A DNA stretch of 64,000 bases from Glutamicibacter nicotianae (GTDB taxonomy: Bacteria; Actinomycetota; Actinomycetes; Actinomycetales; Micrococcaceae): positions 1-64,000 of the forward strand of contig NZ_BJNE01000008.1 in the NCBI RefSeq assembly GCF_006539525.1, read 5' to 3'. Within the stretch, counting starts at the first letter, position 1, and every line of letters starts with the position of its first letter. A program made the position numbers and the translations under genes. The notes beneath the pieces were generated by a model, which ran no database searches, was not told the DNA's origin, and saw only the letters and a program-made list of their open reading frames with translations. Shown here piece after piece: positions 1 to 64,000 of the stretch.

Positions 1-661
1 CCTTGTAGGCTTCGGGAACCATGGTGTCGGCGATCATCGTCAAGATGCCTCCGGCAGCGACGGCGGTGGCGAAAGCCAGCACCTCGCCGGGCATGGATTC
101 CAGCAGCAGGGCTCCGAGGAAGGCCGCGATGCCGCAGGAAATGGCGATGGCGCCCCAGAGCAACGCGATCGAGGACCCCTTCTTCCCGGACGCTTTCATC
201 TGGGCGGTGCTCGCCAGGCCCTCGGGGACATTGGAGATGAAAATGGCGATCAGCATTGCCGGATTAATGCTTGCGCTGGCAACAACGGTCAGTCCCAGGG
301 CCACGGATTCTGGAATGCCGTCGATGAGCGCGCCGACCGCGAGCGCGGATCCGGACGAATCCTGCTCGTCTGCGCGCTGCGCCTGCCGCTTTCCAGTCCG
401 CCAGTCCAGCAGCCGGTTCGCACCGAAATACAAGGCAGCGCCCACGATCACACCGCCCAGCGTCGCACCAAGGCCACCGGTGCCATAGGCTTCGAGCACC
501 AGCTCGAAGGCCAGGGCGCTGATCAGGACCCCGGCGCCGAAGGCCATGATGGCGCTGACCCAGACCTTGGGGATCTTCAGCCACCAGGCAGCACCGGACC
601 CCAGCAGCAGGGCGGACCCGGCCACGGTGCCCCAAAGCAAAGCCTGCAACGAAGCGAACAT
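1..661 (-). CDS. ZIP family metal transporter (3' end outside window)
   Basis: An open minus-strand frame runs from an ATG at 661 to the left edge with no stop, so the C-terminus is missing. The visible 220 residues are mostly hydrophobic helices. They carry ZIP-family signatures: a helix ending in ALIDGIPES and a following helix with SNVPEG, whose polar residues line the metal site in ZIP/ZupT proteins. The likely role is uptake or movement of a divalent metal such as zinc across the cytoplasmic membrane; substrate cannot be read from sequence. It lies 61 nt behind dnaB on the same strand and could be read through from it. An opposite-strand frame over the same bases is only a shadow. Confidence 0.8.
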   Translation of the reverse strand, partial: MFASLQALLWGTVAGSALLLGSGAAWWLKIPKVWVSAIMAFGAGVLISALAFELVLEAYGTGGLGATLGGVIVGAALYFGANRLLDWRTGKRQAQRADEQDSSGSALAVGALIDGIPESVALGLTVVASASINPAMLIAIFISNVPEGLASTAQMKASGKKGSSIALLWGAIAISCGIAAFLGALLLESMPGEVLAFATAVAAGGILTMIADTMVPEAYK

Positions 662-722
662 GGCACCCACTATAGCCAGCAATGAGCCGGGTTAGTAGGT
701 GCCATATGAGTTCTGACTGGGA

Positions 723-2093
723 CTAACCCTCGTTGGACATGTTATTGAAACGCGAGTAGTGGCCCTGGAAGGCCACGGTGATGGTCTTGGTCGGACCTGC
801 ACGGTGCTTCGCGATGATCACGTCGGCCTCGCCCGGACGGTTTTCCTTGTCGTACACGTCGTCGCGGTGCAGCAAGATGACCATGTCGGCGTCCTGCTCG
901 ATCGAACCCGATTCACGCAGGTCCGAGACCATGGGCCGCTTGTCGGTGCGCTGCTCGGATCCGCGGTTCAGCTGCGACAGCGCGATCAGCGGCACGTCGA
1001 GCTCCTTGGCCAGTAGCTTGAGGTTACGCGAGAACTCCGAGACTTCCTGCTGGCGCGATTCCACGCGCTTGCCCGAGCTCATCAGCTGCAGGTAGTCGAG
1101 GATGATCATGCGCAGCTCGTTGCGCTGCTTGAGCCGGCGGCACTTGGCGCGGATTTCCATCATGGACATGTTCGGCGAATCGTCGATGAACAGCGGGGCT
1201 TCGTTGAGCCGGCCCATGGTCGTGGCGATCTTGGTCCACTGCGCATCTTCCACCGAGCCCTTGCGCAGGTCCTGCAGCTGGATAGACGCTTCGGCCGAGA
1301 GCAGGCGCATCGCAATTTCGTTGCGGCCCATTTCCAGGGAGAAGAACACGGTGGCCATGTTGTGCTTGATGGCAGCCGAACGGGCGAAGTCCAGCGCGAA
1401 GGTCGACTTGCCGACGGCGGGACGGGCAGCGATGATGATCATCTGGCCGCCCTTCAGGCCCTGGGTCAGCTCGTCGAATTCGTAGAAGCCGGTGGGCACG
1501 CCGGTGATGCCGTCGCCCGCGTTGGCCGCGTTCTCGATCTCGTCGACCGTGTCTTCGATGATGTCCGAGAGGCGCACGTAGTCCTCGCTGCTGCGGTTCT
1601 CGGCAACCTTGTACACCTCGGCCTGGGCTTCGTTGACGATTGCGTCGACCTCGCCATCCGGCGAGTAGCCCATCTGGACGATGCGCGTACCGGCGTCAAC
1701 CAGCCGGCGCAGCACTGCGCGTTCGTGCACGATTTCTGCGTAGTACCCGGCATTCGCCGCAGTGGGAACCTGCTGGATGAGGTTGTGCAGGTAGGCAGCG
1801 CCACCCACGCGCGAGATTTCGCCGCGCTTGGTCAGCAAGTCGGCTACGGTGACCGCATCGGCTGGCTCGCCGCGGCCGTAGAGGTCAACGATTGCCTCGT
1901 AGATGGATTCGTGGGAGGGACGGTAGAAGTCGGTGCCGCGGATGGATTCAACGACGTCGGCAATCGCATCCTTGGAAAGCATCATGCCGCCGAGCACCGA
2001 CATTTCGGCCTCGATATCCTGTGGCGGTTTGCGCCCTGCGTCGGATTCCCGTCCTTCGTAAACCGGCTCAGCACTCATTGCAGACACTTCCAT
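723..2093 (-). CDS. dnaB: Replicative DNA helicase DnaB
   Basis: A 456-residue protein matching full-length DnaB. The N-terminal helical domain spans about residues 22-125, then a linker, then the RecA-like C-terminal domain with Walker A ARPAVGKST at 223-231 and later ILDYLQLM (Walker B region) and SQLNRGSEQR. It unwinds DNA ahead of the replisome as a hexamer and binds primase through the N-domain. No intein is present, although actinobacterial dnaB is a common intein host. The start is ATG at 2093; an in-frame ATG at 2078 gives MSAEPVY and is an alternative. Its upstream gap carries many DnaA boxes. It is separated by 12 kb from rplI, its usual neighbour. Confidence 0.97.
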   Translation of the reverse strand: MEVSAMSAEPVYEGRESDAGRKPPQDIEAEMSVLGGMMLSKDAIADVVESIRGTDFYRPSHESIYEAIVDLYGRGEPADAVTVADLLTKRGEISRVGGAAYLHNLIQQVPTAANAGYYAEIVHERAVLRRLVDAGTRIVQMGYSPDGEVDAIVNEAQAEVYKVAENRSSEDYVRLSDIIEDTVDEIENAANAGDGITGVPTGFYEFDELTQGLKGGQMIIIAARPAVGKSTFALDFARSAAIKHNMATVFFSLEMGRNEIAMRLLSAEASIQLQDLRKGSVEDAQWTKIATTMGRLNEAPLFIDDSPNMSMMEIRAKCRRLKQRNELRMIILDYLQLMSSGKRVESRQQEVSEFSRNLKLLAKELDVPLIALSQLNRGSEQRTDKRPMVSDLRESGSIEQDADMVILLHRDDVYDKENRPGEADVIIAKHRAGPTKTITVAFQGHYSRFNNMSNEG

Positions 2094-2182
2094 CCCCTAT
2101 TGACCCGCTGGGAAAATTCTCCTTGCCCTCATGGCAACGCTTCATCATGTCAGTCGATACGGACATTTAGCTGTAAAGCGCC

Positions 2183-2633
2183 TGTGGATATTTCTCTCCC
2201 GAAGCCAACACTAGGGCTGTTATTAACAGGCGTAAACCTCATTATCCACAGAATATGTGGATAACACACCGCTACCTGTGGACTCCCCTGTTCACAGTCT
2301 GGGGAGAACCCTGTGGATTACCCCACTCTACACACCGGTAACACCGATTGACTAGGCTATTTGCATTTTCACACTTGTGGAAAGAAAGTTAATTCATTGA
2401 AGGTCACGCCAACCACATCGAGGTTATCAACACCCGAAATCGCCCAGTTTCCGGGGTTTTTGCTCCTTTGTTCACATTTCCCCACACTTCATCCACAGTT
2501 TTGTGGATAACACTGTGGATACTGTTAATTTTGCAAAACCCTTAGTCACCACGGATTATTGTTCGCTATCAAGGCTCCGAGCCCGAAGTAGTTCACAACC
2601 GACAAGAATTTCACCGCTCAGGGCCGTGGATAA
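2183..2633. promoter_or_regulatory. DnaA-box cluster upstream of dnaB
   Basis: The AT-rich gap before dnaB holds three perfect 9-mers of the DnaA-box type: TTATCCACA at 2242-2250 and its reverse form TGTGGATAA at 2256-2264 and 2502-2510. One-mismatch forms lie at 2183-2191, 2312-2320, 2489-2497, 2514-2522 and 2625-2633. The boxes at 2242 and 2256 face each other, and those at 2489, 2502 and 2514 form a tight triple. It could control dnaB, titrate DnaA (datA-like) or be a remnant origin element. Confidence 0.75.
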
Positions 2634-2876
2634 CTTGATGTCGCCGACGTGGCGTTGCGTGAATTTGAAGCCGTAACTGCGCTCTTGGCGCACTGCCGCC
2701 GATTTACCTCCGCAATCAGCTGCAGTGGAAGTGCAATTACACGTCGAACTTGCCCGCAGTGCATGGGCTGCATGTAGTCCAGGGTTGCTGCCGGTGCGCC
2801 CGGAGATCAAGAGGCATCGCGCCTAGTTTTCAGATTGGCGCAAGGATAAAGTGATTCCGCAGGCCTCGAAATCAAA
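2634..2876. other. Intergenic stretch with no supported gene
   Basis: Between the DnaA-box cluster and the terminator at 2877 there is no frame with plausible codon use and a ribosome site. A short minus-strand frame over 2556-2810 overlaps the boxes and reads as low-complexity noise. Confidence 0.5.
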
Positions 2877-2918
2877 AAAGCTTCGGCCAGATCAATACGT
2901 TGATCTGGCCGAAGCTTT
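2877..2918 (-). terminator. Rho-independent terminator of the flavin reductase gene
   Basis: A perfect 19-bp inverted repeat with a TACG loop lies 16 nt behind the stop codon at 2935. Read on the minus strand it ends in a run of six T residues, giving a strong intrinsic terminator. Confidence 0.9.
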
Positions 2919-2934
2919 GGAAGTTCAGAAGGGC

Positions 2935-3435
2935 TTAGACGAGCTCGGGAACCGGCAGTGAATGGAAGCGCGAATCGTGGAAGATCTGCGGTGAGTGCTT
3001 CGAGATGCGGTGCCCGTGGACTTCCATCAAGATCACCCAGTGATCCCCCGCTTCGACCTCGTTGTAAATCGAGGTTTCCAGCCACAGCGTGGACTCGTTA
3101 ATGAACAGTGCGCCCTGCTCCGAGGAATAGGTGTCGATTCCTCGGAATCGGTCGCCGTTCTTGGAAGCGATCTGAGCGCAGACTCCTTCATTGCGTTCGC
3201 TGAGCACCGAAACGCCGATGCGGCCAGCGTTGCGCAGCTTTGGCCACGTATTCGAGGATTTCTGCACGGCGAACATCACCAGTGCTGGCTCGAGGGAAAC
3301 ACCCACGGTAAATGACGAAGCCACAATGCCGGTTTTCTCGCCATCGAGTTCTGCACAGAGGGCGGCTACGCCTGACGGATGCTGAGCGAAAACCTTGCGC
3401 AGGGTCAACGGGTCAAGTTCAAGATTCAATGACAT
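2935..3435 (-). CDS. Flavin reductase-like domain protein
   Basis: A 166-residue protein of the FMN-binding split-barrel flavin reductase family (HpaC/NtaB type). It reads as a single domain: an N-terminal TLRKVFAQHPSGVAAL segment, a GIVASSFTVGVSLEP strand-loop that shapes the flavin site, and a C-terminal GDHWVILMEVHG segment. Such proteins reduce FMN or FAD with NAD(P)H and pass it to a partner monooxygenase. The ATG at 3435 has GAAGGA about 9 nt upstream; the frame extends upstream to 3618 but that part is compositionally poor. The flavin monooxygenase 500 bp upstream carries its own FAD, so a partnership is not implied. A perfect terminator follows. Confidence 0.88.
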   Translation of the reverse strand: MSLNLELDPLTLRKVFAQHPSGVAALCAELDGEKTGIVASSFTVGVSLEPALVMFAVQKSSNTWPKLRNAGRIGVSVLSERNEGVCAQIASKNGDRFRGIDTYSSEQGALFINESTLWLETSIYNEVEAGDHWVILMEVHGHRISKHSPQIFHDSRFHSLPVPELV

Positions 3436-3875
3436 GGCTCGATTCCTTCGGGTCTTGCCCACCGCGCAGTAGTCCGCACGCCGGAGCTTCTTGCTTCTCG
3501 AAGCCGCCAGAGTTGGAGTTCCGCGCCGTGTGCGGTACTTGTTCCAGCACGTTTTTGCGTGGAACCGAATCCTCACCTGGAGCACCCCACTACCGTTGAG
3601 AGGGTTGCCGATCAGCAAGCCAGGGCTTATAGCTGATGCTCTTGATTCTGCTTAAAACAATATGGGTGATTACGAAGCAGCGTCAAACAATTCACTTCTT
3701 AAATCGAAATACTCCGGCATTCATTCGGTGAACTGCGGTCATTTCTGGTCGCAATCGCTCATTTGTTCGCCACAAATCATGTCCTGCTCGCCTTAATGCT
3801 GAGGAACCGGCTTGCAACGGGATCCCTGACCGGTTCGGCCCCCAGTACCTGTTCTGCCGGTTGGCAACGAGCCTC
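3436..3875. other. Intergenic stretch with no supported gene
   Basis: About 440 bp that is visibly more AT-rich than its surroundings from 3600 to 3790. It should hold the promoter of the flavin reductase gene. Short frames here lack ribosome sites. Confidence 0.5.
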
Positions 3876-3909
3876 GGCCCGCCCGGACCAATCACGGTCC
3901 AGGCGGGCC
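3876..3909 (-). terminator. Hairpin behind the flavin monooxygenase gene
   Basis: Fourteen-base arms (GGCCCGCC.GGACC and its complement, with one C/A mismatch) around a 6-nt loop, 25 nt past the stop at 3935. There is no clear T-run, so it may slow or stop transcription less strictly. Confidence 0.6.
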
Positions 3910-3934
3910 GGGAAACCTCAGGTACTTCCGCGCT

Positions 3935-5731
3935 TCAGAGCCGGTGGAAGCTTTCGGCGAGTGCGTACACCGGGGTGTCCAGCCCCTCGTAGCGGGCCTT
4001 GAGCTGCAGCCCGAGGTACTTGGAGTAGTGGCGCGACTGGTGCAGGTTGCCGCCGTGGAACCACAGGTTCTTGACTCTGGTCGGCTTCCACATGTTGCGC
4101 AGCTCCCCCTCCCACGGTCCGGGATCCTTGGTGGTGCCCGACCCCAGTCCCCAGCACTTGCCCACCTCGTCGGCGACCTCCTGGGATATCAGCTGCGCGG
4201 CCCAGCCATTCATGGAGCCGTAACCGGTCGCGTAGACCACCGCATCGGCGGGCAGCTCGGTGCCGTCGGCCAGTACCACGGAATGCTCGGTCAGGTGCGA
4301 GACTTCTCCCTTGGCCAGGGCGATGGAACCATCGGCCACCAGCTCCGAGGCGCCGATGTTGATGTAGTAGCCCGAACCGCGGCGCAGGTACTTCAGGAAC
4401 AGGCCCGAGTCGTCGTCCCCGAAGTCCAGATCGAACCCGGCATCGGTCAGCGACTGGTAGAACTGAGCGTCATCCTCGCGGATCTGGGCGAAGGCCGGCT
4501 TGTGGAACTCGGGCAGAACCTTGTACGGGATCGAGGCGAAGATCAAGTCCGCGGTATTGTGGTCGATCCCGTTGGCCAGCGCCTCCTCCGAGTACAGCGG
4601 GCCGAGCACGGTCTTCATCAGCGATTCGGAACGCACGATATGGGTGCTGGAGCGCTGCACCATGACCGGCTTCGCTCTGTTGTTCACCAGGTCGGCGCAG
4701 ATGTCGTGGGCTGAATTGTTCGACCCGATCACCACCACGTTCTTGCCCCGGTAGGCCTCGCCGCCAGGATGGGTCGAAGAGTGGTTCTGCTCGCCGGCGA
4801 AGATGTCCTGCCCCGGGTACTGCGGCAGGTTCGGGATGCCTGACATGCCGGTGGCCAGGACCAGATGGGTGGGGCGCAGGGTCAGCGGCTGGCCGTCGCG
4901 GATGACGTCGACGATCCAGCCCTCGCCTTCGGAGTCCTTGCGTGCGCCCACCGCCTCAGTCAGGGACCAGTAGTCCAGCTCCATGAGCTTTGTGTAGCAC
5001 TCCAGCCAGTCCCCCATCTTGTCCTTCGGGGTGAACACCGGCCAGTGGTCGGGGAACTCGATATACGGCATGTGGTCGTACCAGACCGGGTCGTGCAGGG
5101 CCAGGGAGTGGTAGCGCGAACGCCACTGGTCGCCGGGCTTGGGATGCTTGTCGATGATCAGCGCGGGCACGCCCATGCGCTTCAGCCGCGCACCCAGGCC
5201 GATGCCGCCCTGGCCGCCGCCGATGACCAGGACATAGGGCTGCTCAGTGATTCCCAAGGATTCCTGGGCCTTCTTCCGCCGGTCCAGCCAGTTCTCCGAG
5301 ACCATGTCCGCCCCGTGGTCCGCCCCCAATTCGCGGCGCGCCCCGGAAGGCTCGGGGAAGTCGCGCAGTCCTTGCGCGGTGGACAGCATTGTCCAGCCCA
5401 ACCCGTCCCGCAACCGGAACAGGCCCTTGCCCTGCACCGCGTCGTTCTCGAAGGTGAACCAGGCCTCGATGACGCCCTCGGCTTCCGTGGCGCTGGTCAC
5501 CTGCAGGTTGCGCGGCCAGGCCCCGGCATCGATGCCCAGCAGCATGGACTGGATGCCGTCGCGCCCCTCCGCGGTATGCAGGTTCCAAGTCAGCGAGGTC
5601 AGGTCGCGCCAGTAGGATTCCTCGCCGAACATTTGCACTGCGGCGGCGGAATCACTGGCCGACAACGCCTGCTGCAGCTTCGCCAGCCATGATCGTGCCT
5701 GGGTTTCCGGGGAGTTCTCGGCCATCGTCAT
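3935..5731 (-). CDS. Flavin-containing monooxygenase with N-terminal NTF2-like domain
   Basis: A protein of about 598 residues in two parts. Residues 1-125 resemble an NTF2/SnoaL-like fold (DLTSLTWNLHTAEG, WFTFENDAVQGKG). Then a class B flavin monooxygenase: FAD Rossmann motif GGGQGG near residue 172, an FMO fingerprint-like segment FAGEQNHSS, and a second dinucleotide motif GSNNSA for NADPH. It probably adds one oxygen atom to a small nucleophilic or carbonyl substrate; the substrate is unknown. The start is ambiguous: GTG 5734, ATG 5731 or ATG 5725, after a purine-rich AGAAAGAA. The regulator gene at 5844-7016 lies just upstream on the same strand, which suggests control by it. Confidence 0.87.
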   Translation of the reverse strand: MTMAENSPETQARSWLAKLQQALSASDSAAAVQMFGEESYWRDLTSLTWNLHTAEGRDGIQSMLLGIDAGAWPRNLQVTSATEAEGVIEAWFTFENDAVQGKGLFRLRDGLGWTMLSTAQGLRDFPEPSGARRELGADHGADMVSENWLDRRKKAQESLGITEQPYVLVIGGGQGGIGLGARLKRMGVPALIIDKHPKPGDQWRSRYHSLALHDPVWYDHMPYIEFPDHWPVFTPKDKMGDWLECYTKLMELDYWSLTEAVGARKDSEGEGWIVDVIRDGQPLTLRPTHLVLATGMSGIPNLPQYPGQDIFAGEQNHSSTHPGGEAYRGKNVVVIGSNNSAHDICADLVNNRAKPVMVQRSSTHIVRSESLMKTVLGPLYSEEALANGIDHNTADLIFASIPYKVLPEFHKPAFAQIREDDAQFYQSLTDAGFDLDFGDDDSGLFLKYLRRGSGYYINIGASELVADGSIALAKGEVSHLTEHSVVLADGTELPADAVVYATGYGSMNGWAAQLISQEVADEVGKCWGLGSGTTKDPGPWEGELRNMWKPTRVKNLWFHGGNLHQSRHYSKYLGLQLKARYEGLDTPVYALAESFHRL

Positions 5732-5843
5732 CACTTCATTTCTTTCTGGAACCGTCTAATTGGTGCGTCAGGTGCCCTGCCGCGTGGAATCCAGATTATG
5801 ACGTGGATCACAAGAAGAAAGGGTTGCAAAAGGTTGCGCGATG

Positions 5844-7016
5844 TCAGCAGGAGAAGACCACCGGCACGGTCAGCCGGTATGGGCGCGCGGCGATGATTCC
5901 GCCGAGCTTGGCACGCAGCCGTGACACCTCGGCGCGCACCGTCACCGCACTCACGGGCCCAGGCCACAGCTCAGCGAGCCCGTCCGCATCGACACCCTGG
6001 TGCCGACGGGCTAGAAGCTCCAGGATCTGCCAATGCCGCCACCCCAGGGGCACTTCGGTGCGTTCCGAGCCCACGCTGATCACCACCTTCGGCACCGGGC
6101 CGGAGCACAGTTCCAGCACTACCCGCTCCGCAACGGGACGCAGTAACCATCCCCCGGGGACCGGTGCGGCGTGCATGGCGCCCAGACCGCGTACCCAGAC
6201 GTTGCCCTCCTGCAGCCCCCCAGGCACAGGGAGGCGTGCCGGGCAGTCGAATCCTCGGCTGGCGGCCACGGCAAGATGCCCATCCACCAGCACGTAGCGT
6301 CCGCCCGGGCCATCCACGGCACTGCGCAGCTCGTCCAGCTCCAGCTGGTGCAGCCGCAGTAGCTCACCCTCGGCCTCCCGCGCGGTCGCGGAAACCAGCG
6401 CGAGGGTGTGCGGATGCGCGGTACGGAAGGACCCAGCCAGAGTCACCGTGGCCACCAAGGCGCCGGTGGCCGGGTTGACGATCGGCGCCGAGGTGCACAC
6501 CCAGGCATGCTGCTCCTCGCGGGCATGCTCCGGGCCGAAGACCTGCATGGGAATCCGTTCGACCATAACCGTGCCGATGCCATTGGTTCCCACATCCGCC
6601 TCCCGCCAGCGCGCTCCAGGAATGAAGCCGATACCGTCACTTTGCCGGCGCACGGCGCGCGGGCCGCGCACCGAGAGGATGTAGCCTTCCCCGTCGGTGA
6701 TGACCAGCTGGTTTTCTGCCTGCCCTGCCAGGGGCAGGAGCCGGTCGCCCAGCAGTTCGCCGAGAATCGACATTTCCTGGTTGCCCCGCCGGCGAGCAGC
6801 CAGCTGGTCCTCCGGCAGCAACCTGGATTCTCCACCGCGGCCCGGAGCCCGCTTCCAGGAGCGCGCAATGACCGGACGCACCTCGCTCCGGATGCGCGCG
6901 CCCTCGGACCAGGCGCGATGCAAGGGCAGCAATTGCCGGGCGTAACCCAGTGGATCCACACTGGCGCCGAGCGCAGCTTGCAGGCTCTGGGCAGCAGGAG
7001 TGCGGACAGGTGTCAT
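5844..7016 (-). CDS. GAF-domain transcriptional regulator (AcoR-like N-terminus, winged-helix C-terminus)
   Basis: About 390 residues. The N-terminal two thirds match the sensory part of AcoR-type activators, with GAF-like segments ITDGEGYIL, GTNGIGT and APIVNPATGALVATVTLAG. Unlike AcoR there is no AAA+ sigma54 domain. The last 80 residues look like a winged-helix domain with VPLGWRHWQILELLARR and VTVRAEVSRLRAKLGG. It probably senses a small molecule and controls the adjacent monooxygenase and/or the divergent acyl-CoA ligase. The start is uncertain: ATG 7016 gives MTPVRTP but has no clear ribosome site, and upstream starts at 7073 or 7115 are possible. Confidence 0.8.
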   Translation of the reverse strand: MTPVRTPAAQSLQAALGASVDPLGYARQLLPLHRAWSEGARIRSEVRPVIARSWKRAPGRGGESRLLPEDQLAARRRGNQEMSILGELLGDRLLPLAGQAENQLVITDGEGYILSVRGPRAVRRQSDGIGFIPGARWREADVGTNGIGTVMVERIPMQVFGPEHAREEQHAWVCTSAPIVNPATGALVATVTLAGSFRTAHPHTLALVSATAREAEGELLRLHQLELDELRSAVDGPGGRYVLVDGHLAVAASRGFDCPARLPVPGGLQEGNVWVRGLGAMHAAPVPGGWLLRPVAERVVLELCSGPVPKVVISVGSERTEVPLGWRHWQILELLARRHQGVDADGLAELWPGPVSAVTVRAEVSRLRAKLGGIIAARPYRLTVPVVFSC

Positions 7017-7123
7017 GCTTAGAGAATGGCATGCATCCTGGTCTAGGGGAAGACTTGCAGTCCTTTCCTGCATGCCAGCGCCACTGCTGTGCACTCGGCG
7101 CTGCAATGCATCCATTCAACGAA

Positions 7124-7160
7124 ATGAAACTTCGTTTCGTAGATAGAACTGCAGTTTCAT
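7124..7160. promoter_or_regulatory. Inverted repeats in the divergent promoter region
   Basis: GAAAC-TTC-GTTTC at 7126-7138 lies inside a wider pair ATGAAAC (7124-7130) and GTTTCAT (7154-7160). The position between the regulator gene and the divergent acyl-CoA ligase gene makes this a candidate operator for the GAF-type regulator. Confidence 0.45.
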
Positions 7161-7253
7161 GCCACGATATGAATCAGTGTGATCCATTCCACATTCCGAG
7201 CCGGCGAACCCGGCTGCAGCGGAACAGTAACAGAGAACAAAGGACGTCACCCC

Positions 7254-8861
7254 ATGGTCATGACCCGTGCAAACCATTCAGAACTGACCCCGCTGCGTTT
7301 CCTTGAGCGCACAGCCGAGGCCTATCCGAAGAAGACCGCCGTCATCCATGGAACTCGCAGCTACACCTACGCGGAACTCGAAGTACGCGTGCACCGCTTT
7401 GCCCAGGCGCTGAAGGCACGCATTGAACCGGGCGACCGCGTGGCCGTGCTGGCACCGAATACTCCCGAAATGCTCATGGCGCATTACGCCGTACCGCTGG
7501 CTGGTGGCGTCCTCATTGCCCTGAATACCCGCCTTTCGGCCCACGAGCTGCAGTACATCATTGATCATTCGGCTACCAAGCTGATGCTTGCCGACACCGA
7601 GCTGCTGGAGAATACGAAGACTCTGCGCCGGGAGAACCCGACGCTGGAGGCGCTCATTGAAATCACCGATGACCAGTACTCTGGACCGCGTCCCGAAGTG
7701 CAAGTGGACGCCACCTTGGACGAGCTGCTCGCAGAAGCCTCGGATGAGAAGCTTCCCTATGCCATAGCCGACGAGCGGGCGCCGATCACCCTCAACTACA
7801 CGTCAGGCACCACCGGCAAGCCGAAGGGCGTGCTCTACTCGCACCGCGGCAGCTACCTGAATTCCTTGGGCGAAGCGCACCACCAGGGCTTCACCGCCAA
7901 GACCCGCTACCTGTGGACCCTGCCGATGTTCCACTGCAATGGATGGTGCACCCCATGGGCCGTTACCGCAGCAGGAGGAACCCACCTGTGCCTGCGCGGC
8001 GTGCGCGAGGATGCGGTCTGGGACGCCATCGAGAATCTGGGGACCACGCACCTGTGCGGCGCCCCGACCGTTTGCTCCATCATCGCCGACTCCACCCGCG
8101 CCCACCAGCTTGATGCGCCATTGCGGATCACCACCGCTGGCGCTCCGCCATCCCCGGCCATCATCTCCAAGCTGCAGAATCTGGGCATCGAAGTAGTCCA
8201 CGTGTACGGCCTGACCGAAGTCTATGGGCCGTACACGGTGTGCGAATACCAGGATGAGTGGGATGAGATCGATGGGCCGGCCCGGGCAGCGAAGCTCGCC
8301 CGCCAGGGCGTTGGCATGATCACCGCCGAGTCCGCGCGCATTGTCGACGAGAACATGAACGATGTCCCGGCAGACGGGCAGACCATGGGCGAGATCGTGC
8401 TGCGCGGCAATAACGTCATGATCGGCTACTACCGCGACGACGCCGCCACCGCCCAAGCTTTCCATGGCGGCTGGTTCCACACCGGCGACCTCGGCGTCAT
8501 GCACCCGGACGGCTACATCCAGGTGCGCGACCGGGCCAAGGACATCATCATTTCCGGCGGCGAGAACATCTCCACCATCGAGGTGGAACAGGCCCTCGCA
8601 TCGCACCCAGAAGTGCTGGACCTTGCAGTCATCGGCGTCGCCGACGAGAAATGGGGCGAGCGCCCGGTGGCTTATGTCATCCGCACCAGCGGATCCACCC
8701 TGGATGCCGAAACCCTGATTCGCTTCGCCCGCGAAAAGCTGGCCGGATTCAAGGTGCCGCGCACCATCGTCTTCCCGCAGGATCTGCCGCGCACCTCCAC
8801 TGGTAAGGTGCAGAAGAATGTTCTGCGCGCCCAGGCGCTTGAAGACAGCACGACGAACTAG
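7254..8861 (+). CDS. Acyl-CoA synthetase (AMP-forming, fatty-acid ligase family)
   Basis: A 535-residue ANL-superfamily ligase. The P-loop-like YTSGTTGKPKG sits near residues 180-192, a central VYGLTEVYGPY motif precedes the adenylation site, YYRDD and GWFHTGDLG follow, and the hinge DRAKDIIISGGENIS leads to the C-terminal lid with PRTSTGKVQK, whose lysine drives adenylation. It converts a carboxylic acid, ATP and CoA to acyl-CoA, AMP and pyrophosphate. The length and SGGENIS motif suggest medium-chain or aryl acids, but this is inference. ATG 7254 has AAAGGA 9 nt upstream. A thioesterase gene follows 15 nt later, so the two likely share an mRNA. Confidence 0.93.
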   Translation: MVMTRANHSELTPLRFLERTAEAYPKKTAVIHGTRSYTYAELEVRVHRFAQALKARIEPGDRVAVLAPNTPEMLMAHYAVPLAGGVLIALNTRLSAHELQYIIDHSATKLMLADTELLENTKTLRRENPTLEALIEITDDQYSGPRPEVQVDATLDELLAEASDEKLPYAIADERAPITLNYTSGTTGKPKGVLYSHRGSYLNSLGEAHHQGFTAKTRYLWTLPMFHCNGWCTPWAVTAAGGTHLCLRGVREDAVWDAIENLGTTHLCGAPTVCSIIADSTRAHQLDAPLRITTAGAPPSPAIISKLQNLGIEVVHVYGLTEVYGPYTVCEYQDEWDEIDGPARAAKLARQGVGMITAESARIVDENMNDVPADGQTMGEIVLRGNNVMIGYYRDDAATAQAFHGGWFHTGDLGVMHPDGYIQVRDRAKDIIISGGENISTIEVEQALASHPEVLDLAVIGVADEKWGERPVAYVIRTSGSTLDAETLIRFAREKLAGFKVPRTIVFPQDLPRTSTGKVQKNVLRAQALEDSTTN

Positions 8862-8876
8862 CCCGAGGATCACTAA

Positions 8877-9293
8877 TTGGATAAGCCAGCACCACGGATT
8901 CCCGACAAGACCAGCCGATTCAGCGCAAGCATCGGATTGGAATTCGATGAAATCACTGCCACTGAAGTACGTGCCCACGCGCAATTGGACGAGAACCACC
9001 ACACTCCGTGGGGCGTGGTCCATGGCGGCGTGTACGCCTCGATGATCGAGAGTGCAGGGTCGGTTGGCGCCAGCTATGCGGTGGCCGAACGCGGGCAATT
9101 CGCCGTTGGAGTGCACAATGCCACTGACTTCCTGCGCCCATCCACCGGGGCGCGGGTCCAGGTGGTCGCCACTGCGCTGTTCCAAGGGCGCACCCAGCAG
9201 CTCTGGGAGGTCATCATCACCGATGAAGCCACCGGCAAGCAGCTCTCCCGTGGCCAGCTTCGTACCCAGAATGTGGACTTGCCCAAGGAATGA
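8877..9293 (+). CDS. Hotdog-fold thioesterase (PaaI/DUF4442-like)
   Basis: A 138-residue single-domain hotdog protein. The signature HTPWGVVHGGVYASMIESAG (residues about 41-60) matches the PaaI/ComA-type active loop, in which HGG marks the helix start and the glutamate in the following helix is the usual catalytic residue. It should hydrolyse acyl-CoA or aryl-CoA thioesters. The start is TTG 8877 with GAGGAT about 7 nt upstream. It follows the acyl-CoA ligase by 15 nt, so ligase and thioesterase may balance a CoA-ester pool. Confidence 0.88.
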   Translation: MDKPAPRIPDKTSRFSASIGLEFDEITATEVRAHAQLDENHHTPWGVVHGGVYASMIESAGSVGASYAVAERGQFAVGVHNATDFLRPSTGARVQVVATALFQGRTQQLWEVIITDEATGKQLSRGQLRTQNVDLPKE

Positions 9294-9411
9294 CGTCAAG
9301 CAGAAGATTCATAAGATGCGCATCATGTCCAGCACAGTGAGCGTGCATTTCATGTAGTGCGCCCGCAATGCACAGATGCAGTGCTGCCAAAGGCGGGAAG
9401 AAGGTGCGCAA

Positions 9412-9690
9412 TTGAAGGTCTCCGCAAATATACTCGTCGGCAAATGTCCGCTATGGACTTGGGTAATGATGGGATTGGCGCTTGCTTCTGCCCTGGCCCT
9501 CATTGACTGGGCAGACACGGGGACGCCAAAACCAGTCTGGATGTTCCTCCTGCCCACTGCCTTTGGCTTATTGGGAGGCATCGTGGCTGCGTTGAAGAAG
9601 AGCTTTGGATGGGCGCTCATCTCGCTGGCTTTCGGCCTGCTGGTTGTGCAGCTGTTATCCGTCGTGGTCACCGTGGTCCAGGGTCCATAA
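9412..9690 (+). CDS. Small membrane protein of unknown function
   Basis: About 92 residues with three hydrophobic stretches: WTWVMMGLALASALALI, PVWMFLLPTAFGLLGGIVAAL and a final WALISLAFGLLVVQLLSVVV. I do not recognise a family. The TTG at 9412 is preceded by GAAGAAGG at about 7 nt, which favours it over the in-frame ATG at 9376. It is probably a cytoplasmic-membrane protein. The neighbouring genes give no clear clue to function. Confidence 0.6.
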   Translation: MKVSANILVGKCPLWTWVMMGLALASALALIDWADTGTPKPVWMFLLPTAFGLLGGIVAALKKSFGWALISLAFGLLVVQLLSVVVTVVQGP

Positions 9691-9784
9691 CGGTTCCCTG
9701 AGAATCCCGCGTCACTGCTTTTCCCTCTGCGAGCACCTGCGTACGGTAGGTGGCATCTAACGCCCGAGCTCCAGGAGGTTCGCC

Positions 9785-10375
9785 ATGAGCGCGACCTATA
9801 CCTTCGATGTGTTCAGCAGCCTTGATGGCTTCGGCAGTGCCGGAAGCGATTGGGGCGGCTATTGGGGAAAGCAAGGGCCGGAGCTGCTGGCCCATCGGCT
9901 CGAACTGTATACGCCAGCATGCCGAGTAGTCTTCGGAGCCAACACGTTCCGCCTCTTCAGCCGCTTCTGGGAAGAAATCGAAATGAATCCCGAGGTGGAA
10001 GACGCGTGGGGCGTAGCCTTGCACGACAAGCCCGCCACCGTCATCTCCACCACCTTGGAAGAGCCTTTGAACTGGCCCAACCCCACACTGGAGCGCGCTG
10101 ATGCACTGGAAGTCGTCGCGCGGCTGAAGGAAACCTCGGATGTGCCGCTGCGCTCCCACGGTTCTCTCGCCATGAACCATTCCCTGCTCGCGGCAGGCCT
10201 GGTCGATTTCATCCAGGTGACCATCTTCCCCGTGCTGACCGGGCACAGCGGCTCAGCTCCTGTACTTGGCGGGGTGGACGACTACGACCTGGAACTTGTC
10301 GATTCCAAGCTGCTGGACGGCCGGATCCTGGAGTTGACCTATCGTCCGACGCGCCATCAACCAGCACACAGCTAG
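9785..10375 (+). CDS. Dihydrofolate reductase-like protein (RibD C-terminal family)
   Basis: A 196-residue protein of the RibD C-terminal/dihydrofolate-reductase-like family. It begins TYTFDVFSSLDGFGS, the usual first strand and SLDG turn, then has a central FGANTFRLF segment, and ends with LVDFIQVTIFPVLTGHSG, which matches the family's last core strands. Such proteins bind NADPH; true substrates are mostly unknown and it is not likely to be the housekeeping DHFR. The ATG at 9785 has a full AGGAGG ribosome site. The gene at 10383 starts 7 nt after its stop, so both are probably co-transcribed. Confidence 0.86.
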   Translation: MSATYTFDVFSSLDGFGSAGSDWGGYWGKQGPELLAHRLELYTPACRVVFGANTFRLFSRFWEEIEMNPEVEDAWGVALHDKPATVISTTLEEPLNWPNPTLERADALEVVARLKETSDVPLRSHGSLAMNHSLLAAGLVDFIQVTIFPVLTGHSGSAPVLGGVDDYDLELVDSKLLDGRILELTYRPTRHQPAHS

Positions 10376-10382
10376 CAGCACC

Positions 10383-11441
10383 ATGCCTCGCATCCTCTTT
10401 CCTTGGACGCTGGTTGGCATGCTCCTGCTCAATGGGTGCGCTGCACCGACCGCCAGCGACCAGCCTGCCAGCACGCCCGCTCCCCTGGCCACCGGTCTGG
10501 AAGCCCCCTGGTCAATGGTCTACGCCCAAGGCAGCTTGCTGGTCAGCGAACGGGATTCGGGACGCATCGTGGAAATCCTGGATTCCGGGCAGCATCAGGA
10601 AGTCGCTCGGGTCGATGGCGTGGCAGCCCAGGGCGAAGGCGGGTTGCTCGGCTTGGCCTTCCTCGCCCCCGATCAGCTGTACGCCTACTCCACCACGGAA
10701 TCAGGCAACCGCATCCAGCAGTTCACCGTGCAGGGCACCGCGGGAAGCCTTTCGCTCTCGGCACCGCGCACGCTGCTCTCCGCCTTGCCGTCGGCGAGCA
10801 TCCACAATGGCGGGCGGCTGGCAGTCGGGCCCGATGGCATGCTCTATGCCTCCGTCGGGGACGCGGCGGACCCCCAGCAGGCCCAGGACCTCCAGCAATT
10901 GGGCGGCAAGATACTGCGCATGGCACCGGATGGCAGCATCCCGGACGATAATCCATTCTCAGGAACCTATGTCTACAGCTACGGGCACCGCAATGTGCAG
11001 GGCATGGCGTGGAGCTCGGACGGGACCATGTATGCCAGCGAGTTCGGGCAGAACACCTGGGACGAGTTGAACATCATCGAGGCCGGAGGCAATTACGGCT
11101 GGCCGCTGGTCGAGGGATCCGGCGGCACAACGGATCAGTACACTGATCCGATCGCGCAGTGGGCGCCGTCCGAGGCGAGCCCCAGCGGCATCGCGATTGT
11201 CGACGATACCTTGTACGTGGCGAATCTGCGCGGAGCGCTCCTGCGCAGCGTCAGCCTGGATTCACCCGATAGCCAATCAGAATTGCTGGAGGGAGAGCAT
11301 GGGAGGCTGCGCGATGCCTTGCTGTCCGAGAATGGGGACCTGCTGGTCTTGACCAGCAATACCGACGGCCGCGGCAACCCGACCCCGCAGGATGACCAGA
11401 TCCTGGGCATCAAGCTCGTTCCGCAGTCACCCACTGGATAA
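10383..11441 (+). CDS. PQQ-dependent sugar dehydrogenase-like lipoprotein
   Basis: A 352-residue secreted lipoprotein. The N-terminus has a signal sequence with lipobox L-N-G-C at 16-19, so C19 should be lipidated. The rest is a six-bladed beta-propeller of the glucose/sorbosone dehydrogenase family: GLEAPWSMVY, GEGGLLGLAF, SIHNGGRLAVGPDGMLYASVGD, YGHRNVQGMAW and SEFGQNTWDELN. Family members oxidise aldose sugars on the outer face of the membrane using PQQ. No PQQ synthesis genes are visible here, so cofactor and substrate are uncertain. It is 7 nt behind the DHFR-like gene. Confidence 0.9.
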   Translation: MPRILFPWTLVGMLLLNGCAAPTASDQPASTPAPLATGLEAPWSMVYAQGSLLVSERDSGRIVEILDSGQHQEVARVDGVAAQGEGGLLGLAFLAPDQLYAYSTTESGNRIQQFTVQGTAGSLSLSAPRTLLSALPSASIHNGGRLAVGPDGMLYASVGDAADPQQAQDLQQLGGKILRMAPDGSIPDDNPFSGTYVYSYGHRNVQGMAWSSDGTMYASEFGQNTWDELNIIEAGGNYGWPLVEGSGGTTDQYTDPIAQWAPSEASPSGIAIVDDTLYVANLRGALLRSVSLDSPDSQSELLEGEHGRLRDALLSENGDLLVLTSNTDGRGNPTPQDDQILGIKLVPQSPTG

Positions 11442-11484
11442 TCTCCGCCAAGCCGTCCCTGCGGCCGGATCCCATGGAAATGAC

Positions 11485-11514
11485 GGAGGGCCGGAACCAT
11501 GGTGCCGGCCCTCC
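11485..11514. terminator. Bidirectional hairpin between convergent genes
   Basis: Ten-base arms GGAGGGCCGG and CCGGCCCTCC flank a loop that itself contains ACCATGGT. It sits between the sugar dehydrogenase (ends 11441) and the convergent CoA-transferase (ends 11535). Confidence 0.75.
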
Positions 11515-11534
11515 GCCATCTGATCCAGTCCAGC

Positions 11535-13052
11535 CTAGTTGGCCGGGCGCATGTCTCCGGTCTGCCGGAAGCGCTCATGCCAGGACAGCGCCTCGCCCAG
11601 CAGGTGCGGGGTGTGCTTGCCGTAGCTCTCCTTGCAGGCGCGGTCGAAGTAGTCCTGCAGCATCGGGCGGTACTCCGGGTGCGCGCAGTTATCGATGACA
11701 GTCTGCGCACGCTGCTTGGGCGAATGCCCGCGCAGGTCGGCCAGGCCCTGCTCGGTAATCAGGATCATGGTGTCGTGCTCAGTGTGATCCACGTGGGAGG
11801 CCATCGGAACGATGCCGGAGATCTTGCCGCCCTTGGCGGTGGATGGGGACATGAACACCGACAGGTAGCCGTTGCGGGCGAAGTCGCCCGAACCGCCGAT
11901 GCCGTTCATCACGTGCGAGCCGAGCACGTTGGTGGAGTTCACGTTGCCGTAGATGTCGGCTTCGATCATGCCGTTCAGCGCAATGCAGCCCAGGCGGCGG
12001 ATAATCTCCGGGTGGTTCGAGATCTCCTGGGCGCGCAGCAGGATGCGCTTGCGGTAGTGGTCGACGTTGCGGTTGAATTCCTCGATGCCCTCCGAGGACA
12101 GCGAGAAGCTGGTGGCGGAGGCGAACTCGATGGTGCCGTCCTTGATCAGCTCCAGCATGCCGTCCTGGATGACCTCGGTGTAGGCGGTCAGGCCCTTGTA
12201 GCCGCCGCGGGACAGGCCGGCCAGCACGGCGTTGGCGATATTGCCCACGCCCGACTGCAGAGGCAGCAGCTTCTCGGACAGGCGTCCGGCGCGGATCTCG
12301 GAATCAAGGAAGGTCAGCAGGTGATCCGCGATCTTCTCGCTGGTCTCGTCCACTGGCGCGAAGGGGCTCAGGCGGTCAGGTGCGTCGGTTTCCACGACGG
12401 CGACGATCTTGTTCACGTCGACGTCCATGTACTGCTGTCCGATGCGGTCGCGCACGGTGGTCAAGTCGATGGGCTTGCGGTGCGGAGGAAGCGCGGTGCC
12501 GTAGTAGACGTCGTGCATGCCTTCCATGGCCGCGGACTGCTGGCTGTTGACCTCGATGATGACCTTGTCGGCCATCTCCAGCCAAGTCTTGTTGTTGCCT
12601 ACCGAACTGGAAGGGATCAAGGCGCCCTCCGCGGTGACGCCGACAACCTCGACAATGGCCAGATCGATCTTGCCGTAGAAGCCGAACCAGGCGTGCTGTG
12701 CCACATGGGACAGGTGGATGTCCATGTACTCCATGTTGCCGTCGTTGATCCGGCGGCGCAGCTCGGGATCGGACATGTACGGCAGGCGCAGGTTCATGCC
12801 CTCGGCCTTGGCCAGCACGCCGTCCAGTTCAGGGGCGGTGGAAGCGCCAGTCAGCACGTTGATCTTGAAGTCCTTGCCGGCAGCGTGCTTGCGCTCCATC
12901 TGGGCAGCCAATGCCCCGGGCACTGCTTTAGGGTATCCAGCACCGGTAAAACCGCTCATGGCTACGGTCATGCCCGGCTTGATGAACTCGGCAGCCTGCT
13001 CGGCACTCATCAAGCGATCAGCAAAGGCCCGGTGGTGAATACGTTTGTGCAA
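11535..13052 (-). CDS. Acetyl-CoA hydrolase / succinate:acetate CoA-transferase
   Basis: A 505-residue class I CoA-transferase of the Cat1/AarC/Ach1 family. Visible marks are the N-terminal SGFTGAGYPKAVP loop, AEGALIPSSSVGNN, the likely catalytic glutamate E293 in AYTEVIQDG, and GIGGSGDFARNG near the C-terminus. It moves CoA between succinyl-CoA and acetate (or hydrolyses acetyl-CoA), which links acetate use to the TCA cycle. The start is TTG 13052 with AAAGGGG 5 nt upstream; an in-frame ATG lies 14 codons later. It is a single gene on its strand, convergent with the sugar dehydrogenase. Confidence 0.94.
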   Translation of the reverse strand: MHKRIHHRAFADRLMSAEQAAEFIKPGMTVAMSGFTGAGYPKAVPGALAAQMERKHAAGKDFKINVLTGASTAPELDGVLAKAEGMNLRLPYMSDPELRRRINDGNMEYMDIHLSHVAQHAWFGFYGKIDLAIVEVVGVTAEGALIPSSSVGNNKTWLEMADKVIIEVNSQQSAAMEGMHDVYYGTALPPHRKPIDLTTVRDRIGQQYMDVDVNKIVAVVETDAPDRLSPFAPVDETSEKIADHLLTFLDSEIRAGRLSEKLLPLQSGVGNIANAVLAGLSRGGYKGLTAYTEVIQDGMLELIKDGTIEFASATSFSLSSEGIEEFNRNVDHYRKRILLRAQEISNHPEIIRRLGCIALNGMIEADIYGNVNSTNVLGSHVMNGIGGSGDFARNGYLSVFMSPSTAKGGKISGIVPMASHVDHTEHDTMILITEQGLADLRGHSPKQRAQTVIDNCAHPEYRPMLQDYFDRACKESYGKHTPHLLGEALSWHERFRQTGDMRPAN

Positions 13053-13257
13053 AATAACCCCTTTAGAACTTCCTTGTGATGCGGGTCTATAACCTGCATC
13101 TCACCGGAATACTTTAGCGGGTTCGGCGCAGTGACTCAGACCTCACCGGGCGCTTCTGCGCGATGGGTGGCATATTTATCGACGAGCTGGGGCCAATTTG
13201 CGTTGACCGGTCGGTCGGGAAAAGCCGCGTGGGAATTGTTGCGGGCGACTGGGATCG

Positions 13258-13572
13258 CTAGCCGATTTCGGCGTGCATGTCCTTGAGGATCGCCCGCACT
13301 TGCAGGCGGGCGCCCATGGCCTCTGCGTAGCGGCGCAAGGTCGCCAACTGGACCCGATCCAGATCGCCGGTCTCCATGCGGGCAATGCGGTCGACACTCA
13401 GCTTCATCGCGCCGGCCAGCTCAACCTGGCTCAGCTCTGCTTCTTCGCGCAGTGCACGCAACGACAGGCGCCGGGACTCGACCTGGACACGGCGCTGATG
13501 CTCAGCCACAGCTTCGCGCTGGGCCTCGGTCAAGACTTCAGGATCGGCATACGCAAAACCCATTTGTTCCAC
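13258..13572 (-). CDS. XRE-family helix-turn-helix protein (orphan antitoxin-like)
   Basis: A 104-residue protein. The N-terminus (PEVLTEAQREAVAEHQRR) is a charged helix and residues 40-75 form a Cro/XRE helix-turn-helix: LREEAELSQVELAGAMKLSVDRIARMETGD. This layout, with a short N-terminal extension and a C-terminal HTH, is common in HigA/RelB-type antitoxins encoded next to a RelE/ParE toxin. No toxin-sized frame is found on either side, so it may be an orphan or a stand-alone regulator. Confidence 0.75.
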   Translation of the reverse strand: MEQMGFAYADPEVLTEAQREAVAEHQRRVQVESRRLSLRALREEAELSQVELAGAMKLSVDRIARMETGDLDRVQLATLRRYAEAMGARLQVRAILKDMHAEIG

Positions 13573-13870
13573 CGTTTCTCTCGATCACGCTGGCTTAGAA
13601 CGCATTCACCTTCGAGGCTACGAGCCCGGGCATCCAATGCCAACGTTTAAGACGCGCCTTTCACAAGGCGATTTGGTGAATTATGCGCAAACCCGCGGTG
13701 GACCGGAAACAGGCTGGCATCGCCAAGTGGCCAGAGGGAAATACGGCAATGACGGCCAAGCCTTTACCAAAATGCTCCCGAAATCGGATTGTGCGTCGGC
13801 AACCGCGAACCTACATTTAAATCGACTCCCGCCAAGGAGCCCTCTGCGATGGATGTTGGAGGTATTAGCA

Positions 13871-14236
13871 ATGAAGAAATGGACTCGGTGGCAAGACTGG
13901 GTCGGCGTTGCGGCAGGTATTGTTGCCGCGGTTTCAACCACCTGGCTTGATGGAACCAGCACCTCGATGACGCTGATGCTGGTCTTCGGCTTGCTCATGG
14001 TGGTCACCGGTGTTTGGAGCGTCATGATGCCGCGCCTGGTTTCCATGGAATGGGCACTGGCCATCGCCAGCGCACTGCTGTTCGCTTCGCCGTGGATGGG
14101 ATCGTTCACCGATTTCGCCGGCGCCGCATGGATGTCGTGGATCTGCGGTGGTGTCGGCATCGTCGCCGGCCTGCTCGCGCTTTCCCCTGCCATGGAGCTG
14201 CACCATGCAGCTGGTGGATCCCGGATGGCGCACTGA
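13871..14236 (+). CDS. SPW-repeat membrane protein
   Basis: A 121-residue integral membrane protein with about four hydrophobic segments. It carries two copies of a related unit: the WQDWVGVAAGI start and the later MEWALAIASALLFASPWMGSF segment, typical of the SPW repeat family. The function of the family is unknown. The start ATG 13871 has TGGAGGT about 8 nt upstream; the frame is open further upstream but without a better start. A GC-rich hairpin follows the stop. Confidence 0.8.
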   Translation: MKKWTRWQDWVGVAAGIVAAVSTTWLDGTSTSMTLMLVFGLLMVVTGVWSVMMPRLVSMEWALAIASALLFASPWMGSFTDFAGAAWMSWICGGVGIVAGLLALSPAMELHHAAGGSRMAH

Positions 14237-14254
14237 GTAACTGGAATCCCGATC

Positions 14255-14286
14255 GATGGCCGCGTTGCCCTGGCATCGCGGCCATC
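14255..14286 (+). terminator. Hairpin behind the SPW gene
   Basis: Ten-base perfect arms GATGGCCGCG and CGCGGCCATC with a 12-nt loop start 19 nt past the stop. No T-run follows, so termination strength is uncertain. Confidence 0.55.
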
Positions 14287-14350
14287 TGGCGTTAATCCCG
14301 GCACTCGGCGGATGCGACTCGACCTTGGCTGGACCCGGAGGGTTAACGCC

Positions 14351-14392
14351 AAGAGGTGGCGTGCACTCCTTGCGGAGCGCACGCCACCTCTT
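14351..14392 (-). terminator. Terminator of the rpsF-ssb-rpsR-rplI operon
   Basis: Perfect 14-bp arms (AAGAGGTGGCGTGC and its complement) with a 14-nt loop, 24 nt past the rplI stop codon at 14417. Confidence 0.8.
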
Positions 14393-14416
14393 GATCAGAA
14401 GCGGAGTCTGGAAGAC

Positions 14417-14875
14417 TTACTTCTTGGCGGCAGCTACAACCTGCAGGCGCAGGTTTGCAACAACGTCCTCGTGTACGCGAACGGTTGCGGTGTAGTTGCC
14501 AGTCGACTTGATGTGGTCGTTGACCTCGATGTTGCGCTTGTCGATCTTGCCCAGACCGGCAGCCTCGACGGCAGCAGCAATGTCGGTGGTCTTGACGGTG
14601 CCGAACAGGCGGCCGTTCGAGCCAGCCTTGATGGTGATCTTCACCGGCTGGGACTTCAGCTTGGCTGCAAGTTCCTGAGCTTCCTCAAGGTTTGCAACAG
14701 CGCGAGCAGCACGTGCAGCCTTGATCGACTCCACCTGCTTCTCACCGCCCTGGGTCCAGACGATTGCGAAGCCGCGTGGCAGCAGGTAGTTACGGGCGTA
14801 GCCGTTCCTTACCTCGACAATATCGCCAGCAGAACCGAGACCGGATACTTCGTGAGTCAGAATGATCTTTGCCAT
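14417..14875 (-). CDS. rplI: 50S ribosomal protein L9
   Basis: A 152-residue protein with the L9 two-domain layout. The N-terminal rRNA-binding domain contains [19 protein letters not shown], a long connecting helix spans about residues 42-75, and the C-terminal domain contains [16 protein letters not shown]. It binds 23S rRNA at the base of the L1 stalk. It is the last gene of rpsF-ssb-rpsR-rplI and lies 17 nt after rpsR, preceded by a GAGG ribosome site. Confidence 0.97.
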
Positions 14876-14892
14876 TTTGCTATCCCTCTTCC

Positions 14893-15132
14893 TTAGCCGC
14901 GGCCAGCGCCGGAGTAAGGCAACAGGGCAACTTCACGTGCGTTCTTGATTGCCTGTGCGATCTTGCGCTGTTCCTGGACGGAAACGCCAGTTACACGACG
15001 AGCGCGGATCTTACCGCGGTCGGAGATGAACTTGCGCAGCAGTGCGGTGTCCTTGTAGTCGATGACGGTGATGTCAGCGGCCTTCAATGGGTTGGACTTT
15101 GGTTTGGGCTTACGGATTTCAGCCTTAGCCAT
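14893..15132 (-). CDS. rpsR: 30S ribosomal protein S18
   Basis: A 79-residue S18. The core [22 protein letters not shown] and [20 protein letters not shown] segments are canonical. It has no zinc-binding cysteines, so it is of the zinc-independent (C-) type. S18 pairs with S6 on the platform of the small subunit, and rpsF lies at the head of the same operon. Confidence 0.97.
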
Positions 15133-15194
15133 CGTGGAGCTCCTTTAGCTTTGGAGCCCGCAGAGTGATCTGCGGGATGGTGAATAAATATTGT

Positions 15195-15764
15195 TTAGAA
15201 AGGTGGTTCGTCTGCGCCCGGGTTGCCCCAGCCGCCACCGTTGTTTCCGCCGGTGCTCCATGGGTCAGCGGCTGGAGCATTCCATCCGCCACCCTGCTGC
15301 GGCTGCTGCTGACGCGGAGCCTGCGCTGGTGCACTTTGCTGCGGTGCGTTGGAGAAGCCTCCACCACCGTTGCCGAAGCCGCCGTTGCCACCGCCGGAGC
15401 GCTGGGTACGGGTGACCTTGGCCGACGCGAAACGGAGCGATGGGCCGATTTCATCGACTTCAAGCTCCATGACGGTGCGACGTTCGCCTTCCTTGGTGTC
15501 GTAAGAACGTGAACGCAGGCGACCCTGGGCGATGACGCGCATGCCCTTGGTCAGCGTCTCGGCAACGTTCTCTGCAGCTTCGCGCCACACCGATGCGCGC
15601 AAGAACAGGGCTTCCCCGTCCTTCCACTCATTGGACTGGCGGTCAAACGTGCGAGGAGTCGAAGCGATCGTGAAGTTCGCTACGGCTGAGCCGGACGGCG
15701 TGAAACGCAGCTCCGGATCGGCAGTCAGGTTTCCGATAACGGTAATAACAGTCTCGCCTGCCAT
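15195..15764 (-). CDS. ssb: Single-stranded DNA-binding protein
   Basis: A 189-residue SSB. The OB-fold covers residues 1-115 ([53 protein letters not shown]). A glycine/asparagine/glutamine-rich linker follows. The C-terminus ends DEPPF, the acidic-hydrophobic tip that docks replication and repair proteins. It tetramerises and coats single-stranded DNA. It lies between rpsF and rpsR in the usual operon order. Confidence 0.97.
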
Positions 15765-15819
15765 TGACTCTCCTTAGAAAGATTGAACGTTAATTCCTAC
15801 GACGGAAGGTTGCGCGTAA

Positions 15820-16116
15820 TTAAACGCGTGCCTCTTCCGGACGGGTGACCTTGTGGCGCAGGATCAGCTCGTTGATCTTCAGCTGGCGCTCAAGCTCAGC
15901 GGAAGCGGCTGGTTCTGCGGTGTAGTTCACCACTACGTAAGTGGCTTCTGCCTTCTTCTTGATCTCGTAAGCCATCTTGCGACGACCCCAGACATCAACC
16001 TTTTCGATGGTGCCACCGTTGGAGCGAACAACCTCGAGGTACTTCTCGATGGTTGGCTCTACGGTGCGGTCATCGACCTCTGGATCAATGAGGACCATAA
16101 GTTCATAAGCACGCAT
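15820..16116 (-). CDS. rpsF: 30S ribosomal protein S6
   Basis: A 98-residue S6 with the canonical start MRAYELMVLIDPEVDDR and RRKMAYEIKKKAEATYVVVNY. The ATG at 16116 is chosen because a consensus AGGAGG lies 9 nt upstream; the frame is open to 16161 without a better start. It is the first gene of the operon and partners S18. Confidence 0.97.
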   Translation of the reverse strand: MRAYELMVLIDPEVDDRTVEPTIEKYLEVVRSNGGTIEKVDVWGRRKMAYEIKKKAEATYVVVNYTAEPAASAELERQLKINELILRHKVTRPEEARV

Positions 16117-16286
16117 GTGAACCCACCTCCTTTGGGCTAAACGGTCGCGGTATTTCCGCAACAGGAGGTTCTTGCGTTATCTGCGCACCAGACACCCAAC
16201 TTTCGGGCATGCAGTGGCACAGACCTTCCAATCCTACCCGAGAGACCCGAACTTGCATAAGGCTTGGTGTCCTAGATCATGCCCGG

Positions 16287-18383
16287 CTACTTGGAATCCA
16301 GGGCAGCCTCGATCCTTTCACCGAAGATCGGGGCCAAGGTGCGCATGTAGGTATCGCTGATGTGGTGCTTGTCCCGGTAGACCAAGACATTCCCCACCAC
16401 TGCCGGGCACGTTCCGTCCACACAGAAGTAGTCGCTGAAGTCGAGCACCTCGACGCGCGGTTCCAGTTCGGCGGCCTGCTTGGTGGCATCGCCCTTTTCG
16501 TAGGCTCCCGCTTCAGGGAAGGAGCACTCGCCTGGATCCTGCACGTTTTCCTCTACGCAGTCCCGCGCATAGGAATCCTGCGGTGGACGCGGGGTATCGA
16601 CAATGGCATAGACCGGCAGGCCCGCATCTTCCAACGCGGACCACGTCGAGGCCAAGCCCTGTGCCGCGTCGGTAGTAAATGTGGCACCTCCCCAGTTCGC
16701 GGTGATCACCGCGTTGATGTCATCGCGCGAGGTCAACGCATCCATGGTCTGGTCGATGGCTTCTTCGCAGTTGATGCTGCCATCCCGGTCCGCCTTGCGC
16801 TGGGCGTCGGAGAACGGGCAGGAATTCTTCAGGTAGGTCACGACCTTCCAGCCCTTGCTCTGGGCGTAGCCACTGACTGCCTCGAACCAGTGGGCGGCGT
16901 GGGAATCCCCGACCAGCGCCACGGTGTAGCTGGCATCCTCGCTGCCGAATTCGCACTCCTTGATTTGCGTGGACTTCGGCTCCTGGACGCAATCCCCCAG
17001 CTCGGGCTGGTCTTCGGCGGCCGTCGCGGGCAGCGGGACTACCTGCCGGTGGCCGGCAAGGAACGCCGGTGCCCCCTGGTCGACGGAGGCCGCGCCGAAA
17101 CCGGTTGGCGGGTCTTGCATCATCGCACCCAGCTCACGCTGCTCCTTTGCCACAAGTTGCTGCTGCATGACACCTGGCAAGAGCGCGATGGACGCCGCCA
17201 ACCCGACCATCACAGCCCCGGCAAGCAGGGAGCGGGCCGGCGAACTTGCAATCGGGCGGAAGTGGCGCGCAGGCGTCTCGACCCACTTCAAGCTGGCCCA
17301 GGCCAGCAGCAGGGAACCTGCCAGCAACGCCAGCGACTGCACCGGCCCGGGCTCGCTGCCCGCCAGTTCGATGTAGAACACGATTAGCGGCCAGTGCCAC
17401 AGGTACAGCGAATACGAAGCGAGGCCTACCCACTGGACGGGAGCCCAGTTCACCAAGGGATGCAAGGATCCAGGGCCTCGCGTGCTGCCCGCGGCGATCA
17501 CCACGGCGCAGCCAAGAACCGGGATGGAGGCCGCGATGCCCGGGAAGACCGTCAGTGCGTCGTAGCTGAAAGCAGCGAAGCAGATCGCTGCCAAGGCCGC
17601 GAGCACGGCAAGGTTCCTGGCCTGCCAGCTGGTGACCCAGGCTGGGAGCTTCAAGGCGCCGTTGGCGTGCGCCTGCACTGCCAAGGCCAGCAGTCCACCG
17701 ACGGCAAGTTCCCAAATGCGCGTGGTGGTGATGAAGTATCCGGCGCTATTGCCTGAGTAGCCGGCAAAGGCCGAGTACCCCAAAGACAAAAGTGTGGCGG
17801 CCCCGAACAAGATCCAGAGCATGCGGCGCCGCGGAGCGAAAGCATCCGCGCCGCTAGCGTCCGGCCCCGGCTTGGCCATCAGGCAGGCGGACAAAACCAG
17901 CAGCGGCCAGAACAGGTAGAACTGCTCCTCGACACCCAAGGACCAGAAATGCTGCAACGGCCCGGGAGCCTGGTCCGCGGCCAGGTAATCGACGGAGTCG
18001 GCGGCGAGCACCCAGTTCTGCACCGAGAAGGCTGAGGCGATGGCTTGGGTGCCCAACTCGCCCCACAGGGTCTTGGGCAGGATCACGAAACTTGCCGCGA
18101 CCACTGCCAGGATCACCAGCATGGCCGCCGGGAGGATTCTCCGCGCTCGACCGGCAAAGAAGTTCGGGAGGCTGACCCGGCCGGTGCGTTCGGCCTCGCG
18201 CAGCAGGTGCGAGGTAATCAAGAAGCCCGAGATGACGAAGAAAATGTCGACGCCGATATAGCCGCCCGGAACCACGGATGGCTCAAGGTGATAGGCCACG
18301 ACCAGCAGAACTGCCAAGGCGCGTAGCGCTTGGATCTCCGGACGGAAATTCTTGACCTGCGGGGAAATCGAACTCATAGTCAT
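16287..18383 (-). CDS. OatA-like membrane acyltransferase with C-terminal SGNH domain
   Basis: A 698-residue protein in two parts. Residues about 12-380 are an Acyltransferase-3 domain with some ten transmembrane helices, starting FRPEIQALRALAVLLVVAYH and containing FFVISGFLIT and the RILPA motif. Residues about 460-698 are an extracytoplasmic SGNH hydrolase-like domain: GDSHAAHW with the nucleophile serine, and DKHHIS near the end with the catalytic histidine. Such proteins carry acetyl or other acyl groups across the membrane and attach them to peptidoglycan or surface glycans. The target is unknown; the nonulosonic-acid glycan encoded downstream is one possibility. The start ATG 18383 lacks a strong ribosome site. 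Confidence 0.92.
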   Translation of the reverse strand: MTMSSISPQVKNFRPEIQALRALAVLLVVAYHLEPSVVPGGYIGVDIFFVISGFLITSHLLREAERTGRVSLPNFFAGRARRILPAAMLVILAVVAASFVILPKTLWGELGTQAIASAFSVQNWVLAADSVDYLAADQAPGPLQHFWSLGVEEQFYLFWPLLVLSACLMAKPGPDASGADAFAPRRRMLWILFGAATLLSLGYSAFAGYSGNSAGYFITTTRIWELAVGGLLALAVQAHANGALKLPAWVTSWQARNLAVLAALAAICFAAFSYDALTVFPGIAASIPVLGCAVVIAAGSTRGPGSLHPLVNWAPVQWVGLASYSLYLWHWPLIVFYIELAGSEPGPVQSLALLAGSLLLAWASLKWVETPARHFRPIASSPARSLLAGAVMVGLAASIALLPGVMQQQLVAKEQRELGAMMQDPPTGFGAASVDQGAPAFLAGHRQVVPLPATAAEDQPELGDCVQEPKSTQIKECEFGSEDASYTVALVGDSHAAHWFEAVSGYAQSKGWKVVTYLKNSCPFSDAQRKADRDGSINCEEAIDQTMDALTSRDDINAVITANWGGATFTTDAAQGLASTWSALEDAGLPVYAIVDTPRPPQDSYARDCVEENVQDPGECSFPEAGAYEKGDATKQAAELEPRVEVLDFSDYFCVDGTCPAVVGNVLVYRDKHHISDTYMRTLAPIFGERIEAALDSK

Positions 18384-18447
18384 TGATCAGACCAGCAGGG
18401 GGTAAACGGCAGGTTATCAACGGGCAACAGGCACTCTAACGACCCGT

Positions 18448-18476
18448 GGGAACCTCATGAGCGGCCCGAGGTTCCC
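18448..18476 (-). terminator. Hairpin behind the XRE-2TM gene
   Basis: Perfect 9-bp arms GGGAACCTC and GAGGTTCCC with an 11-nt loop lie between the stop of the XRE-2TM gene and the start of the acyltransferase gene. No T-run is present. Confidence 0.5.
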
Positions 18477-18492
18477 GCTTCAGAGCCCGCCC

Positions 18493-18984
18493 CTAGCTCA
18501 GTAGTTTCCGATTCGCCCTGGATAGCGGGTACTTGGCATCAAGCTTGGGATCGAGGCTCAACCGGAAGACGGCTTCAAGCAGGAGCTTCCCGACGCCCCA
18601 GTACACCGGGATCAGCAACCAGATGTACCAGCCGAAGTTGCCGGTGGTTGCCAAGATGACCGTGCCGAAAGTGACCAGGATGCCCACGCCGCGGAACACG
18701 AGCAGGATCCCCTTGGTGACCGAATCCCGGCGTTCTTGATCCGCTTGGGTTCGCGCTTCGAGCCCGTCCACGGCCTCAGAGAACTTTGGGGTTTGGACGC
18801 TCGTGAAGAGGTCTCCAACCGGTACATCCAGTGCCTTGGCAACCTGGGAGATGGTTTCCAGGCTCGCGTCGTTTCCGGCTTCGAGCCGTTGGACCGTCCT
18901 GACAGTAATCCCGCTTTCTGCGGCTAGGCGTTCTTGCGTCCAGCCCTTGATGCGGCGAAGCTGTGCGATGCGTGATTCATTCAT
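18493..18984 (-). CDS. XRE-family regulator with C-terminal two-helix membrane domain
   Basis: About 163 residues. Residues 1-60 are an XRE helix-turn-helix: RRIKGWTQERLAAESGITVRTVQRLEAG and ASLETISQVAKALDVPVGDLF. After a charged linker there are two transmembrane helices (ILLVFRGVGILVTFGTVILA and WYIWLLIPVYWGVGKLLLEA) in the manner of 2TM-domain proteins. A membrane-bound DNA-binding protein fits. Its start is ATG 18984; an in-frame TTG at 19002 adds six residues. No operon partner is evident. Confidence 0.82.
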   Translation of the reverse strand: MNESRIAQLRRIKGWTQERLAAESGITVRTVQRLEAGNDASLETISQVAKALDVPVGDLFTSVQTPKFSEAVDGLEARTQADQERRDSVTKGILLVFRGVGILVTFGTVILATTGNFGWYIWLLIPVYWGVGKLLLEAVFRLSLDPKLDAKYPLSRANRKLLS

Positions 18985-19124
18985 GGGACTCACGCTAGCC
19001 AATGGCTTTGCGAAAGCACCACGACATCAACGCGAAAGTTACCCGACTGCAACACGACAGCGCCTCAGAACCGTTATTGGCCTACTAAAAGGAAGTATTC
19101 CTGCCGACGACTATTTCGATTCAG

Positions 19125-19676
19125 TCAGGAATTGCGCTGTTGCTTTTCACGGATCAAATCCAGCGCCAGCACCGAACCGATCACTGCTTGGCGTTGCTGC
19201 CTTGTGAGGTTTTCGGCCAGGCGCACGGCGTAGGTTGACTTCCCCATCAAGGCGTTGCCCATTCCGGACCATTCCCGGGTCACGGTTCCCAGGACTCCCC
19301 CGGGACCGGTGATCTGGAAGTCGAAGTCCCAGATGCTGCCCAGCAGCTCGAGCTCTTCTCCCAGCATCGAGATGGAAACCTTCGTCTTGAAGAAGGTAAT
19401 CCTCTTGACCAAGCTGGCCAGCGGGGAACCATTGCCGTCAAGGATTTCGAACCGATCGCGGCCCATGGTCATCGTGTCCTTGACGACGATCACCGGATTA
19501 TCCGGACCATCGAAGACAGTAAGTTCGCGAGCCCCGACGAACATGCGCCCCAGCGTGCTTCCGCCGGTATCCACGTGGGCAATTTGCGTCCCGGAGGAAT
19601 CCAGAATCGCGAAGTCGTTCTTCGAGAAGTTCTTCGTCTGCTGGAAGATCAACGTGTTCTGGCTGAAGATCGTCAT
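19125..19676 (-). CDS. LURP-one-related / scramblase-like protein
   Basis: A 183-residue protein of the LURP-one/tubby-like fold. It alternates short beta strands: FSQNTLIFQQTKNF, FAILDSSGTQIAHVD, ELTVFDGPDNPVIVVKD, RFEILDGNG and DFDFQITGPGG, ending in a hydrophobic helix-rich ALDLI segment. The family is related to phospholipid scramblases but bacterial members have no firm function. ATG 19676 gives the natural N-terminus MTIFSQN; the frame continues upstream to 19832 across the terminator of the next gene, so that part is rejected. Confidence 0.82.
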   Translation of the reverse strand: MTIFSQNTLIFQQTKNFSKNDFAILDSSGTQIAHVDTGGSTLGRMFVGARELTVFDGPDNPVIVVKDTMTMGRDRFEILDGNGSPLASLVKRITFFKTKVSISMLGEELELLGSIWDFDFQITGPGGVLGTVTREWSGMGNALMGKSTYAVRLAENLTRQQRQAVIGSVLALDLIREKQQRNS

Positions 19677-19735
19677 GGTGCCGATTATGCCACCGATCAG
19701 GCGCGGCGGACGAGGTTCGAGCCGGGACACGGAAA

Positions 19736-19753
19736 GCCGGCCCGAAGGCCGGC
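19736..19753 (-). terminator. Hairpin behind the M18 aminopeptidase gene
   Basis: Perfect 7-bp arms GCCGGCC and GGCCGGC with a CGAA tetraloop, 19 nt past the stop codon at 19772. Confidence 0.65.
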
Positions 19754-19771
19754 ATTCCGCAATGCCATGCC

Positions 19772-21052
19772 CTAGGCTCCGAAGAACTCGCCAGAGACCT
19801 TGGACAGGTACCATGGGTCGTCGACGCCGCACATCTCGCGGGCCGAGTGCATGGACAGCAGCGCCACACCCACGTCAAGGGTGCGGATGCCCAGCCGGGT
19901 TGCGGTCAACGGGCCGATGGTCGAACCGCATGGTACGCGGTTGTTGGATACGAACTCCTGGTAGGGAACTCCAGCGGCCTCGCACCAGTTGGCGAATGCG
20001 GCAGCACCCACCGCATCGGTGGCATAGCGCTGGTTGGCGTTGATCTTCAGCAGCGGACCGGCATTCAGCTGCGGGCGGTTGGCCGGATCGTGCCGCTCCG
20101 GGTAGTTCGGGTGAACCGCGTGGCCGGCATCCGCAGACAGGCATACCGAATTCGACAGCGCACGGGCGGTGTCTTCAACCCCTGCGCCCATGGATGCCTG
20201 GATGCGGTTGATCAGTTCTTCCAGGAAGGGGCCGCAGGCGCCCGAGCGCGAGGAGGAACCCAGTTCCTCGTGGTCGAAGGCGGCAAGCATGGCAATGCGG
20301 TTGCCTGCTGGTTTGCGCGAATGTCCAATCAATGCGATCAGGCCTGCATGCACCGAGGAGAGGTTATCCAGGCGGGAGCCGGCGAAGAAGTTCTTGCCTT
20401 CTCCGAAGACCTCGCCGCGCTGCGCTGGTGCGGTCAGGATGTCGTAGCCGGCGACCTGTGCCGGGTCGACACCTGCAGACTTCGCCAGGATCGCCAGGAT
20501 GTCGGCATCCGCAAGGTCACCGGCGCCGAAGATCGGATTGGTGTGGGTCTGCTTGTCCAGGGTGAGGCCCTCATTGACCTGGCGGTCCAGGTGGATGGCC
20601 AGCTGCGGGATGCGCAGGATCGGTTCGGTCTGGGCCAGGTGCTCGGAACCATCCTTGAGCACCAGCCGGCCGGCAAGCACCAATTCGCGGTCCAGCCAGG
20701 AGTTCAGCAGCGGTCCGCCGTAGACTTCAATGCCTGCCTGCCACCAGCCGTTGGAGCCGGTGGTCGGCTTCGGCTTGAGCTTGAAGCCCGGTGAGTCGGT
20801 GTGGGCACCGAGGATATGGAAACCGCTCGTTGCGGTGGCAGCTTCTGGCTGCACCCACGCGATGATCGCACCGTCGCGGACCACGTAGTAGGAGCCCGGG
20901 CCAAGGTTCCACGCCTGCTTCTCGTCCAGCGCCGTGAATCCAGCAGCGTCCAGGCGCTTCGCTGCCGAGGCGGCGGCGTGGTAGCTCGATGGCGAGGTTG
21001 CGACGTATTCGGCCAGATCTGCAATGTGGGCCATTGCTGCGGCTTGTGCCAT
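19772..21052 (-). CDS. M18 family aminopeptidase
   Basis: A 426-residue metallopeptidase. The di-zinc ligands are visible in order: GAHTDSPGFKLKP, FDHEELGSSSRSGA, CLSADAGHAVHPNYPERHDP and a C-terminal SMHSAREM. Family members are cytosolic, usually dodecameric, and remove acidic or neutral N-terminal residues. I chose ATG 21052 (MAQAAAMAHIAD) because a GAAAGAAGTGAG ribosome region precedes it and the length then fits the family; an upstream ATG at 21163 would add 37 atypical residues. Confidence 0.93.
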   Translation of the reverse strand: MAQAAAMAHIADLAEYVATSPSSYHAAASAAKRLDAAGFTALDEKQAWNLGPGSYYVVRDGAIIAWVQPEAATATSGFHILGAHTDSPGFKLKPKPTTGSNGWWQAGIEVYGGPLLNSWLDRELVLAGRLVLKDGSEHLAQTEPILRIPQLAIHLDRQVNEGLTLDKQTHTNPIFGAGDLADADILAILAKSAGVDPAQVAGYDILTAPAQRGEVFGEGKNFFAGSRLDNLSSVHAGLIALIGHSRKPAGNRIAMLAAFDHEELGSSSRSGACGPFLEELINRIQASMGAGVEDTARALSNSVCLSADAGHAVHPNYPERHDPANRPQLNAGPLLKINANQRYATDAVGAAAFANWCEAAGVPYQEFVSNNRVPCGSTIGPLTATRLGIRTLDVGVALLSMHSAREMCGVDDPWYLSKVSGEFFGA

Positions 21053-21168
21053 GGCTGGTTGCTCACTTCTTTCTGTCAAGAGATGTTTGTCAGACGGTTC
21101 TTCAGGTTTTGGTTCCCGCCTGAAAAGTCGAGTTGCCTCCCAGCTTAGTAGCCTGAACCACATTTGCT

Positions 21169-21214
21169 GGTGTCCGGCTGGACCTCCGGCCTCGCTGGCA
21201 ACCTGCCGGACACC
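21169..21214. repeat. Inverted repeat between divergent genes
   Basis: Ten-base arms GGTGTCCGGC (21169-21178) and GCCGGACACC (21205-21214) with a 26-nt spacer, in the divergent upstream region of the aminopeptidase and the LapA-like gene. It could be an operator or an RNA hairpin. Confidence 0.4.
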
Positions 21215-21293
21215 CCGATCCAGTGCTTGACTTGGCGGCTAGCTGTCGACGAAGCTGAAAGCAGTCCCGCCAGACAAGGAAAGCGAGCTCATC

Positions 21294-21680
21294 ATGGCTA
21301 CGGCTGATCGAACACCAGAGCAGAAGAATATTCCAGCAGCAGCACGCGAGGACGACGTGGAGCCCACCGCACCAGCGACTTCCACGGTCCAGCCGGCAAA
21401 ACCTGCCGGTGCAGAAAAGCTCCCGGTGACCAAGTTGGGCCGCATCTGGACTGCCACGATCTTCGGGTTGATCGTGCTGATCCTGCTGATCATCTTCATT
21501 GCCCAGAACCAGGAGCAGGTGACCCTCAACTACTTCGCGTACCAGGGACAGGTCAACCTCGGTCTGGCATTATTCTTCGCCGCAATTGGCGGCGCCCTCG
21601 TGGTGGCAATCGCCGGGGTGGCCCGCGTGATCCAGCTGCGCGCCACCGCGAAGAAGCGGAGCAAGGCCAAAAAGCGCTAG
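21294..21680 (+). CDS. LapA (DUF1049) family membrane protein
   Basis: A 128-residue protein. A charged, proline-rich N-terminus of about 45 residues is followed by two transmembrane helices, IWTATIFGLIVLILLIIFIA and LGLALFFAAIGGALVVAIAG, with the QNQEQVTLNYF linker characteristic of DUF1049/LapA domains. It ends in a lysine-rich tail. LapA acts in lipopolysaccharide assembly in E. coli, but the function in a Gram-positive is unknown. ATG 21294 follows an AAGGAAAG site. A strong terminator follows. Confidence 0.82.
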   Translation: MATADRTPEQKNIPAAAREDDVEPTAPATSTVQPAKPAGAEKLPVTKLGRIWTATIFGLIVLILLIIFIAQNQEQVTLNYFAYQGQVNLGLALFFAAIGGALVVAIAGVARVIQLRATAKKRSKAKKR

Positions 21681-21689
21681 TAAACTTCA

Positions 21690-21734
21690 CGGCCGCCGGC
21701 GGAACCCGAATGGGTTTCGCCCGGCGGCCGTTTT
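21690..21734 (+). terminator. Rho-independent terminator of the LapA-like gene
   Basis: A long GC-rich stem (CGGCCGCCGG with CCGGCGGCCG, plus an inner AACCC/GGGTT stem) ends in TTTT. It lies directly behind the stop and faces the convergent response regulator gene. Confidence 0.9.
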
Positions 21735-21750
21735 GCTGCCTCGGCGCCGC

Positions 21751-22449
21751 CTAGTAATCCAGGCCCTGGGATGGAATGACCAGCCCGGTCTCATAGGCGT
21801 ACACGACCGCTTGGACGCGGTCGCGCAGGTGCAGTTTGGTCAGGATGCGCCGCACGTGGGTTTTCACCGTCGCTTCGGACAGGAAGAACCGGTGGGCAAT
21901 CTCGGCGTTGGACAGCCCCTCGGCGAGCGCACGCAGCACTTCCTGCTCACGCGGGGTGAGGTCATCAAGCAGCGGGTCGTGCGGAGTCTCGGCCGGCTGG
22001 CTGCGGTTCCCGGCGCCACCGTTGCGCACATAGGTTTCCAGCAGGCGTGCGGTCACCCGCGGTGCCACGACTGCGTCGCCGGACGCCACCAGGCGCACCG
22101 CTTGGACCAGTTCTTCCGGGGCGACATCCTTGAGCAGGAATGCGCTGGCTCCTGCCTGCAGGCCCGAGAAGGCGTATTCGTCCAGGTCGAAGGTCGTCAG
22201 GATGATGATCTTCGTTTCGGGGTAGTCCTTGGCGATGCGTTCGGTGGCTTCCAGGCCATCCATGTTGGGCATGCGCACGTCCATCAGGACCACATCGGGT
22301 TTCAGCGCCGCGGTCTGGGCCAGGGCATCGAGACCGTCGACAGCTTCCCCGGCGATGGCGATATCCTCCTCGCCTTCGAGGATGAGGCGGAATCCCATGC
22401 GCAGCAGGGGCTGGTCATCGACCAGCAGGACCTTGATTTTCTCTTCCAC
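21751..22449 (-). CDS. NarL/LuxR-family response regulator
   Basis: A 232-residue two-domain response regulator. The receiver has the acidic pair DD at 11-12, the phosphorylation site D57 in LMDVRMPNMDG, and the conserved lysine in FLLKD. The C-terminus is a LuxR-type HTH: LTPREQEVLRALAEGLSNAEIA and EATVKTHVRRILTKL. The start is GTG 22449 with GAAGGAAT 6 nt upstream, 2 nt past the kinase stop codon, so the pair is translationally coupled. It probably controls the ABC exporter genes upstream on the same strand. Confidence 0.95.
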   Translation of the reverse strand: MEEKIKVLLVDDQPLLRMGFRLILEGEEDIAIAGEAVDGLDALAQTAALKPDVVLMDVRMPNMDGLEATERIAKDYPETKIIILTTFDLDEYAFSGLQAGASAFLLKDVAPEELVQAVRLVASGDAVVAPRVTARLLETYVRNGGAGNRSQPAETPHDPLLDDLTPREQEVLRALAEGLSNAEIAHRFFLSEATVKTHVRRILTKLHLRDRVQAVVYAYETGLVIPSQGLDY

Positions 22450-22451
22450 GC

Positions 22452-23747
22452 TTATTCCTTCACTGCCTTCCGGCTCTCGTTCTGCAAGCTGCATTCGGGC
22501 AGCTGCAGGACCGCTTTGACGATCCATCCGCCGCTGGCTACCGGTCCGGCATCTACCGTTCCGCCAAAGAGCGCCGCGCGTTCGCGCATGCCGCGCAGCC
22601 CGCGCCCGCTGCCGATGCTCGGAACTCGCGTTGCATCGCCGTTGTCCATGATTTCCATGCGCAGTTCCCCGCGGCGTTGCTCCAGGCGCACCTGCACATC
22701 ACTTACGTTACGGGCATAGCGCAAGGAATTGGTCAAGGACTCCTGGATGATGCGGAAGACCGTCAGCTGGAAGGTGGTGTCTTCCGGCAGCGGATCGCCC
22801 GCATGCGTATAGGTGACCGGCAGGCCTGCGGTACGGAATCCTTCGAGCAATTGCTCCACATTGCCGCCGGTAGGCTGCGGCGCGAGCTCCCCGGATTCTT
22901 CTTGGCGCAGCACGCCGAGCATGCGGCGCATATCTGCCAGGGCGGCGCGGCCGGTTCCGGAAAGCTCGTTGAGCACTTCATCGGCGCGGGCTTGATCGCG
23001 TTTGGCCACCACCCGCGCCCCCTCGGACAGGGCGATCATCACCGACAGCGAGTGGGCAACCACGTCATGCATTTCGCGGGCAATGCGGTTGCGCTCTTGC
23101 ACCTGGGCCAGTACGGAGACCTGCGAAGCCCAGTGATTCAGCTCAGCTTCGTGGATGCGCGCGTTGCGCACGTTCATGCCTACCGCTGCGGCGGCGATGT
23201 AGAAGCCGATGATGAAGCTGCCCGAGACCGCGATGATGACGCGGGTGAAGATCGTTTCATCGATTCCATCCTGCGGGTCGAATTCCATGCCGGTCATGTC
23301 CGGGAAGCCCATCAGCACCATCAGGACGGTTTGGAAGCTTCCGGCCAGGATGGACAGCGGGATGGTCCGCTTCGCCGAATAGCTGGTGGCGACGGTATAC
23401 AGGGCGATGATCATGCCTACCCCGCCGAGACCGCCCTGCGGTCCAGCAATCACCAGGGCCAGGCACTCGAAGAGGAACACCAGGATGATCACCGTCATCG
23501 GCGCCCTGCGCCGGTAGAGCAGGGCGGCGCTGACGTCGAGGGTGACGACCAGCAGGCCGGTCGCATTGGATTCGGGCATTGCCGCCACCACCAAGACGCC
23601 TGGCAGCGTGAGCAGCAGGTAGATGACTACCGCACCGATGACCACCAAGCGCGGGTGGGTACGCAAATAGCGGCGTATCCGGCCCATCCGCTTGGCGGCC
23701 AGTTCATCGAAGGTGACCACAGTTTCCTGCAGCGTCGGTTGGCTCAT
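22452..23747 (-). CDS. Sensor histidine kinase (HisKA_3/DesK-LiaS type)
   Basis: A 431-residue membrane kinase. Hydrophobic segments between residues 33 and 190 make five or more transmembrane helices. The dimerisation helix holds phospho-acceptor H227 in REMHDVVAHSLSV, and the ATP-binding part has the N box ESLTNSLRYA and the G box GSGRGLRGMRERA. With no large external domain it probably senses the membrane or a partner transporter. It precedes its response regulator by 2 nt and follows ABC transporter genes, a layout common in antibiotic-sensing systems. Confidence 0.94.
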   Translation of the reverse strand: MSQPTLQETVVTFDELAAKRMGRIRRYLRTHPRLVVIGAVVIYLLLTLPGVLVVAAMPESNATGLLVVTLDVSAALLYRRRAPMTVIILVFLFECLALVIAGPQGGLGGVGMIIALYTVATSYSAKRTIPLSILAGSFQTVLMVLMGFPDMTGMEFDPQDGIDETIFTRVIIAVSGSFIIGFYIAAAAVGMNVRNARIHEAELNHWASQVSVLAQVQERNRIAREMHDVVAHSLSVMIALSEGARVVAKRDQARADEVLNELSGTGRAALADMRRMLGVLRQEESGELAPQPTGGNVEQLLEGFRTAGLPVTYTHAGDPLPEDTTFQLTVFRIIQESLTNSLRYARNVSDVQVRLEQRRGELRMEIMDNGDATRVPSIGSGRGLRGMRERAALFGGTVDAGPVASGGWIVKAVLQLPECSLQNESRKAVKE

Positions 23748-23781
23748 GCTTCCAGTCTAGTTTTCTCGGTCACGCTCTGGA

Positions 23782-24624
23782 CTATTTGATGTCCCGCTTG
23801 GCCAGCAGGACCGCACCCAGCGCCAGCGGAAGCACAATCCAGCCTGCGACGCCCAGCAGCTGCTGCCAGCTTTCCAAGTCGGTGACGACGCTCGAAGGCG
23901 TCGCCAACGCCATGCCCAGCTGGTCGGGGGTGAACTTCGCGATGTGCTGTGCCCAGTCGGTGATGCTGGTCAGGATGGAAAGGATGATCGGCAAGACGAA
24001 GAACAGGGCAGCGAGGCTGGTGATGCCTCCAGCCGAATTGCGCAGCATCATCCCGAGCGCCAAACCGATCAGCGCCGCCATGGCCACCGCAAGCGCCCCG
24101 TACCAGAGAACCCGCTGGAAGGCGTCGCTGCCGAAATCCAGGTCCATCTGGTAGTTGTCGGCAATCGGCTTGCTGATGGCGAAGGCCAGAAGCGAGCTGA
24201 CGATCTGGACGCCGGCGGTCACGACGGTGATCAGGATGGTCTTGGCAGCCAGCACGCGCAGGCGCTGCGGGCTGGCGAGGAAGGTGCTCACCGCTGAACC
24301 GGTGGTGAATTCCCCGCTGAAAAGCAGGACACCGAGCACGCCGAGGATCAGTTGGCTGAAGACCAGGCCCGAACCCATGAGCTCGGAGGCGAATCCCGGA
24401 GCCGCCAGGTCCTCCATGCCCGGCATCTGCTCCATGCCGCCCATGCTGGCCCGCAGCGATCCGATGCCCCAGGTGCCGATGGCCGCGATGGCCGCATAGA
24501 GCACGATGGCCAGCAGAATCAGGATGCGGGTGGAATTCAGGGAGAAGAAACGGATGGATTCGCTGCGCAGCACGCCGAAGAGGGAGACCTTGCCGCGCGG
24601 TGCGGTTGCTAATTTCTCAGACAT
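23782..24624 (-). CDS. ABC transporter permease (ABC-2 type)
   Basis: A 280-residue protein with six predicted membrane helices. The first helix ILILLAIVLYAAIAAIGTWGI is followed by a long extracytoplasmic loop containing GGMEQMPGMEDL and later by FSGEFTTGSAVSTFLASPQR, the conserved EF-type coupling region of ABC-2 permeases. It pairs with the ATPase 4 nt upstream and lies before the two-component system. Export of a toxic peptide or drug is the common role of this arrangement; the substrate is not known. Confidence 0.9.
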   Translation of the reverse strand: MSEKLATAPRGKVSLFGVLRSESIRFFSLNSTRILILLAIVLYAAIAAIGTWGIGSLRASMGGMEQMPGMEDLAAPGFASELMGSGLVFSQLILGVLGVLLFSGEFTTGSAVSTFLASPQRLRVLAAKTILITVVTAGVQIVSSLLAFAISKPIADNYQMDLDFGSDAFQRVLWYGALAVAMAALIGLALGMMLRNSAGGITSLAALFFVLPIILSILTSITDWAQHIAKFTPDQLGMALATPSSVVTDLESWQQLLGVAGWIVLPLALGAVLLAKRDIK

Positions 24625-24628
24625 GTCT

Positions 24629-25555
24629 TTACTTCCCGCCGCCAGTCTCGGCTACATTACTCGAGTGGTATTCGACGGCATCACGGGTCAATTCCATGTA
24701 GGCGTCTTCCAGGGTGCGCTGCAGCGGACGCAGTTCGCTGAGCACCACACCGTATTCCAGTGCGCGACGGCCAATGGTCACTGAATCGGGACCGGTGACT
24801 TCCACGCCATGCTCGTCGATCCGGCGCAGCTGGACGCCGTCTCCGTTCAGCGCGTTCATCAGCACCTCAATGTCTGCTGAACGCACAATTGTCTGGTCAA
24901 GGCCGTTATCGATGAATTCACTGATCGGCGCATCGGCCATGATCCGGCCACGGCCAATCACAATCAGGTGATCGGCGGTCTGGGCCATTTCGCTCATCAG
25001 GTGGGAGGAAATGAACACGGTTTTGCCTTCGGCAGCCTGTTGGCGGGCCAGATTGCGGACCCACGCCACGCCTTCGGGATCCAGCCCGTTGACCGGCTCA
25101 TCGAGGATCAGGACCTGCGGGTCTCCCAGCAGGGCGGTGGCAATGCCAAGCCGCTGGCCCATGCCCAATGAGAAGCCGCCGACTTTCTTGCGCTGGACGC
25201 TGGACAACCCGGTCACTTCCAGCACTTCGTGCACTCGGGAAACCGGCAATCCTGCAGTAGCCGCCATGGCACGCAAATGCGCCAGCGGCGTCAGGGACTT
25301 GTGGACCGATTTGGCTTCCAGCAAGGTGCCGACTTCGGTCAGCGGATGCCTGGACTTCTTGAAATCGCGCCCGTTGACCAGCACTTCTCCGCTGGTAGGC
25401 GCTGCCAATCCCACGATCATGCGCATGGTGGTGGATTTGCCGGCGCCGTTGGGGCCGAGGAACCCGGTCACCATTCCCTGCTGCACCGTGAACGATGCAT
25501 TATCGACCACGGTTTTTCCACCGTATTTCTTCGTCAACTGCTGAGCCTGGATCAT
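24629..25555 (-). CDS. ABC transporter ATP-binding protein
   Basis: A 308-residue ATPase of the drug/bacitracin exporter subfamily. It shows Walker A GPNGAGKST at 34-42, signature FSLGMGQRLGIA, Walker B VLILDEP and the switch histidine in FISSHLMSEM. The C-terminal 90 residues form the accessory domain typical of this subfamily. It is the first gene of an ATPase, permease, kinase, regulator operon on the minus strand. Confidence 0.94.
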   Translation of the reverse strand: MIQAQQLTKKYGGKTVVDNASFTVQQGMVTGFLGPNGAGKSTTMRMIVGLAAPTSGEVLVNGRDFKKSRHPLTEVGTLLEAKSVHKSLTPLAHLRAMAATAGLPVSRVHEVLEVTGLSSVQRKKVGGFSLGMGQRLGIATALLGDPQVLILDEPVNGLDPEGVAWVRNLARQQAAEGKTVFISSHLMSEMAQTADHLIVIGRGRIMADAPISEFIDNGLDQTIVRSADIEVLMNALNGDGVQLRRIDEHGVEVTGPDSVTIGRRALEYGVVLSELRPLQRTLEDAYMELTRDAVEYHSSNVAETGGGK

Positions 25556-25612
25556 GCTTCCAGCCTAGGGACTTGGCGCCCAGCTATCACCGCCCGCAAT
25601 GCTGATTTAGGG

Positions 25613-25630
25613 CTCACCCGAAAGGGTGAG
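25613..25630. terminator. Small hairpin near a perfect palindrome
   Basis: CTCACCC and GGGTGAG arms with a GAAA tetraloop. It lies between the YdcF-like gene and the ABC ATPase gene and may end transcripts coming from the right. Confidence 0.45.
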
Positions 25631-25646
25631 GGCAGCTGGGCCAATC

Positions 25647-25680
25647 GTGGGTCCATGCACCATATGGTGCATGGACCCAC
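25647..25680. repeat. Perfect 34-bp palindrome
   Basis: Seventeen bases from GTGGGTCCATGCACCAT are followed without any loop by their exact reverse complement. It lies 24 nt behind the stop of the YdcF-like gene and about 90 nt upstream of the ABC operon start. The absence of a loop suits a dimeric DNA-binding protein site better than an RNA terminator; both remain possible. Confidence 0.7.
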
Positions 25681-25704
25681 ATTTCCACGGCAGTTGGAGG
25701 ACGG

Positions 25705-26736
25705 TCATAGGTAGCTCGTCGTGAGGACGTACATCATTCCTGCGATGGCCAACGCGAAGGGCAGGGCCAGCAAGACCATCAGCTTCTTCTGATCCCGCAC
25801 GATCGCTAAGCATTCCCTGAGGAAGGCGCTTGGACGGTAGTAGGCCGCCGTCTTCCCGCCGAACGCACGGGCATCCAGGCCGAGCTGGCGTGAGGCCATC
25901 GCGGCCCGCAGTGCGTGATAGTCGCTGGTGACCAGCCACAGCTGGCCTTCCGGACGCTGGGCGCGAACCAGGGCATCGGAATACCGCAGGTTCTCGATGG
26001 TGTCCCTGGCCCGGTCTTCCACCAGAATCTGCTCATCGGCGATGCCCTGCTCGCGCAGGTAGCGGGCCATGCTCACGCCTTCTGGCTCGACCTCATCACG
26101 GCCCTGGCCACCGGTAGGAACCATCAACGGGCGGGGATCCGCCTGCCGCTCATGCAGTTCGATGCCTTTGTCCAGTCGGCCGCGCAGCAGCGGGGTGACC
26201 TTGCCATCGATGGCGCGGGCGCCGAGCACCACCACGGCGGCGCCCTTGCCCTTGGCAGGGAATTTCGCGTGAACCCAGGCATACAGCAGCAGCATGGTGA
26301 ACAGGCTCGCGGTGAAGACAGAGGCCATGAACAGGACGAAAGCGAGCGAATAGGTCCACCATGACTGGATCCGGATCAGCAGCACCGCAATGACCGGCAG
26401 GATGAAGACCGCGAGCCCGGCCACCAAGGACAGCAGGTTCGCGGGCTTGGCACCTTCGCGCCGGCACATCAAGATCCCGTTGTAGATCAGGGCCGCGCCG
26501 AAGACCACGACCATCAGCGGGGTCAGCACCAGGACGATGGAGAACAGGAGCCCGAATCCGGGAAGCACGCTGGAGAGCAGGCCAGCCGCCGCCGAAATGC
26601 TGAAGAGCACCAGCGGCAAGAGCAGGACGGCGAGTCCCAGGCGGCGCGGGTCCTTGCGGTACTGCCAGATGAACAGCCACCAGAGCACTGCCAGGAAAAC
26701 CAATCCGGGGAGTTGCTCGAATGCCGCGTCCATCAT
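25705..26736 (-). CDS. YdcF/SanA family membrane protein (DUF218)
   Basis: A 343-residue protein. The first 165 residues hold five or so transmembrane helices (FLAVLWWLFIW, LAVLLLPLVLFSISAAAG, SIVLVLTPLMVVVFGAALI and others). The remainder is a DUF218 domain: AVVVLGARAIDGKVTPLLRGRLDKGIEL, PTGGQGRDE, RARDTIENLRYS and LVTSDYHALRA. Members such as ElyC and SanA affect envelope synthesis, and the exact reaction is unknown. It sits 3 nt behind the oxidoreductase gene on the same strand, so the three genes from 29633 to 25705 form an operon. Confidence 0.9.
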   Translation of the reverse strand: MMDAAFEQLPGLVFLAVLWWLFIWQYRKDPRRLGLAVLLLPLVLFSISAAAGLLSSVLPGFGLLFSIVLVLTPLMVVVFGAALIYNGILMCRREGAKPANLLSLVAGLAVFILPVIAVLLIRIQSWWTYSLAFVLFMASVFTASLFTMLLLYAWVHAKFPAKGKGAAVVVLGARAIDGKVTPLLRGRLDKGIELHERQADPRPLMVPTGGQGRDEVEPEGVSMARYLREQGIADEQILVEDRARDTIENLRYSDALVRAQRPEGQLWLVTSDYHALRAAMASRQLGLDARAFGGKTAAYYRPSAFLRECLAIVRDQKKLMVLLALPFALAIAGMMYVLTTSYL

Positions 26737-26739
26737 GTG

Positions 26740-28173
26740 TCAGTTCTCCGCTTTCCAGTTCTCGATTCCGTATTCCCGCTTGAGCATCGATTGGGCTCCG
26801 AGGAATCCACCCATGCCGTGCACCGACGGACCCGGGGGCGCGGCCGAGGACACCAGGTACAGGCCCTTGGATTGCAGGTACCACGGGTCCGGGGAGATCC
26901 GCGGCCGCTTGATGCTGCCCAGCAGATCCATGGTTCCCCCGGAAAGATCGCCACCGACCAGCGCAGAGTTCTGCGCTTCCAGGTCCTTCGCGGTCACCAC
27001 ATGCGATTCGATGATGGTCTCGGCGAATCCCGGGGCTGCCTGTTCGATCATGTCCTCCAGTTCACGGCTCATGTCCACCGGGGAATCCAGCGGCACATGG
27101 CAGTAGGCCCAGATCACGTGCTGGCCCTGCGGCGCCCGCGAGCCATCGAATTGCGAGGGCTGGGCCACGATCATGAACGGCTTCGCCGCTCCCCTGCGCA
27201 CCGCGGCGCGCTCGGCCTTTCCTACCTGCACGGCGGTGCCGCCCAGGTGCACGGTGCCAGCCTGGGCCAGCGTCGGATCGCGCCACGGAATCGGCTCCGA
27301 AAGCACGTAGTGCACCAGGCAGCTTCCCGGCGAGCGCCGAGTGCCGCTCAACGCGTGCGAAAGCCGTTCGGGCAGGTGCGCGGCCGACAGCTTGGCAGCG
27401 CTTTCGGCGGAGGTATCGAACAGGACGTTGCGTGCAGAAAGCTCATCGACATGCTCGATGCGGGTTCCGGTGAGGATTTTTGCTCCGTGCTCCATCGCCT
27501 CTGCGGCCAGCGCATCGCTGATGGCTTGGGAGCCGCCGCGCGGGATGGCCCACCCCTTGGCGTGCGCCGCCGCCGCTAGGAACAGCCCTGCCCCGGCATT
27601 GGCCGGCCCGCGCGAACCGCCGGCGACGTGGGCCGCGCAGCCTGCATAGAGCGCTGCGGCTCGCTCGAATTTCCCGGAGAAGAGGTCCTTCACGGCCATG
27701 CCGGCCACCGTGCTGACGGCGAAGGTTGCCAGTGCCGCCGGATGCGAGGGCACCTTGAACAGCGGGTTGAGCAGGGTGTTGCTGACTGCGTCGATCTGCT
27801 TTACCAGCGGCCCCAGCAGCCGGGTGTACATCTGGCCATCCGCGCCGCCAAGTTCCTGCCCGGTGCGTTCCAGATCCCTGTACGCGTAGGCGGTCCGCCG
27901 ATCCAGCACATGGGCGAAGGACAGCTCCGGGACGATGAAGTCCACCCGGTCATGGACACCGAGTTCATGCATCGCCTGGGATTGCATGGCCATCGGATGC
28001 ACCGCGCTGCCCAGATCGAATTTCGCCGCCGAGCCATTGAGCGGCTGCGTTCTGGCGGCCCCGCCGATGGTGCCGTTGGCTTCATAGACCGTGACGCTCA
28101 ATCCGGCCCGGGCGGCAACCGCCGCGGCGGCCAGCCCGTTGGGGCCGGCACCGACTACTGCAACATCGCTCAT
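26740..28173 (-). CDS. FAD-dependent phytoene desaturase-like oxidoreductase
   Basis: A 477-residue COG1233-type amine oxidase/desaturase. The N-terminal dinucleotide fold is VAVVGAGPNGLAAA at 4-17 followed by YEANGTIGGAARTQ, and the C-terminus has GLYLVSSAAPPGPSVHGMGGFLGA. Relatives desaturate or isomerise carotenoids or oxidise other lipids; no other carotenoid gene is nearby, so the substrate is open. ATG 28173 overlaps the stop of the upstream glycosyltransferase by 4 bp (ATGA). Upstream extension of the frame is antisense-like noise inside that gene. Confidence 0.9.
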   Translation of the reverse strand: MSDVAVVGAGPNGLAAAAVAARAGLSVTVYEANGTIGGAARTQPLNGSAAKFDLGSAVHPMAMQSQAMHELGVHDRVDFIVPELSFAHVLDRRTAYAYRDLERTGQELGGADGQMYTRLLGPLVKQIDAVSNTLLNPLFKVPSHPAALATFAVSTVAGMAVKDLFSGKFERAAALYAGCAAHVAGGSRGPANAGAGLFLAAAAHAKGWAIPRGGSQAISDALAAEAMEHGAKILTGTRIEHVDELSARNVLFDTSAESAAKLSAAHLPERLSHALSGTRRSPGSCLVHYVLSEPIPWRDPTLAQAGTVHLGGTAVQVGKAERAAVRRGAAKPFMIVAQPSQFDGSRAPQGQHVIWAYCHVPLDSPVDMSRELEDMIEQAAPGFAETIIESHVVTAKDLEAQNSALVGGDLSGGTMDLLGSIKRPRISPDPWYLQSKGLYLVSSAAPPGPSVHGMGGFLGAQSMLKREYGIENWKAEN

Positions 28174-29633
28174 GGCTTCTTGCCCGCCGCTTCTTTCTCC
28201 GGCTTGGCCTGGGGCAGCAGCCCGCGCAGGGTCCAGCGGTCTTCCAGCCCGGCAAACGGACCGGCCAGCGGATCGTCCTGTCCCACGGCGCGCACCGGGT
28301 CGTGGCGCGGATCGAGCATCGAACGCGCCACCAGGAACATCAGGTATCCGAGCATCACCATATGGGCCAGCACCAGTACCGCATAGCCGGTCTCCGGGAA
28401 GGCCTTCTGCACTTCTTCGGCAGAGAGGGAATCGAGGTAGTACCAGACCCCGTAGAAGTGGGCGATTTCCACCAGCATCCAGATCACGAACTCGCGCCAG
28501 CGCGGCAGGGCCAGTGCGAACAGCGGAATCAGCCAGACGACGAACTGCGGCGAATACACCTTGTTGACCATGACAAAGGAGGCGATGATCAAGAAGGCCA
28601 TGGAAGCCAGGCGCGGGGTGCGCTTGGCCGCCAGCCCCAGCACGGCCACACCCGCGCAGCACAGGAAGAAGAGGATCAGCCCGTAGCGGGAAATCTGCTT
28701 CGCTTCGAAGAGCGGAACCCCTTCACGGTTATCGGCGATGACATTCCACGCGTGCCAGAAGCTGGAGAAGCCGGCCCCGCGTTCGGAGGAGAAATTGAAG
28801 AAGTGCATGAACGAGTCGGGGAACGCCAGCGCATAGGGAAGATTCACCAGCACCCAGGTCGCCGCGGCGGTTCCGCCGGTCACCCAGAAGGTCTTGAGCT
28901 TGCCGGTGCGGATGGCCAGCACCAGCACCGCGCCGAGGACGAAGAACGGATAGATCTTCATCGCCGCACCGAGGCCGATCAGCACCCCCGCCAGCACCGT
29001 ATGCTTCCGGGCGAAGGCCAGCATGCCCAGAGCCAGCAAGGCCACAGCCCACATGTCCCAGTTGATGCTGCCGGCCAGGATGATGCCCGGGGCGATCGCC
29101 ACCATGGCGGCATCCCACGGACGGCGCCCGGTCATCCGCAGGGTGGCGACCACGGTTGCCATCCACAGGATCGCGACGAGCAGCAGGTTGATGTCGAAGT
29201 ACAGCAGCGAACGGTTCTCGATCCCCGTGGGGATGATCGAGGCGACTGCCGAGGCCACCGAGCTCATCAGCACCGGGTACTCGAACTCGGCGGCGGCGCT
29301 GAACGGCGCCCAGGGGTTCTCGGCGAAGCCGCGGGCGGAGAACAGCGGGACCCAGTCGCTGTAGCACGCATAGACATAGGGGTTGTTGCCGGTCCACCCG
29401 TTGACCCGGCACGGGTTCTTGGCAAGGAGCATCAGCAGCGCGCCCACGGTGGTCATCAGGATGATGACCCGTTCCACGCTGAAGAACCCGGGATCGACTC
29501 GGCCCGGGTCGCTGTGCCGTCCTAGCGGGCCGCCGATCATTGCGGTGAATTGCCGGAGGAACCCGTCAGCGCGTGAAGGCACGGTAATGCGCAGCGGGCC
29601 ACGCGTGGGCTGTGACTGGTTAGGCTCGTGCAT
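28170..29633 (-). CDS. GT87/DUF2029-type polyprenol-linked glycosyltransferase
   Basis: A 487-residue polytopic protein with about ten to twelve membrane helices (VERVIILMTTVGALLML, IAPGIILAGSINWDMWAVALLALGMLAF, VVWLIPLFALALP). The first extracytoplasmic loop holds acidic and aromatic residues, and GAAMKIYPFFVLG matches the family core. Such GT-C enzymes transfer mannose or other sugars from polyprenyl phosphate outside the membrane, as in lipoglycan synthesis. ATG 29633 gives MHEPNQSQ; an ATG at 29678 is an alternative. It is the first gene of the minus-strand operon and divergent from the nonulosonic-acid genes. Confidence 0.86.
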   Translation of the reverse strand: MHEPNQSQPTRGPLRITVPSRADGFLRQFTAMIGGPLGRHSDPGRVDPGFFSVERVIILMTTVGALLMLLAKNPCRVNGWTGNNPYVYACYSDWVPLFSARGFAENPWAPFSAAAEFEYPVLMSSVASAVASIIPTGIENRSLLYFDINLLLVAILWMATVVATLRMTGRRPWDAAMVAIAPGIILAGSINWDMWAVALLALGMLAFARKHTVLAGVLIGLGAAMKIYPFFVLGAVLVLAIRTGKLKTFWVTGGTAAATWVLVNLPYALAFPDSFMHFFNFSSERGAGFSSFWHAWNVIADNREGVPLFEAKQISRYGLILFFLCCAGVAVLGLAAKRTPRLASMAFLIIASFVMVNKVYSPQFVVWLIPLFALALPRWREFVIWMLVEIAHFYGVWYYLDSLSAEEVQKAFPETGYAVLVLAHMVMLGYLMFLVARSMLDPRHDPVRAVGQDDPLAGPFAGLEDRWTLRGLLPQAKPEKEAAGKKP

Positions 29634-29873
29634 ACCATCCAGCCTAGATGTTCTGCGCCCCAGCACCGGCGTGCACACTCGGATTTCATCAGACGCCTTG
29701 ATCTTTTACCGAAACGCAGTGCTCTTCCCGCCCCTGCCGCAACCCGCTCCCGGAAACGTAAAACGCTTGCTGACCTAGCATTCAGCAAACAGACAGGTGA
29801 TTACACCGGCACTTCACCGTGCGTTAACCCAGATACCCCCTCCCGGTTAACTTGTGCCCATAGCGTCTTATTC

Positions 29874-31058
29874 GTGAGCAAAACCAACCAGCGAAACGTC
29901 ATGGCGATCATCCCCGCCCGGGGAGGATCCAAGGGCATCCGGCTTAAGAACCTGCGTGAGATCGGCGGCAAATCGCTGCTCGGCCGCGCAATCGAATCAG
30001 CCAGATCCGCGGCGGCAGTCAGCGACGTCGTGGTGAGCACCGACCATGAGCAGATCAAGGCCGAAGCGCTCCGCTACGGGGCGAGGGTCATCGATCGACC
30101 GGCAGATATCGCCGGCGACACGGCCAGCAGCGAGTCAGTTCTGCTCCACGCACTGGCGAATGCGGAATCCCAGCCAGAGATCACCGTGTTCATCCAGTGC
30201 ACCAGCCCGTTCATCGATCCGGCGGACCTGGACGCAGCCATTGCGGCAGTGGCCTCGCAACGCGCCGACGTCAGCTTCGCGGCTGTTGCGGACCACGGTT
30301 TCCATTGGGGACTGGATCCGCAGGGCGAAGCGGTCGCCGTGGGGCACGACAAGCTGCACCGTCCGCGCCGCCAGGATCGCGAACCGCGCTTCCGCGAGAC
30401 CGGGGCCTTCTACGTGATGGATACCCGCGGATTCCTCGAAGCCGGCCACCGCTTCTTCGGAAAGGTCCGGGTCCATGAGGTTCCAGCAGAGCACGGCATC
30501 GACATCGATACCGAGGCAGACCTGCTGCTCGCCGGGCTGGCCGTTCCGGCCAACCGGGAACCGATCGAAGTCGATGCGGTCATCACGGATTTCGACGGGG
30601 TGCACACCCCGGACACCGCATATGTCGATGAGCACGGGACCGAAACCGTGCGCGTCTCCCGCTCCGATGGAATGGGAGTGGCCCGGCTGCGGGCCGCCGG
30701 AGTGAAGTTCCTGATTCTCTCCAAGGAAACCAACCCGGTGGTCGCCGCCCGCGCCGCCAAGCTGAAGGTCGAAGTGGCCCACGGCATCGAAAACAAGGCC
30801 GAATACGTGGCCCGCTGGCTGGCTGACGAATCCATCAACCCGGCCCGCGTCGCCTACCTCGGCAACGACATCAACGACCTGGGCGCGATGGCGCTGGTCG
30901 GCTGGCCGATCACCGTGGCCGATGCCCACCACGACGTGCACCTGGCAGCACGGCACACGCTGACCCGCAAGGGCGGGCACGGAGCGGTACGGGAACTGGC
31001 CGAACTGGTTCTCGCCGCACGCACCGCCACCAAGAGTTCTCCAAGTTTCACCCACTGA
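29874..31058 (+). CDS. CMP-nonulosonate cytidylyltransferase fused to HAD phosphatase
   Basis: A fusion of about 394 residues. Residues 1-225 form a CMP-sialic-acid synthetase (NeuA) domain with IIPARGGSKGIRLKNL, QCTSPF and RETGAFYVM. Residues about 233-394 form a KdsC-like HAD phosphatase: the nucleophile motif DFDGVHT near 239-245, a motif III lysine in HGIENKAEY and GNDINDL. The enzyme should activate a nine-carbon acid sugar with CTP, and the HAD part should remove the 9-phosphate from the newly made acid. GTG 29874 gives MSKTNQRNVM; ATG 29901 is the alternative, and neither has a clear ribosome site, so a leaderless message is possible. neuB follows 12 nt later. Confidence 0.9.
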   Translation: MSKTNQRNVMAIIPARGGSKGIRLKNLREIGGKSLLGRAIESARSAAAVSDVVVSTDHEQIKAEALRYGARVIDRPADIAGDTASSESVLLHALANAESQPEITVFIQCTSPFIDPADLDAAIAAVASQRADVSFAAVADHGFHWGLDPQGEAVAVGHDKLHRPRRQDREPRFRETGAFYVMDTRGFLEAGHRFFGKVRVHEVPAEHGIDIDTEADLLLAGLAVPANREPIEVDAVITDFDGVHTPDTAYVDEHGTETVRVSRSDGMGVARLRAAGVKFLILSKETNPVVAARAAKLKVEVAHGIENKAEYVARWLADESINPARVAYLGNDINDLGAMALVGWPITVADAHHDVHLAARHTLTRKGGHGAVRELAELVLAARTATKSSPSFTH

Positions 31059-31070
31059 AAGGCAATACCC

Positions 31071-31964
31071 ATGACCTCCATGACTACCGACATCAAGCCA
31101 GTTGCCATCGGCGACGTCCAGGTTGGCGCAGGCCAGCAGGTCTACGTCATCGGCGAGATCGGCATCAACCACAACGGCGACATCGAGATCGCCAAGCAGC
31201 TGATCGACATCTCGGCCGAGGCCGGCGCCAACGCGGTGAAGTTCCAGAAGCGCACCCCGGACATCTCCACCCCGATGGACATGCGCGACAAGATCCGCTC
31301 CACCCCATGGGGCGACATGACCTACCTGGACTACCGCTACCGCGTCGAGTTCGACCAGGCCCAGTACAAGGAGCTCATCTCCTACGCCGCATCCAAGGGC
31401 CTGCACGCCTTCGCATCGCCATGGGACGTTCCTTCGGTCGAGTTCATGGAAGAGCAGGGTGCAGTCACCCACAAGGTAGCGTCCGCATCGGTCACGGACA
31501 TCGAGCTGCTCAAGGCCCTGGCGGAAACCGGCAAGCCGATCATCCTGTCCACCGGCATGTCCACCATCGAGCAGATCGACAAGGCAGTGGAAACCCTGGG
31601 CACCAGCAAGCTGGTCATGATGCACGCGACCTCCACCTACCCGCTGCCTGCCGAAGAGGCCAACCTGCGCATGATCGAGACCCTGCGCGACCGCTACCAG
31701 GTCCCAGTGGGCTACTCGGGCCACGAGCGCGGCCTGCAGATCTCGCTGGCAGCAGTCGCCCTGGGCGCCGTGACCGTCGAGCGCCACATCACCCTGGACC
31801 GCACCATGTGGGGCTCTGACCAGGCTTCGTCGCTGGAGCCGAAGGGCTTCGAGTCGCTGATCCGCGACATCCGCATCCTGGAGCAGGCCATGGGCGACGG
31901 CGTGAAGAAGGTCTTCCCAGGCGAGCTGGCTCCGCTCTCGCGCCTGCGCCGCGTCGACGCCTAA
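31071..31964 (+). CDS. NeuB-type nonulosonate (phosphate) synthase without SAF domain
   Basis: A 297-residue NeuB-family aldolase. It starts with EIGINHNGDIEIAKQLID, then VKFQKRTPD, VASASVTDIELLKALA, ILSTGMST, GYSGHE and the C-terminal TLDRTMWGSDQASSLEP. It joins phosphoenolpyruvate to an aldose to make a nonulosonic acid. Typical NeuB proteins run to about 345 residues because of a C-terminal antifreeze-like SAF domain; this one ends right after the barrel (RLRRVDA), so that domain is missing. ATG 31071 has AAAGG 8 nt upstream. It is 12 nt behind the cytidylyltransferase-phosphatase gene and is followed by a strong terminator. Confidence 0.92.
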   Translation: MTSMTTDIKPVAIGDVQVGAGQQVYVIGEIGINHNGDIEIAKQLIDISAEAGANAVKFQKRTPDISTPMDMRDKIRSTPWGDMTYLDYRYRVEFDQAQYKELISYAASKGLHAFASPWDVPSVEFMEEQGAVTHKVASASVTDIELLKALAETGKPIILSTGMSTIEQIDKAVETLGTSKLVMMHATSTYPLPAEEANLRMIETLRDRYQVPVGYSGHERGLQISLAAVALGAVTVERHITLDRTMWGSDQASSLEPKGFESLIRDIRILEQAMGDGVKKVFPGELAPLSRLRRVDA

Positions 31965-31979
31965 GCACGCCAGCGTATC

Positions 31980-32022
31980 CGGCGGTTGGACTCACCGACG
32001 GGTCCAACCGCCGTTTATTTTT
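31980..32022 (+). terminator. Rho-independent terminator inside the glycan cluster
   Basis: Perfect 12-bp arms CGGCGGTTGGAC and its complement with a 10-nt loop, then TTTATTTTT. It separates the sugar-synthesis pair from the four glycosyltransferase genes, so the latter need read-through or their own promoter. Confidence 0.92.
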
Positions 32023-32028
32023 GTCTGC

Positions 32029-33048
32029 ATGAGGAAGGCCGTGAAGAGCACAATGACTTTGATCCCCGGGCGCATTTCAGTGGTGATCCCCGCCTATAAC
32101 CAAGAAGCGTATATTTGCGATGCCCTCTCATCCCTGGTCCGGCAGAAGCTGGGACGCTGGGAGCTTGAAGTGCTCGTGGTTGATGACGCTTCCGATGACC
32201 AGACTGCCGATCTGGTGCGCGGCTACGAAGACCAGCTGCCTGGCCTGAAGCTGATCTCGCTGCCGGAGAATTCAGGGGTTTCTGCCGCCCGCAATGCCGG
32301 GCTGGAACAGGTCACCGGCGAATACTTCACCTTCCTCGACCCCGACGACTGGTACTCCCCCGAGCATTTGGAAGCCCTGGCGGAATCCTTGACCGAATTG
32401 CATGTGGACTTCGTGCGCTGCGACCATGTGCGCGTCACCGGCACCAACCGGGTCATCCACCGCGCCCCGCAGGCCCTGCGCGGCATGCCGCTGAACCCGG
32501 CCGACGACATCGAGCCGATCGATTCCCCGTCCATGGTGGACTACGCCTTCGTGTGGGCAGGCATGTACCGCACCGAGCTGATGCGCACCCGCGAGCTGAT
32601 GTACTTCGACGCGCAGCTGCACAGCGCCGAAGACCGGCTGTGGCTGTGGAAGCTGCACCTGAATACCGAGCGCTACTCCGTCGTCTCCTCCCCCGGGGTG
32701 TTCTACCGCCGCGGCCTGCCTGGCTCGCTGACCCAGGTCTTCGACCATCGCCAGCTCGGCTTCATCCCCGCCTACTCGCAGATCCTCACCGAGGTGCGCC
32801 TGCACCCGGATGCGGATCGCCACCTGCCCAAGGCGATGCGCCAGTTCTTCGCCATCGTGTGCCATCACGAGAAGCGCGCGAAGAACTACCCGCCAGAAGT
32901 CCGCTTGGAGATGAAGCAGAAGCTGCGCCAGGTATTCACCAGCGTTGACGCGCCAATGGCCCGCCAGGTCGCCCTCGAGATGGATGTTGCGCGCCGCCGC
33001 CATATCCTCTCCTTCCTCCAGCCAGGTCAGATCGGGGCCGCCAAGTGA
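32029..33048 (+). CDS. GT2-family glycosyltransferase
   Basis: About 339 residues. The GT-A fold is clear: SVVIPAYNQEAYICDALSSL, VLVVDDASDDQT, NSGVSAARNAGLE and the metal-binding FLDPDDWYSP. It should use a nucleotide sugar on the inner face of the membrane. The start is unclear: ATG 32029 lies only a few bases behind the terminator, while GTG 32041 and ATG 32053 are in frame near a GGAAGG/GAAGAG site. Its stop overlaps the next start by 4 bp (GTGA). Confidence 0.88.
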   Translation: MRKAVKSTMTLIPGRISVVIPAYNQEAYICDALSSLVRQKLGRWELEVLVVDDASDDQTADLVRGYEDQLPGLKLISLPENSGVSAARNAGLEQVTGEYFTFLDPDDWYSPEHLEALAESLTELHVDFVRCDHVRVTGTNRVIHRAPQALRGMPLNPADDIEPIDSPSMVDYAFVWAGMYRTELMRTRELMYFDAQLHSAEDRLWLWKLHLNTERYSVVSSPGVFYRRGLPGSLTQVFDHRQLGFIPAYSQILTEVRLHPDADRHLPKAMRQFFAIVCHHEKRAKNYPPEVRLEMKQKLRQVFTSVDAPMARQVALEMDVARRRHILSFLQPGQIGAAK

Positions 33049-34388
33049 TCGCACTGATTGAAGCCAGCAGCTACTTCCAGCTTGCTTCTCTGGCCGCGAT
33101 GGCCGATGCAGGACTGCTCCCCGAAGCAGATGAACGCATTCTCGTCCTGGCCAACGGCTCGCAGGTTCCGGAACTGACCACACCGCTGGATGAGGTTCCG
33201 GGCTTTGAGCAACTGGCCGCCCGCTTTGACCGGGTGGTGGATTTCGCCGCGCTGACCGCACCGCGCCGCCCGGCGCAGTTCAACCCGCGTGAGGACGAAC
33301 TGCTGATTTTCGAGCGCCTGCTGCGCAGCGCCTGGGATCTGGGCAATGAACCGCTGACCTTGGTGCTGGAATCCATCCAGGTCAATCCCGCCCGCGCCCT
33401 GGCGCGCATCTTCTTCGATTCCCAGCTGTGGATCCATTCCGACGGCCTGATGTCCTATGGACCCACCCGCAACCGGTTGCCCATGCCGTTGCGCCAGCGG
33501 GTCATCGGCACCATCCACGTGGACCTGGTACCCGGACTTCAGCCGCATCTGCTCGCAGAGCTCGAGCCGCGGCGCGAGATCCTGGAGGCCGGCGGGTTGG
33601 CTGGCATCTTCGGCGAATTGGCCCAGGACGCCGAATTCGACCTGCCCTCCGGTGGCGCGCTCGTCCTCGGGCAGTACCTGGGTTCCCTGGGACTGATGGA
33701 CGCCGAGGAAGAATTCGAGCTGCACCTCGAGATGCTCAACGAGGTGGCCCGCCGGGAGCTTTCCACCGTCCTGTTCAAGGCGCACCCGTCGGCCAGCGCC
33801 ACCTCGGCGGCCCGCTTGGCTGCGGCAGCCAAGGACATGGGCCTGGATTTCCGGCTGCTCAACACGGATCATCTGGCGGAGACCGTAATCTCGGCGGTGA
33901 ACCCAGCCGTGGTGATCTCCTGCTTCTCCACCGGCTTGGCCACCGCAAAGTACATCCTGGGCACGGAAGTCCATGCCGTGGGCACCGGCAGGATGCTGCA
34001 GGCGCTGGCTCCGTACGAGAACTCCAACCGCATCCCGCTGTCCATCATCCACGCACTGTTCGTCCAGGACCTGCCGGTTCCGGCGCACGCTGGCGATGAC
34101 GGCCGGCTCACCGAACTGCTGATCGCCGTGGCCTACTGCATGCAGGCCGCCCAGCTGCCGCACCTGCGCGAGCAGGCCGAGTCCTTCCTGACCGCGCACT
34201 ACCCTGAGTTCTCGGCCCACTTCAAGCGCCGCCGCATCACCAAGCTGGACCTGCCTCCGCACTGGGCTCACATCAGCTCGCGCCGCTCGTTGCCCTCGAA
34301 GGTCCGCGGGGCTTCGCGCCGAGTGCTGCGCCATGGTTCCAAGCAGTTCGAAACGCTTTCCAAGTCCCTGAGCCGACTGGCAAAATGA
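33045..34388 (+). CDS. Polysialyltransferase-like glycosyltransferase
   Basis: A 447-residue protein resembling the alpha-2,8-polysialyltransferase family (Pfam POLYST). Key segments are LVLGQYLGSLGLMDAEEE in mid-protein, LFKAHPSASATSAARLA, in which the HP motif is expected to bind CMP-sugar, and VVISCFSTGLATAKYILG, which matches the S/T-x-x-x motif region. It should transfer or polymerise the CMP-activated nonulosonic acid made upstream. GTG 33045 overlaps the previous stop (GTGA) and its own end overlaps the next start (ATGA), which points to tight coupling. Confidence 0.82.
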   Translation: MIALIEASSYFQLASLAAMADAGLLPEADERILVLANGSQVPELTTPLDEVPGFEQLAARFDRVVDFAALTAPRRPAQFNPREDELLIFERLLRSAWDLGNEPLTLVLESIQVNPARALARIFFDSQLWIHSDGLMSYGPTRNRLPMPLRQRVIGTIHVDLVPGLQPHLLAELEPRREILEAGGLAGIFGELAQDAEFDLPSGGALVLGQYLGSLGLMDAEEEFELHLEMLNEVARRELSTVLFKAHPSASATSAARLAAAAKDMGLDFRLLNTDHLAETVISAVNPAVVISCFSTGLATAKYILGTEVHAVGTGRMLQALAPYENSNRIPLSIIHALFVQDLPVPAHAGDDGRLTELLIAVAYCMQAAQLPHLREQAESFLTAHYPEFSAHFKRRRITKLDLPPHWAHISSRRSLPSKVRGASRRVLRHGSKQFETLSKSLSRLAK

Positions 34389-35410
34389 CACTCACGATGA
34401 TGAAACTGACCCAGCATGACACCCACGAGGTGCCACGCCCCCGTTTCGGCACGGCGCACGTGTGGGTCGAGTCGCCCCTGCAGCTGCTCTCCGCAGTGGA
34501 AACGCATGCCGCAGGACTGCTGGGCACCGACATACGGATCATTCCGCGCCAGGGAATGCCACTGGAGGCCACGACCCAGGCCATGCTGGATCATGCCCCC
34601 GATGGGGTTCATTTCGAACCGGCGGCGCGCAAGCCTCCGCAGCCCAAAGGCGCTGCCGACCGATACGTCACCGGGGATGCCTATTCGGGCAAGATCCAGC
34701 GCACGCTCCTTGCCGGCGTGCGGGCCAAGGAAATCGTCATCATCGACGACGGCATGGCAACGCTGGCCCTGATCAAGCAGCTGATCTCCGACGAGCCCAC
34801 CCCCTTGGTGCGCGCCCGGACGAAGAATTCGGCGGCCCGTGTCGCCATGGGGCTGGCGACCTGGCATCGCTTGCGCCAGCTGGCCCGCGAGGGTCGCCTG
34901 CTGATTGTCTCGGCGCTGTTTGTCGACCCGGAATCCCGCCAGAAGATGGCTGATCTGGGGATCAAGTTCGCGCAGCACAAGTTCGAGTGGCTTGCTACCC
35001 AGCCGGTGGCCGAGCGGTTCATCGAGCCTACCCTGCTGATCGGTTCGGCCATGGTCGCCGATGAGCTGATCCATGAGCAGCCGTACTTGCGCTGGATCGA
35101 AGAGATCGCATCCGAAGGTCCGGTCGCCTACTTCCCGCATCGCCGTGAGACGCCGGAATTGCTGGCGAAGATCTCCAAGATTGACCAGGTAGTGCTCAAG
35201 GAGCACACTGTTCCCATCGAAATGCGCTTGCGTGCCCTGCGGCCGGGCCAGGAAATCCGGGCCCTGCCGTCCACGGTGATTCCATCCCTGCGCTTGCTGC
35301 TGGGTTCCGATGCCCGCTTCCTGTTTCCGCAAGCCGTGCTTGACAACTGGTGGACCCCTGGTACTCCCCTCGAGTTGCGTGAGCACCTATCCAGTTCGTT
35401 GAAGGTGTGA
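34385..35410 (+). CDS. Putative glycosyltransferase of the nonulosonate cluster
   Basis: A 341-residue soluble protein. It starts HVWVESPLQLLSAVETHAAGL, a motif seen at the N-terminus of several sialyl/polysialyltransferase-related proteins, and contains EIVIIDDGMATLALI and later YFPHRRETPELLAKI and VLKEHTVPIEM, like the GT52/POLYST acceptor region. The best reading is a GT-B glycosyltransferase that acts with the polysialyltransferase-like protein. ATG 34385 overlaps the upstream stop by 4 bp and its stop overlaps the next start. The specific linkage cannot be deduced. Confidence 0.68.
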   Translation: MTLTMMKLTQHDTHEVPRPRFGTAHVWVESPLQLLSAVETHAAGLLGTDIRIIPRQGMPLEATTQAMLDHAPDGVHFEPAARKPPQPKGAADRYVTGDAYSGKIQRTLLAGVRAKEIVIIDDGMATLALIKQLISDEPTPLVRARTKNSAARVAMGLATWHRLRQLAREGRLLIVSALFVDPESRQKMADLGIKFAQHKFEWLATQPVAERFIEPTLLIGSAMVADELIHEQPYLRWIEEIASEGPVAYFPHRRETPELLAKISKIDQVVLKEHTVPIEMRLRALRPGQEIRALPSTVIPSLRLLLGSDARFLFPQAVLDNWWTPGTPLELREHLSSSLKV

Positions 35411-36651
35411 AGCAGCTGATGAAGCCATCAATTCTTGCCATTGCAGATTCCGATTCCTACCTGAAGCTCGCGACAAGTTTCCTGACCCGCCTGGGTCCCG
35501 CATGGGATCGCAATGTGTATTTGGCGCGGACCCCGGTGATGCCGACGGCCGAGCAGATCGCCGCCGCCTTCGAAGGCACGGATCTGGACGCCGATGCCCT
35601 GCAGGTGATTTCGGTATCCCAGCTGGAAGCCGACACCGTGGACGAGGACATTGTCTTCGCGTCGGCGACCGGTCCGGTCGTTGCCGAAATCTACTCCCGG
35701 ATCCTGCGCACCGAGCCGGTTGACGGCCGCTGCACCGCACTGATTTCAGCCTTGCCCGGCGTCGCCTTCCCCGCCACGCAGAAGGGATGGAACTATCGCC
35801 GGGCCGGCGATGCGTTCATCTGCCATTCGCATGCCGAGGCCCGTGATTTCTCCTTCATGATCGAAGGAAAGGAGGGGCATCAGCCGACCATCATGGTCAG
35901 CAAGCTGCCCTTCTTGCGCTCGGCGGGTTTCCCGCCGGAGCAAAAGCAGGTCGTCGAACGGCTGGTGTTCGCACCTCAGGCGAAGGTTCCGGCCCAGGAG
36001 CACGAACGCGAGTCGATCCTGCTGGCGCTCGAGCAGGCCAGCAGGATGAATCCCGAACTTGAGGTGCTCATCAAGCTCCGTGCCAAGGCCGGGGAGCCGC
36101 AGACGCATCTCGAGGCGTTCCCCTATGACTCGCTGTTCGAGAAGCTGCAGGCTGAACAGCGGATCGGCGCGGATTCTCGGTTGCGCTTCGATACCGGATC
36201 TATGAGCGAGGCGTTGACCGATGGCAGCGCCCTGGTGACGGTCTCGTCGACAGCCGCCCTGGAATCCCTTGATCGCGGATTGCCCACGCTGATCCTCTCC
36301 GACTTCGGTGTCAGCGCCCAGATGATCAATACGGTCTTCGTGGCCTCCGGTGTGATTGGCACCTTGGATGATGTCATCGGCTTGAGCTTCGGGGAGCCGA
36401 CCAAAGCCTGGTTGCGGGAAAACTACTTCCACCGGGTCGACCACAGCTTCGCCCAATCCCTCGAGATCCTCGCGCATCGGGCTCGAGCCGGCAAGCTGCT
36501 CACCGATCCGGAAGTACTGGCACACATTCGACGCCAGCCTTTGCGCCATCGGCTCCGCACCACGTTGCCTGCCCCGCTGGTCAGGGTTTTGGTCAAGTTA
36601 CGCCATCATTACCGGCATTCCCGCAAGAATGGGGCCAACTCTTTGTCATGA
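35407..36651 (+). CDS. DUF6716-type putative glycosyltransferase
   Basis: A 414-residue protein. The N-terminus ILAIADSDSYLKLATSFLTRLG and the middle ISALPGVAFPATQKGWNYRRAGDAFICHS match a group of putative glycosyltransferases (DUF6716 as I recall it) found with nonulosonate genes in actinobacteria. The later VLIKLRAKAGEPQTH and SALVTVSSTAALESLDRGLPTLILSDFG resemble the GT-B sugar-nucleotide site. GTG 35407 overlaps the previous stop (GTGA); ATG 35419 is the alternative. It is the last gene of the four-gene block. Confidence 0.72.
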   Translation: MKQLMKPSILAIADSDSYLKLATSFLTRLGPAWDRNVYLARTPVMPTAEQIAAAFEGTDLDADALQVISVSQLEADTVDEDIVFASATGPVVAEIYSRILRTEPVDGRCTALISALPGVAFPATQKGWNYRRAGDAFICHSHAEARDFSFMIEGKEGHQPTIMVSKLPFLRSAGFPPEQKQVVERLVFAPQAKVPAQEHERESILLALEQASRMNPELEVLIKLRAKAGEPQTHLEAFPYDSLFEKLQAEQRIGADSRLRFDTGSMSEALTDGSALVTVSSTAALESLDRGLPTLILSDFGVSAQMINTVFVASGVIGTLDDVIGLSFGEPTKAWLRENYFHRVDHSFAQSLEILAHRARAGKLLTDPEVLAHIRRQPLRHRLRTTLPAPLVRVLVKLRHHYRHSRKNGANSLS

Positions 36652-36732
36652 GCTAATAGCAGTTTGCTCATGAATACCATTTCATGCCTGCAAACATAGG
36701 TTACCTCAGTATCATTCTGCATTTTGCTCATG
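36646..36732. promoter_or_regulatory. Repeated GCTCATG motifs between the glycan cluster and ino1
   Basis: TCATGAGC (36646-36653, over the stop codon) and GCTCATGA (36666-36673) form an inverted repeat, and a third copy TTTGCTCATG ends at 36732. They lie in the AT-rich leader of ino1 (36652-36947), which holds no gene. They could form a transcription stop or be operator copies for an inositol regulator. Confidence 0.4.
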
Positions 36733-36947
36733 TACCGATTCTTGGCAATCCTGCACGGCGATCGCATCTCTGCCTCTCGGCGGCACTGGCCCGGGAGCCA
36801 CTGCACAAGAGTTAATCGGTGATACGGGGCACGATTGGGAATGTTTGCGAGCCATTAAGACTTAAGATCATTATGGGCTAATTTGCGCGATGCGCTTCTG
36901 CGCGCCCAATTGCCCAAAGGTTTTATACATTTCTATAAGGAGTTCAT

Positions 36948-38033
36948 GTGTCGGCGAACCCGATTCGCGTTGCCATCGTAGGCGTAGGCAACTGCGCCAC
37001 TTCCCTTATCCAAGGTGTTGAGTACTACCGAAACGCCGATGCAGATTCCACCATTCCTGGACTCATGCACGTGCAGTTCGGCCAGTACCACGTTGGCGAC
37101 GTCCAGTTCGTTGCAGCCTACGATGTCGATGCCAAGAAGGTCGGCCTCGACCTCTCGGAAGCCATCCTGGCCAGCGAGAACAACACCATCAAGATTGCCG
37201 ACGTTCCAGCCACCGGCGTAACCGTCCAGCGCGGCCACACCCTTGACGGCCTCGGCAAGTACTACCGCGAGACCATTGAAGAGTCCGCAGCAGAGCCAGT
37301 CGACGTGGTGCAGTCCCTGAAGGACAACCAGGTCGACGTCCTGGTTTGCTACCTGCCAGTGGGTTCCGAGCAGGCCGCCAAGTTCTACGCGCAGTGCGCC
37401 ATCGATGCAGGCGTTGCGTTCGTCAACGCCCTGCCAGTATTCATCGCCGGCACCCCTGAGTGGGCGCAGAAGTTCACCGACGCCGGCGTGCCAATCGTTG
37501 GCGACGACATCAAGAGCCAGATCGGCGCAACCATCACCCACCGCGTGATGGCCAAGCTGTTCGAAGACCGCGGCGTGGTCCTGGACCGCACCTACCAGCT
37601 GAACGTTGGCGGCAACATGGACTTCAAGAACATGCTCGAGCGCGATCGCCTGGAATCCAAGAAGATCTCCAAGACCCAGGCAGTCACCTCGAACACCTCC
37701 GCCGCCCTGGGTGACGACGATGTCCACATCGGCCCGAGCGATTATGTTTCATGGCTTGACGACCGCAAGTGGGCGTTTGTCCGCCTCGAGGGCCGCAACT
37801 TCGGCGACGCTCCGGTAAATCTGGAATACAAGCTGGAAGTTTGGGACTCGCCAAACTCGGCCGGCGTGATCATCGACGCCGTTCGCGCAGCGAAAATCGC
37901 CTTGGACCGCGGCATCGGCGGCCCGATCCTGTCCGCCTCGAGCTACTTCATGAAGTCGCCACCAGAGCAGTACGACGATGAGACCGCACGCAACAAGGTG
38001 GAAGCCTTCATCAGCGGCGACATCGAACGCTAA
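36948..38033 (+). CDS. ino1: myo-Inositol-1-phosphate synthase
   Basis: A 361-residue actinobacterial inositol-3-phosphate synthase. The NAD-binding motif [17 protein letters not shown] is at residues 10-26, followed by the core [19 protein letters not shown] and KKISKTQAV. It converts glucose-6-phosphate to inositol phosphate, the precursor of phosphatidylinositol, lipoglycans and mycothiol. GTG 36948 has AAGGAG 8 nt upstream. Its codon use is strongly biased to C-ending codons, suggesting high expression. It is a single gene with two hairpins behind it. Confidence 0.96.
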
Positions 38034-38053
38034 TCTTCCGCTGCGGCGGGAAA

Positions 38054-38085
38054 GCAATGGCCAGGACTGATGTCCTGGCCATTGC
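38054..38085 (+). terminator. Terminator of ino1
   Basis: Perfect 14-bp arms GCAATGGCCAGGAC and complement with a TGAT loop, 20 nt past the stop. The downstream bases are TGTATTC. Confidence 0.85.
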
Positions 38086-38115
38086 TGTATTCAAAAGTTC
38101 TTTGGATGCGGAGAA

Positions 38116-38141
38116 GCCCGCCGGCTTGCAGGCCGGCGGGC
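38116..38141. terminator. Second GC-rich hairpin between ino1 and a small gene
   Basis: Perfect 10-bp arms GCCCGCCGGC and complement with a 6-nt loop. It may act on transcripts from either side, including the minus-strand small gene that ends at 38220. Confidence 0.6.
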
Positions 38142-38219
38142 CTCTGGGCGATGCATTGCGAGTTCATCACTGGTACCTCGGATTCTAGTTAGCTGGCAAC
38201 GGTAATGGCGTTGCCGGGC

Positions 38220-38342
38220 CTAGCGAATTCGCAGGTACATTTCTGGTGGCACATGGTTCTTCAGCTCGCGCTGACGCATGCGGCGATTGAACTCGGTGCT
38301 GTCAAGGTTGGTGAACTTGCGCTTGTCTTGACGCTTTTTCAT
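38220..38342 (-). CDS. Small basic protein of 40 residues, function unknown
   Basis: The frame starts MKKRQDKRKFTNLDS and ends PPEMYLRIR. It is strongly basic with no membrane segment. The start ATG 38342 has a perfect AAAGGAGG 8 nt upstream, which is the main reason to call it a gene. The codons are G/C-ending like those of neighbouring genes. I do not recognise a family. A hairpin lies about 80 nt behind the stop. Confidence 0.72.
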   Translation of the reverse strand: MKKRQDKRKFTNLDSTEFNRRMRQRELKNHVPPEMYLRIR

Positions 38343-38502
38343 TTGCTGTCCCTCCTTTCGGTCAAAGTCGAAGGGGAGGGAAGATCTTGTCGCGTGGTTG
38401 AAATTGCGCGAGCTTTCAGGCTTTCTGGTCCTGCGAAGATTAATTCCGAGGTGCGAACTGCCCGTTGAGCGGATGAGGAGAACAGTGGACTGGACATGAA
38501 AA

Positions 38503-38551
38503 AAGTTCCTAAGGGTGAGAGTCGATTACTGACCTGCAACCTCAGGAACTT
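38503..38551 (-). terminator. Rho-independent terminator of a 38-residue gene
   Basis: AAGTTCCT (38503-38510) pairs with AGGAACTT (38544-38551), with a further AGG/CCT stem inside. On the minus strand it is followed by six T residues. It starts 20 nt behind the stop of the small gene at 38571. Confidence 0.8.
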
Positions 38552-38570
38552 AGGCGGGATTTACCGTGAG

Positions 38571-38687
38571 CTAGGAATCCGCTTGTCCGGAGGTTGGGGA
38601 AATGCGCTTGCACAGACGAGTCATTGGAGAGCCGCCATTAAATCGCGCTCCGCGATGAGTCTCTGTGTACCAAGTGGTATTAATCAT
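38571..38687 (-). CDS. Small protein of 38 residues with its own regulated transcription unit
   Basis: The frame begins MINTTWYTETHRG and ends TSGQADS; it is basic, soluble and not of a known family. The ATG at 38687 has AGGAGG 7 nt upstream. A strong intrinsic terminator lies 20 nt behind its stop, and a 17-bp palindrome lies about 80 nt upstream beside a plausible promoter, so it looks like a complete single-gene unit. It might instead be a leader peptide or a small regulatory RNA with a fortuitous frame. Confidence 0.6.
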   Translation of the reverse strand: MINTTWYTETHRGARFNGGSPMTRLCKRISPTSGQADS

Positions 38688-38763
38688 TTCGCCACCTCCT
38701 AAAATCTGCTCTCGACCAGCCATGGAAGCCATGGGGCCTGTCTGAAAATTTGTCTCGATCCGC

Positions 38764-38780
38764 AAGTCTCATTGAGACTT
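38764..38780. promoter_or_regulatory. 17-bp palindrome upstream of the 38-residue gene
   Basis: AAGTCTCA, one central base, then TGAGACTT. It lies just downstream of a minus-strand -35/-10 like pair (TTGGGC, 17 nt, AATACT at about 38788-38816), so a protein bound there would block transcription start. Confidence 0.5.
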
Positions 38781-38869
38781 CCCAATCACAGTATTCAGCA
38801 TACATGGAATAAGCCCAATGCGCTACAAGCGAGAGCAAAAACTTTAAGTACTTTTCCGGGAATGGCAAA

Positions 38870-38900
38870 AGCACCTGGATCCACGCGGATTCCAGGTGCT
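38870..38900 (-). terminator. Terminator of the CCA-adding enzyme gene
   Basis: AGCACCTGGA and TCCAGGTGCT arms with an 11-nt loop, 26 nt past the stop at 38926, followed on the minus strand by TTTTG. Confidence 0.82.
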
Positions 38901-38925
38901 CTTCCAATAGCATTCAGGCCAAAAG

Positions 38926-40377
38926 TTACCCCTCGGTAGGCGTTTCTTGGGCTTCGGGCTGCTCTTTCCACCACGCACGCAAGCGCTCCGTGGCGACCTC
39001 TTCGCCCAGTGGACCTTCGTCCATACGCAATTCCAGGAGGAACTTGTAGGCCCGGCCAACCACCTTGCCCGGCTTGATCTCCAGCAACCGCATGATCTGT
39101 TCGCCATCGAGATCAGGACGGATCGCCTGAAGCTCTTCCTGCTCGGCAATCTTGGCGATACGCGCCTCGAGGTCATCGTAGGCAAAGGCCAGGCGGTCAG
39201 CCTTCTTGCGATTGCGCGTGGTGACATCCGAACGCGTCAGGCGGTGCAGATGCTCCAGCAAGTCGCCGGCATCGGTGACATAGCGGCGTACCGCCGAGTC
39301 GGTCCAGCCCGCTTCGCCGTACCCATAGAAGCGCATATGCAGCTCGACCAGGCGGGCCACGGCCTTGGTGGTGTCCTTGTCGAAACGCAAGGCGCGCATC
39401 CGCGCCTTCACGAGCTTTGAACCCACCATGTCGTGGTGGCGGAAGGAGACGGCGCCGCTGGGTTCGAACTTGCGGGTCGCAGGCTTGCCGATATCGTGCA
39501 TCAGCGCCGCGAAACGCAGCACGAAGTTCGGTCCGGGCACCGGTCCCGCTTCATCGGTTTCCAACGCCATCGCCTGCTTCAGCACGGTCAGCGAGTGCTG
39601 GTAGACGTCCTTGTGCCGGTGGTGCTCGTCGATCTCCAGACGCAGGGCCGACACTTCGGGCAGCACCTTGTCCGCCAGGCCGGTTTCCACCAGCAGGTCG
39701 ATGCCCGTGCTCGGGTCGGCCCCGTTGATCAGCTTGACCAGCTCGTCGCGGATCCGTTCGGCGGAAATGATGTCGATTCGATCGGTCATTTCGCTCATGG
39801 CGCGGCGAACCTCGGGGCTGACTTCAATCTCCAGCTGCGAAGCGAATCGGGCGGCACGCATCATGCGCAGCGGATCATCGGAGAACGAGACATCGGGGGC
39901 ACCGGGGGTGCGGATGGAACCGTCTTCCAGGGAACTCACGCCGTCGAAGGGATCCACCAGCTCGAGCTGGGGCAATCGCAGCGCCATCGAGTTCATGGTG
40001 AAGTCGCGGCGGAAGAGGTCATCGTGCAAGTTATCGCCAAAGGCGACGATGGGCTTGCGCGATTCCTTGTCATAGGCATCAGCACGGTAGGTCGTGACCT
40101 CTAGCGTGTGCTCGCCCTTCTTGAAGGCAATCGTTCCGAACTCGCGTCCTACATCCCAGATGTTATCGGCCCAACCGGAAATTGCCTTGATGGTTTCTTC
40201 CGGACGTGCGCTCGTGGTGAAGTCCAGGTCCGGGGAGACGCGTCCCAGGTACAGATCGCGAACCGGCCCACCTACCAACGACAATTCATGGCCGGCCCGA
40301 ACGAAACGGTCGGCCAAGTCGAAAATGACCGAGGGCAGGATCTGACGCAGCGCGTCAGGCGAGGGAAGTGCATGCAT
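38926..40377 (-). CDS. cca: CCA tRNA nucleotidyltransferase
   Basis: A 483-residue class II CCA-adding enzyme/poly(A)-polymerase-like protein of actinobacterial type. The nucleotidyltransferase head has LVGGPVRDLYLGRVSPDLDFTT near residues 35-56 with the DxD metal pair, then RDFTMNSMAL and the RRxxD-like DDPLRMMRAARFASQL. A C-terminal HD domain has LMHDIGKPATR and FRHHDMVGS. It adds CCA to tRNA ends. Its order beside nudix and murJ matches other actinobacterial origins. It is divergent from the nudix gene. Confidence 0.94.
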   Translation of the reverse strand: MHALPSPDALRQILPSVIFDLADRFVRAGHELSLVGGPVRDLYLGRVSPDLDFTTSARPEETIKAISGWADNIWDVGREFGTIAFKKGEHTLEVTTYRADAYDKESRKPIVAFGDNLHDDLFRRDFTMNSMALRLPQLELVDPFDGVSSLEDGSIRTPGAPDVSFSDDPLRMMRAARFASQLEIEVSPEVRRAMSEMTDRIDIISAERIRDELVKLINGADPSTGIDLLVETGLADKVLPEVSALRLEIDEHHRHKDVYQHSLTVLKQAMALETDEAGPVPGPNFVLRFAALMHDIGKPATRKFEPSGAVSFRHHDMVGSKLVKARMRALRFDKDTTKAVARLVELHMRFYGYGEAGWTDSAVRRYVTDAGDLLEHLHRLTRSDVTTRNRKKADRLAFAYDDLEARIAKIAEQEELQAIRPDLDGEQIMRLLEIKPGKVVGRAYKFLLELRMDEGPLGEEVATERLRAWWKEQPEAQETPTEG

Positions 40378-40501
40378 AGTTACTTAAGCGTGCCAGAAAT
40401 CCGGCAAGAATGCTTGAGATTTCGGCGAATTTGCCTGCGAGATAACTTACTTGTCCACGTCGATCAGGCGGCTAGCGGCACTTTCTCGATAGAGTGGTTC
40501 T

Positions 40502-41041
40502 ATGAACCGACCGATCCCGTCTGCCCCGAAGCGCACTCCATTGACTGCGTCAATGGCTCGCGCACAGGCAACTGGCGGTCATACGAGCTTGCCGACCGTA
40601 GAAGAAGTCTCTTCCGGAGGCATCGTCATCGACTTCGACGACCCCAAGTTGCCAGTGGCAATTATTGCCCGCTACAACCGTGGCGGACGGCTGGAATGGT
40701 GCCTGCCCAAGGGCCACCCGGAGGGCGTGGAAACCAACGAGGAAGCGGCTATCCGCGAAATCGAGGAAGAGACCGGCATTGCTGGACGCATCCTCGCCCC
40801 GCTGGGTTCGGTCGATTACTGGTTCACCGTGACGAATTACCGTGTGCACAAGACCGTGCACCATTTTCTGCTGGAAGCTACCGGCGGGCATCTGACGATC
40901 GAGAATGATCCCGATCATGAAGCCGTCGATGTTGCCTGGGTGCCGCTGGGTTCCCTGGGCAAGCGCCTGTCCTTCCCTAATGAGCGCCGGATCGCCGATC
41001 TGGCACGCGAGGTCCTTACAAAGCATGTCCCAGGTTCCTAA
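40502..41041 (+). CDS. NUDIX hydrolase (MutT4-like)
   Basis: A 179-residue NUDIX protein. The Nudix box is complete: GHPEGVETNEEAAIREIEEE followed by TGI. The leading SSGGIVIDF and LPKGHPEG strands are typical. It hydrolyses a nucleoside diphosphate linked to another group; its position next to cca and murJ equals that of mutT4 in Mycobacterium. ATG 40502 has only a weak ribosome site. Its 3' end overlaps the murJ start by 17 bp. Confidence 0.92.
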   Translation: MNRPIPSAPKRTPLTASMARAQATGGHTSLPTVEEVSSGGIVIDFDDPKLPVAIIARYNRGGRLEWCLPKGHPEGVETNEEAAIREIEEETGIAGRILAPLGSVDYWFTVTNYRVHKTVHHFLLEATGGHLTIENDPDHEAVDVAWVPLGSLGKRLSFPNERRIADLAREVLTKHVPGS

Positions 41042-42782
41042 TCCAACTGCCGGCTTCGACCAGCCAAACACCGGAGCCACGGACATCGTCGCCGAACCTC
41101 CCCGGCAGCCGATAGCCCAACCGGCAGGATCGCGTTCCAAGATCTATGCCCTGATGGCTTCCGGCACGATGGTTTCCCGCCTGCTGGGCTTCGTGCGCAC
41201 GGCCTTGCTGGCGATGGCCATTGGTTCGGTCACCTCGGTGGCCGACATCTTTGAAAAAGCCAATGTCATCCCCACCATCATCTACATGCTCTTGGCCGGC
41301 GGCATTTTCAATGTCGTGCTCATCCCGCAGCTGATCAAGGCTTCCAAGGCCAAGGATCGCGGTGCCGCGTACACGTCCAAGCTGGTCACGCTGACCGTGG
41401 TGGGCATGGGGATCCTGACTTTGATCCTCACGCTGTGCGCCAGGCCCTTGATCACGGTGCTCACCAGTAACTGGACCGAGCCGATGATCGCGCTGGGAAC
41501 TGCATTTGCCTACTGGTCGCTGCCGCAGATCTTCTTCTACGGGCTTTACGCGGTCCTGGGCCAGGTGCTGAACGCCAACGGCCGATTCGCCGCGTTCATG
41601 TGGGCCCCGGCGGTGAACAACGTCATCCAGCTGATCGTCATTGGCGCATTCATCCTGACCTTCGGCGCCTACTCGTCGGGCGACCCGATGCAGGAGTGGA
41701 ACAGCATCAAGACCATGTGGCTGGCGGGCGGAGCCACCTTGGGCATCGTGCTGCAGTCAGTCGTGCTGTTCTGGCCGTTGAAGAAGACCGGGTTGAAACT
41801 GACCCTGGACTTCCAATGGCGCGGCATGGGCCTGCGCCATGTGGGCAAGCTGGCAATCTGGACGCTGGCGGCCATGGTGATCGGCAATCTTTCCTCGCTC
41901 GCCTACTCCAAGATCGTCTCCGGCGCTACCGCAGCTCGAGCGCAGCTGCCGTCCGAACAGGCCGCCTCGGTCGCCGGCGAGTACGCGCTGAACACCTCGC
42001 AGCTGATCACCGTGCTGCCGCATTCGCTATTCGCGCTGACTGTCGCCACCGTGCTGTTCAACGACTTCGCCCGGGCGTTCACCGAGAACCGCCGCAAGGA
42101 TGTCGGCCAGCTGCTGAACCAGGGCATGCGATCCACCGCCATCCCCATCGTGTTCTGCACGCTGGTCTTCATCGTGCTGGCCGGGCCGCTGGGCAGGCTG
42201 TTTGCCGGCAGCTCCGAGCATGCGGCGCAGGCCGCGGGCGCTTTGGGGCAGCTGCTGGTGCTCACCGCGCTTGGCCTGCCGTTCAAGTCCCTGCAGTTCT
42301 TCATGCTGCGTGTCTTCTACGCGGAAGAAGATACCCGCACCCCGATGCTGATCCAATCGGCCACGGCAGCGGTCGGTTTGGTCCTGGCGTTCACCGCGGC
42401 CGCCGTGGTTGACCCGCTGCATATCGCCGCCGCCATTGCCTTCATCTACGGCTTGACCAACGTGCTGACCTGCATCGGCACCCATTATCTGATCAAGCGC
42501 CGCTACGGCAGCTACGATGTTTCCTCGGTCATCGACACCTACATCCGAGTCGGGTGGATGGCTACGCTGTCGGCTATCGTCGGCTGCGTAGCGCTCTGGC
42601 TGCTGGGAGGATTCAGCTTCGGATTCGCCTACGATTCAGTAGTGAGCGCGCTGATTTCGGTGGCTGTTGTCGCCCTGCTGATGGGCATCGTGTTCATCGG
42701 CCTGCTGCACAAGACCAAGGTTCCGGAGCTCCAGTCGTTCCTCGGTCCGATCCTGCGCAGAATCCCGGGATTGAATCTCTGA
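41025..42782 (+). CDS. murJ: Lipid II flippase MurJ
   Basis: A 585-residue MOP-superfamily flippase with about 14 membrane helices. The N-terminal cytoplasmic tail is proline-rich, then ALMASGTMVSRLLGFVRTALLA marks helix 1 and the conserved RxxG(F). LLAGGIFNVVLIPQLIK and LRVFYAEEDTRTPMLIQ are further family motifs. It moves lipid II to the outer face of the membrane. ATG 41025 (MSQVPNP) has GAGGT about 10 nt upstream and lies within the end of the nudix gene. The kinase-like domain that is fused to MviN in Mycobacterium is encoded by the next gene here. Confidence 0.95.
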   Translation: MSQVPNPTAGFDQPNTGATDIVAEPPRQPIAQPAGSRSKIYALMASGTMVSRLLGFVRTALLAMAIGSVTSVADIFEKANVIPTIIYMLLAGGIFNVVLIPQLIKASKAKDRGAAYTSKLVTLTVVGMGILTLILTLCARPLITVLTSNWTEPMIALGTAFAYWSLPQIFFYGLYAVLGQVLNANGRFAAFMWAPAVNNVIQLIVIGAFILTFGAYSSGDPMQEWNSIKTMWLAGGATLGIVLQSVVLFWPLKKTGLKLTLDFQWRGMGLRHVGKLAIWTLAAMVIGNLSSLAYSKIVSGATAARAQLPSEQAASVAGEYALNTSQLITVLPHSLFALTVATVLFNDFARAFTENRRKDVGQLLNQGMRSTAIPIVFCTLVFIVLAGPLGRLFAGSSEHAAQAAGALGQLLVLTALGLPFKSLQFFMLRVFYAEEDTRTPMLIQSATAAVGLVLAFTAAAVVDPLHIAAAIAFIYGLTNVLTCIGTHYLIKRRYGSYDVSSVIDTYIRVGWMATLSAIVGCVALWLLGGFSFGFAYDSVVSALISVAVVALLMGIVFIGLLHKTKVPELQSFLGPILRRIPGLNL

Positions 42783-42908
42783 AAATCCGCTGAAACTTGC
42801 TAGTGATTCTGGGCAAATAGGCACCAAATAGCCGGAGCTGACCGGTAACATGACAGGTGGTGGTCTGTGGACCGCCACCGAACCAAATTCAACCCCTTGG
42901 AGATGCAC

Positions 42909-44498
42909 GTGTCGCAGCCAATCGATGTCGGCTCTGTCCTCAGCGGCCGCTACCAGGTAACTGAGAGTGTCCTTTCATCAGCTGAAGGAGACTTGGTACT
43001 CGGTGGCGTAGACCAGGTACTGAACCGCTCGGTCAGCATCATGGTGGCTTCCGTGGAGAATTCCTCGCAGCTGGCAACGAGCGCACGCGAGATCGCCATG
43101 GGCGAGCGCGCATCGAACGTCCAGGTGCTGGATCTGGGCATCACCGACTCCAACCAGACCTACCTAGTCGCCAATACCGCGCGGTCCTCGGACCTGCTGG
43201 ACCTGGTTCTGGAAACCGACGACGCTCCATACGTCGAGCCGTTCTTCACCGATACCCTCGGCACCGAGATCTTTGGCGAGTCCCGCCAGGCTGTCCCCGA
43301 AACCTACGAAGACGACAACGAGTACTACGAGCAGCTGCAGTACGAGGACGAACCAGAACATCAAGGCAAGATCGGTTCCGCCCTGGCTGGGGGCTTCGCG
43401 GGGCTGAAGAACCGCTTCGGCAAGAAGAACCAGGAACAGCCTGAAGAGGAGCAGTTCGACCAGACCGCGCCGAACGAACAGGTTCCCGACACCGTCGCCA
43501 CCCCGGTTGCCCCTGCTGAAAATCCAACGGCCGAAGACAAGCCGAAGGTCACCCGTCTGGACGACGACGAACCTAACGTCACCGCAACCGCGGCGCTAGC
43601 CGCCGCAGCGCAGTCCAAGGGCAACACCCCGGCCAAGCCTGCCAAGGAAGAGCCGGCCAAGGAAGAAGAAAAGCCTGCAAAGAAGAAGGGCGCAGCAGCA
43701 GCGGCCGCAGCCGGCACAGGCGCAGCGGCTGCTGCAGGTGCCGCCGCAGCCGCGCCTAAGGCCTCGACCTTCCCGGCAGCAGCCAAGAACGCTCCCGCCC
43801 AAGACCCGCAGGTCGACGAGCAGGAAGAGGAAGAAAGCGGATCCAAGGGAACTCGCCTGCTCGTTGGCGCCGTATTGCTGATCGTGCTGGTCGTTGCCGT
43901 GGTCTTCGCCTTCAACTTCCTAGGTGGCGACAAGAACACCACCGCAGAGGGCGAGACGCCAACTGCCGTGGAATCCTCGGAGAAGCCTTCCGAGTCCGAG
44001 AAGGAACAGGAACCTACCGAAGAGTCCTTGCCTGCCCCGAAGGTCGATGACGTGTCCCGCCTCGTTCCCGGCAACCAGCAGCTGAATTCCGAAACCGATG
44101 GCAAGCTGGGCCAGATGATCGATGGCAACGCGTCGAGCACCTATGCCACCTACTCGTACACCACAGCTGATTTTGGCGGCTTCGCTTCCAACATGGTCTT
44201 CATCCTGGAATTGGACGAGAAGTCCAAGATCTCCGAGGTCAACCTCGAGGGCCTGAACGGCACCGGCGGCAATTACGAGATCCTCGTCGGCGACTCCGAC
44301 GATCTGGGCGATGCCAAGTCGGTAGCCAAGGGCTCATTCTCCGGCCCTTCGGTATCGGTAACTGTCAAGGGCGACGACAAGGACTACATGGAAGGATCCC
44401 ACGTATTCCTGGACATCACCGAGCTGCCTCGCAAGGCATCCGGTGGCAACGATTCGCGGCCATTCGGTCTGCAGATCGGTGAATTCTCCGCCAAGTAA
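42909..44498 (+). CDS. Kinase-like membrane protein partner of MurJ
   Basis: About 529 residues. Residues 1-110 resemble the N-lobe of a Ser/Thr kinase (VLSGRYQVTESVLSSAEGDLVLGG) but lack the catalytic lysine and HRD/DFG motifs, so it is a pseudokinase-like fragment. A long acidic and alanine/lysine-rich linker follows to about residue 315, then one transmembrane helix (LLVGAVLLIVLVVAVVFAF) and an outer discoidin-like domain ending in RPFGLQIGEFSAK. It probably relays cell-wall signals to MurJ. GTG 42909 has TTGGAG upstream; ATG 42903 is the alternative. Confidence 0.82.
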   Translation: MSQPIDVGSVLSGRYQVTESVLSSAEGDLVLGGVDQVLNRSVSIMVASVENSSQLATSAREIAMGERASNVQVLDLGITDSNQTYLVANTARSSDLLDLVLETDDAPYVEPFFTDTLGTEIFGESRQAVPETYEDDNEYYEQLQYEDEPEHQGKIGSALAGGFAGLKNRFGKKNQEQPEEEQFDQTAPNEQVPDTVATPVAPAENPTAEDKPKVTRLDDDEPNVTATAALAAAAQSKGNTPAKPAKEEPAKEEEKPAKKKGAAAAAAAGTGAAAAAGAAAAAPKASTFPAAAKNAPAQDPQVDEQEEEESGSKGTRLLVGAVLLIVLVVAVVFAFNFLGGDKNTTAEGETPTAVESSEKPSESEKEQEPTEESLPAPKVDDVSRLVPGNQQLNSETDGKLGQMIDGNASSTYATYSYTTADFGGFASNMVFILELDEKSKISEVNLEGLNGTGGNYEILVGDSDDLGDAKSVAKGSFSGPSVSVTVKGDDKDYMEGSHVFLDITELPRKASGGNDSRPFGLQIGEFSAK

Positions 44499-44598
44499 TA
44501 GAAGCGGAATTTTTTACGAAAGCAATGCGTTGAGGTGGATAGTGAGGTTAGACCTTGCTACCCACCTCGCATTATTAGAACGAAAGGGTTCTCCCCCC

Positions 44599-45564
44599 GT
44601 GACTTCAGCACAGAACGACGAAATCCGCGACGTCATCATTGTCGGCTCCGGTCCGGCCGGTTACACCGCCGCGGTTTACACCGCCCGTGCGAATCTGAAC
44701 CCACTAGTCATCGCAGGCTCAGTAACCGCCGGCGGCGAACTGATGAACACCACCGACGTGGAAAACTTCCCGGGCTTCCCCGAGGGCATCATGGGCCCTG
44801 ATCTGATGGACAACATGCAGAAGCAGGCCGAACGCTTCGGCGCCGAGATCCTCTTCGATGACGTCACGGAAATGAACCTCGAGGGCGAAATCAAGACGCT
44901 GTCCCTGGCCGACGGCACCGTCTACCGTGCACGTGCTGTCATCGTCTCCACGGGCTCTGCCTACCGCGAGTTGGGTCTGGAAGATGAAAAGCGCCTCTCC
45001 GGCCATGGCGTCTCCTGGTGCGCCACCTGCGACGGGTTCTTCTTCCGCGAGCAGACCATCGCCGTGATCGGCGGTGGCGACTCGGCCATGGAAGAAGCAC
45101 TGTTCCTGACAAAGTTCGCTTCTAAGGTCATCGTGGTGCACCGCCGCAACGAGCTGCGCGCCTCGAAGATCATGGCCGACCGTGCCTTGGCCCACGAGAA
45201 GATCGAGTTCATCTGGGACTCGGAAGTCGTCGGCATCAACGGCGCAGAGAAGGTCGAGGGCCTGGTCGTGAAGAACCGCACCAGCGGCGAGGAAACCACC
45301 GTGGATGTCACCGGCATCTTCGTAGCCATCGGCAACGACCCTCGCGTGGATCTGGTCAAGGACCAGCTTGAGCTGACTTCCGAAGGCACCATCGCCGTTG
45401 AAGGCCGCTCTTCCAAGACCTCGCTGCCAGGTGTCTTCGCTGCCGGCGACGTGATCGACTCCACCTACCGCCAGGCCATCACCGCAGCCGGTTCGGGCTG
45501 CGCCGCGGCCCAGGACGTGGAGCACTACCTGGCCAACGTTTCCGAAACCCTCGCTACCGCCTAA
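44599..45564 (+). CDS. trxB: Thioredoxin reductase
   Basis: A 321-residue low-molecular-weight thioredoxin reductase. The FAD motif GSGPAGYTAAVYTARA is near the N-terminus, the redox pair is in WCATCDG, the NADPH motif is GGGDSAMEEA, and the FAD end motif is GVFAAGDVIDSTYRQAITAAGSGC. It passes electrons from NADPH to thioredoxin. GTG 44599 with AAAGGG upstream is chosen; the frame is open back into the previous gene. trxA follows 28 nt later. Confidence 0.97.
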   Translation: MTSAQNDEIRDVIIVGSGPAGYTAAVYTARANLNPLVIAGSVTAGGELMNTTDVENFPGFPEGIMGPDLMDNMQKQAERFGAEILFDDVTEMNLEGEIKTLSLADGTVYRARAVIVSTGSAYRELGLEDEKRLSGHGVSWCATCDGFFFREQTIAVIGGGDSAMEEALFLTKFASKVIVVHRRNELRASKIMADRALAHEKIEFIWDSEVVGINGAEKVEGLVVKNRTSGEETTVDVTGIFVAIGNDPRVDLVKDQLELTSEGTIAVEGRSSKTSLPGVFAAGDVIDSTYRQAITAAGSGCAAAQDVEHYLANVSETLATA

Positions 45565-45592
45565 CAGATTTCTCAGAAAGGGGTTGTCTCTC

Positions 45593-45916
45593 ATGAGCAA
45601 CGCAAAAGCAGTAACTGAAGCAACCTTCCAGGCTGATGTCCTGGATGCCGAAAAGCCAGTCATCGTTGATTTCTGGGCTGAATGGTGCGGCCCTTGCCGC
45701 CAGCTCGGTCCGATCCTGGATCAGATCGCAGAAGAGCACGCTGCGAAGGTCGACGTCGTGAAGGTCAACGTCGATGAGAACCAGGCAATTGCCGCCAAGT
45801 ACGGCATCACCAGCATCCCTGCCGTGTACGTGTTCAAGGGTGGCGAGCATGTTGCCACTTCCATTGGTGCCAAGCCAAAGGCTGTCATCGAGAAGGACTT
45901 CGCAGAATACCTGTAA
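45593..45916 (+). CDS. trxA: Thioredoxin
   Basis: A 107-residue thioredoxin with the active site WCGPC in DFWAEWCGPCRQLGPIL, the cis-proline in ITSIPAVYVFKGG, and the normal length. ATG 45593 (MSNAKAV) has AAAGGGG 9 nt upstream; a TTG at 45584 would leave no ribosome site spacing. It is the last gene before the 5.5-kb gene-free region. Confidence 0.97.
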   Translation: MSNAKAVTEATFQADVLDAEKPVIVDFWAEWCGPCRQLGPILDQIAEEHAAKVDVVKVNVDENQAIAAKYGITSIPAVYVFKGGEHVATSIGAKPKAVIEKDFAEYL

Positions 45917-45930
45917 GTCGATACGTCATT

Positions 45931-45972
45931 GGAGTGGAGACCAACCGCAAGGTAGGTCTCCACTCCTGTTTT
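45931..45972 (+). terminator. Terminator of trxB-trxA
   Basis: Perfect 12-bp arms GGAGTGGAGACC and complement with a 12-nt loop, then TGTTTT, 14 nt past the stop of trxA. Confidence 0.9.
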
Positions 45973-46339
45973 AACCGATGTCTTGTGAAAATCTTGCTAG
46001 TTCTCCCATTCCGGGGTATGTTCCAGCCCTGACCCCAGCTCAGATGGGGGCTGTTCTTTGATTTGAAGACGTTTTGACGATTAACGTTGAAATATCAGTA
46101 TGTATACTTTGTTTTTGGATTCTTGGTACCATTTTAAGACTTAATGCATCAATACTTGGTTTCGATGAGTCGAGCTCGCACTTTCTGCTCGGATAATGGC
46201 TCGCCAAGTTCGAGGCCTGCGTCGGTGATTCAGTGCTGTTTGTTCCGGTGCATTTTGCAACCTGCTCTGCGTTGCAGGGACTACCCGTCGGCCAGCTCTC
46301 GATCCCGAATGCTTCGCCTCCGACTTTCAAGGAGTGGCA

Positions 46340-46369
46340 GCTGCATGCGGATTTAAAAACGCATGCAGC
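46340..46369 (+). terminator. Hairpin at the left edge of the gene-free region
   Basis: Perfect 10-bp arms GCTGCATGCG and CGCATGCAGC with a 10-nt loop, then AGTCTTTTCTTT. It would end a plus-strand transcript, but no gene is visible in 45973-46339 before it. Confidence 0.6.
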
Positions 46370-46380
46370 AGTCTTTTCTT

Positions 46381-46798
46381 TGAGAGAGCAGGACAGTGCC
46401 GTTCAGTGTCGCCTTTGTATAGGATCCTTCCATCATGCGACAGCCTGAGCTATCGAGCCGGGCTCTTGAATGTATTAGCAGCCCCGGAGTGCGTCGACCT
46501 TTCCTGTATCCAGAGCAGGGGTTCCATCAGGACCGGCGGCAGAGTCTTTGCAAGGAAACTCCGGCGCTGTGGAGCTACACTCTTCAAAACCCGAGGCACC
46601 ATCTGGCTCCGTTGGTAGGTGCTCAACGACCTGAGCCACGAGCAGATCTGCCAACACCTGTTCCCAGTCCGCAACGGTCGCAGAATCCTGTTTGACCAAT
46701 CAGACCGGATCATTCACGCATGAGGGAACTGGTTCTAGACTCGACGCCCCAGCCGTTGATGCGCCGTGTCTGCGCCGACCACGCCAAAGACTCTGAAT
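46381..46798 (+). mobile_element. Decayed IS21-family relic G (left end and istA fragment)
   Basis: The left-end terminal repeat CAGTGTCGCC (46404-46413) resembles the CAGAGCCACC repeats of the three neighbouring relics. An istA fragment begins 208 nt further in, the same distance (within 1 nt) as in the relic at 50085. The right part is missing and the next relic begins directly after it, so it was probably cut by that insertion. Confidence 0.65.
46600..46720 (+). pseudogene. istA transposase fragment in relic G
   Basis: The plus-strand frame from 46631 reads LSHEQICQHLFPVRNGRR, the conserved segment of IS21-type IstA where a loop of this form leads to an LFP triplet. Upstream a helix-turn-helix-like stretch is broken by stops and shifts. 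No complete transposase remains. Confidence 0.6.
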
Positions 46799-47411
46799 TG
46801 AATATTTGACTCTTTGAGGGCCACCAATATTGCCGTTCAGAGCCACCAGCTGAAAACGCCGTTATTCTCGATCAGAACCACCTGATTTTCTCCTTCAGAG
46901 CCACCCTGTATAAACCCCTCTGTCAAGGGGCATGAGTTTCTGCCCACCGGCGGCCATGAATAATGCCCATTAAGGGTCAGCAAAACTGCCTGCTGCCCAT
47001 AATCAGCCAATGTGGTATCAGCCGTCATGCACAGCAGTCTGCCCGTGCTGAGAGGGGCTACATCAAGGAACTCACCCCAGCACCAGCCAACACCTGCGTC
47101 AACCGAACAGATTCATCGCTGGTCTGGCAAATGTGCGCCTGACGCAGCAACCGATCCACCGAGGACGTCGCCAGGGCATTGGGCATCAATTTACAGTGTC
47201 CTGATGCTCGATCAGTGGCTTTTGGAACCACCCAGCGTGGAAATTTCGCGTTCTATTATCGTGCTCATGGAGCAACAGTAAGACAGAGCATCCCCATTTT
47301 CTGCACGCAGTACAAGCAGTCGGACTACCCCGGCCGGCTGGTGCCTCTGAACAAGAATAATGGGTGGCCCTGAGCGGCAATACTGGTGGCTCTCAAAGCT
47401 TCTAATATTCA
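46799..47411 (+). mobile_element. Decayed IS21-family relic A-B (613 bp)
   Basis: The left end begins TGAATATT (46799-46806) and carries four CAGAGCCACC-like repeats at 46816, 46838, 46873 and 46896, spaced 22, 35 and 23 bp. The right end has GGTGGCTCTG-like repeats at 47340, 47363 and 47385 and ends AATATTCA (47404-47411), the inverse of the left tip. Inside is a piece of istB; istA is deleted. The multiple terminal repeats are the mark of the IS21 family. Confidence 0.8.
47150..47340 (+). pseudogene. istB ATPase fragment in relic A-B
   Basis: One frame gives VLMLDQWLLEPPSVEISRS (from 47198), like the Walker B part of IstB where LILDDWGLEP is usual. It stops at 47279; a shifted frame then gives IPIFCTQYKQSDYPGRL, like the IstB sensor region (FCTQY-x-x-x-D-W-H-x-R-L). 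It is therefore a frameshifted C-terminal part of istB, adjoining the right end as expected. Confidence 0.7.
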
Positions 47412-48144
47412 TCTGGATCCACGGACAAGTGACGACATAGCTGCGTGACGGCAGAGACGGGCTCACTTGACTTAGTTCTCTCTCGATGACGTGGGCATGC
47501 AAATAGGCCTGCGGTACGCGTCCACTGTCTCGGAAAATCAGCGCAAATCAAAGCGTCTACAGCCACAGACCTAACGCTATTGTCGCTCAGTTGATCCTGT
47601 TCTGGGCCAGCAGTGCGCTGCTCTTCTCAGCAAAGCCTCTGTGGGCTCGTGTAGCGATCTAGGAGCCTACGGAACCTCTTGGTCACTCGGAGTGGTAGAT
47701 GGAAGGCTCTCAGTGGCGCTTCTGGTGCTCGTAGCGCTTATAGATGCGATTTGATCATCACACTCCATGACTGCACTTGACGCTCATCGGACGTACCCCT
47801 GTTAGAGACAAGAACATACGAATGAAGTGCGCGGGACCCCTCGGCAGACCATGCGTGCTGGTCGGGATTACGTTCTGGTTATACGTCCAGATTCATTGAT
47901 TGCGCGCCCTACACGGAATACTGTCCGCGTACGTCGAGCATCGGATAGTTGCTCCCGTTGTCTCTTCCGATCTGCCTATGCAGTTCTAGTTATTGGCAAC
48001 TCGGCTATCGCCAGGACATCCACCCCTATGATCATTTACCTGTGATCATTCGCCATTCCAGCCTGAACGGAACTTCCAGTGACTTGCGTGGTCATTCCAT
48101 TGGGCATGGCGTTGGAAACGAGGTGTCGTTTAGGTGGTTCTCCT
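47412..48144. other. Gene-free spacer between IS relics
   Basis: About 730 bp with no frame that has a ribosome site or the codon pattern of nearby genes, and no clear terminal repeat. It is less GC-rich than the flanking genes. Confidence 0.5.
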
Positions 48145-48160
48145 TGTTTCACGTGAAACA
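48145..48160. other. parS site 1
   Basis: Perfect 16-bp TGTTTCACGTGAAACA, the ParB-binding centromere sequence. It lies between two IS21 relics. Confidence 0.93.
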
Positions 48161-48207
48161 CGTTTCCAGCGGTTAGTCTCGAAAGTCCTGTATGGTTCAT
48201 CGATTAA

Positions 48208-48223
48208 TGTTTCACGTGAAACG
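48208..48223. other. parS site 2 (15 of 16)
   Basis: TGTTTCACGTGAAAC followed by G instead of A, 63 bp from site 1. Confidence 0.85.
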
Positions 48224-48259
48224 GTGCCAAAAAGCGGCTGTTTTCAGCCTGAGTCTAAG

Positions 48260-49086
48260 TGAGTATGTAGCCATTATGGCAGCCACCGCTCTTCCAACTC
48301 AGAGTCGCCCGAGGGGTACTCCATTATTGTCACTCGGAGCTGCCAAACACTATCCGTCTAAATAACCCTGTATAAACTCCCGGCCAGTGCAACAGACTTT
48401 CTCGCAGAACAAGCCATGTTCAACGGCACGCGCGAATGACGCTCATGCCCCAGCTTTACGCCGAGGCTTAGTCAGGACGATTCTTTACGTCCACACCCGA
48501 CGCATCTCCCGCAGCAGAGTCATAGAAGTAGGCGGCGCCTCCTTACAAAGCTGAGCGCGCCTTCAGGACAAGAGCGGCAAAAGCGCTACTAATTGCAATT
48601 CCTTGACCGCAACCAACTCTAAACGTGTTGACCCAACCGTACTGGAGCATCGACCATACGGATCTAGGTTAGGCTGGCGCCTACCTCAAGCTTTGCACGA
48701 TGACTACGTACGACAGGACAGGACCATCGAACCGCATTCAAGGGCTACAACAATTTCTGATCCTCATACCATCATCATTTACTCGTAGACTTGGACAAGT
48801 CCAGAGTTGAGCACAAAGCAGGCGTAACCATAGAGACTGACGGCCAGAAGCCATCATGACCCTACACTCCCCCTTTCAATGCCCAACGGTCCACAGTGTA
48901 TCCATTTGTCATCTGCCTGCCGTTCAAGATGTTCCCTTTCGAAGAGCCCAGTCGCGATATGAGGTAGCGGTGATCCCGTCAGAATGGAATGGTGACTCCA
49001 GGCGCTAATTCTCAGAGGCGCAGAAGCATAGTAACGGGCGGCTCTGAACCGGAACTCTTTTGTGGCTCCAAAGGTTCAATTATTCA
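48260..49086 (+). mobile_element. Decayed IS21-family relic F-E (827 bp)
   Basis: Left-end repeats lie at 48278, 48300, 48335 and 48358, again with spacings 22, 35 and 23 bp; the innermost is followed by CCCTGTATAAAC exactly as in relic A-B. Right-end repeats lie at 49037 and 49060 (23 bp apart) and the tip is AATTATTCA. The interior is too decayed for me to align to istA or istB. Confidence 0.72.
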
Positions 49087-49591
49087 TCACCACTTCAAGA
49101 ACACTGCTCGCCCATTAGATTGCGGGTCCGGTTCATGCCACTCCCCTATCCAGCAGAATGTACTCACCAGATTCAGTCATGTACAGCAACCCTAAGGCTT
49201 GAAGTCGATGTCCTGAAAGCTGATTCGAATGCAAATGAGTGACAGCCTTCGAAACGAAGCCATTCAAGGACGTAGCGTGGATAAGAATCTCCGACTAATG
49301 CCGACTATGGCCATGAATGGATTGCGTCCGGCTCACAGCAACTCTTGAAAGTCTAGATCGTCTCCTGATCAGGTCTGCAAACCGCTCGTTGCTGGACTCT
49401 GCCAATTCGCTCTATTCCGAGGCGAACGTAGAAATCCAAGCAAGCCAGACTACGGCCACCGAATATCACTCGTCCACATTGCAGTTCCTGCAGCTCCGTG
49501 GGTGGGTGTGGCATGTTGAATGCTCGATAGGTTTCTTCAGAGCCCTGGCCAACAGTCACAGCCAAGGGTATATCGATCGAACCGCCTGAGG
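49087..49591. other. Gene-free spacer between IS relics
   Basis: No supported gene. A 90-codon plus-strand frame at 49317-49589 has no ribosome site and unusual composition, so it is not called. Confidence 0.5.
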
Positions 49592-49607
49592 GAGGGTCTA
49601 TGTTTCA
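49592..49607. other. parS site 3 (15 of 16)
   Basis: TGTTTCACGTGAAAC followed by T, between relics F-E and C-D. Confidence 0.85.
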
Positions 49608-50084
49608 CGTGAAACTTATTCTCATGAATCATGACGTAAGCGGACTAACAGCGAAGATGCCCGAGAGAAATTCTTTTCCTCGTTTCATAAGTCGGTTCAT
49701 CATCTGCTCTTATGGCATGGCTATCAGCCTGACTATTGGAACAGCGACCTCACGGCGGTTGCAACACCGGACTGGTGTTTGTCGTTAGAGTAAACAATGC
49801 ATCAGTCCAATGTTTAGGCCTAGACAGATTCGTGATCGACGCTAATCATTTCAAGGCTGCATTAGAAGACCACGCCTATCCCGGGTGGAGTCATCAAATC
49901 CTAGAGTCTGGATCGAGTACTGGAAATCAGTCGCAGCGAACTTATCATCTTTGCATGATCCAGTGAATGAAGGAGTAGTCTCCCTACCGACCGACATAGC
50001 AACTTCTCATCGAGCATAGTCTGATCGACATTTTCGTTCTATTCCATAGGACAGTTTCACTCGAATCATAGATTCGCAGAAAAC
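49608..50084. other. Gene-free spacer between IS relics
   Basis: About 480 bp of lower GC content with no supported gene or repeat. Confidence 0.5.
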
Positions 50085-50765
50085 TGATCATCTGAATCTT
50101 GGGGGCCTCTACAATTCCGATCTAGGGTCACCAGAGAGAAACGCCGCCGTTGTCTCTCATTGCCACCGAATTTTTTTCGTCAGAGCCACCCCCTATAAGC
50201 TGCTCCCACCACGCAACCGACTGTATGGTGGACAGAACCTTTTTCAATGTACGAAAGTTCGAAGTCATGCGACTAATCCAGCTCGCGCTGAGAGTCTGCC
50301 AGACTGCGCCATCGCATCCACGCAAGGCATCTTTCACGACAGCGTAGGCGGAGACTTCAATGCCGCAGATATCGTCCTCGTAGCTGGAAGCACCTCGAGA
50401 AGCTGAGCGACGAGCAGGTCCTTCAACTACTCTTCCCGACTGCAACTAACAAGAAGGCGCGATGCCCAACCTGGGCTAGAACAGCTTCTTTACGTCCTAC
50501 GAACGCTGCTTACTCCAACTCATGGTCACCTCCGACGTCGATGACAAAACGTCAGCATCGAATTAGGCTGGCTAGGAGCTTCCATGGCCTCGCACGAGCA
50601 TCGTCGCCGGGCAACAGGCTCTGAGGATCTATTTGAAGCCTGCCTGCCGTTCAGCCGATACTTTACGTGGAGCTCTGCCTTCGCATAAGGCAGCCGTGAG
50701 TCGGTTATGGCTGGCCGGTGGCTCTGGACGAGAATTCTAGCGGCTCTCAAAGCCACGAATATTCA
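50085..50765 (+). mobile_element. Decayed IS21-family relic C-D (681 bp)
   Basis: Left-end repeats at 50101, 50123, 50158 and 50181 repeat the 22/35/23-bp pattern; the best copy is CAGAGCCACC at 50181-50190. Right-end repeats are at 50717 and 50740, and the tip is AATATTCA (50758-50765). An istA fragment lies inside; istB is gone. Confidence 0.78.
50240..50520 (+). pseudogene. istA transposase fragment in relic C-D
   Basis: A plus-strand piece KFEVMRLIQLALRV resembles the start of an IstA helix-turn-helix region. After a shift, the frame from 50403 gives LSDEQVLQLLFP and continues to about 50520, matching the fragment in relic G. The remaining transposase, including the catalytic DDE part, is absent. 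Confidence 0.6.
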
Positions 50766-51450
50766 CCATTGAGCCATTCGGGATATGGCACCTCCGTCAA
50801 GAATTCTGAGACTTTCCCGCGTAAGGGACGATCAGGTTCTCTCGACTGAAGGACATGCATTCACTCTGTGGCTTGATGGTCACTACCCTTTTAACGTATG
50901 TCTTTGCTTGGAGCGCCCATCCTGTTCGTGAGCGAACCATTGCCTAGTGATCAGCCTCCAAGTCGGGGTCGCAGTCCAGCAGTTAAGGTGCATAGGGCTA
51001 CAGAATCAACCATGAACCAGGTACGCCATGTCAGCAAGACCTGACCTTCTTGAACGTCCGGCAGACAGGAACATTTAGACGGTTTTGCTTCGGGGTGACG
51101 AGGTGCGGATGGTGCCCCAGTCGAGTTCGGTGCACTACTCTTCCCGAGCCCTCCCCCAAAGGCTCATGACGGTTCTCTGCTCCTCCTGCAACTCCTTGGA
51201 AACGCACCAGGTGTCGATCGGTGCATCGTCAGTTGCGAGGGGTTTTTCGTTGCAACTCCGATGAAGGCCCTTGGGGAGGCGTGAACACAAACTGAGATGC
51301 ACTTGGCGCAAAGTCTGGGTCTTCGCGTGGTACTGATTCTTCGGGCCGAAAGAAGCCCTTGCATCCAGCCTCCAGGGTTGCAGTGACAACATCCGCTGGC
51401 CAACCTCTCCTTCAACCCTTCCTAAATACTGGCCACCGCTCCCCAATACT
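50766..51450. other. Gene-free stretch between relic C-D and parB
   Basis: No supported gene. Two overlapping minus-strand frames at 51135-51458 and 51164-51415 read quite differently and neither resembles a family I know. A third frame shift gives a proline-rich reading, so this may be the remnant of a former gene. Confidence 0.45.
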
Positions 51451-51466
51451 TGTTTCACGTGAAACA
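51451..51466. other. parS site 4
   Basis: Perfect 16-bp parS, 25 bp before the next site. Confidence 0.93.
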
Positions 51467-51475
51467 GCGTTTTGG

Positions 51476-51523
51476 AGATAGAGAAGGCGCATGTTTCACG
51501 TGAAACATGCGCCTTCTCTATCT
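51476..51523. repeat. Perfect 48-bp palindrome centred on parS site 5
   Basis: Twenty-four bases starting AGATAGAGAAGGCGCATG are followed by their exact reverse complement. The central 16 bp (51492-51507) are a perfect parS. It starts 2 bp behind the parB stop codon, so its transcript would form a long hairpin that could also end parB transcription. Confidence 0.92.
51492..51507. other. parS site 5 (inside the 48-bp palindrome)
   Basis: Perfect 16-bp parS at the exact centre of the palindrome. Confidence 0.93.
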
Positions 51524-51525
51524 AA

Positions 51526-52719
51526 TTACGAGTTCATTGTCGGATCGATAACCTGCATGATGCGGTTCAGATCATCGACCGAAGCGAACTCGATACTGAC
51601 CTTGCCCTTGCGGCTGCCAAGTTGAATCTTGACGTTAGTGTCCAAGCGGTCCGCAAGCGATGTCGCCAAGAAGTCCAAACGCTCATTACGCTGGGTCTCG
51701 CGCGCCTTCTTGGCTGGCTTGCGCGGCTTATCATCGCTCAGGGCAACTGCCTCTTCAGTCGCCCGCACAGACAGACCCTCGTTGATGATCCGCTGGGCCA
51801 ACTGTTCAATGACTTCGTTGTTGGACAGTCCAAGCAAGGCCCGTGCATGGCCGGCCGAGAGAACCCCCGCTGCAACGCGACGTTGAACGAGAGGAGGGAG
51901 CTTCATCAAACGGATCGTGTTGGAAATCTGCGAACGTGACCGGCCAATTCGTTCGGAAAGCACTTCCTGCGTGCAGTTGAACTCTTCTAAAAGCTGTTGG
52001 TAAGCAGCAGCCTCTTCCAGCGGATTGAGCTGCGAGCGGTGCAAGTTCTCGAGCAGCGCATCGCGTAACAAATCGGTGTCTTGCGTGTCCCTAATGATCG
52101 CCGGGATGGTCGCCAGGCCAGCGGCCTGCGTTGCTCGCCAACGACGTTCACCCATGACCAGTTCGTATGGGGCGTCATCCTTCTCGCGCGAAGGACGGAC
52201 AACAATAGGCTGAAGCAGTCCAATTTCACGGATGGAATGGATGAGCTCATCCATGTGCTCTTGGTCGAAGTTGGTTCGCGGTTGCTTGCGATTCGGGTGG
52301 ATGAGCTTGACGTCGAGTTCAGCGAACTGCGCTCCAGGAACTTCAACTAGATCCGAAGAGTCTGGGGCGTCAGGCTTCGGCTGACTCTTCTTAGGTGCTG
52401 ACTTCTCGGCCGATGCATCATCCTCGCGCACAGGAGAACTCTTCGTCCCAAGAGTTGTGTTCAAGCCAGGCATCGTAGCTCGAGCACGCTTTGCCGGCTT
52501 AGCAGCAGTAGTTGGTGTCTTCGGCGTTGAGGACTTGCGTCCCGGTTCGAAGAACATATCGACTGGACGTGCTGCCCGTGGCCTCGATGCTTCTGCGACT
52601 GGCTCCGCGGGCGATGTTTCACGTGAAACATCCTGCTTCTCCTCTGGAGCTGCGGTCGCCGGCGAGCTGGAAATGAGGGCACCTAGTCCCCTGCCCAAGC
52701 CCCGCTTCTTGTCTGCCAT
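51526..52719 (-). CDS. parB: Chromosome-partitioning protein ParB
   Basis: About 397 residues. The N-terminus [13 protein letters not shown] is the ParA-interacting segment; a disordered linker follows. The CTPase/N-domain has [18 protein letters not shown] and [14 protein letters not shown] (GERRxRA box), then the HTH parS-binding domain with [22 protein letters not shown], and a C-terminal dimerisation domain. It loads on parS and spreads as a CTP-dependent clamp. ATG 52719 gives MADKKRG; ATG 52740 adds seven residues. Codons for DVSRET hold a parS site inside the gene. Confidence 0.96.
52615..52630. other. parS site 6 (inside parB)
   Basis: Perfect 16-bp parS within the parB coding sequence, in the disordered linker; it encodes VSRET. 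Confidence 0.92.
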
Positions 52720-52913
52720 GTTTTTCGCACGCCCTTTCATCCGAAATTTCAGCCCGAGACTAGTCTACTGTTTATTGGCATCGAACCGGGGATGCGCACA
52801 GTGCGTCACCCACGGCTTTCGCAATGAGTGTTAGCTATCAGCCGCGGTGTCACGTCTGAAACAAACTAAAACCTAAGGTAAACGACTCTAGGGGGAAATG
52901 CCCTTCTACGGGC

Positions 52914-53837
52914 CTACGCGCCCCGCTCAGCCATCTCTAGGGCTGCTTCGGAGTACGACAGGGCGCCGGTCGAGTTCGGGTCATAGGTAATAACGGTTTG
53001 CTGATAGCTCGGAGCTTCAGAAATTCGCACCGAACGCGGAATGACAGCCTTGAGCACCTGCTCCGGGAAGTGCTCCCGAACTTCGTTAGCTACCTGTGCA
53101 GCAAGATTAGTGCGACCGTCATACATGGTCAGCAAAATCGTCGAGACTGTCAGCTTGGAGTTCAGGTGCTTCTGGATCATCTCGATGTTCTTCAGCAGCT
53201 GACTCAGACCTTCCAGCGCGTAGTACTCGCACTGGATAGGGATGAGAACCTCACGAGCGGCAACGAAGGCATTGACGGTCAACAGGCCCAAGCTCGGTGG
53301 ACAGTCGATGAAGACATAGTCCAGGCGAGGCAGTCCCTCGCGCTGGCGAGTCCGAGCGTAGTCGTCCAAGGCGCGCTGCAGGCGCTGTTCGCGAGCTACC
53401 AGAGAAACCAATTCGATCTCTGCACCAGCCAAGTGAATCGTCGCAGGAGCGACCTGCAAGGTTGGCAGGTCTGGGCATGTAGCTACGACATCAGACAATG
53501 GAAGGTCGTTGATTAGCACATCGTAAATGCTGTCCACCTCAGCATGATGCTCGATACCCAGCGCGGTTGAAGCGTTGCCCTGCGGATCGATGTCGATCAC
53601 CAGGACGTTCAGTCCCCCCTTGGCCAGAGCGGCTGCAAGGTTTACGGTGGTCGTCGTCTTGCCGACGCCGCCCTTCTGGTTGGAAATCGTGAAATAGCGG
53701 GTCTTCTCGGGCGTTGGCACCTTACGGGCCTCCAAAGCTTCGCGACGACGATGTTCACTAGCTATTTGAGTAGCCAGGGGCGAGGACGAGTCGTTGAAAT
53801 CAAACGCGCTATCCGATGAATCCTTAGTCTTAGACAA
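52914..53837 (-). CDS. parA: Chromosome-partitioning ATPase ParA
   Basis: A 307-residue ParA with the deviant Walker A KGGVGKTTTTVNLA, Walker B-like DYVFIDCPPSLGLL and IPIQCEYYALEGL. It binds nucleoid DNA as an ATP dimer and pulls ParB-parS. The start is TTG 53837 because AGGAGGAG lies 9 nt upstream; the frame is open to 53915, but that extension would encode the parS site (NVSRET), so it is more likely non-coding. parB follows on the same strand after a 194-nt gap. Confidence 0.95.
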   Translation of the reverse strand: MSKTKDSSDSAFDFNDSSSPLATQIASEHRRREALEARKVPTPEKTRYFTISNQKGGVGKTTTTVNLAAALAKGGLNVLVIDIDPQGNASTALGIEHHAEVDSIYDVLINDLPLSDVVATCPDLPTLQVAPATIHLAGAEIELVSLVAREQRLQRALDDYARTRQREGLPRLDYVFIDCPPSLGLLTVNAFVAAREVLIPIQCEYYALEGLSQLLKNIEMIQKHLNSKLTVSTILLTMYDGRTNLAAQVANEVREHFPEQVLKAVIPRSVRISEAPSYQQTVITYDPNSTGALSYSEAALEMAERGA

Positions 53838-53894
53838 AGGTAAAACTCCTCCTCGTGAAGTGGTGCGCCTAATACTCATAGCGTGCACCGATAA

Positions 53895-53910
53895 TGTTTC
53901 ACGTGAAACA
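53895..53910. other. parS site 7 (upstream of parA)
   Basis: Perfect 16-bp parS in the leader or promoter of parA, 58 bp before the start codon. ParB binding here could repress parA. Confidence 0.92.
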
Positions 53911-53934
53911 TTCAAAACAAGTCATGCAGATTGC

Positions 53935-53977
53935 GAAATGGCTTCATCCTCGGATGCACGAGGATAAAAGCCATTTC
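53935..53977 (-). terminator. Hairpin between rsmG and parA
   Basis: GAAATGGCTT and AAGCCATTTC arms enclose a second stem ATCCTCG/CGAGGAT. It lies 37 nt behind the rsmG stop and probably ends the operon upstream of parA. Confidence 0.75.
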
Positions 53978-54013
53978 ACTTCTATAACTATTTAACAGAC
54001 TATCGCGTCAACC

Positions 54014-54655
54014 TTAGCCAACCTTGATGCGAACCACCGTTGTTGGTTCTGCAAGGATGGTTTCGCCCACAGTAAGCACTTCGGTTTCCTTGCCACCGAG
54101 TTTGCGGATGGCCTTAGTTGCCTTGGCGATTTCCTCGGCAGCCGAGCGCCCCTTGATCGCAATCAGCTCACCTTGACCGTGCAGCAGTGGAATGGTCAGT
54201 CCGGCCAAGTTGGTCAATGCGGATACGGCGCGGGCCGTGACATAGCGTGCGTTGACCACGTCAACCATCTGCTCTGCACGGCCACGCATTACGGTGACGT
54301 TGGTCAGACCCAGATCCTCAATTACCTCGGAAAGCCAGATGCAGCGGCGCTCCAGTGGCTCAATCAGAGTCAGCTTGAGGTCCGGGCGGGCAATTGCCAA
54401 GCAAAGCCCTGGAAGGCCTGCGCCGGAGCCTACGTCGGCTACCTCGGCACCCTTGTCCATAACCTCTTCGATCACTGCGCAGTTGAGCACGTGGCGGGAC
54501 CACAGACGGGGTACTTCGCGCGGACCCAACAGCCCGCGTTCAATGCCAGAGGTCGCCAGATGCTCTACATAGCGCTTGGCAAGATCCAAGCGGTCACCGA
54601 AAATCTTCTCGGCAGCCACGGTCTCTTCTGCAGTAAGGCTGAGGTCCTCAGTCAT
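54014..54655 (-). CDS. rsmG: 16S rRNA (guanine-527-N7) methyltransferase RsmG
   Basis: A 213-residue RsmG/GidB. The SAM motif is VADVGSGAGLPGLCLAIARP, followed by LIEPLERRCIWLSEVI and the catalytic-region VMRGRAEQM and TARAVSALTNLAG. It methylates G527 of 16S rRNA; loss is known to give low-level streptomycin resistance. Its place between jag and parA is standard. Confidence 0.96.
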   Translation of the reverse strand: MTEDLSLTAEETVAAEKIFGDRLDLAKRYVEHLATSGIERGLLGPREVPRLWSRHVLNCAVIEEVMDKGAEVADVGSGAGLPGLCLAIARPDLKLTLIEPLERRCIWLSEVIEDLGLTNVTVMRGRAEQMVDVVNARYVTARAVSALTNLAGLTIPLLHGQGELIAIKGRSAAEEIAKATKAIRKLGGKETEVLTVGETILAEPTTVVRIKVG

Positions 54656-54701
54656 TGTCGTTGGTCCTTAGGTCGATCAGCGCGCGGACGCGTGATGGTT
54701 C

Positions 54702-55229
54702 TTAGCTGTCCAGTACCGAGATGACGATATGGCGTCGGGTCGATTCGCCCTCGGATTCCGAGTGCAGTCCAGCATCTGCGATGACGTCGTGCACGAGCTT
54801 GCGCTCGTAGGCGCTCATCGGATCCAGATGGACCTTCTCGCCAGTTTCGCGGACCGAGGCAATGGCGTCCTCAGCAATCTTGCGCAGCAGATCTGCACGC
54901 TCTGCACGGTAGCCGGCAATGTCCAGGATCAGGCGCGAACGCTCACCGGTCGCAGTCAGCACCGCGAGCCGGGTGAGTTCCTGCAGCGCGTCGAGGACTT
55001 CGCCATCCTTGCCAACCAGGCTTTCCAGCGACGCGTCATCGTCCTCGGTAAGGATCGAAATGTAGGTACGTCCGCCACGGATTTCGATGTCGATGTCGCC
55101 GTCCAGATCGGCGATATCCAGAAGCTCTTCAAGGTAGTCGGCTGCGACGTCGCCTTCGTCCAGAACTTCCTGATCGTCATCGATCTGGTTTTCCAGGTCG
55201 GGCGCGTCGATATTCTCAGTTGCAGTCAT
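54702..55229 (-). CDS. jag: Jag/KhpB-type RNA-binding protein (KH and R3H domains)
   Basis: A 175-residue protein. The acidic N-terminal 40 residues are followed by a type II KH domain around LVGKDGEVLDALQELTRLAVL and an R3H domain with DPMSAYERKLVHDVIAD and ESEGESTRRHIVI. The longer Jag_N domain of Firmicutes is absent, as is usual in actinobacteria. It binds RNA and is linked to cell division and envelope proteins. It starts 2 nt behind the yidC stop. Confidence 0.92.
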   Translation of the reverse strand: MTATENIDAPDLENQIDDDQEVLDEGDVAADYLEELLDIADLDGDIDIEIRGGRTYISILTEDDDASLESLVGKDGEVLDALQELTRLAVLTATGERSRLILDIAGYRAERADLLRKIAEDAIASVRETGEKVHLDPMSAYERKLVHDVIADAGLHSESEGESTRRHIVISVLDS

Positions 55230-55231
55230 GG

Positions 55232-56206
55232 CTACTTCTTCTTTCGACGGTTCTTGCGCTGCGGCTGATGACGCTGGCCCTTGGCCCGCTGCTCCGCTGC
55301 GGCTGCTGCAGCGGCGTCAGCGTCTTCCTTCTTCATGCCTACTGGAGGCAGGCCCTTGGCGGCACGGCGGGCGTTGAGCTCGCGCTCCGCTTCCGAGCCA
55401 GGGGTTGGGTTGTTGCGGATAACCCAGAACTGCTGGCCCAGGGTCCACAGGTTCGATGCGGTCCAGTAGATCAGCACACCGATTGGGAAGTTGATGCCAC
55501 CGATGCCGAAGACCAGAGGCAGGATGTACAGCATCATCTTCTGCTGCTGCATGAATGGGCCCTGCAGGGCTTCCTGGCTCATATTCTTGGTCATCAGCTG
55601 GCGCTGGGTGAAGAACTGCGATGCGGTCATGGCAAGGATCATGACGACGGCAACGATGATGACGGCCCAGTTAATAGCGCCGGAGTTGATGGTGCCCAAG
55701 AAGGTCTCGGACAGTGGTGCACCCAGGATGGTGGAACCATCGAAGCTGCGGATGTGCTCAGCGGACAGTGCGCCGATTGAACGGCCATCATCGCTAGCGC
55801 GCGATGCTTCATTCAGTACGCGGAACAGTGCGAAGAAGAATGGCATCTGCACGAGCAGAGGCAGGCAGGAAGACAGCGGGTTGGTCTTATGCTTCTTGAA
55901 CAGCGCCTGCTGTTCCTGCACCATGGCCTGGCGCGAAAGCTGGTCGGTCTTGCCCTTGTACTTTGCCTGCAGCTTGCGAAGGTCAGGCTGCAGTGCCTGC
56001 ATCGCGCGCTGGGACTTGATCTGCTTGACGAAGACTGGGATCAGCAATGTACGGATCAGCAGCACGAGGAAGATGATCGACAGGGTCCAGGTAACACCTG
56101 AATCCGCGTTCATTCCAATCGCGGTGAACAGTTCGTGGAAGGCCCACAGAACCCACGAGACTACGTATGTAAACGGAGTCAGTATCGTGTCTAGGAAGTT
56201 GTTCAT
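55232..56206 (-). CDS. yidC: Membrane protein insertase YidC
   Basis: A 324-residue YidC of the Gram-positive five-helix type. Helix 2 holds SIIFLVLLIRTLLIPVF with the conserved groove arginine, then the coiled cytoplasmic hairpin LRKLQAKYKG, NPLSSCLPLLVQMPFFFALFRVL and a basic C-terminal tail. It inserts small membrane proteins with or without Sec. It overlaps yidD by 3 bp (ATG inside TGATGA). Confidence 0.96.
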   Translation of the reverse strand: MNNFLDTILTPFTYVVSWVLWAFHELFTAIGMNADSGVTWTLSIIFLVLLIRTLLIPVFVKQIKSQRAMQALQPDLRKLQAKYKGKTDQLSRQAMVQEQQALFKKHKTNPLSSCLPLLVQMPFFFALFRVLNEASRASDDGRSIGALSAEHIRSFDGSTILGAPLSETFLGTINSGAINWAVIIVAVVMILAMTASQFFTQRQLMTKNMSQEALQGPFMQQQKMMLYILPLVFGIGGINFPIGVLIYWTASNLWTLGQQFWVIRNNPTPGSEAERELNARRAAKGLPPVGMKKEDADAAAAAAAEQRAKGQRHQPQRKNRRKKK

Positions 56207-56583
56207 CAGTGGTCGAGCTCCTTGCGGCCGCTTTCCGCGGCGTCTTCATCGTCGGGAATCACAGGATGATTCAGAACTATGATCCTCGGCAGTTTGCCTT
56301 CTGGCCAAATCCTCGGTCCCTCAGGAACGTGGTCGACGCCTCCGTGGGACCACGGATTACACCGGAGGATCCGCCAAGTGATCAAGCCGGCGCCTTTGAC
56401 AACACCGTGCTGAGTCACTGCTTCGAGCCCATAGGCAGAACAGCTAGGAAAGTATCGGCATACATCGCCGTACAGCGGCGAGATGATTTTTCGGTAAGTC
56501 TTGAGCAACCCGATTACGATGTTGCGTGGGATATCGATGATGAACCACAGCAAACCGGTACGCGGAGCTGAATCCTTGCGCAT
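56206..56583 (-). CDS. yidD: Membrane protein insertion efficiency factor YidD
   Basis: A 125-residue YidD with the DUF37 core: [31 protein letters not shown] and [24 protein letters not shown]. The three cysteines are typical. The long C-terminal tail is specific to this group. It assists the YidC pathway at the membrane. It overlaps both rnpA and yidC by a few bases, so all are translationally coupled. Confidence 0.94.
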
Positions 56584-56936
56584 CAGCGCGCCTCGATCTT
56601 GCGCAAAACAGCGGAGAAGGCTGAATTGATCTGGGCGTTGAGTTCTTCCCAGGAGAGTTCGGCAGAGCCAGGAAGTGCACGGAAGACGAAATCGACATTC
56701 CCGTCCACGCGCCGAAGCTCATGGGCGATCTCTCGCATTCGTCGTTTGGTGAGATTCCTTTTAACGGCAATACCTACAGCCTTGGAAACAATGAATCCAA
56801 ACCTGTCGCCGAGGAACTCTTCGGTTACTCGGGGGCGTGCATATAGCACGACGTTCCGGCGTCCGCTTCGGACACCGGAACGTACAGTGGCTGTAAGGTC
56901 TTGCGCTAGGCGCAGTCGCTGATTCTTAGGCAACAT
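56583..56936 (-). CDS. rnpA: Ribonuclease P protein component
   Basis: A 117-residue RnpA, with [39 protein letters not shown] (the RNR signature region) and a basic surface. It binds the RNase P RNA for tRNA 5' processing. The stop TGA overlaps the yidD ATG. Confidence 0.95.
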
Positions 56937-57000
56937 CTGTTTCGCGTTGCTCTTTAGCTGAGCTCGTTGAAATCATGCTGCCAAGAGCTGCTTCGCAAAT

Positions 57001-57138
57001 TTATGCGGACAGCTCGGCGCGACCCTTGCCGCGACGTGCCGAAAGGATGGCACGACCTGCACGGGTACGCATACGAAGGCGGAAGCCGTGCTTCTTCGAA
57101 CGACGGCGGTTGTTAGGCTGAAAAGTCCGCTTGCTCAC
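57001..57138 (-). CDS. rpmH: 50S ribosomal protein L34
   Basis: A 45-residue L34: [17 protein letters not shown], then [19 protein letters not shown]. The start is GTG 57138 with GGAG about 8 nt upstream. L34 and rnpA together begin the minus-strand block that leaves the origin. It is the gene nearest dnaA on the left. Confidence 0.96.
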
Positions 57139-57369
57139 GGTGACACTCCAAAACGATTTAGATGATGCGTACTACCCGTTGACCAGCTAGCTCGATAACA
57201 ACAGGATGACGCTCGTGTTTTCTTATAAAATGCGCTTTCTCGCGGGCTCTTCCAAAATGAGCAAGTCGCAAAAAGGTGCGCATAGGACTGAATAACAATA
57301 GAAAAATATGCGCCCTGGGTCAAATTGGCGCGCAACTTTAGCCCCGGCTCCCCTGCTCGGGTGCCAGCC

Positions 57370-57549
57370 TGTGAATAATCTACCTCAAAGTTGTGGATTA
57401 CGGCTGTGCATAACGAAAGAAACTTCACATATTTCCACAAAACAGCTAGTCATCTCGCGAGGAAAAACGCTTGATTTCATGGGAAAACCTGTTTTCCACA
57501 GTAATAACACCCTGATTTTCCACGCAGCTGTGCATAACTGTGTGGATGA
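57370..57549. other. oriC, left part: DnaA boxes between rpmH and dnaA
   Basis: Imperfect boxes: TGTGAATAA 57370, TGTGGATTA 57392, TGTGCATAA 57405 and 57529, TTTTCCACA 57492, TGTGGATGA 57541. The gap 57139-57654 has no gene and holds the divergent rpmH and dnaA promoters. Confidence 0.8.
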
Positions 57550-57654
57550 TGGATAGAATCAATGCAGACGTGGTCCGAAAAACGACGTTTAGGAAGCCTG
57601 GGAACGGGATTCTTGTGACCAAGATTGCATTCGAACGGAAGCGGGGCGCCCTTA

Positions 57655-59091
57655 GTGAGCAGCGACGAGACCAATAGCATTGGTAGCTCTTGGCGCCAAG
57701 TCATCCGGAAGATCGAAGATGATGACCGGGTCAAGGCGCGTTACCGCGCCTTCGTATCGCTGGCTAAACCGCAAGGTCTCATCGGCACCACGCTCTTGGT
57801 TGCGGTGCCCAATGACCTCACGCGCGATATCCTGCAGACCCAGTTGCGCGAGCCGCTGGATGACGCATTGCGGGAAGTATTCCAGGATGATATCCGCTGC
57901 GCCGTCAGCGTTGATCTCTCGCTGTCGGATGAGCTGGAAGAAGAGGAGCCTGAGGCCAAGCCTGCTGCGCCGTCCGCTCCGGCGGTTGTCGAGACTCCTG
58001 GTCCTCGCCCGCAGCCGGCACCGCAGCCGACTCCGCCATCGAACTCTCAGGAGTTCGGCCGCCTGAACCCGAAGTACATCTTCGATACCTTCGTGATCGG
58101 TTCGTCGAACCGCTTTGCCCATGCGGCAGCCGTCGCTGTTGCAGAAGCGCCGGCCAAGGCCTACAACCCGCTGTTCATCTACGGCGATTCCGGTCTGGGC
58201 AAGACCCACCTGCTGCACGCCATCGGGCACTACGCACGCCATCTCTACAAAGGCATCCGCGTGCGCTACGTGAATTCTGAAGAGTTCACCAACGATTTCA
58301 TCAACTCGATCCGCGACGACGAGGGTGCAAGCTTCAAGCAGACGTACCGCAACGTCGATATTCTGCTCATTGACGACATCCAGTTCTTGGCCAACAAGGA
58401 TGCTACCCAGGAAGAGTTCTTCCACACCTTCAATGCGCTGCATAACCACAACAAGCAGGTGGTCATCACCTCGGATCTGCCTCCCAAGCAGCTGCAGGGC
58501 TTCGAAGATCGCATGCGTTCGCGCTTCGAGTGGGGCCTGCTGACCGATATCCAGCCGCCAGAGCTCGAGACCCGTATCGCAATTCTGCGTAAGAAGGCGG
58601 ACGCCGAGAACCTTTCGGCGCCAAGCGACGTCATGGAGTACATCGCTTCACGCATTTCCACGAACATCCGCGAGCTCGAAGGTGCGCTGATCCGCGTCAC
58701 CGCTTTCGCGTCGCTGAATAACCAGCCGGTGGACCTGGCCTTGGCCGAAACCGTGCTCAAGGACTTGATCAGCGAAGACGGCGCACAAGAAATTACGCCG
58801 TCGACCATCATCAAGCAGACCGCCGAGTACTTCGGGCTGAGCATTGATGAGCTGAACAGCAAATCCCGTACTCGTACTTTGGTCACGGCACGCCAGATCG
58901 CCATGTACTTGCTGCGTGAGCTGACCGACATGTCATTGCCGAAGATTGGTGCAGAACTTGGCGGCCGCGACCACACCACCGTAATTCATGCCGATCGCAA
59001 GATCCGCGAACTGATGGCTGAGCGTCGAGCGATATTCAATCAGGTCACCGAGCTGACAAACAGAATTAAGCAGAGCCAGCGGGAGCACTGA
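57655..59091 (+). CDS. dnaA: Chromosomal replication initiator DnaA
   Basis: A 478-residue DnaA. Domain I covers residues 1-95, followed by a proline/glutamate-rich domain II. The AAA+ domain starts NPKYIFDTFVIGSSNRFAHAAA with Walker A GDSGLGKTHLL and Walker B IDDIQFL. The C-terminal box-binding domain has LPKIGAELGGRDHTTVIHADRKI. It opens oriC at DnaA boxes. GTG 57655 is chosen; TTG 57625 in the same frame would add ten residues and neither has a strong ribosome site. Confidence 0.97.
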   Translation: MSSDETNSIGSSWRQVIRKIEDDDRVKARYRAFVSLAKPQGLIGTTLLVAVPNDLTRDILQTQLREPLDDALREVFQDDIRCAVSVDLSLSDELEEEEPEAKPAAPSAPAVVETPGPRPQPAPQPTPPSNSQEFGRLNPKYIFDTFVIGSSNRFAHAAAVAVAEAPAKAYNPLFIYGDSGLGKTHLLHAIGHYARHLYKGIRVRYVNSEEFTNDFINSIRDDEGASFKQTYRNVDILLIDDIQFLANKDATQEEFFHTFNALHNHNKQVVITSDLPPKQLQGFEDRMRSRFEWGLLTDIQPPELETRIAILRKKADAENLSAPSDVMEYIASRISTNIRELEGALIRVTAFASLNNQPVDLALAETVLKDLISEDGAQEITPSTIIKQTAEYFGLSIDELNSKSRTRTLVTARQIAMYLLRELTDMSLPKIGAELGGRDHTTVIHADRKIRELMAERRAIFNQVTELTNRIKQSQREH

Positions 59092-59108
59092 AGCAGAGAA
59101 ATCACAGG

Positions 59109-59342
59109 TGTGGATAAAACTGTGGATGATCTGGTGAAGGATTGCGGATAAGTTCACGAACCATGTGGACGTTAAAAATCGTGAAACTGAGTATCAACAA
59201 GTTGATGAAACCGAGTCTCACGTTCAACCACAGATTGTTCACATGCACAATTGCCGGAAGATCTAGGGTAATGGGCCTTATCCACAGTATCCACAAGGGT
59301 TATTAACACTTCTCCTTTAAATCCTTAATCCTCCAAATAACG
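59109..59342. other. oriC, right part: DnaA boxes and AT-rich stretch between dnaA and dnaN
   Basis: Perfect boxes TGTGGATAA at 59109-59117 and TTATCCACA at 59278-59286; near matches at 59121, 59143, 59164, 59235 and 59287. An AT-rich stretch follows at 59298-59342 and suits the unwinding element. The 59092-59557 gap holds no gene. Confidence 0.88.
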
Positions 59343-59557
59343 AGTCCACTGTTCACCCTCGAGCCAAAACTTGTGCAGAACAGATTTTTTGTTGCATCGT
59401 CCACACTTCGTTCACTGAGCTGACGTTGCGCTATCAGGGCGTGGCAAGATTAGATGGATAGAACGTGCAACTACCTGCTCTATGCTTAAGAACTTGGCGA
59501 GGGAACTACCTTCTTGGCCTGACTTAAGACTTATGGGTTCCGAAAGGCGGATTTTTC

Positions 59558-60685
59558 GTGAAGTTCAGCGTTGAAAAGGATGTATTGGCGGACGCCGTAT
59601 CCTGGACTGCCCGGTCCCTGGCGCAGCGACCACCATCACCTGTTTTGGCAGGCATCCTCATCACGACCCACGAAGGCCTTGTTCGCCTCGAGGGATTCGA
59701 CTATGAGATTTCCTCGCATATCGAGATCCCTGCAGATATTTCCGAGCAGGGCTCGATCCTGGTATCCGGCAAGCTCTTGGCAGAAATTACCCGCTCTCTG
59801 CCCAACTCCACCGTCACCCTGGAAACCGATGGCTCGAAGATCTCGCTGACCTGCGGCCGTTCACGATTCCACTTGGCCACCATGCCAGTAGACGAATACC
59901 CAACCCTGCCTGAACTCCCAGCTATCGCCGGCACCATCGATGGCCAGGCATTCTCCGAAGCTGTTTCGCAGGTTATTGTCGCCGCTTCCAAGGACGACAC
60001 CTTGCCGGTACTCACCGGCATCAAGGTTGAGATCGAAAATGATCTGATCACCTTCTTGGCCACGGACCGCTACCGTCTGGCTCTGCGTGAACTCAACTGG
60101 ACCCCGATCCAGGCAGAAATCTCGACGTCCTTCCTGATCAAGGCGAAGACGCTCAGCGAAGTTGCCAAGACTCTCTCGAGCTCCGGCGAACTGAAGCTTG
60201 CCATGAGCGAGAACGGTGAGATGGTTGGCTTCGAAAGCTCCAACCGCCGGACCACCTCGCTGCTGATCAACGGCGAATACCCGAAGATCCGCTCGCTGTT
60301 CCCGAGCGATACGCCAATTCATGCAACCGTCCGAACCAGCGAGCTGATGGAGGCTGTACGCCGCGTATCGGTAGTCGCCGAACGCAATACCCCAGTTCGC
60401 ATGGCCTTCACCGATGGCCAGCTGACCTTGGATGCTGGCACCGGCGAAGACGCGCAGGCTGAAGAAGCCATCGTCGCCTCGCTTCGCGGCGAAGACATCG
60501 TGGTTGCCTTCAACCCGACTTTCCTGTCCGAGGGCCTGAACTCCTTCAACACCGATTTCGTGCGCTTCTCCTTCACCAGTGCACCGAAGCCGGCCATGCT
60601 GACCGGACAGAAAAAGCTGGATGAGGAAGACCAGGACCAGTATCGCTACCTCGTGATGCCGGTTCGATTGCCAAACTCGAACTAA
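59558..60685 (+). CDS. dnaN: DNA polymerase III beta subunit (sliding clamp)
   Basis: A 375-residue clamp with three repeats of the clamp fold: FSVEKDVLADAVSWTARSL, DGQAFSEAVSQVIVAASKDDTLPVLTGI and TPIHATVRTSELMEAVRRVSVVAERNTPVRMAF, ending YLVMPVRLPN. It dimerises around DNA and tethers the polymerase. GTG 59558 has GAAAGGCGG about 8 nt upstream. Confidence 0.97.
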   Translation: MKFSVEKDVLADAVSWTARSLAQRPPSPVLAGILITTHEGLVRLEGFDYEISSHIEIPADISEQGSILVSGKLLAEITRSLPNSTVTLETDGSKISLTCGRSRFHLATMPVDEYPTLPELPAIAGTIDGQAFSEAVSQVIVAASKDDTLPVLTGIKVEIENDLITFLATDRYRLALRELNWTPIQAEISTSFLIKAKTLSEVAKTLSSSGELKLAMSENGEMVGFESSNRRTTSLLINGEYPKIRSLFPSDTPIHATVRTSELMEAVRRVSVVAERNTPVRMAFTDGQLTLDAGTGEDAQAEEAIVASLRGEDIVVAFNPTFLSEGLNSFNTDFVRFSFTSAPKPAMLTGQKKLDEEDQDQYRYLVMPVRLPNSN

Positions 60686-60742
60686 GCCAATTCGTGGTCG
60701 ATGGCTCCGGCCATCAGCCACCTCGTTTCTGTCAGGACCCCG

Positions 60743-61906
60743 GTGTATATCTCGCAGCTTTCACTCACGAGCTTCCGCTCGTATGCGCAGGCCGACGTGC
60801 ACCTAGCCCCGGGGATCAACGTCTTGATCGGCCCCAACGGGGTCGGCAAGACCAATATCGTTGAGTCCATCGGCTATCTGGCCAACCTTTCGTCGCATCG
60901 AGTCAGCAATGACGCGCCCCTGCTGAATTTCGGTTCCGAGCGCGCGCTGATCCGGGGCACTGTGCATCATGGCCCGCAGACCACGGTGCTCGAGGTCGAG
61001 ATCACCAGCGGCAAGATCAACCGGGCGCGCATCAACCGGGCTAACCCGGTTCGCGCACGGGAGATCCTTGGCATGGTGCGCACTGTACTCTTCGCCCCCG
61101 AGGACTTGGCTCTTATCAAGGGCGATCCGTCCAACCGCCGCAAGTTCCTGGACGAGCTTCTGGTAACCCTGCGCCCGGTGGAGGCCGGCACCAAGAACGA
61201 CTACGAGCGCATCGTGAAGCAGCGCAATGCCCTGCTCAAGTCCATTCGCGGCAAGTCCACCCTGAGCCCCTCGCAGGAGAACACGCTCAAGGCCTGGGAT
61301 CTGCAACTGGCATTGGCCGGCGCTCGGCTGATGCGCGGACGCCTGGACGTCTTGGCCTTGATCCGCCCGTACATGCAGGCCGCCTACGCAGATCTGGCAG
61401 ATGGCGCCAAGGAAGCGCGCGCCATCTACCGTTCCTCGCTCGAGGGTGAACTCGACGAGAACAGCCTGCCAGCGGATGATCTTGAGTCCCTGGAGCAAGA
61501 AGAGATCCAGGAACTGCTGCTGAACGCCATCGAAGCGAATCGCAGCCGTGAAGTCGACCGCGGAATTTCGCTGTTCGGACCGCACCGCGACGATCTGACC
61601 CTGATCCTGGGCCCAACTCCTGCCAAGGGCTATGCCTCGCACGGGGAAACCTGGTCCTTTGCCTTGGCCTTGCGCCTGGCCGCCTACCGTGTTTTCGGCG
61701 ATGACGATCCGCGTCCTGGATCAGGCCCCATCCTGATCCTGGATGATGTCTTTGCCGAGCTCGACACCACCCGCCGTGATCGCTTGGCGCACATCGTTGC
61801 CGGAGCCGAGCAGGTGCTGGTGACCGCCGCCGTTGTGGAAGATGTCCCCGAAGCGCTGAAGGGACATTTCTTCCAGGTTTCACCTGGCCAGGTTGTCGAT
61901 GCATGA
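60743..61906 (+). CDS. recF: DNA replication and repair protein RecF
   Basis: About 387 residues of an SMC-like ATPase. Walker A is GPNGVGKTNIVE, the signature is near TPAKGYASHGETWSFALALRLA, and Walker B is ILILDDVFAELD. It helps load RecA at gaps. GTG 60743 gives the typical VYISQLSLTSFRSY with AGGA 7 nt upstream; an ATG at 60701 adds 14 atypical residues. Its 3' end overlaps the next start. Confidence 0.95.
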   Translation: MYISQLSLTSFRSYAQADVHLAPGINVLIGPNGVGKTNIVESIGYLANLSSHRVSNDAPLLNFGSERALIRGTVHHGPQTTVLEVEITSGKINRARINRANPVRAREILGMVRTVLFAPEDLALIKGDPSNRRKFLDELLVTLRPVEAGTKNDYERIVKQRNALLKSIRGKSTLSPSQENTLKAWDLQLALAGARLMRGRLDVLALIRPYMQAAYADLADGAKEARAIYRSSLEGELDENSLPADDLESLEQEEIQELLLNAIEANRSREVDRGISLFGPHRDDLTLILGPTPAKGYASHGETWSFALALRLAAYRVFGDDDPRPGSGPILILDDVFAELDTTRRDRLAHIVAGAEQVLVTAAVVEDVPEALKGHFFQVSPGQVVDA

Positions 61907-62456
61907 GCCATCGGAACGAGATGAACACCGCTTCGATCCAGAGATCGATGCGGCCAAGGCGCTGCTCAACCGCATGCGCAAGCTCGCCGAGGAACGCGGC
62001 GAGCGGCGCATCGATGCCGCCCGCATGGAAAGGGTGCGCAAGCGCAAGGCCGCCCGCCGCGGATTCGCCGAGGAAAGGCCGGAATCTGCCGAGGGAGCGG
62101 TTCGCGACCCGCGCGCCATTGGCGAAGTGGTCTCCCGGCTGTCCAAGTCGCGCGGCTGGAACACCCAGGTCGCTGTGGGCTCGGTGCTCGGACGCTGGGA
62201 GGACATCATCGGCGTGGAGAACGCGAAGCACTGCAAACCTGAATCCTTCGAGGACACCGTGGTGGTGATGCGCTGCGATACGACAGCGCGAGCAGCACAG
62301 ATGCGCCTGCTCACCCACGACATCTTGAAGAAATTCGATGCCGAGCTGGGGCCCGGGATCGTCACCGTGCTCAAGGTGCTGGGTCCCAACGCTCCCTCCT
62401 GGCGCCACGGCATGCGTTCGGTGGCCGGCCGGGGGCCGCGCGACACCTACGGATAG
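61899..62456 (+). CDS. DUF721/DciA-like protein
   Basis: A 185-residue protein. A basic, helical N-terminal 65 residues (RMRKLAEERGERRIDAARM) precede a DUF721 domain: VSRLSKSRGWNTQVAVGSVLGRWEDIIG, NAKHCKPESFEDTVVVMRCDTTARAAQMRL and ILKKFDAELGPGIV. DciA members load DnaB helicase in bacteria without DnaC, and the recF-gyrB location is typical of actinobacteria. ATG 61899 overlaps the recF stop. Confidence 0.88.
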   Translation: MHEPSERDEHRFDPEIDAAKALLNRMRKLAEERGERRIDAARMERVRKRKAARRGFAEERPESAEGAVRDPRAIGEVVSRLSKSRGWNTQVAVGSVLGRWEDIIGVENAKHCKPESFEDTVVVMRCDTTARAAQMRLLTHDILKKFDAELGPGIVTVLKVLGPNAPSWRHGMRSVAGRGPRDTYG

Positions 62457-62604
62457 AAATTGCTGGCATGGCATATGGCGCACTCACGGACCCGGAGGCT
62501 GGATCCCCCCTCACTTGATCGCCGCAACTGCCTCAGAACGTCAATTACCAGCTTTTGGTGGGCGATTTAGGCCTCAAAGTCACCGTTTATTTTGGTCTAC
62601 GCGG

Positions 62605-62658
62605 TAGAATTAGAGGTAGTGAATTGACTCCGTTGCGGGCAAGGCCCGCGCCGGAGTC
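62605..62658 (+). promoter_or_regulatory. Candidate gyrB promoter and 5' leader hairpin
   Basis: A -10 like TAGAAT at 62605-62610 precedes a hairpin: GACTCCG (62626-62632) pairs with CGGAGTC (62652-62658), and inside GCGGGC pairs with GCCCGC. The stem would lie at the start of the gyrB message. The rest of the 62457-62739 gap shows nothing else. The -35 is weak. Confidence 0.45.
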
Positions 62659-62739
62659 CCTCCAGACCATGATTGCCCGACGCGCAGAATCCGTCGCAGA
62701 GGGCCATCGCGCGCTAAATTCGAGGAGTTCGTAGCACCC

Positions 62740-64000
62740 GTGTCTACCGAAAATGCTTCACCGCAGGAACCGGCTGAAAGCCAGGCTCCCGCGGAATCGA
62801 TGACTTCCAAAGTCGAACACACATATGGCGCCCAGGATATTACCGTCCTCGAAGGACTCGAAGCGGTACGCAAACGCCCGGGCATGTACATCGGTTCCAC
62901 CGGCCCGCGAGGCCTGCACCACTTGGTCTACGAAGTCGTCGACAACTCCGTCGATGAGGCGCTGGCAGGCTACTGCGACACCATCAACGTCACGCTGCAG
63001 GCCGATGGCGGCGTACGCTGCGAGGACAACGGCCGCGGCATTCCGGTAGACATCCACCCCACCGAGGGCAAGCCAACCGTCGAGGTCGTCATGACCATCC
63101 TGCATGCCGGCGGCAAATTCGGCGGCGGCGGCTACGCGGTCTCCGGCGGCCTGCACGGCGTGGGCATCTCCGTGGTGAACGCGCTGTCCGAGAAGGTCAA
63201 CACCATCGTGCGCCGCCAGGGCCACGCATGGCGCATCGGTTTCGCCAACGGCGGCCACACCGTCCAGGAGCTGACCAAGGGCGAGGAAACCGAGCTGACC
63301 GGCACCAGCCAGACCTTCTACCCGGATCCGGAAATCTTCGAGACCACCGAATTCGATTTCGAGACGTTGCGCGCCCGCTTCCAGCAGATGGCCTTCCTGA
63401 ACAAGGGCCTGCGCATCACCCTCACTGACGAGCGCGTCCAGGAGATCGAAGAGCCTGAGGCCGAAGTCGAAGAGGAAATCGAGAACCAAGTAGTCAAGCC
63501 GCGCACCGTGGACTACCTGTACAAGGACGGTCTGCTGGACTACGTCAAGCACCTGAACGCGGCGAAGAAGATCGAGCTGGTCCACGACGAGGTTATCGCC
63601 TTCGAATCCGAAGATGCAGCACGAGGCATCAGCCTGGAAATCGCGATGCAGTGGACCAGCGCCTACGCCGAATCCGTGCACACCTACGCGAACACCATCA
63701 ACACCCATGAAGGCGGCACCCACGAAGAGGGCTTCCGCGCCGCACTGACCGGCCTGCTCAACCGCTACGCGCGCGATAACAAGATCCTGCGCGAGAAGGA
63801 TGACAACCTCACCGGCGAAGATGCCCGCGAAGGGTTGACCGCAGTCATCTCGGTCAAGCTCTCCGAGCCCCAGTTCGAAGGCCAGACCAAGACCAAGCTG
63901 GGCAACTCGATCGCCCGCGGCTTCGTCCAGGGCGTGGTCAACGAGGAGCTGGGCGACTGGTTCGAGCGCAACCCGAACGTGGCCCGCGACATCATCCGCA
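62740..64000 (+). CDS. gyrB: DNA gyrase subunit B (3' end outside window)
   Basis: 420 codons of GyrB are present. The GHKL ATPase has [41 protein letters not shown] and [16 protein letters not shown]; the transducer domain has [13 protein letters not shown]. An acidic insert [13 protein letters not shown] lies in the transducer. GTG 62740 is the start, with GAGGAG about 12 nt upstream. The toprim domain is beyond the window. It supercoils DNA with GyrA. Confidence 0.96.

Follow-up and report, generated by a model that had tools for sequence, protein, structure and literature searches.

A close described counterpart of the locus analyzed here is SCO4873-SCO4882 of Streptomyces coelicolor, which is described in print as a PhoP-controlled teichulosonic-acid locus, with SLI_5146-SLI_5156 given as its counterpart in S. 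lividans; Kdn, a sugar resembling sialic acid, is reported to occur in the Streptomyces teichulosonic-acid polymer. A Kdn-9-phosphate pathway is described for Bacteroides thetaiotaomicron and Prymnesium parvum (PMC6200933), and mannose-6-phosphate is reported as the sole substrate of the P. parvum synthase (PMC6200933).

Here we analyze a block of six genes in a 64,000-nt window of Glutamicibacter nicotianae (the window being the whole stretch of DNA that was analyzed). We consider it probable that these genes direct the synthesis of CMP-Kdn and the polymerisation of Kdn to a phosphate-free teichulosonic acid, and that they are induced when phosphate is scarce: a Streptomyces-like gene set combined with a repeat that is common to phosphate genes makes a Kdn wall polymer under starvation the probable reading. 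This kind of system is already known, and what is new is the host and some of the parts, both regulatory and in enzyme detail; in the literature that we searched, Glutamicibacter, cell wall and Kdn were not found together.

Organization of the six-gene block

The ORF calls give six adjacent genes at 29874-36651, all on the + strand, and together with the Pfam assignments they confirm to the base the original prediction of a NeuA-HAD fusion followed by NeuB and four glycosyltransferase-type genes. Gene 1 (29874..31058, GTG start) encodes a 394-aa fusion of a NeuA-type cytidylyltransferase (Pfam CTP_transf_3, 1.7e-25) with a KdsC-type HAD phosphatase, and gene 2 (31071..31964) encodes a 297-aa NeuB-family synthase (NeuB, 7.6e-79), a putative Kdn-9-phosphate synthase in which no SAF domain was detected. 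There follow a family 2 glycosyltransferase (gene 3, 32029..33048; Glycos_transf_2, 4.4e-35), a PF07388 polysialyltransferase-like protein (gene 4, 33045..34388; A-2_8-polyST, 5.9e-24), a GT-B protein that we call P5 and for which Pfam gave no family (gene 5, 34385..35410), and a putative glycosyltransferase of GT-B fold (gene 6, 35407..36651; DUF6716, 4.9e-113). Successive genes from 3 to 6 overlap by 4 bases, at 33045, 34385 and 35407, and the real start of gene 3 may be a GTG or ATG a few codons further in.

The gap between genes 2 and 3 holds a hairpin with a T-rich tail (31980..32013, +), possibly a terminator or attenuator within the block. The long stem was missed in 6 of 18 sequences because the hairpin scan tolerated no mismatches. 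A search of 28000-38500 against Rfam at gathering cut-offs gave no match.

All six gene types occur together in three Streptomyces-type genomes (L072-L074) and in three named Streptomyces loci (L163, L165 and L166). The Streptomyces gene order fits SCO4877-SCO4882, as compared with the printed annotation.

Possible phosphate control and predicted location of the polymer

Gene 1 is preceded by a PHO-box-like direct repeat (29801..29829, +) of three 7-base units with an 11-base period; 44 nt separate its end from the gene 1 start. The three-unit scan finds the repeat at the same place in 18/18 genomes of the genus, and genome-wide pattern searches, run with a reversed-pattern control, find the same motif in the present genome also upstream of pstS, phoU and a PHO4 phosphate transporter gene; the second PstS gene of the genome is without it. 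We relied on the three-unit scan and the genome-wide searches because a loose two-unit PHO pattern is over-represented in the window (13 vs 5.4 expected). The cluster appears, from its sequence, to carry a PHO-box-like switch used at phosphate shortage, and this repeat is a new element for the cluster in this genus. In a scan of 80 relatives, just 3 loci show a three-unit site in front of a gene of the cluster, and Streptomyces is not among them. Both this and the second PstS gene without the repeat speak against phosphate control.

Would such a polymer be anchored in the wall? The six-gene block encodes neither an exporter nor a wall ligase, and PF07388 is named after capsule-type polysialyltransferases, both of which would suit a Kdn polymer that serves as a capsule, exopolysaccharide or other surface glycan in place of a wall-anchored teichulosonic acid. 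We regard this alternative as unlikely, since the cluster is homologous to the Streptomyces wall-polymer locus, the PHO-box-like site suits the replacement of phosphate-rich wall polymers that is described in print, and exporter genes are found in the fetched DNA of the 80 relatives: TagG-like genes in 9 and TagH-like genes in 17, a count that may include unrelated ABC ATPases. Unbiased clustering of the neighbouring ORFs returned mostly shadow ORFs, and little was gained from it beyond an exporter lead. Taken with the PHO-box-like site, the relationship to the Streptomyces teichulosonic-acid locus argues for the wall polymer that was originally envisaged.

The predicted nonulosonic acid and its putative transferases

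The genome is 99.99% complete and contains a single match to PF03102 (NeuB-family synthase), which is gene 2. Epimerase_2 also matches once, to a WecB-type protein that reaches 87.9 bits against the NeuC model, whose cut-off is 235.9, and no PseG match is found; the earlier observation that NeuC and Pse genes are lacking therefore holds genome-wide for NeuC and PseG, and a gene set elsewhere that would have refuted the original prediction was not found with these two models. Neither NeuC nor PseG is found above cut-off in any of 24 genomes (0/24 each), and ManA is present in all 24. In the present genome manA lies away from the cluster; in two genera it lies immediately upstream of the P5-DUF6716 pair, and it is found within 10 kb of NeuB in 3/80 loci, vs 0.41 expected (the ManA profile search recovers two of the three, the third copy being cut by the locus end).

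The HAD half of gene 1 fits the NCBIfam models for Kdn-9-phosphate phosphatase (NF058599; 89.8 bits, below the cut-off of 180) and KdsC (89.2 bits, below the cut-off of 208) about equally, so that its function is argued from context and not from family. Its PDB relatives include 3mmz (5e-45) and 3e81 (1.1e-15). Residues D239, D241, S283, K308 and D332 are invariant in 20 alignment rows, which were picked because the domain is present; we take these residues to have the HAD catalytic roles, and on that alignment the catalytic residues are intact. The gene 2 synthase is likewise below the cut-offs of the NeuB_NnaB (256.7 bits, cut-off 399.65) and PseI (215 bits, cut-off 340.25) models, and it is present in 18/18 genomes of the genus, including this one, with 93-100% identity. 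NeuA, HAD and NeuB form a single ORF in 13/72 relatives, and in 7/72 the HAD half is absent, with none found nearby.

Kdn is, on sequence evidence, the best-supported product of the cluster, in line with the original prediction: the Streptomyces teichulosonic-acid locus, the NeuA-HAD-NeuB fusions and the position of manA beside the transferase genes in two genera all point to it. The relatives that have no HAD half, the sub-cut-off match of the HAD half to the Kdn-9-phosphate phosphatase model and the distance of manA from the cluster in the present genome speak against it. A synthase, a phosphatase and a cytidylyltransferase would fit a 9-phosphate route to Neu5Ac equally, with NanE supplying ManNAc-6-phosphate from scavenged sialic acid or by reverse epimerisation. 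NanE is indeed encoded in the genome, beside a BNR sialidase, a NanA-type aldolase and a ROK kinase, so that ManNAc-6-phosphate can occur in the cell, and this leaves some room for Neu5Ac. However, the NanE operon reads as a sialic-acid catabolic one; among 20 genomes with this type of NeuB, 12 have no NanE over cut-off (two of them of the same genus), 6 have a strong match and 2 a weak one; NanE is not matched by the ORFs of the fetched loci of the 80 relatives at E 1e-10; and the cluster is homologous to a Kdn-polymer locus. We therefore judge Neu5Ac to be a distinctly unlikely product, and retain Kdn. WecB, searched in the same ORFs at the same threshold, gave no match either.

Among the transferase-type genes, gene 4 conserves DG, HP and FST motifs, and P5 conserves DDG, H, E and S positions, with PH in P5 at the position of HP in gene 4. 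A search with 40 P5 members gave no Pfam family (one member matches PF07388 at E 0.38), and no PDB profile match was found up to E 1. The first 16 PDB matches of the P5 structural model are 8 bacterial sialyltransferases, with TM-scores of 0.40-0.52, and 8 plant glucosyltransferases. Bacterial GT-B sialyltransferases (Neisseria NST, Pasteurella PM0188 and a bacterial polysialyltransferase) are among its best matches and resemble P5 in the conserved DDG, H, E and S positions; P5 differs in being without a sequence-level match to PDB or Pfam. The model suggests for P5 a GT-B fold, perhaps nearest to bacterial sialyltransferases, and we propose that it is a CMP-nonulosonate transferase.

Profile comparisons show a negligible link between P5 and DUF6716 and between DUF6716 and gene 4, and no mention of DUF6716 was found in the literature searched. 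That DUF6716 is a hidden sugar-nucleotide 2-epimerase, making the product an N-acylated nonulosonic acid, is highly improbable: the top PDB matches of its model are UDP-GlcNAc 2-epimerases, but TM-scores near 0.5 at 9-15% identity are what any GT-B protein would give, its profile resembles that of the genome's WecB only weakly (27% probability, confined to the C-terminal part), and Pfam labels the family putative glycosyltransferase.

Proposed pathway and comparison with known systems

We propose a scheme whose substrate, product, linkages, location in the wall and regulation are all predictions. ManA would provide mannose-6-phosphate, and NeuB would condense this with phosphoenolpyruvate, giving Kdn-9-phosphate. 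Both halves of gene 1 would act next, the HAD half by removing the phosphate and the NeuA half by forming CMP-Kdn. A chain of Kdn and a hexose would then be built by the GT2 enzyme together with the PF07388 protein, P5 and/or DUF6716, and a phosphate-response regulator would bind the repeat at 29801-29829.

More tentatively, the genus might, at phosphate starvation, replace a phosphate-rich polymer of its wall by one of Kdn, using two different CMP-Kdn transferases (PF07388 and the Pfam-orphan GT-B protein), while in several relatives a single trifunctional NeuA-HAD-NeuB protein might produce CMP-Kdn from mannose-6-phosphate. If this is true, the phosphate-free teichulosonic-acid system would no longer be confined to Streptomyces but would include a Micrococcaceae-type genus, whose control element is open to checking; NeuA-HAD, a short NeuB, PF07388, P5 and DUF6716 would become a signature by which Kdn walls could be predicted in actinobacteria at large; and two directly assayable proteins would come into view, a transferase of an undescribed family and a CMP-Kdn synthase in one chain.

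Set beside the SCO4873-SCO4882-type locus, the present cluster has NeuA-HAD, NeuB and the same four transferase-type partners, with identities to the Streptomyces forms of about 60% for NeuB and about 26% for P5. The genes form one co-directional run here, whereas in Streptomyces they form two divergent groups; as for phosphate, PhoP control is in print for the Streptomyces locus, and the present genus has the PHO-box-like repeat. With the Kdn-9-phosphate pathway as described in PMC6200933 the cluster shares a synthase, a KdsC-type HAD phosphatase and a cytidylyltransferase; unlike the pathway in that description, the phosphatase is fused here to the cytidylyltransferase, and in some relatives to the synthase as well.

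Gene content and the sugar product

Reading the ORFs of the window recovered the gene content originally described at 29874-36651, namely a fused NeuA and HAD, NeuB and four transferase-type genes. Domain models identify gene 1 as a cytidylyltransferase and a KdsC-type HAD domain in one fused ORF, gene 2 as NeuB, gene 3 as GT2, gene 4 as PF07388 (polysialyltransferase-like) and gene 6 as DUF6716; the Pfam search assigned no family to gene 5, here called P5. NeuB is 297 aa long, the NeuB_NnaB model is covered only up to position 270 of 329, and the domain search listed no SAF domain. Its relatives in a 12-row alignment (window included, two rows trimmed to the matched part) have their C-termini at the same point or within ∼20 residues. 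All 18 genomes from the genus carry this NeuB type; counting matches at any similarity, it occurs in 23 of 38 genomes searched. Downstream of the cluster lies a mycothiol inositol-3-phosphate synthase gene. Between the NeuB and GT2 genes, at 31980-32013, there is a strong hairpin with a T-rich tail; the other genus genomes show, by eye, a G+C-rich inverted repeat at this position, with a T-rich tail in only 7/18. The hairpin is possibly an attenuator setting transferase versus precursor expression.

The source genome (G000; 3.55 Mb, 99.99% complete, the window being G000:C8:1-64000) encodes a single NeuB-family synthase by whole-genome search. The original prediction had seen no NeuC-type epimerase or Pse genes, and model searches agree: neither NeuC nor PseG exceeded its cut-off in any of 24 genomes (weaker matches in 10 and 2, respectively), and ManA is present in all 24. 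Nor did a neuC emerge elsewhere in G000, whose sole Epimerase_2 protein is of the WecB/MnaA type (matching such 2-epimerases at up to 388 bits) and is encoded beside ORFs that by eye resemble UDP-sugar dehydrogenase. Within this 24-genome set, G019 and G020 have only a divergent NeuB, and the NeuB type is unconfirmed in G184 and G246, the stretch retrieved for G246 containing no NeuB match; the other 20 comprise 6 with a strong NanE match, 2 with a weak one and 12 with none above cut-off. In G000, NanE is grouped with a BNR sialidase, a NanA-type aldolase, a ROK kinase and a dipeptide-type ABC transporter (G000:C1:282000-298000, L087), and from its gene content this operon reads as one for the use of sialic acid, not its synthesis. 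Kdn is most likely the product of the cluster, as originally proposed.

In some relatives manA adjoins the transferase genes. The P5-DUF6716 pair of G146 (L068) starts where manA ends, on the same strand, and in Actinorugispora endophytica (G215; L070, L115) manA lies 57 nt upstream of P5. Overall, manA falls inside the 10-kb flanks of 3/80 named loci (L115, L116, L149), where 0.41 would be expected from 27 copies in ∼103 Mb of genome (Poisson 0.008, relatedness ignored). It is also near the cluster in G030 (L059); the genome search found none near the cluster in G000.

Fused enzymes and transferases among relatives

The HAD residues D239, D241, S283, K308 and D332, which we take to have HAD roles, are invariant in 20 rows selected for having the domain. 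Named genomes contain at least 581 relatives of this NeuB. For the best 80 of them, the retrieved DNA contains NeuA-HAD at 74 loci, DUF6716 at 66, P5 at 48, GT2 at 47 and PF07388 at 44; some of the loci are only partly covered. A usable NeuA ORF was available in 72 relatives: 65 of these ORFs also encode the HAD domain, and 13 include NeuB as well. These 13 fused ORFs (678-745 aa; L094, L096, L097, L099, L100, L102, L103, L108, L111, L112, L114, L116, L120) span nine genera, with one each in Arthrobacter castelli, Planobispora, Isoptericola, Acrocarpospora, Microtetraspora and Microbispora, two each in Streptosporangium and Herbidospora, and three in Nonomuraea. The 7/72 without HAD comprise five Curtobacterium, one Glaciihabitans and one MAG (L119, L121, L122, L123, L125 and L128, listed as Curtobacterium; L146, Glaciihabitans). 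No HAD domain was detectable near their NeuA or NeuB in the DNA retrieved, and another phosphatase may take its place.

The P5 model (40 input sequences) has a mean pLDDT of 92.6, and its first 16 PDB matches are eight bacterial sialyltransferases and eight plant glucosyltransferases (best E 3.7e-07), with TM-scores of 0.40-0.52 to the sialyltransferases. P5 has five invariant residues (D121, D122, G123, H252 and E279) and a nearly invariant one, S296. The profile match between P5 and the PF07388 gene is weak (probability 9.4%, E 0.0034); it aligns the conserved H, E and S-T positions, presumably CMP-binding. The DUF6716 protein is predicted to adopt a GT-B fold, and its family occurs in 84/394 genomes of the class, above cut-off in 81. 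Of 14 control genomes, only that of Escherichia coli also gave a DUF6716 match above the cut-off.

A PHO-box-like repeat as a proposed control element

The repeat TTACACC-N4-CTTCACC-N4-GTTAACC ends 44 nt upstream of the GTG start of gene 1. PHO boxes consist of direct repeats of 11 nt in which seven bases are well conserved; in S. coelicolor these read GTTCACC (PMC4415409). The repeat keeps this distance in 18/18 genomes of the genus (a set of relatives, not independent cases); the spacers differ, and the first unit is weak in L012 and L014. Allowing ≤3 mismatches, the cluster site is the only three-unit match in the window. With ≤2 mismatches, G000 as a whole has three (reversed control 0): the cluster site, one upstream of a PHO4 phosphate transporter, and one at G000:C8:129111-129138 (L172), in the gap separating a serS-like gene from a Cof-type HAD hydrolase ORF. 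The exact two-unit pattern gives six matches genome-wide (control 0): the cluster site, pstS, a phoU/histidine kinase gap, the serS gap and two without clear phosphate link. The pattern search found no such site at the second PstS gene. The 80 relatives have seven three-unit sites, upstream of a cluster gene in three and in Streptomyces in none; so few sites imply either that the scan is insensitive or that PHO-type control is not general.

Comparison with the Streptomyces teichulosonic-acid locus

All six gene types occur at Streptomyces loci L163, L165 and L166, as in the cluster, whereas the DNA retrieved for L159 and L162 contains neither GT2 nor PF07388; L168 is only partly covered. The six types also occur together, in two divergent groups, in three Streptomyces-type genomes of genus g50 (L072, L073, L074), and the HAD of L072 matches PDB 3mmz, presumably from Streptomyces avermitilis, at 303 bits. 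Three Promicromonospora loci are among the best 80 relatives.

In published annotations, SCO4877 and SCO4879 are hypothetical, SCO4878 a glycosyltransferase, SCO4880 a transferase and SCO4881 polysaccharide-related (PMC2267785), or NeuB (PMC2367054). These annotations fit the gene order of the Streptomyces loci. A Planobispora rosea 'sialic acid synthase' was matched with SCO4880 (PMC8269224), a pairing we attribute to its fused NeuA-HAD-NeuB enzyme. Other papers place SCO4873-SCO4882, as the teichulosonic-acid cluster, under PhoP (PMC13011467), describe the Streptomyces polymer as containing galactose and Kdn (PMC11481543, PMC7831098), report that in S. lividans teichulosonic-acid proteins rise while the polymer replaces teichoic acid under phosphate limitation (PMC8003754), and record a wall polymer with Kdn in Promicromonospora citrea (PMC6801904). 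A system of this type is already known. What is new, so far as the literature searched extends, is its occurrence in this genus, together with the putative PHO-box-like control, the candidate orphan transferase P5 and the predicted trifunctional fusions.
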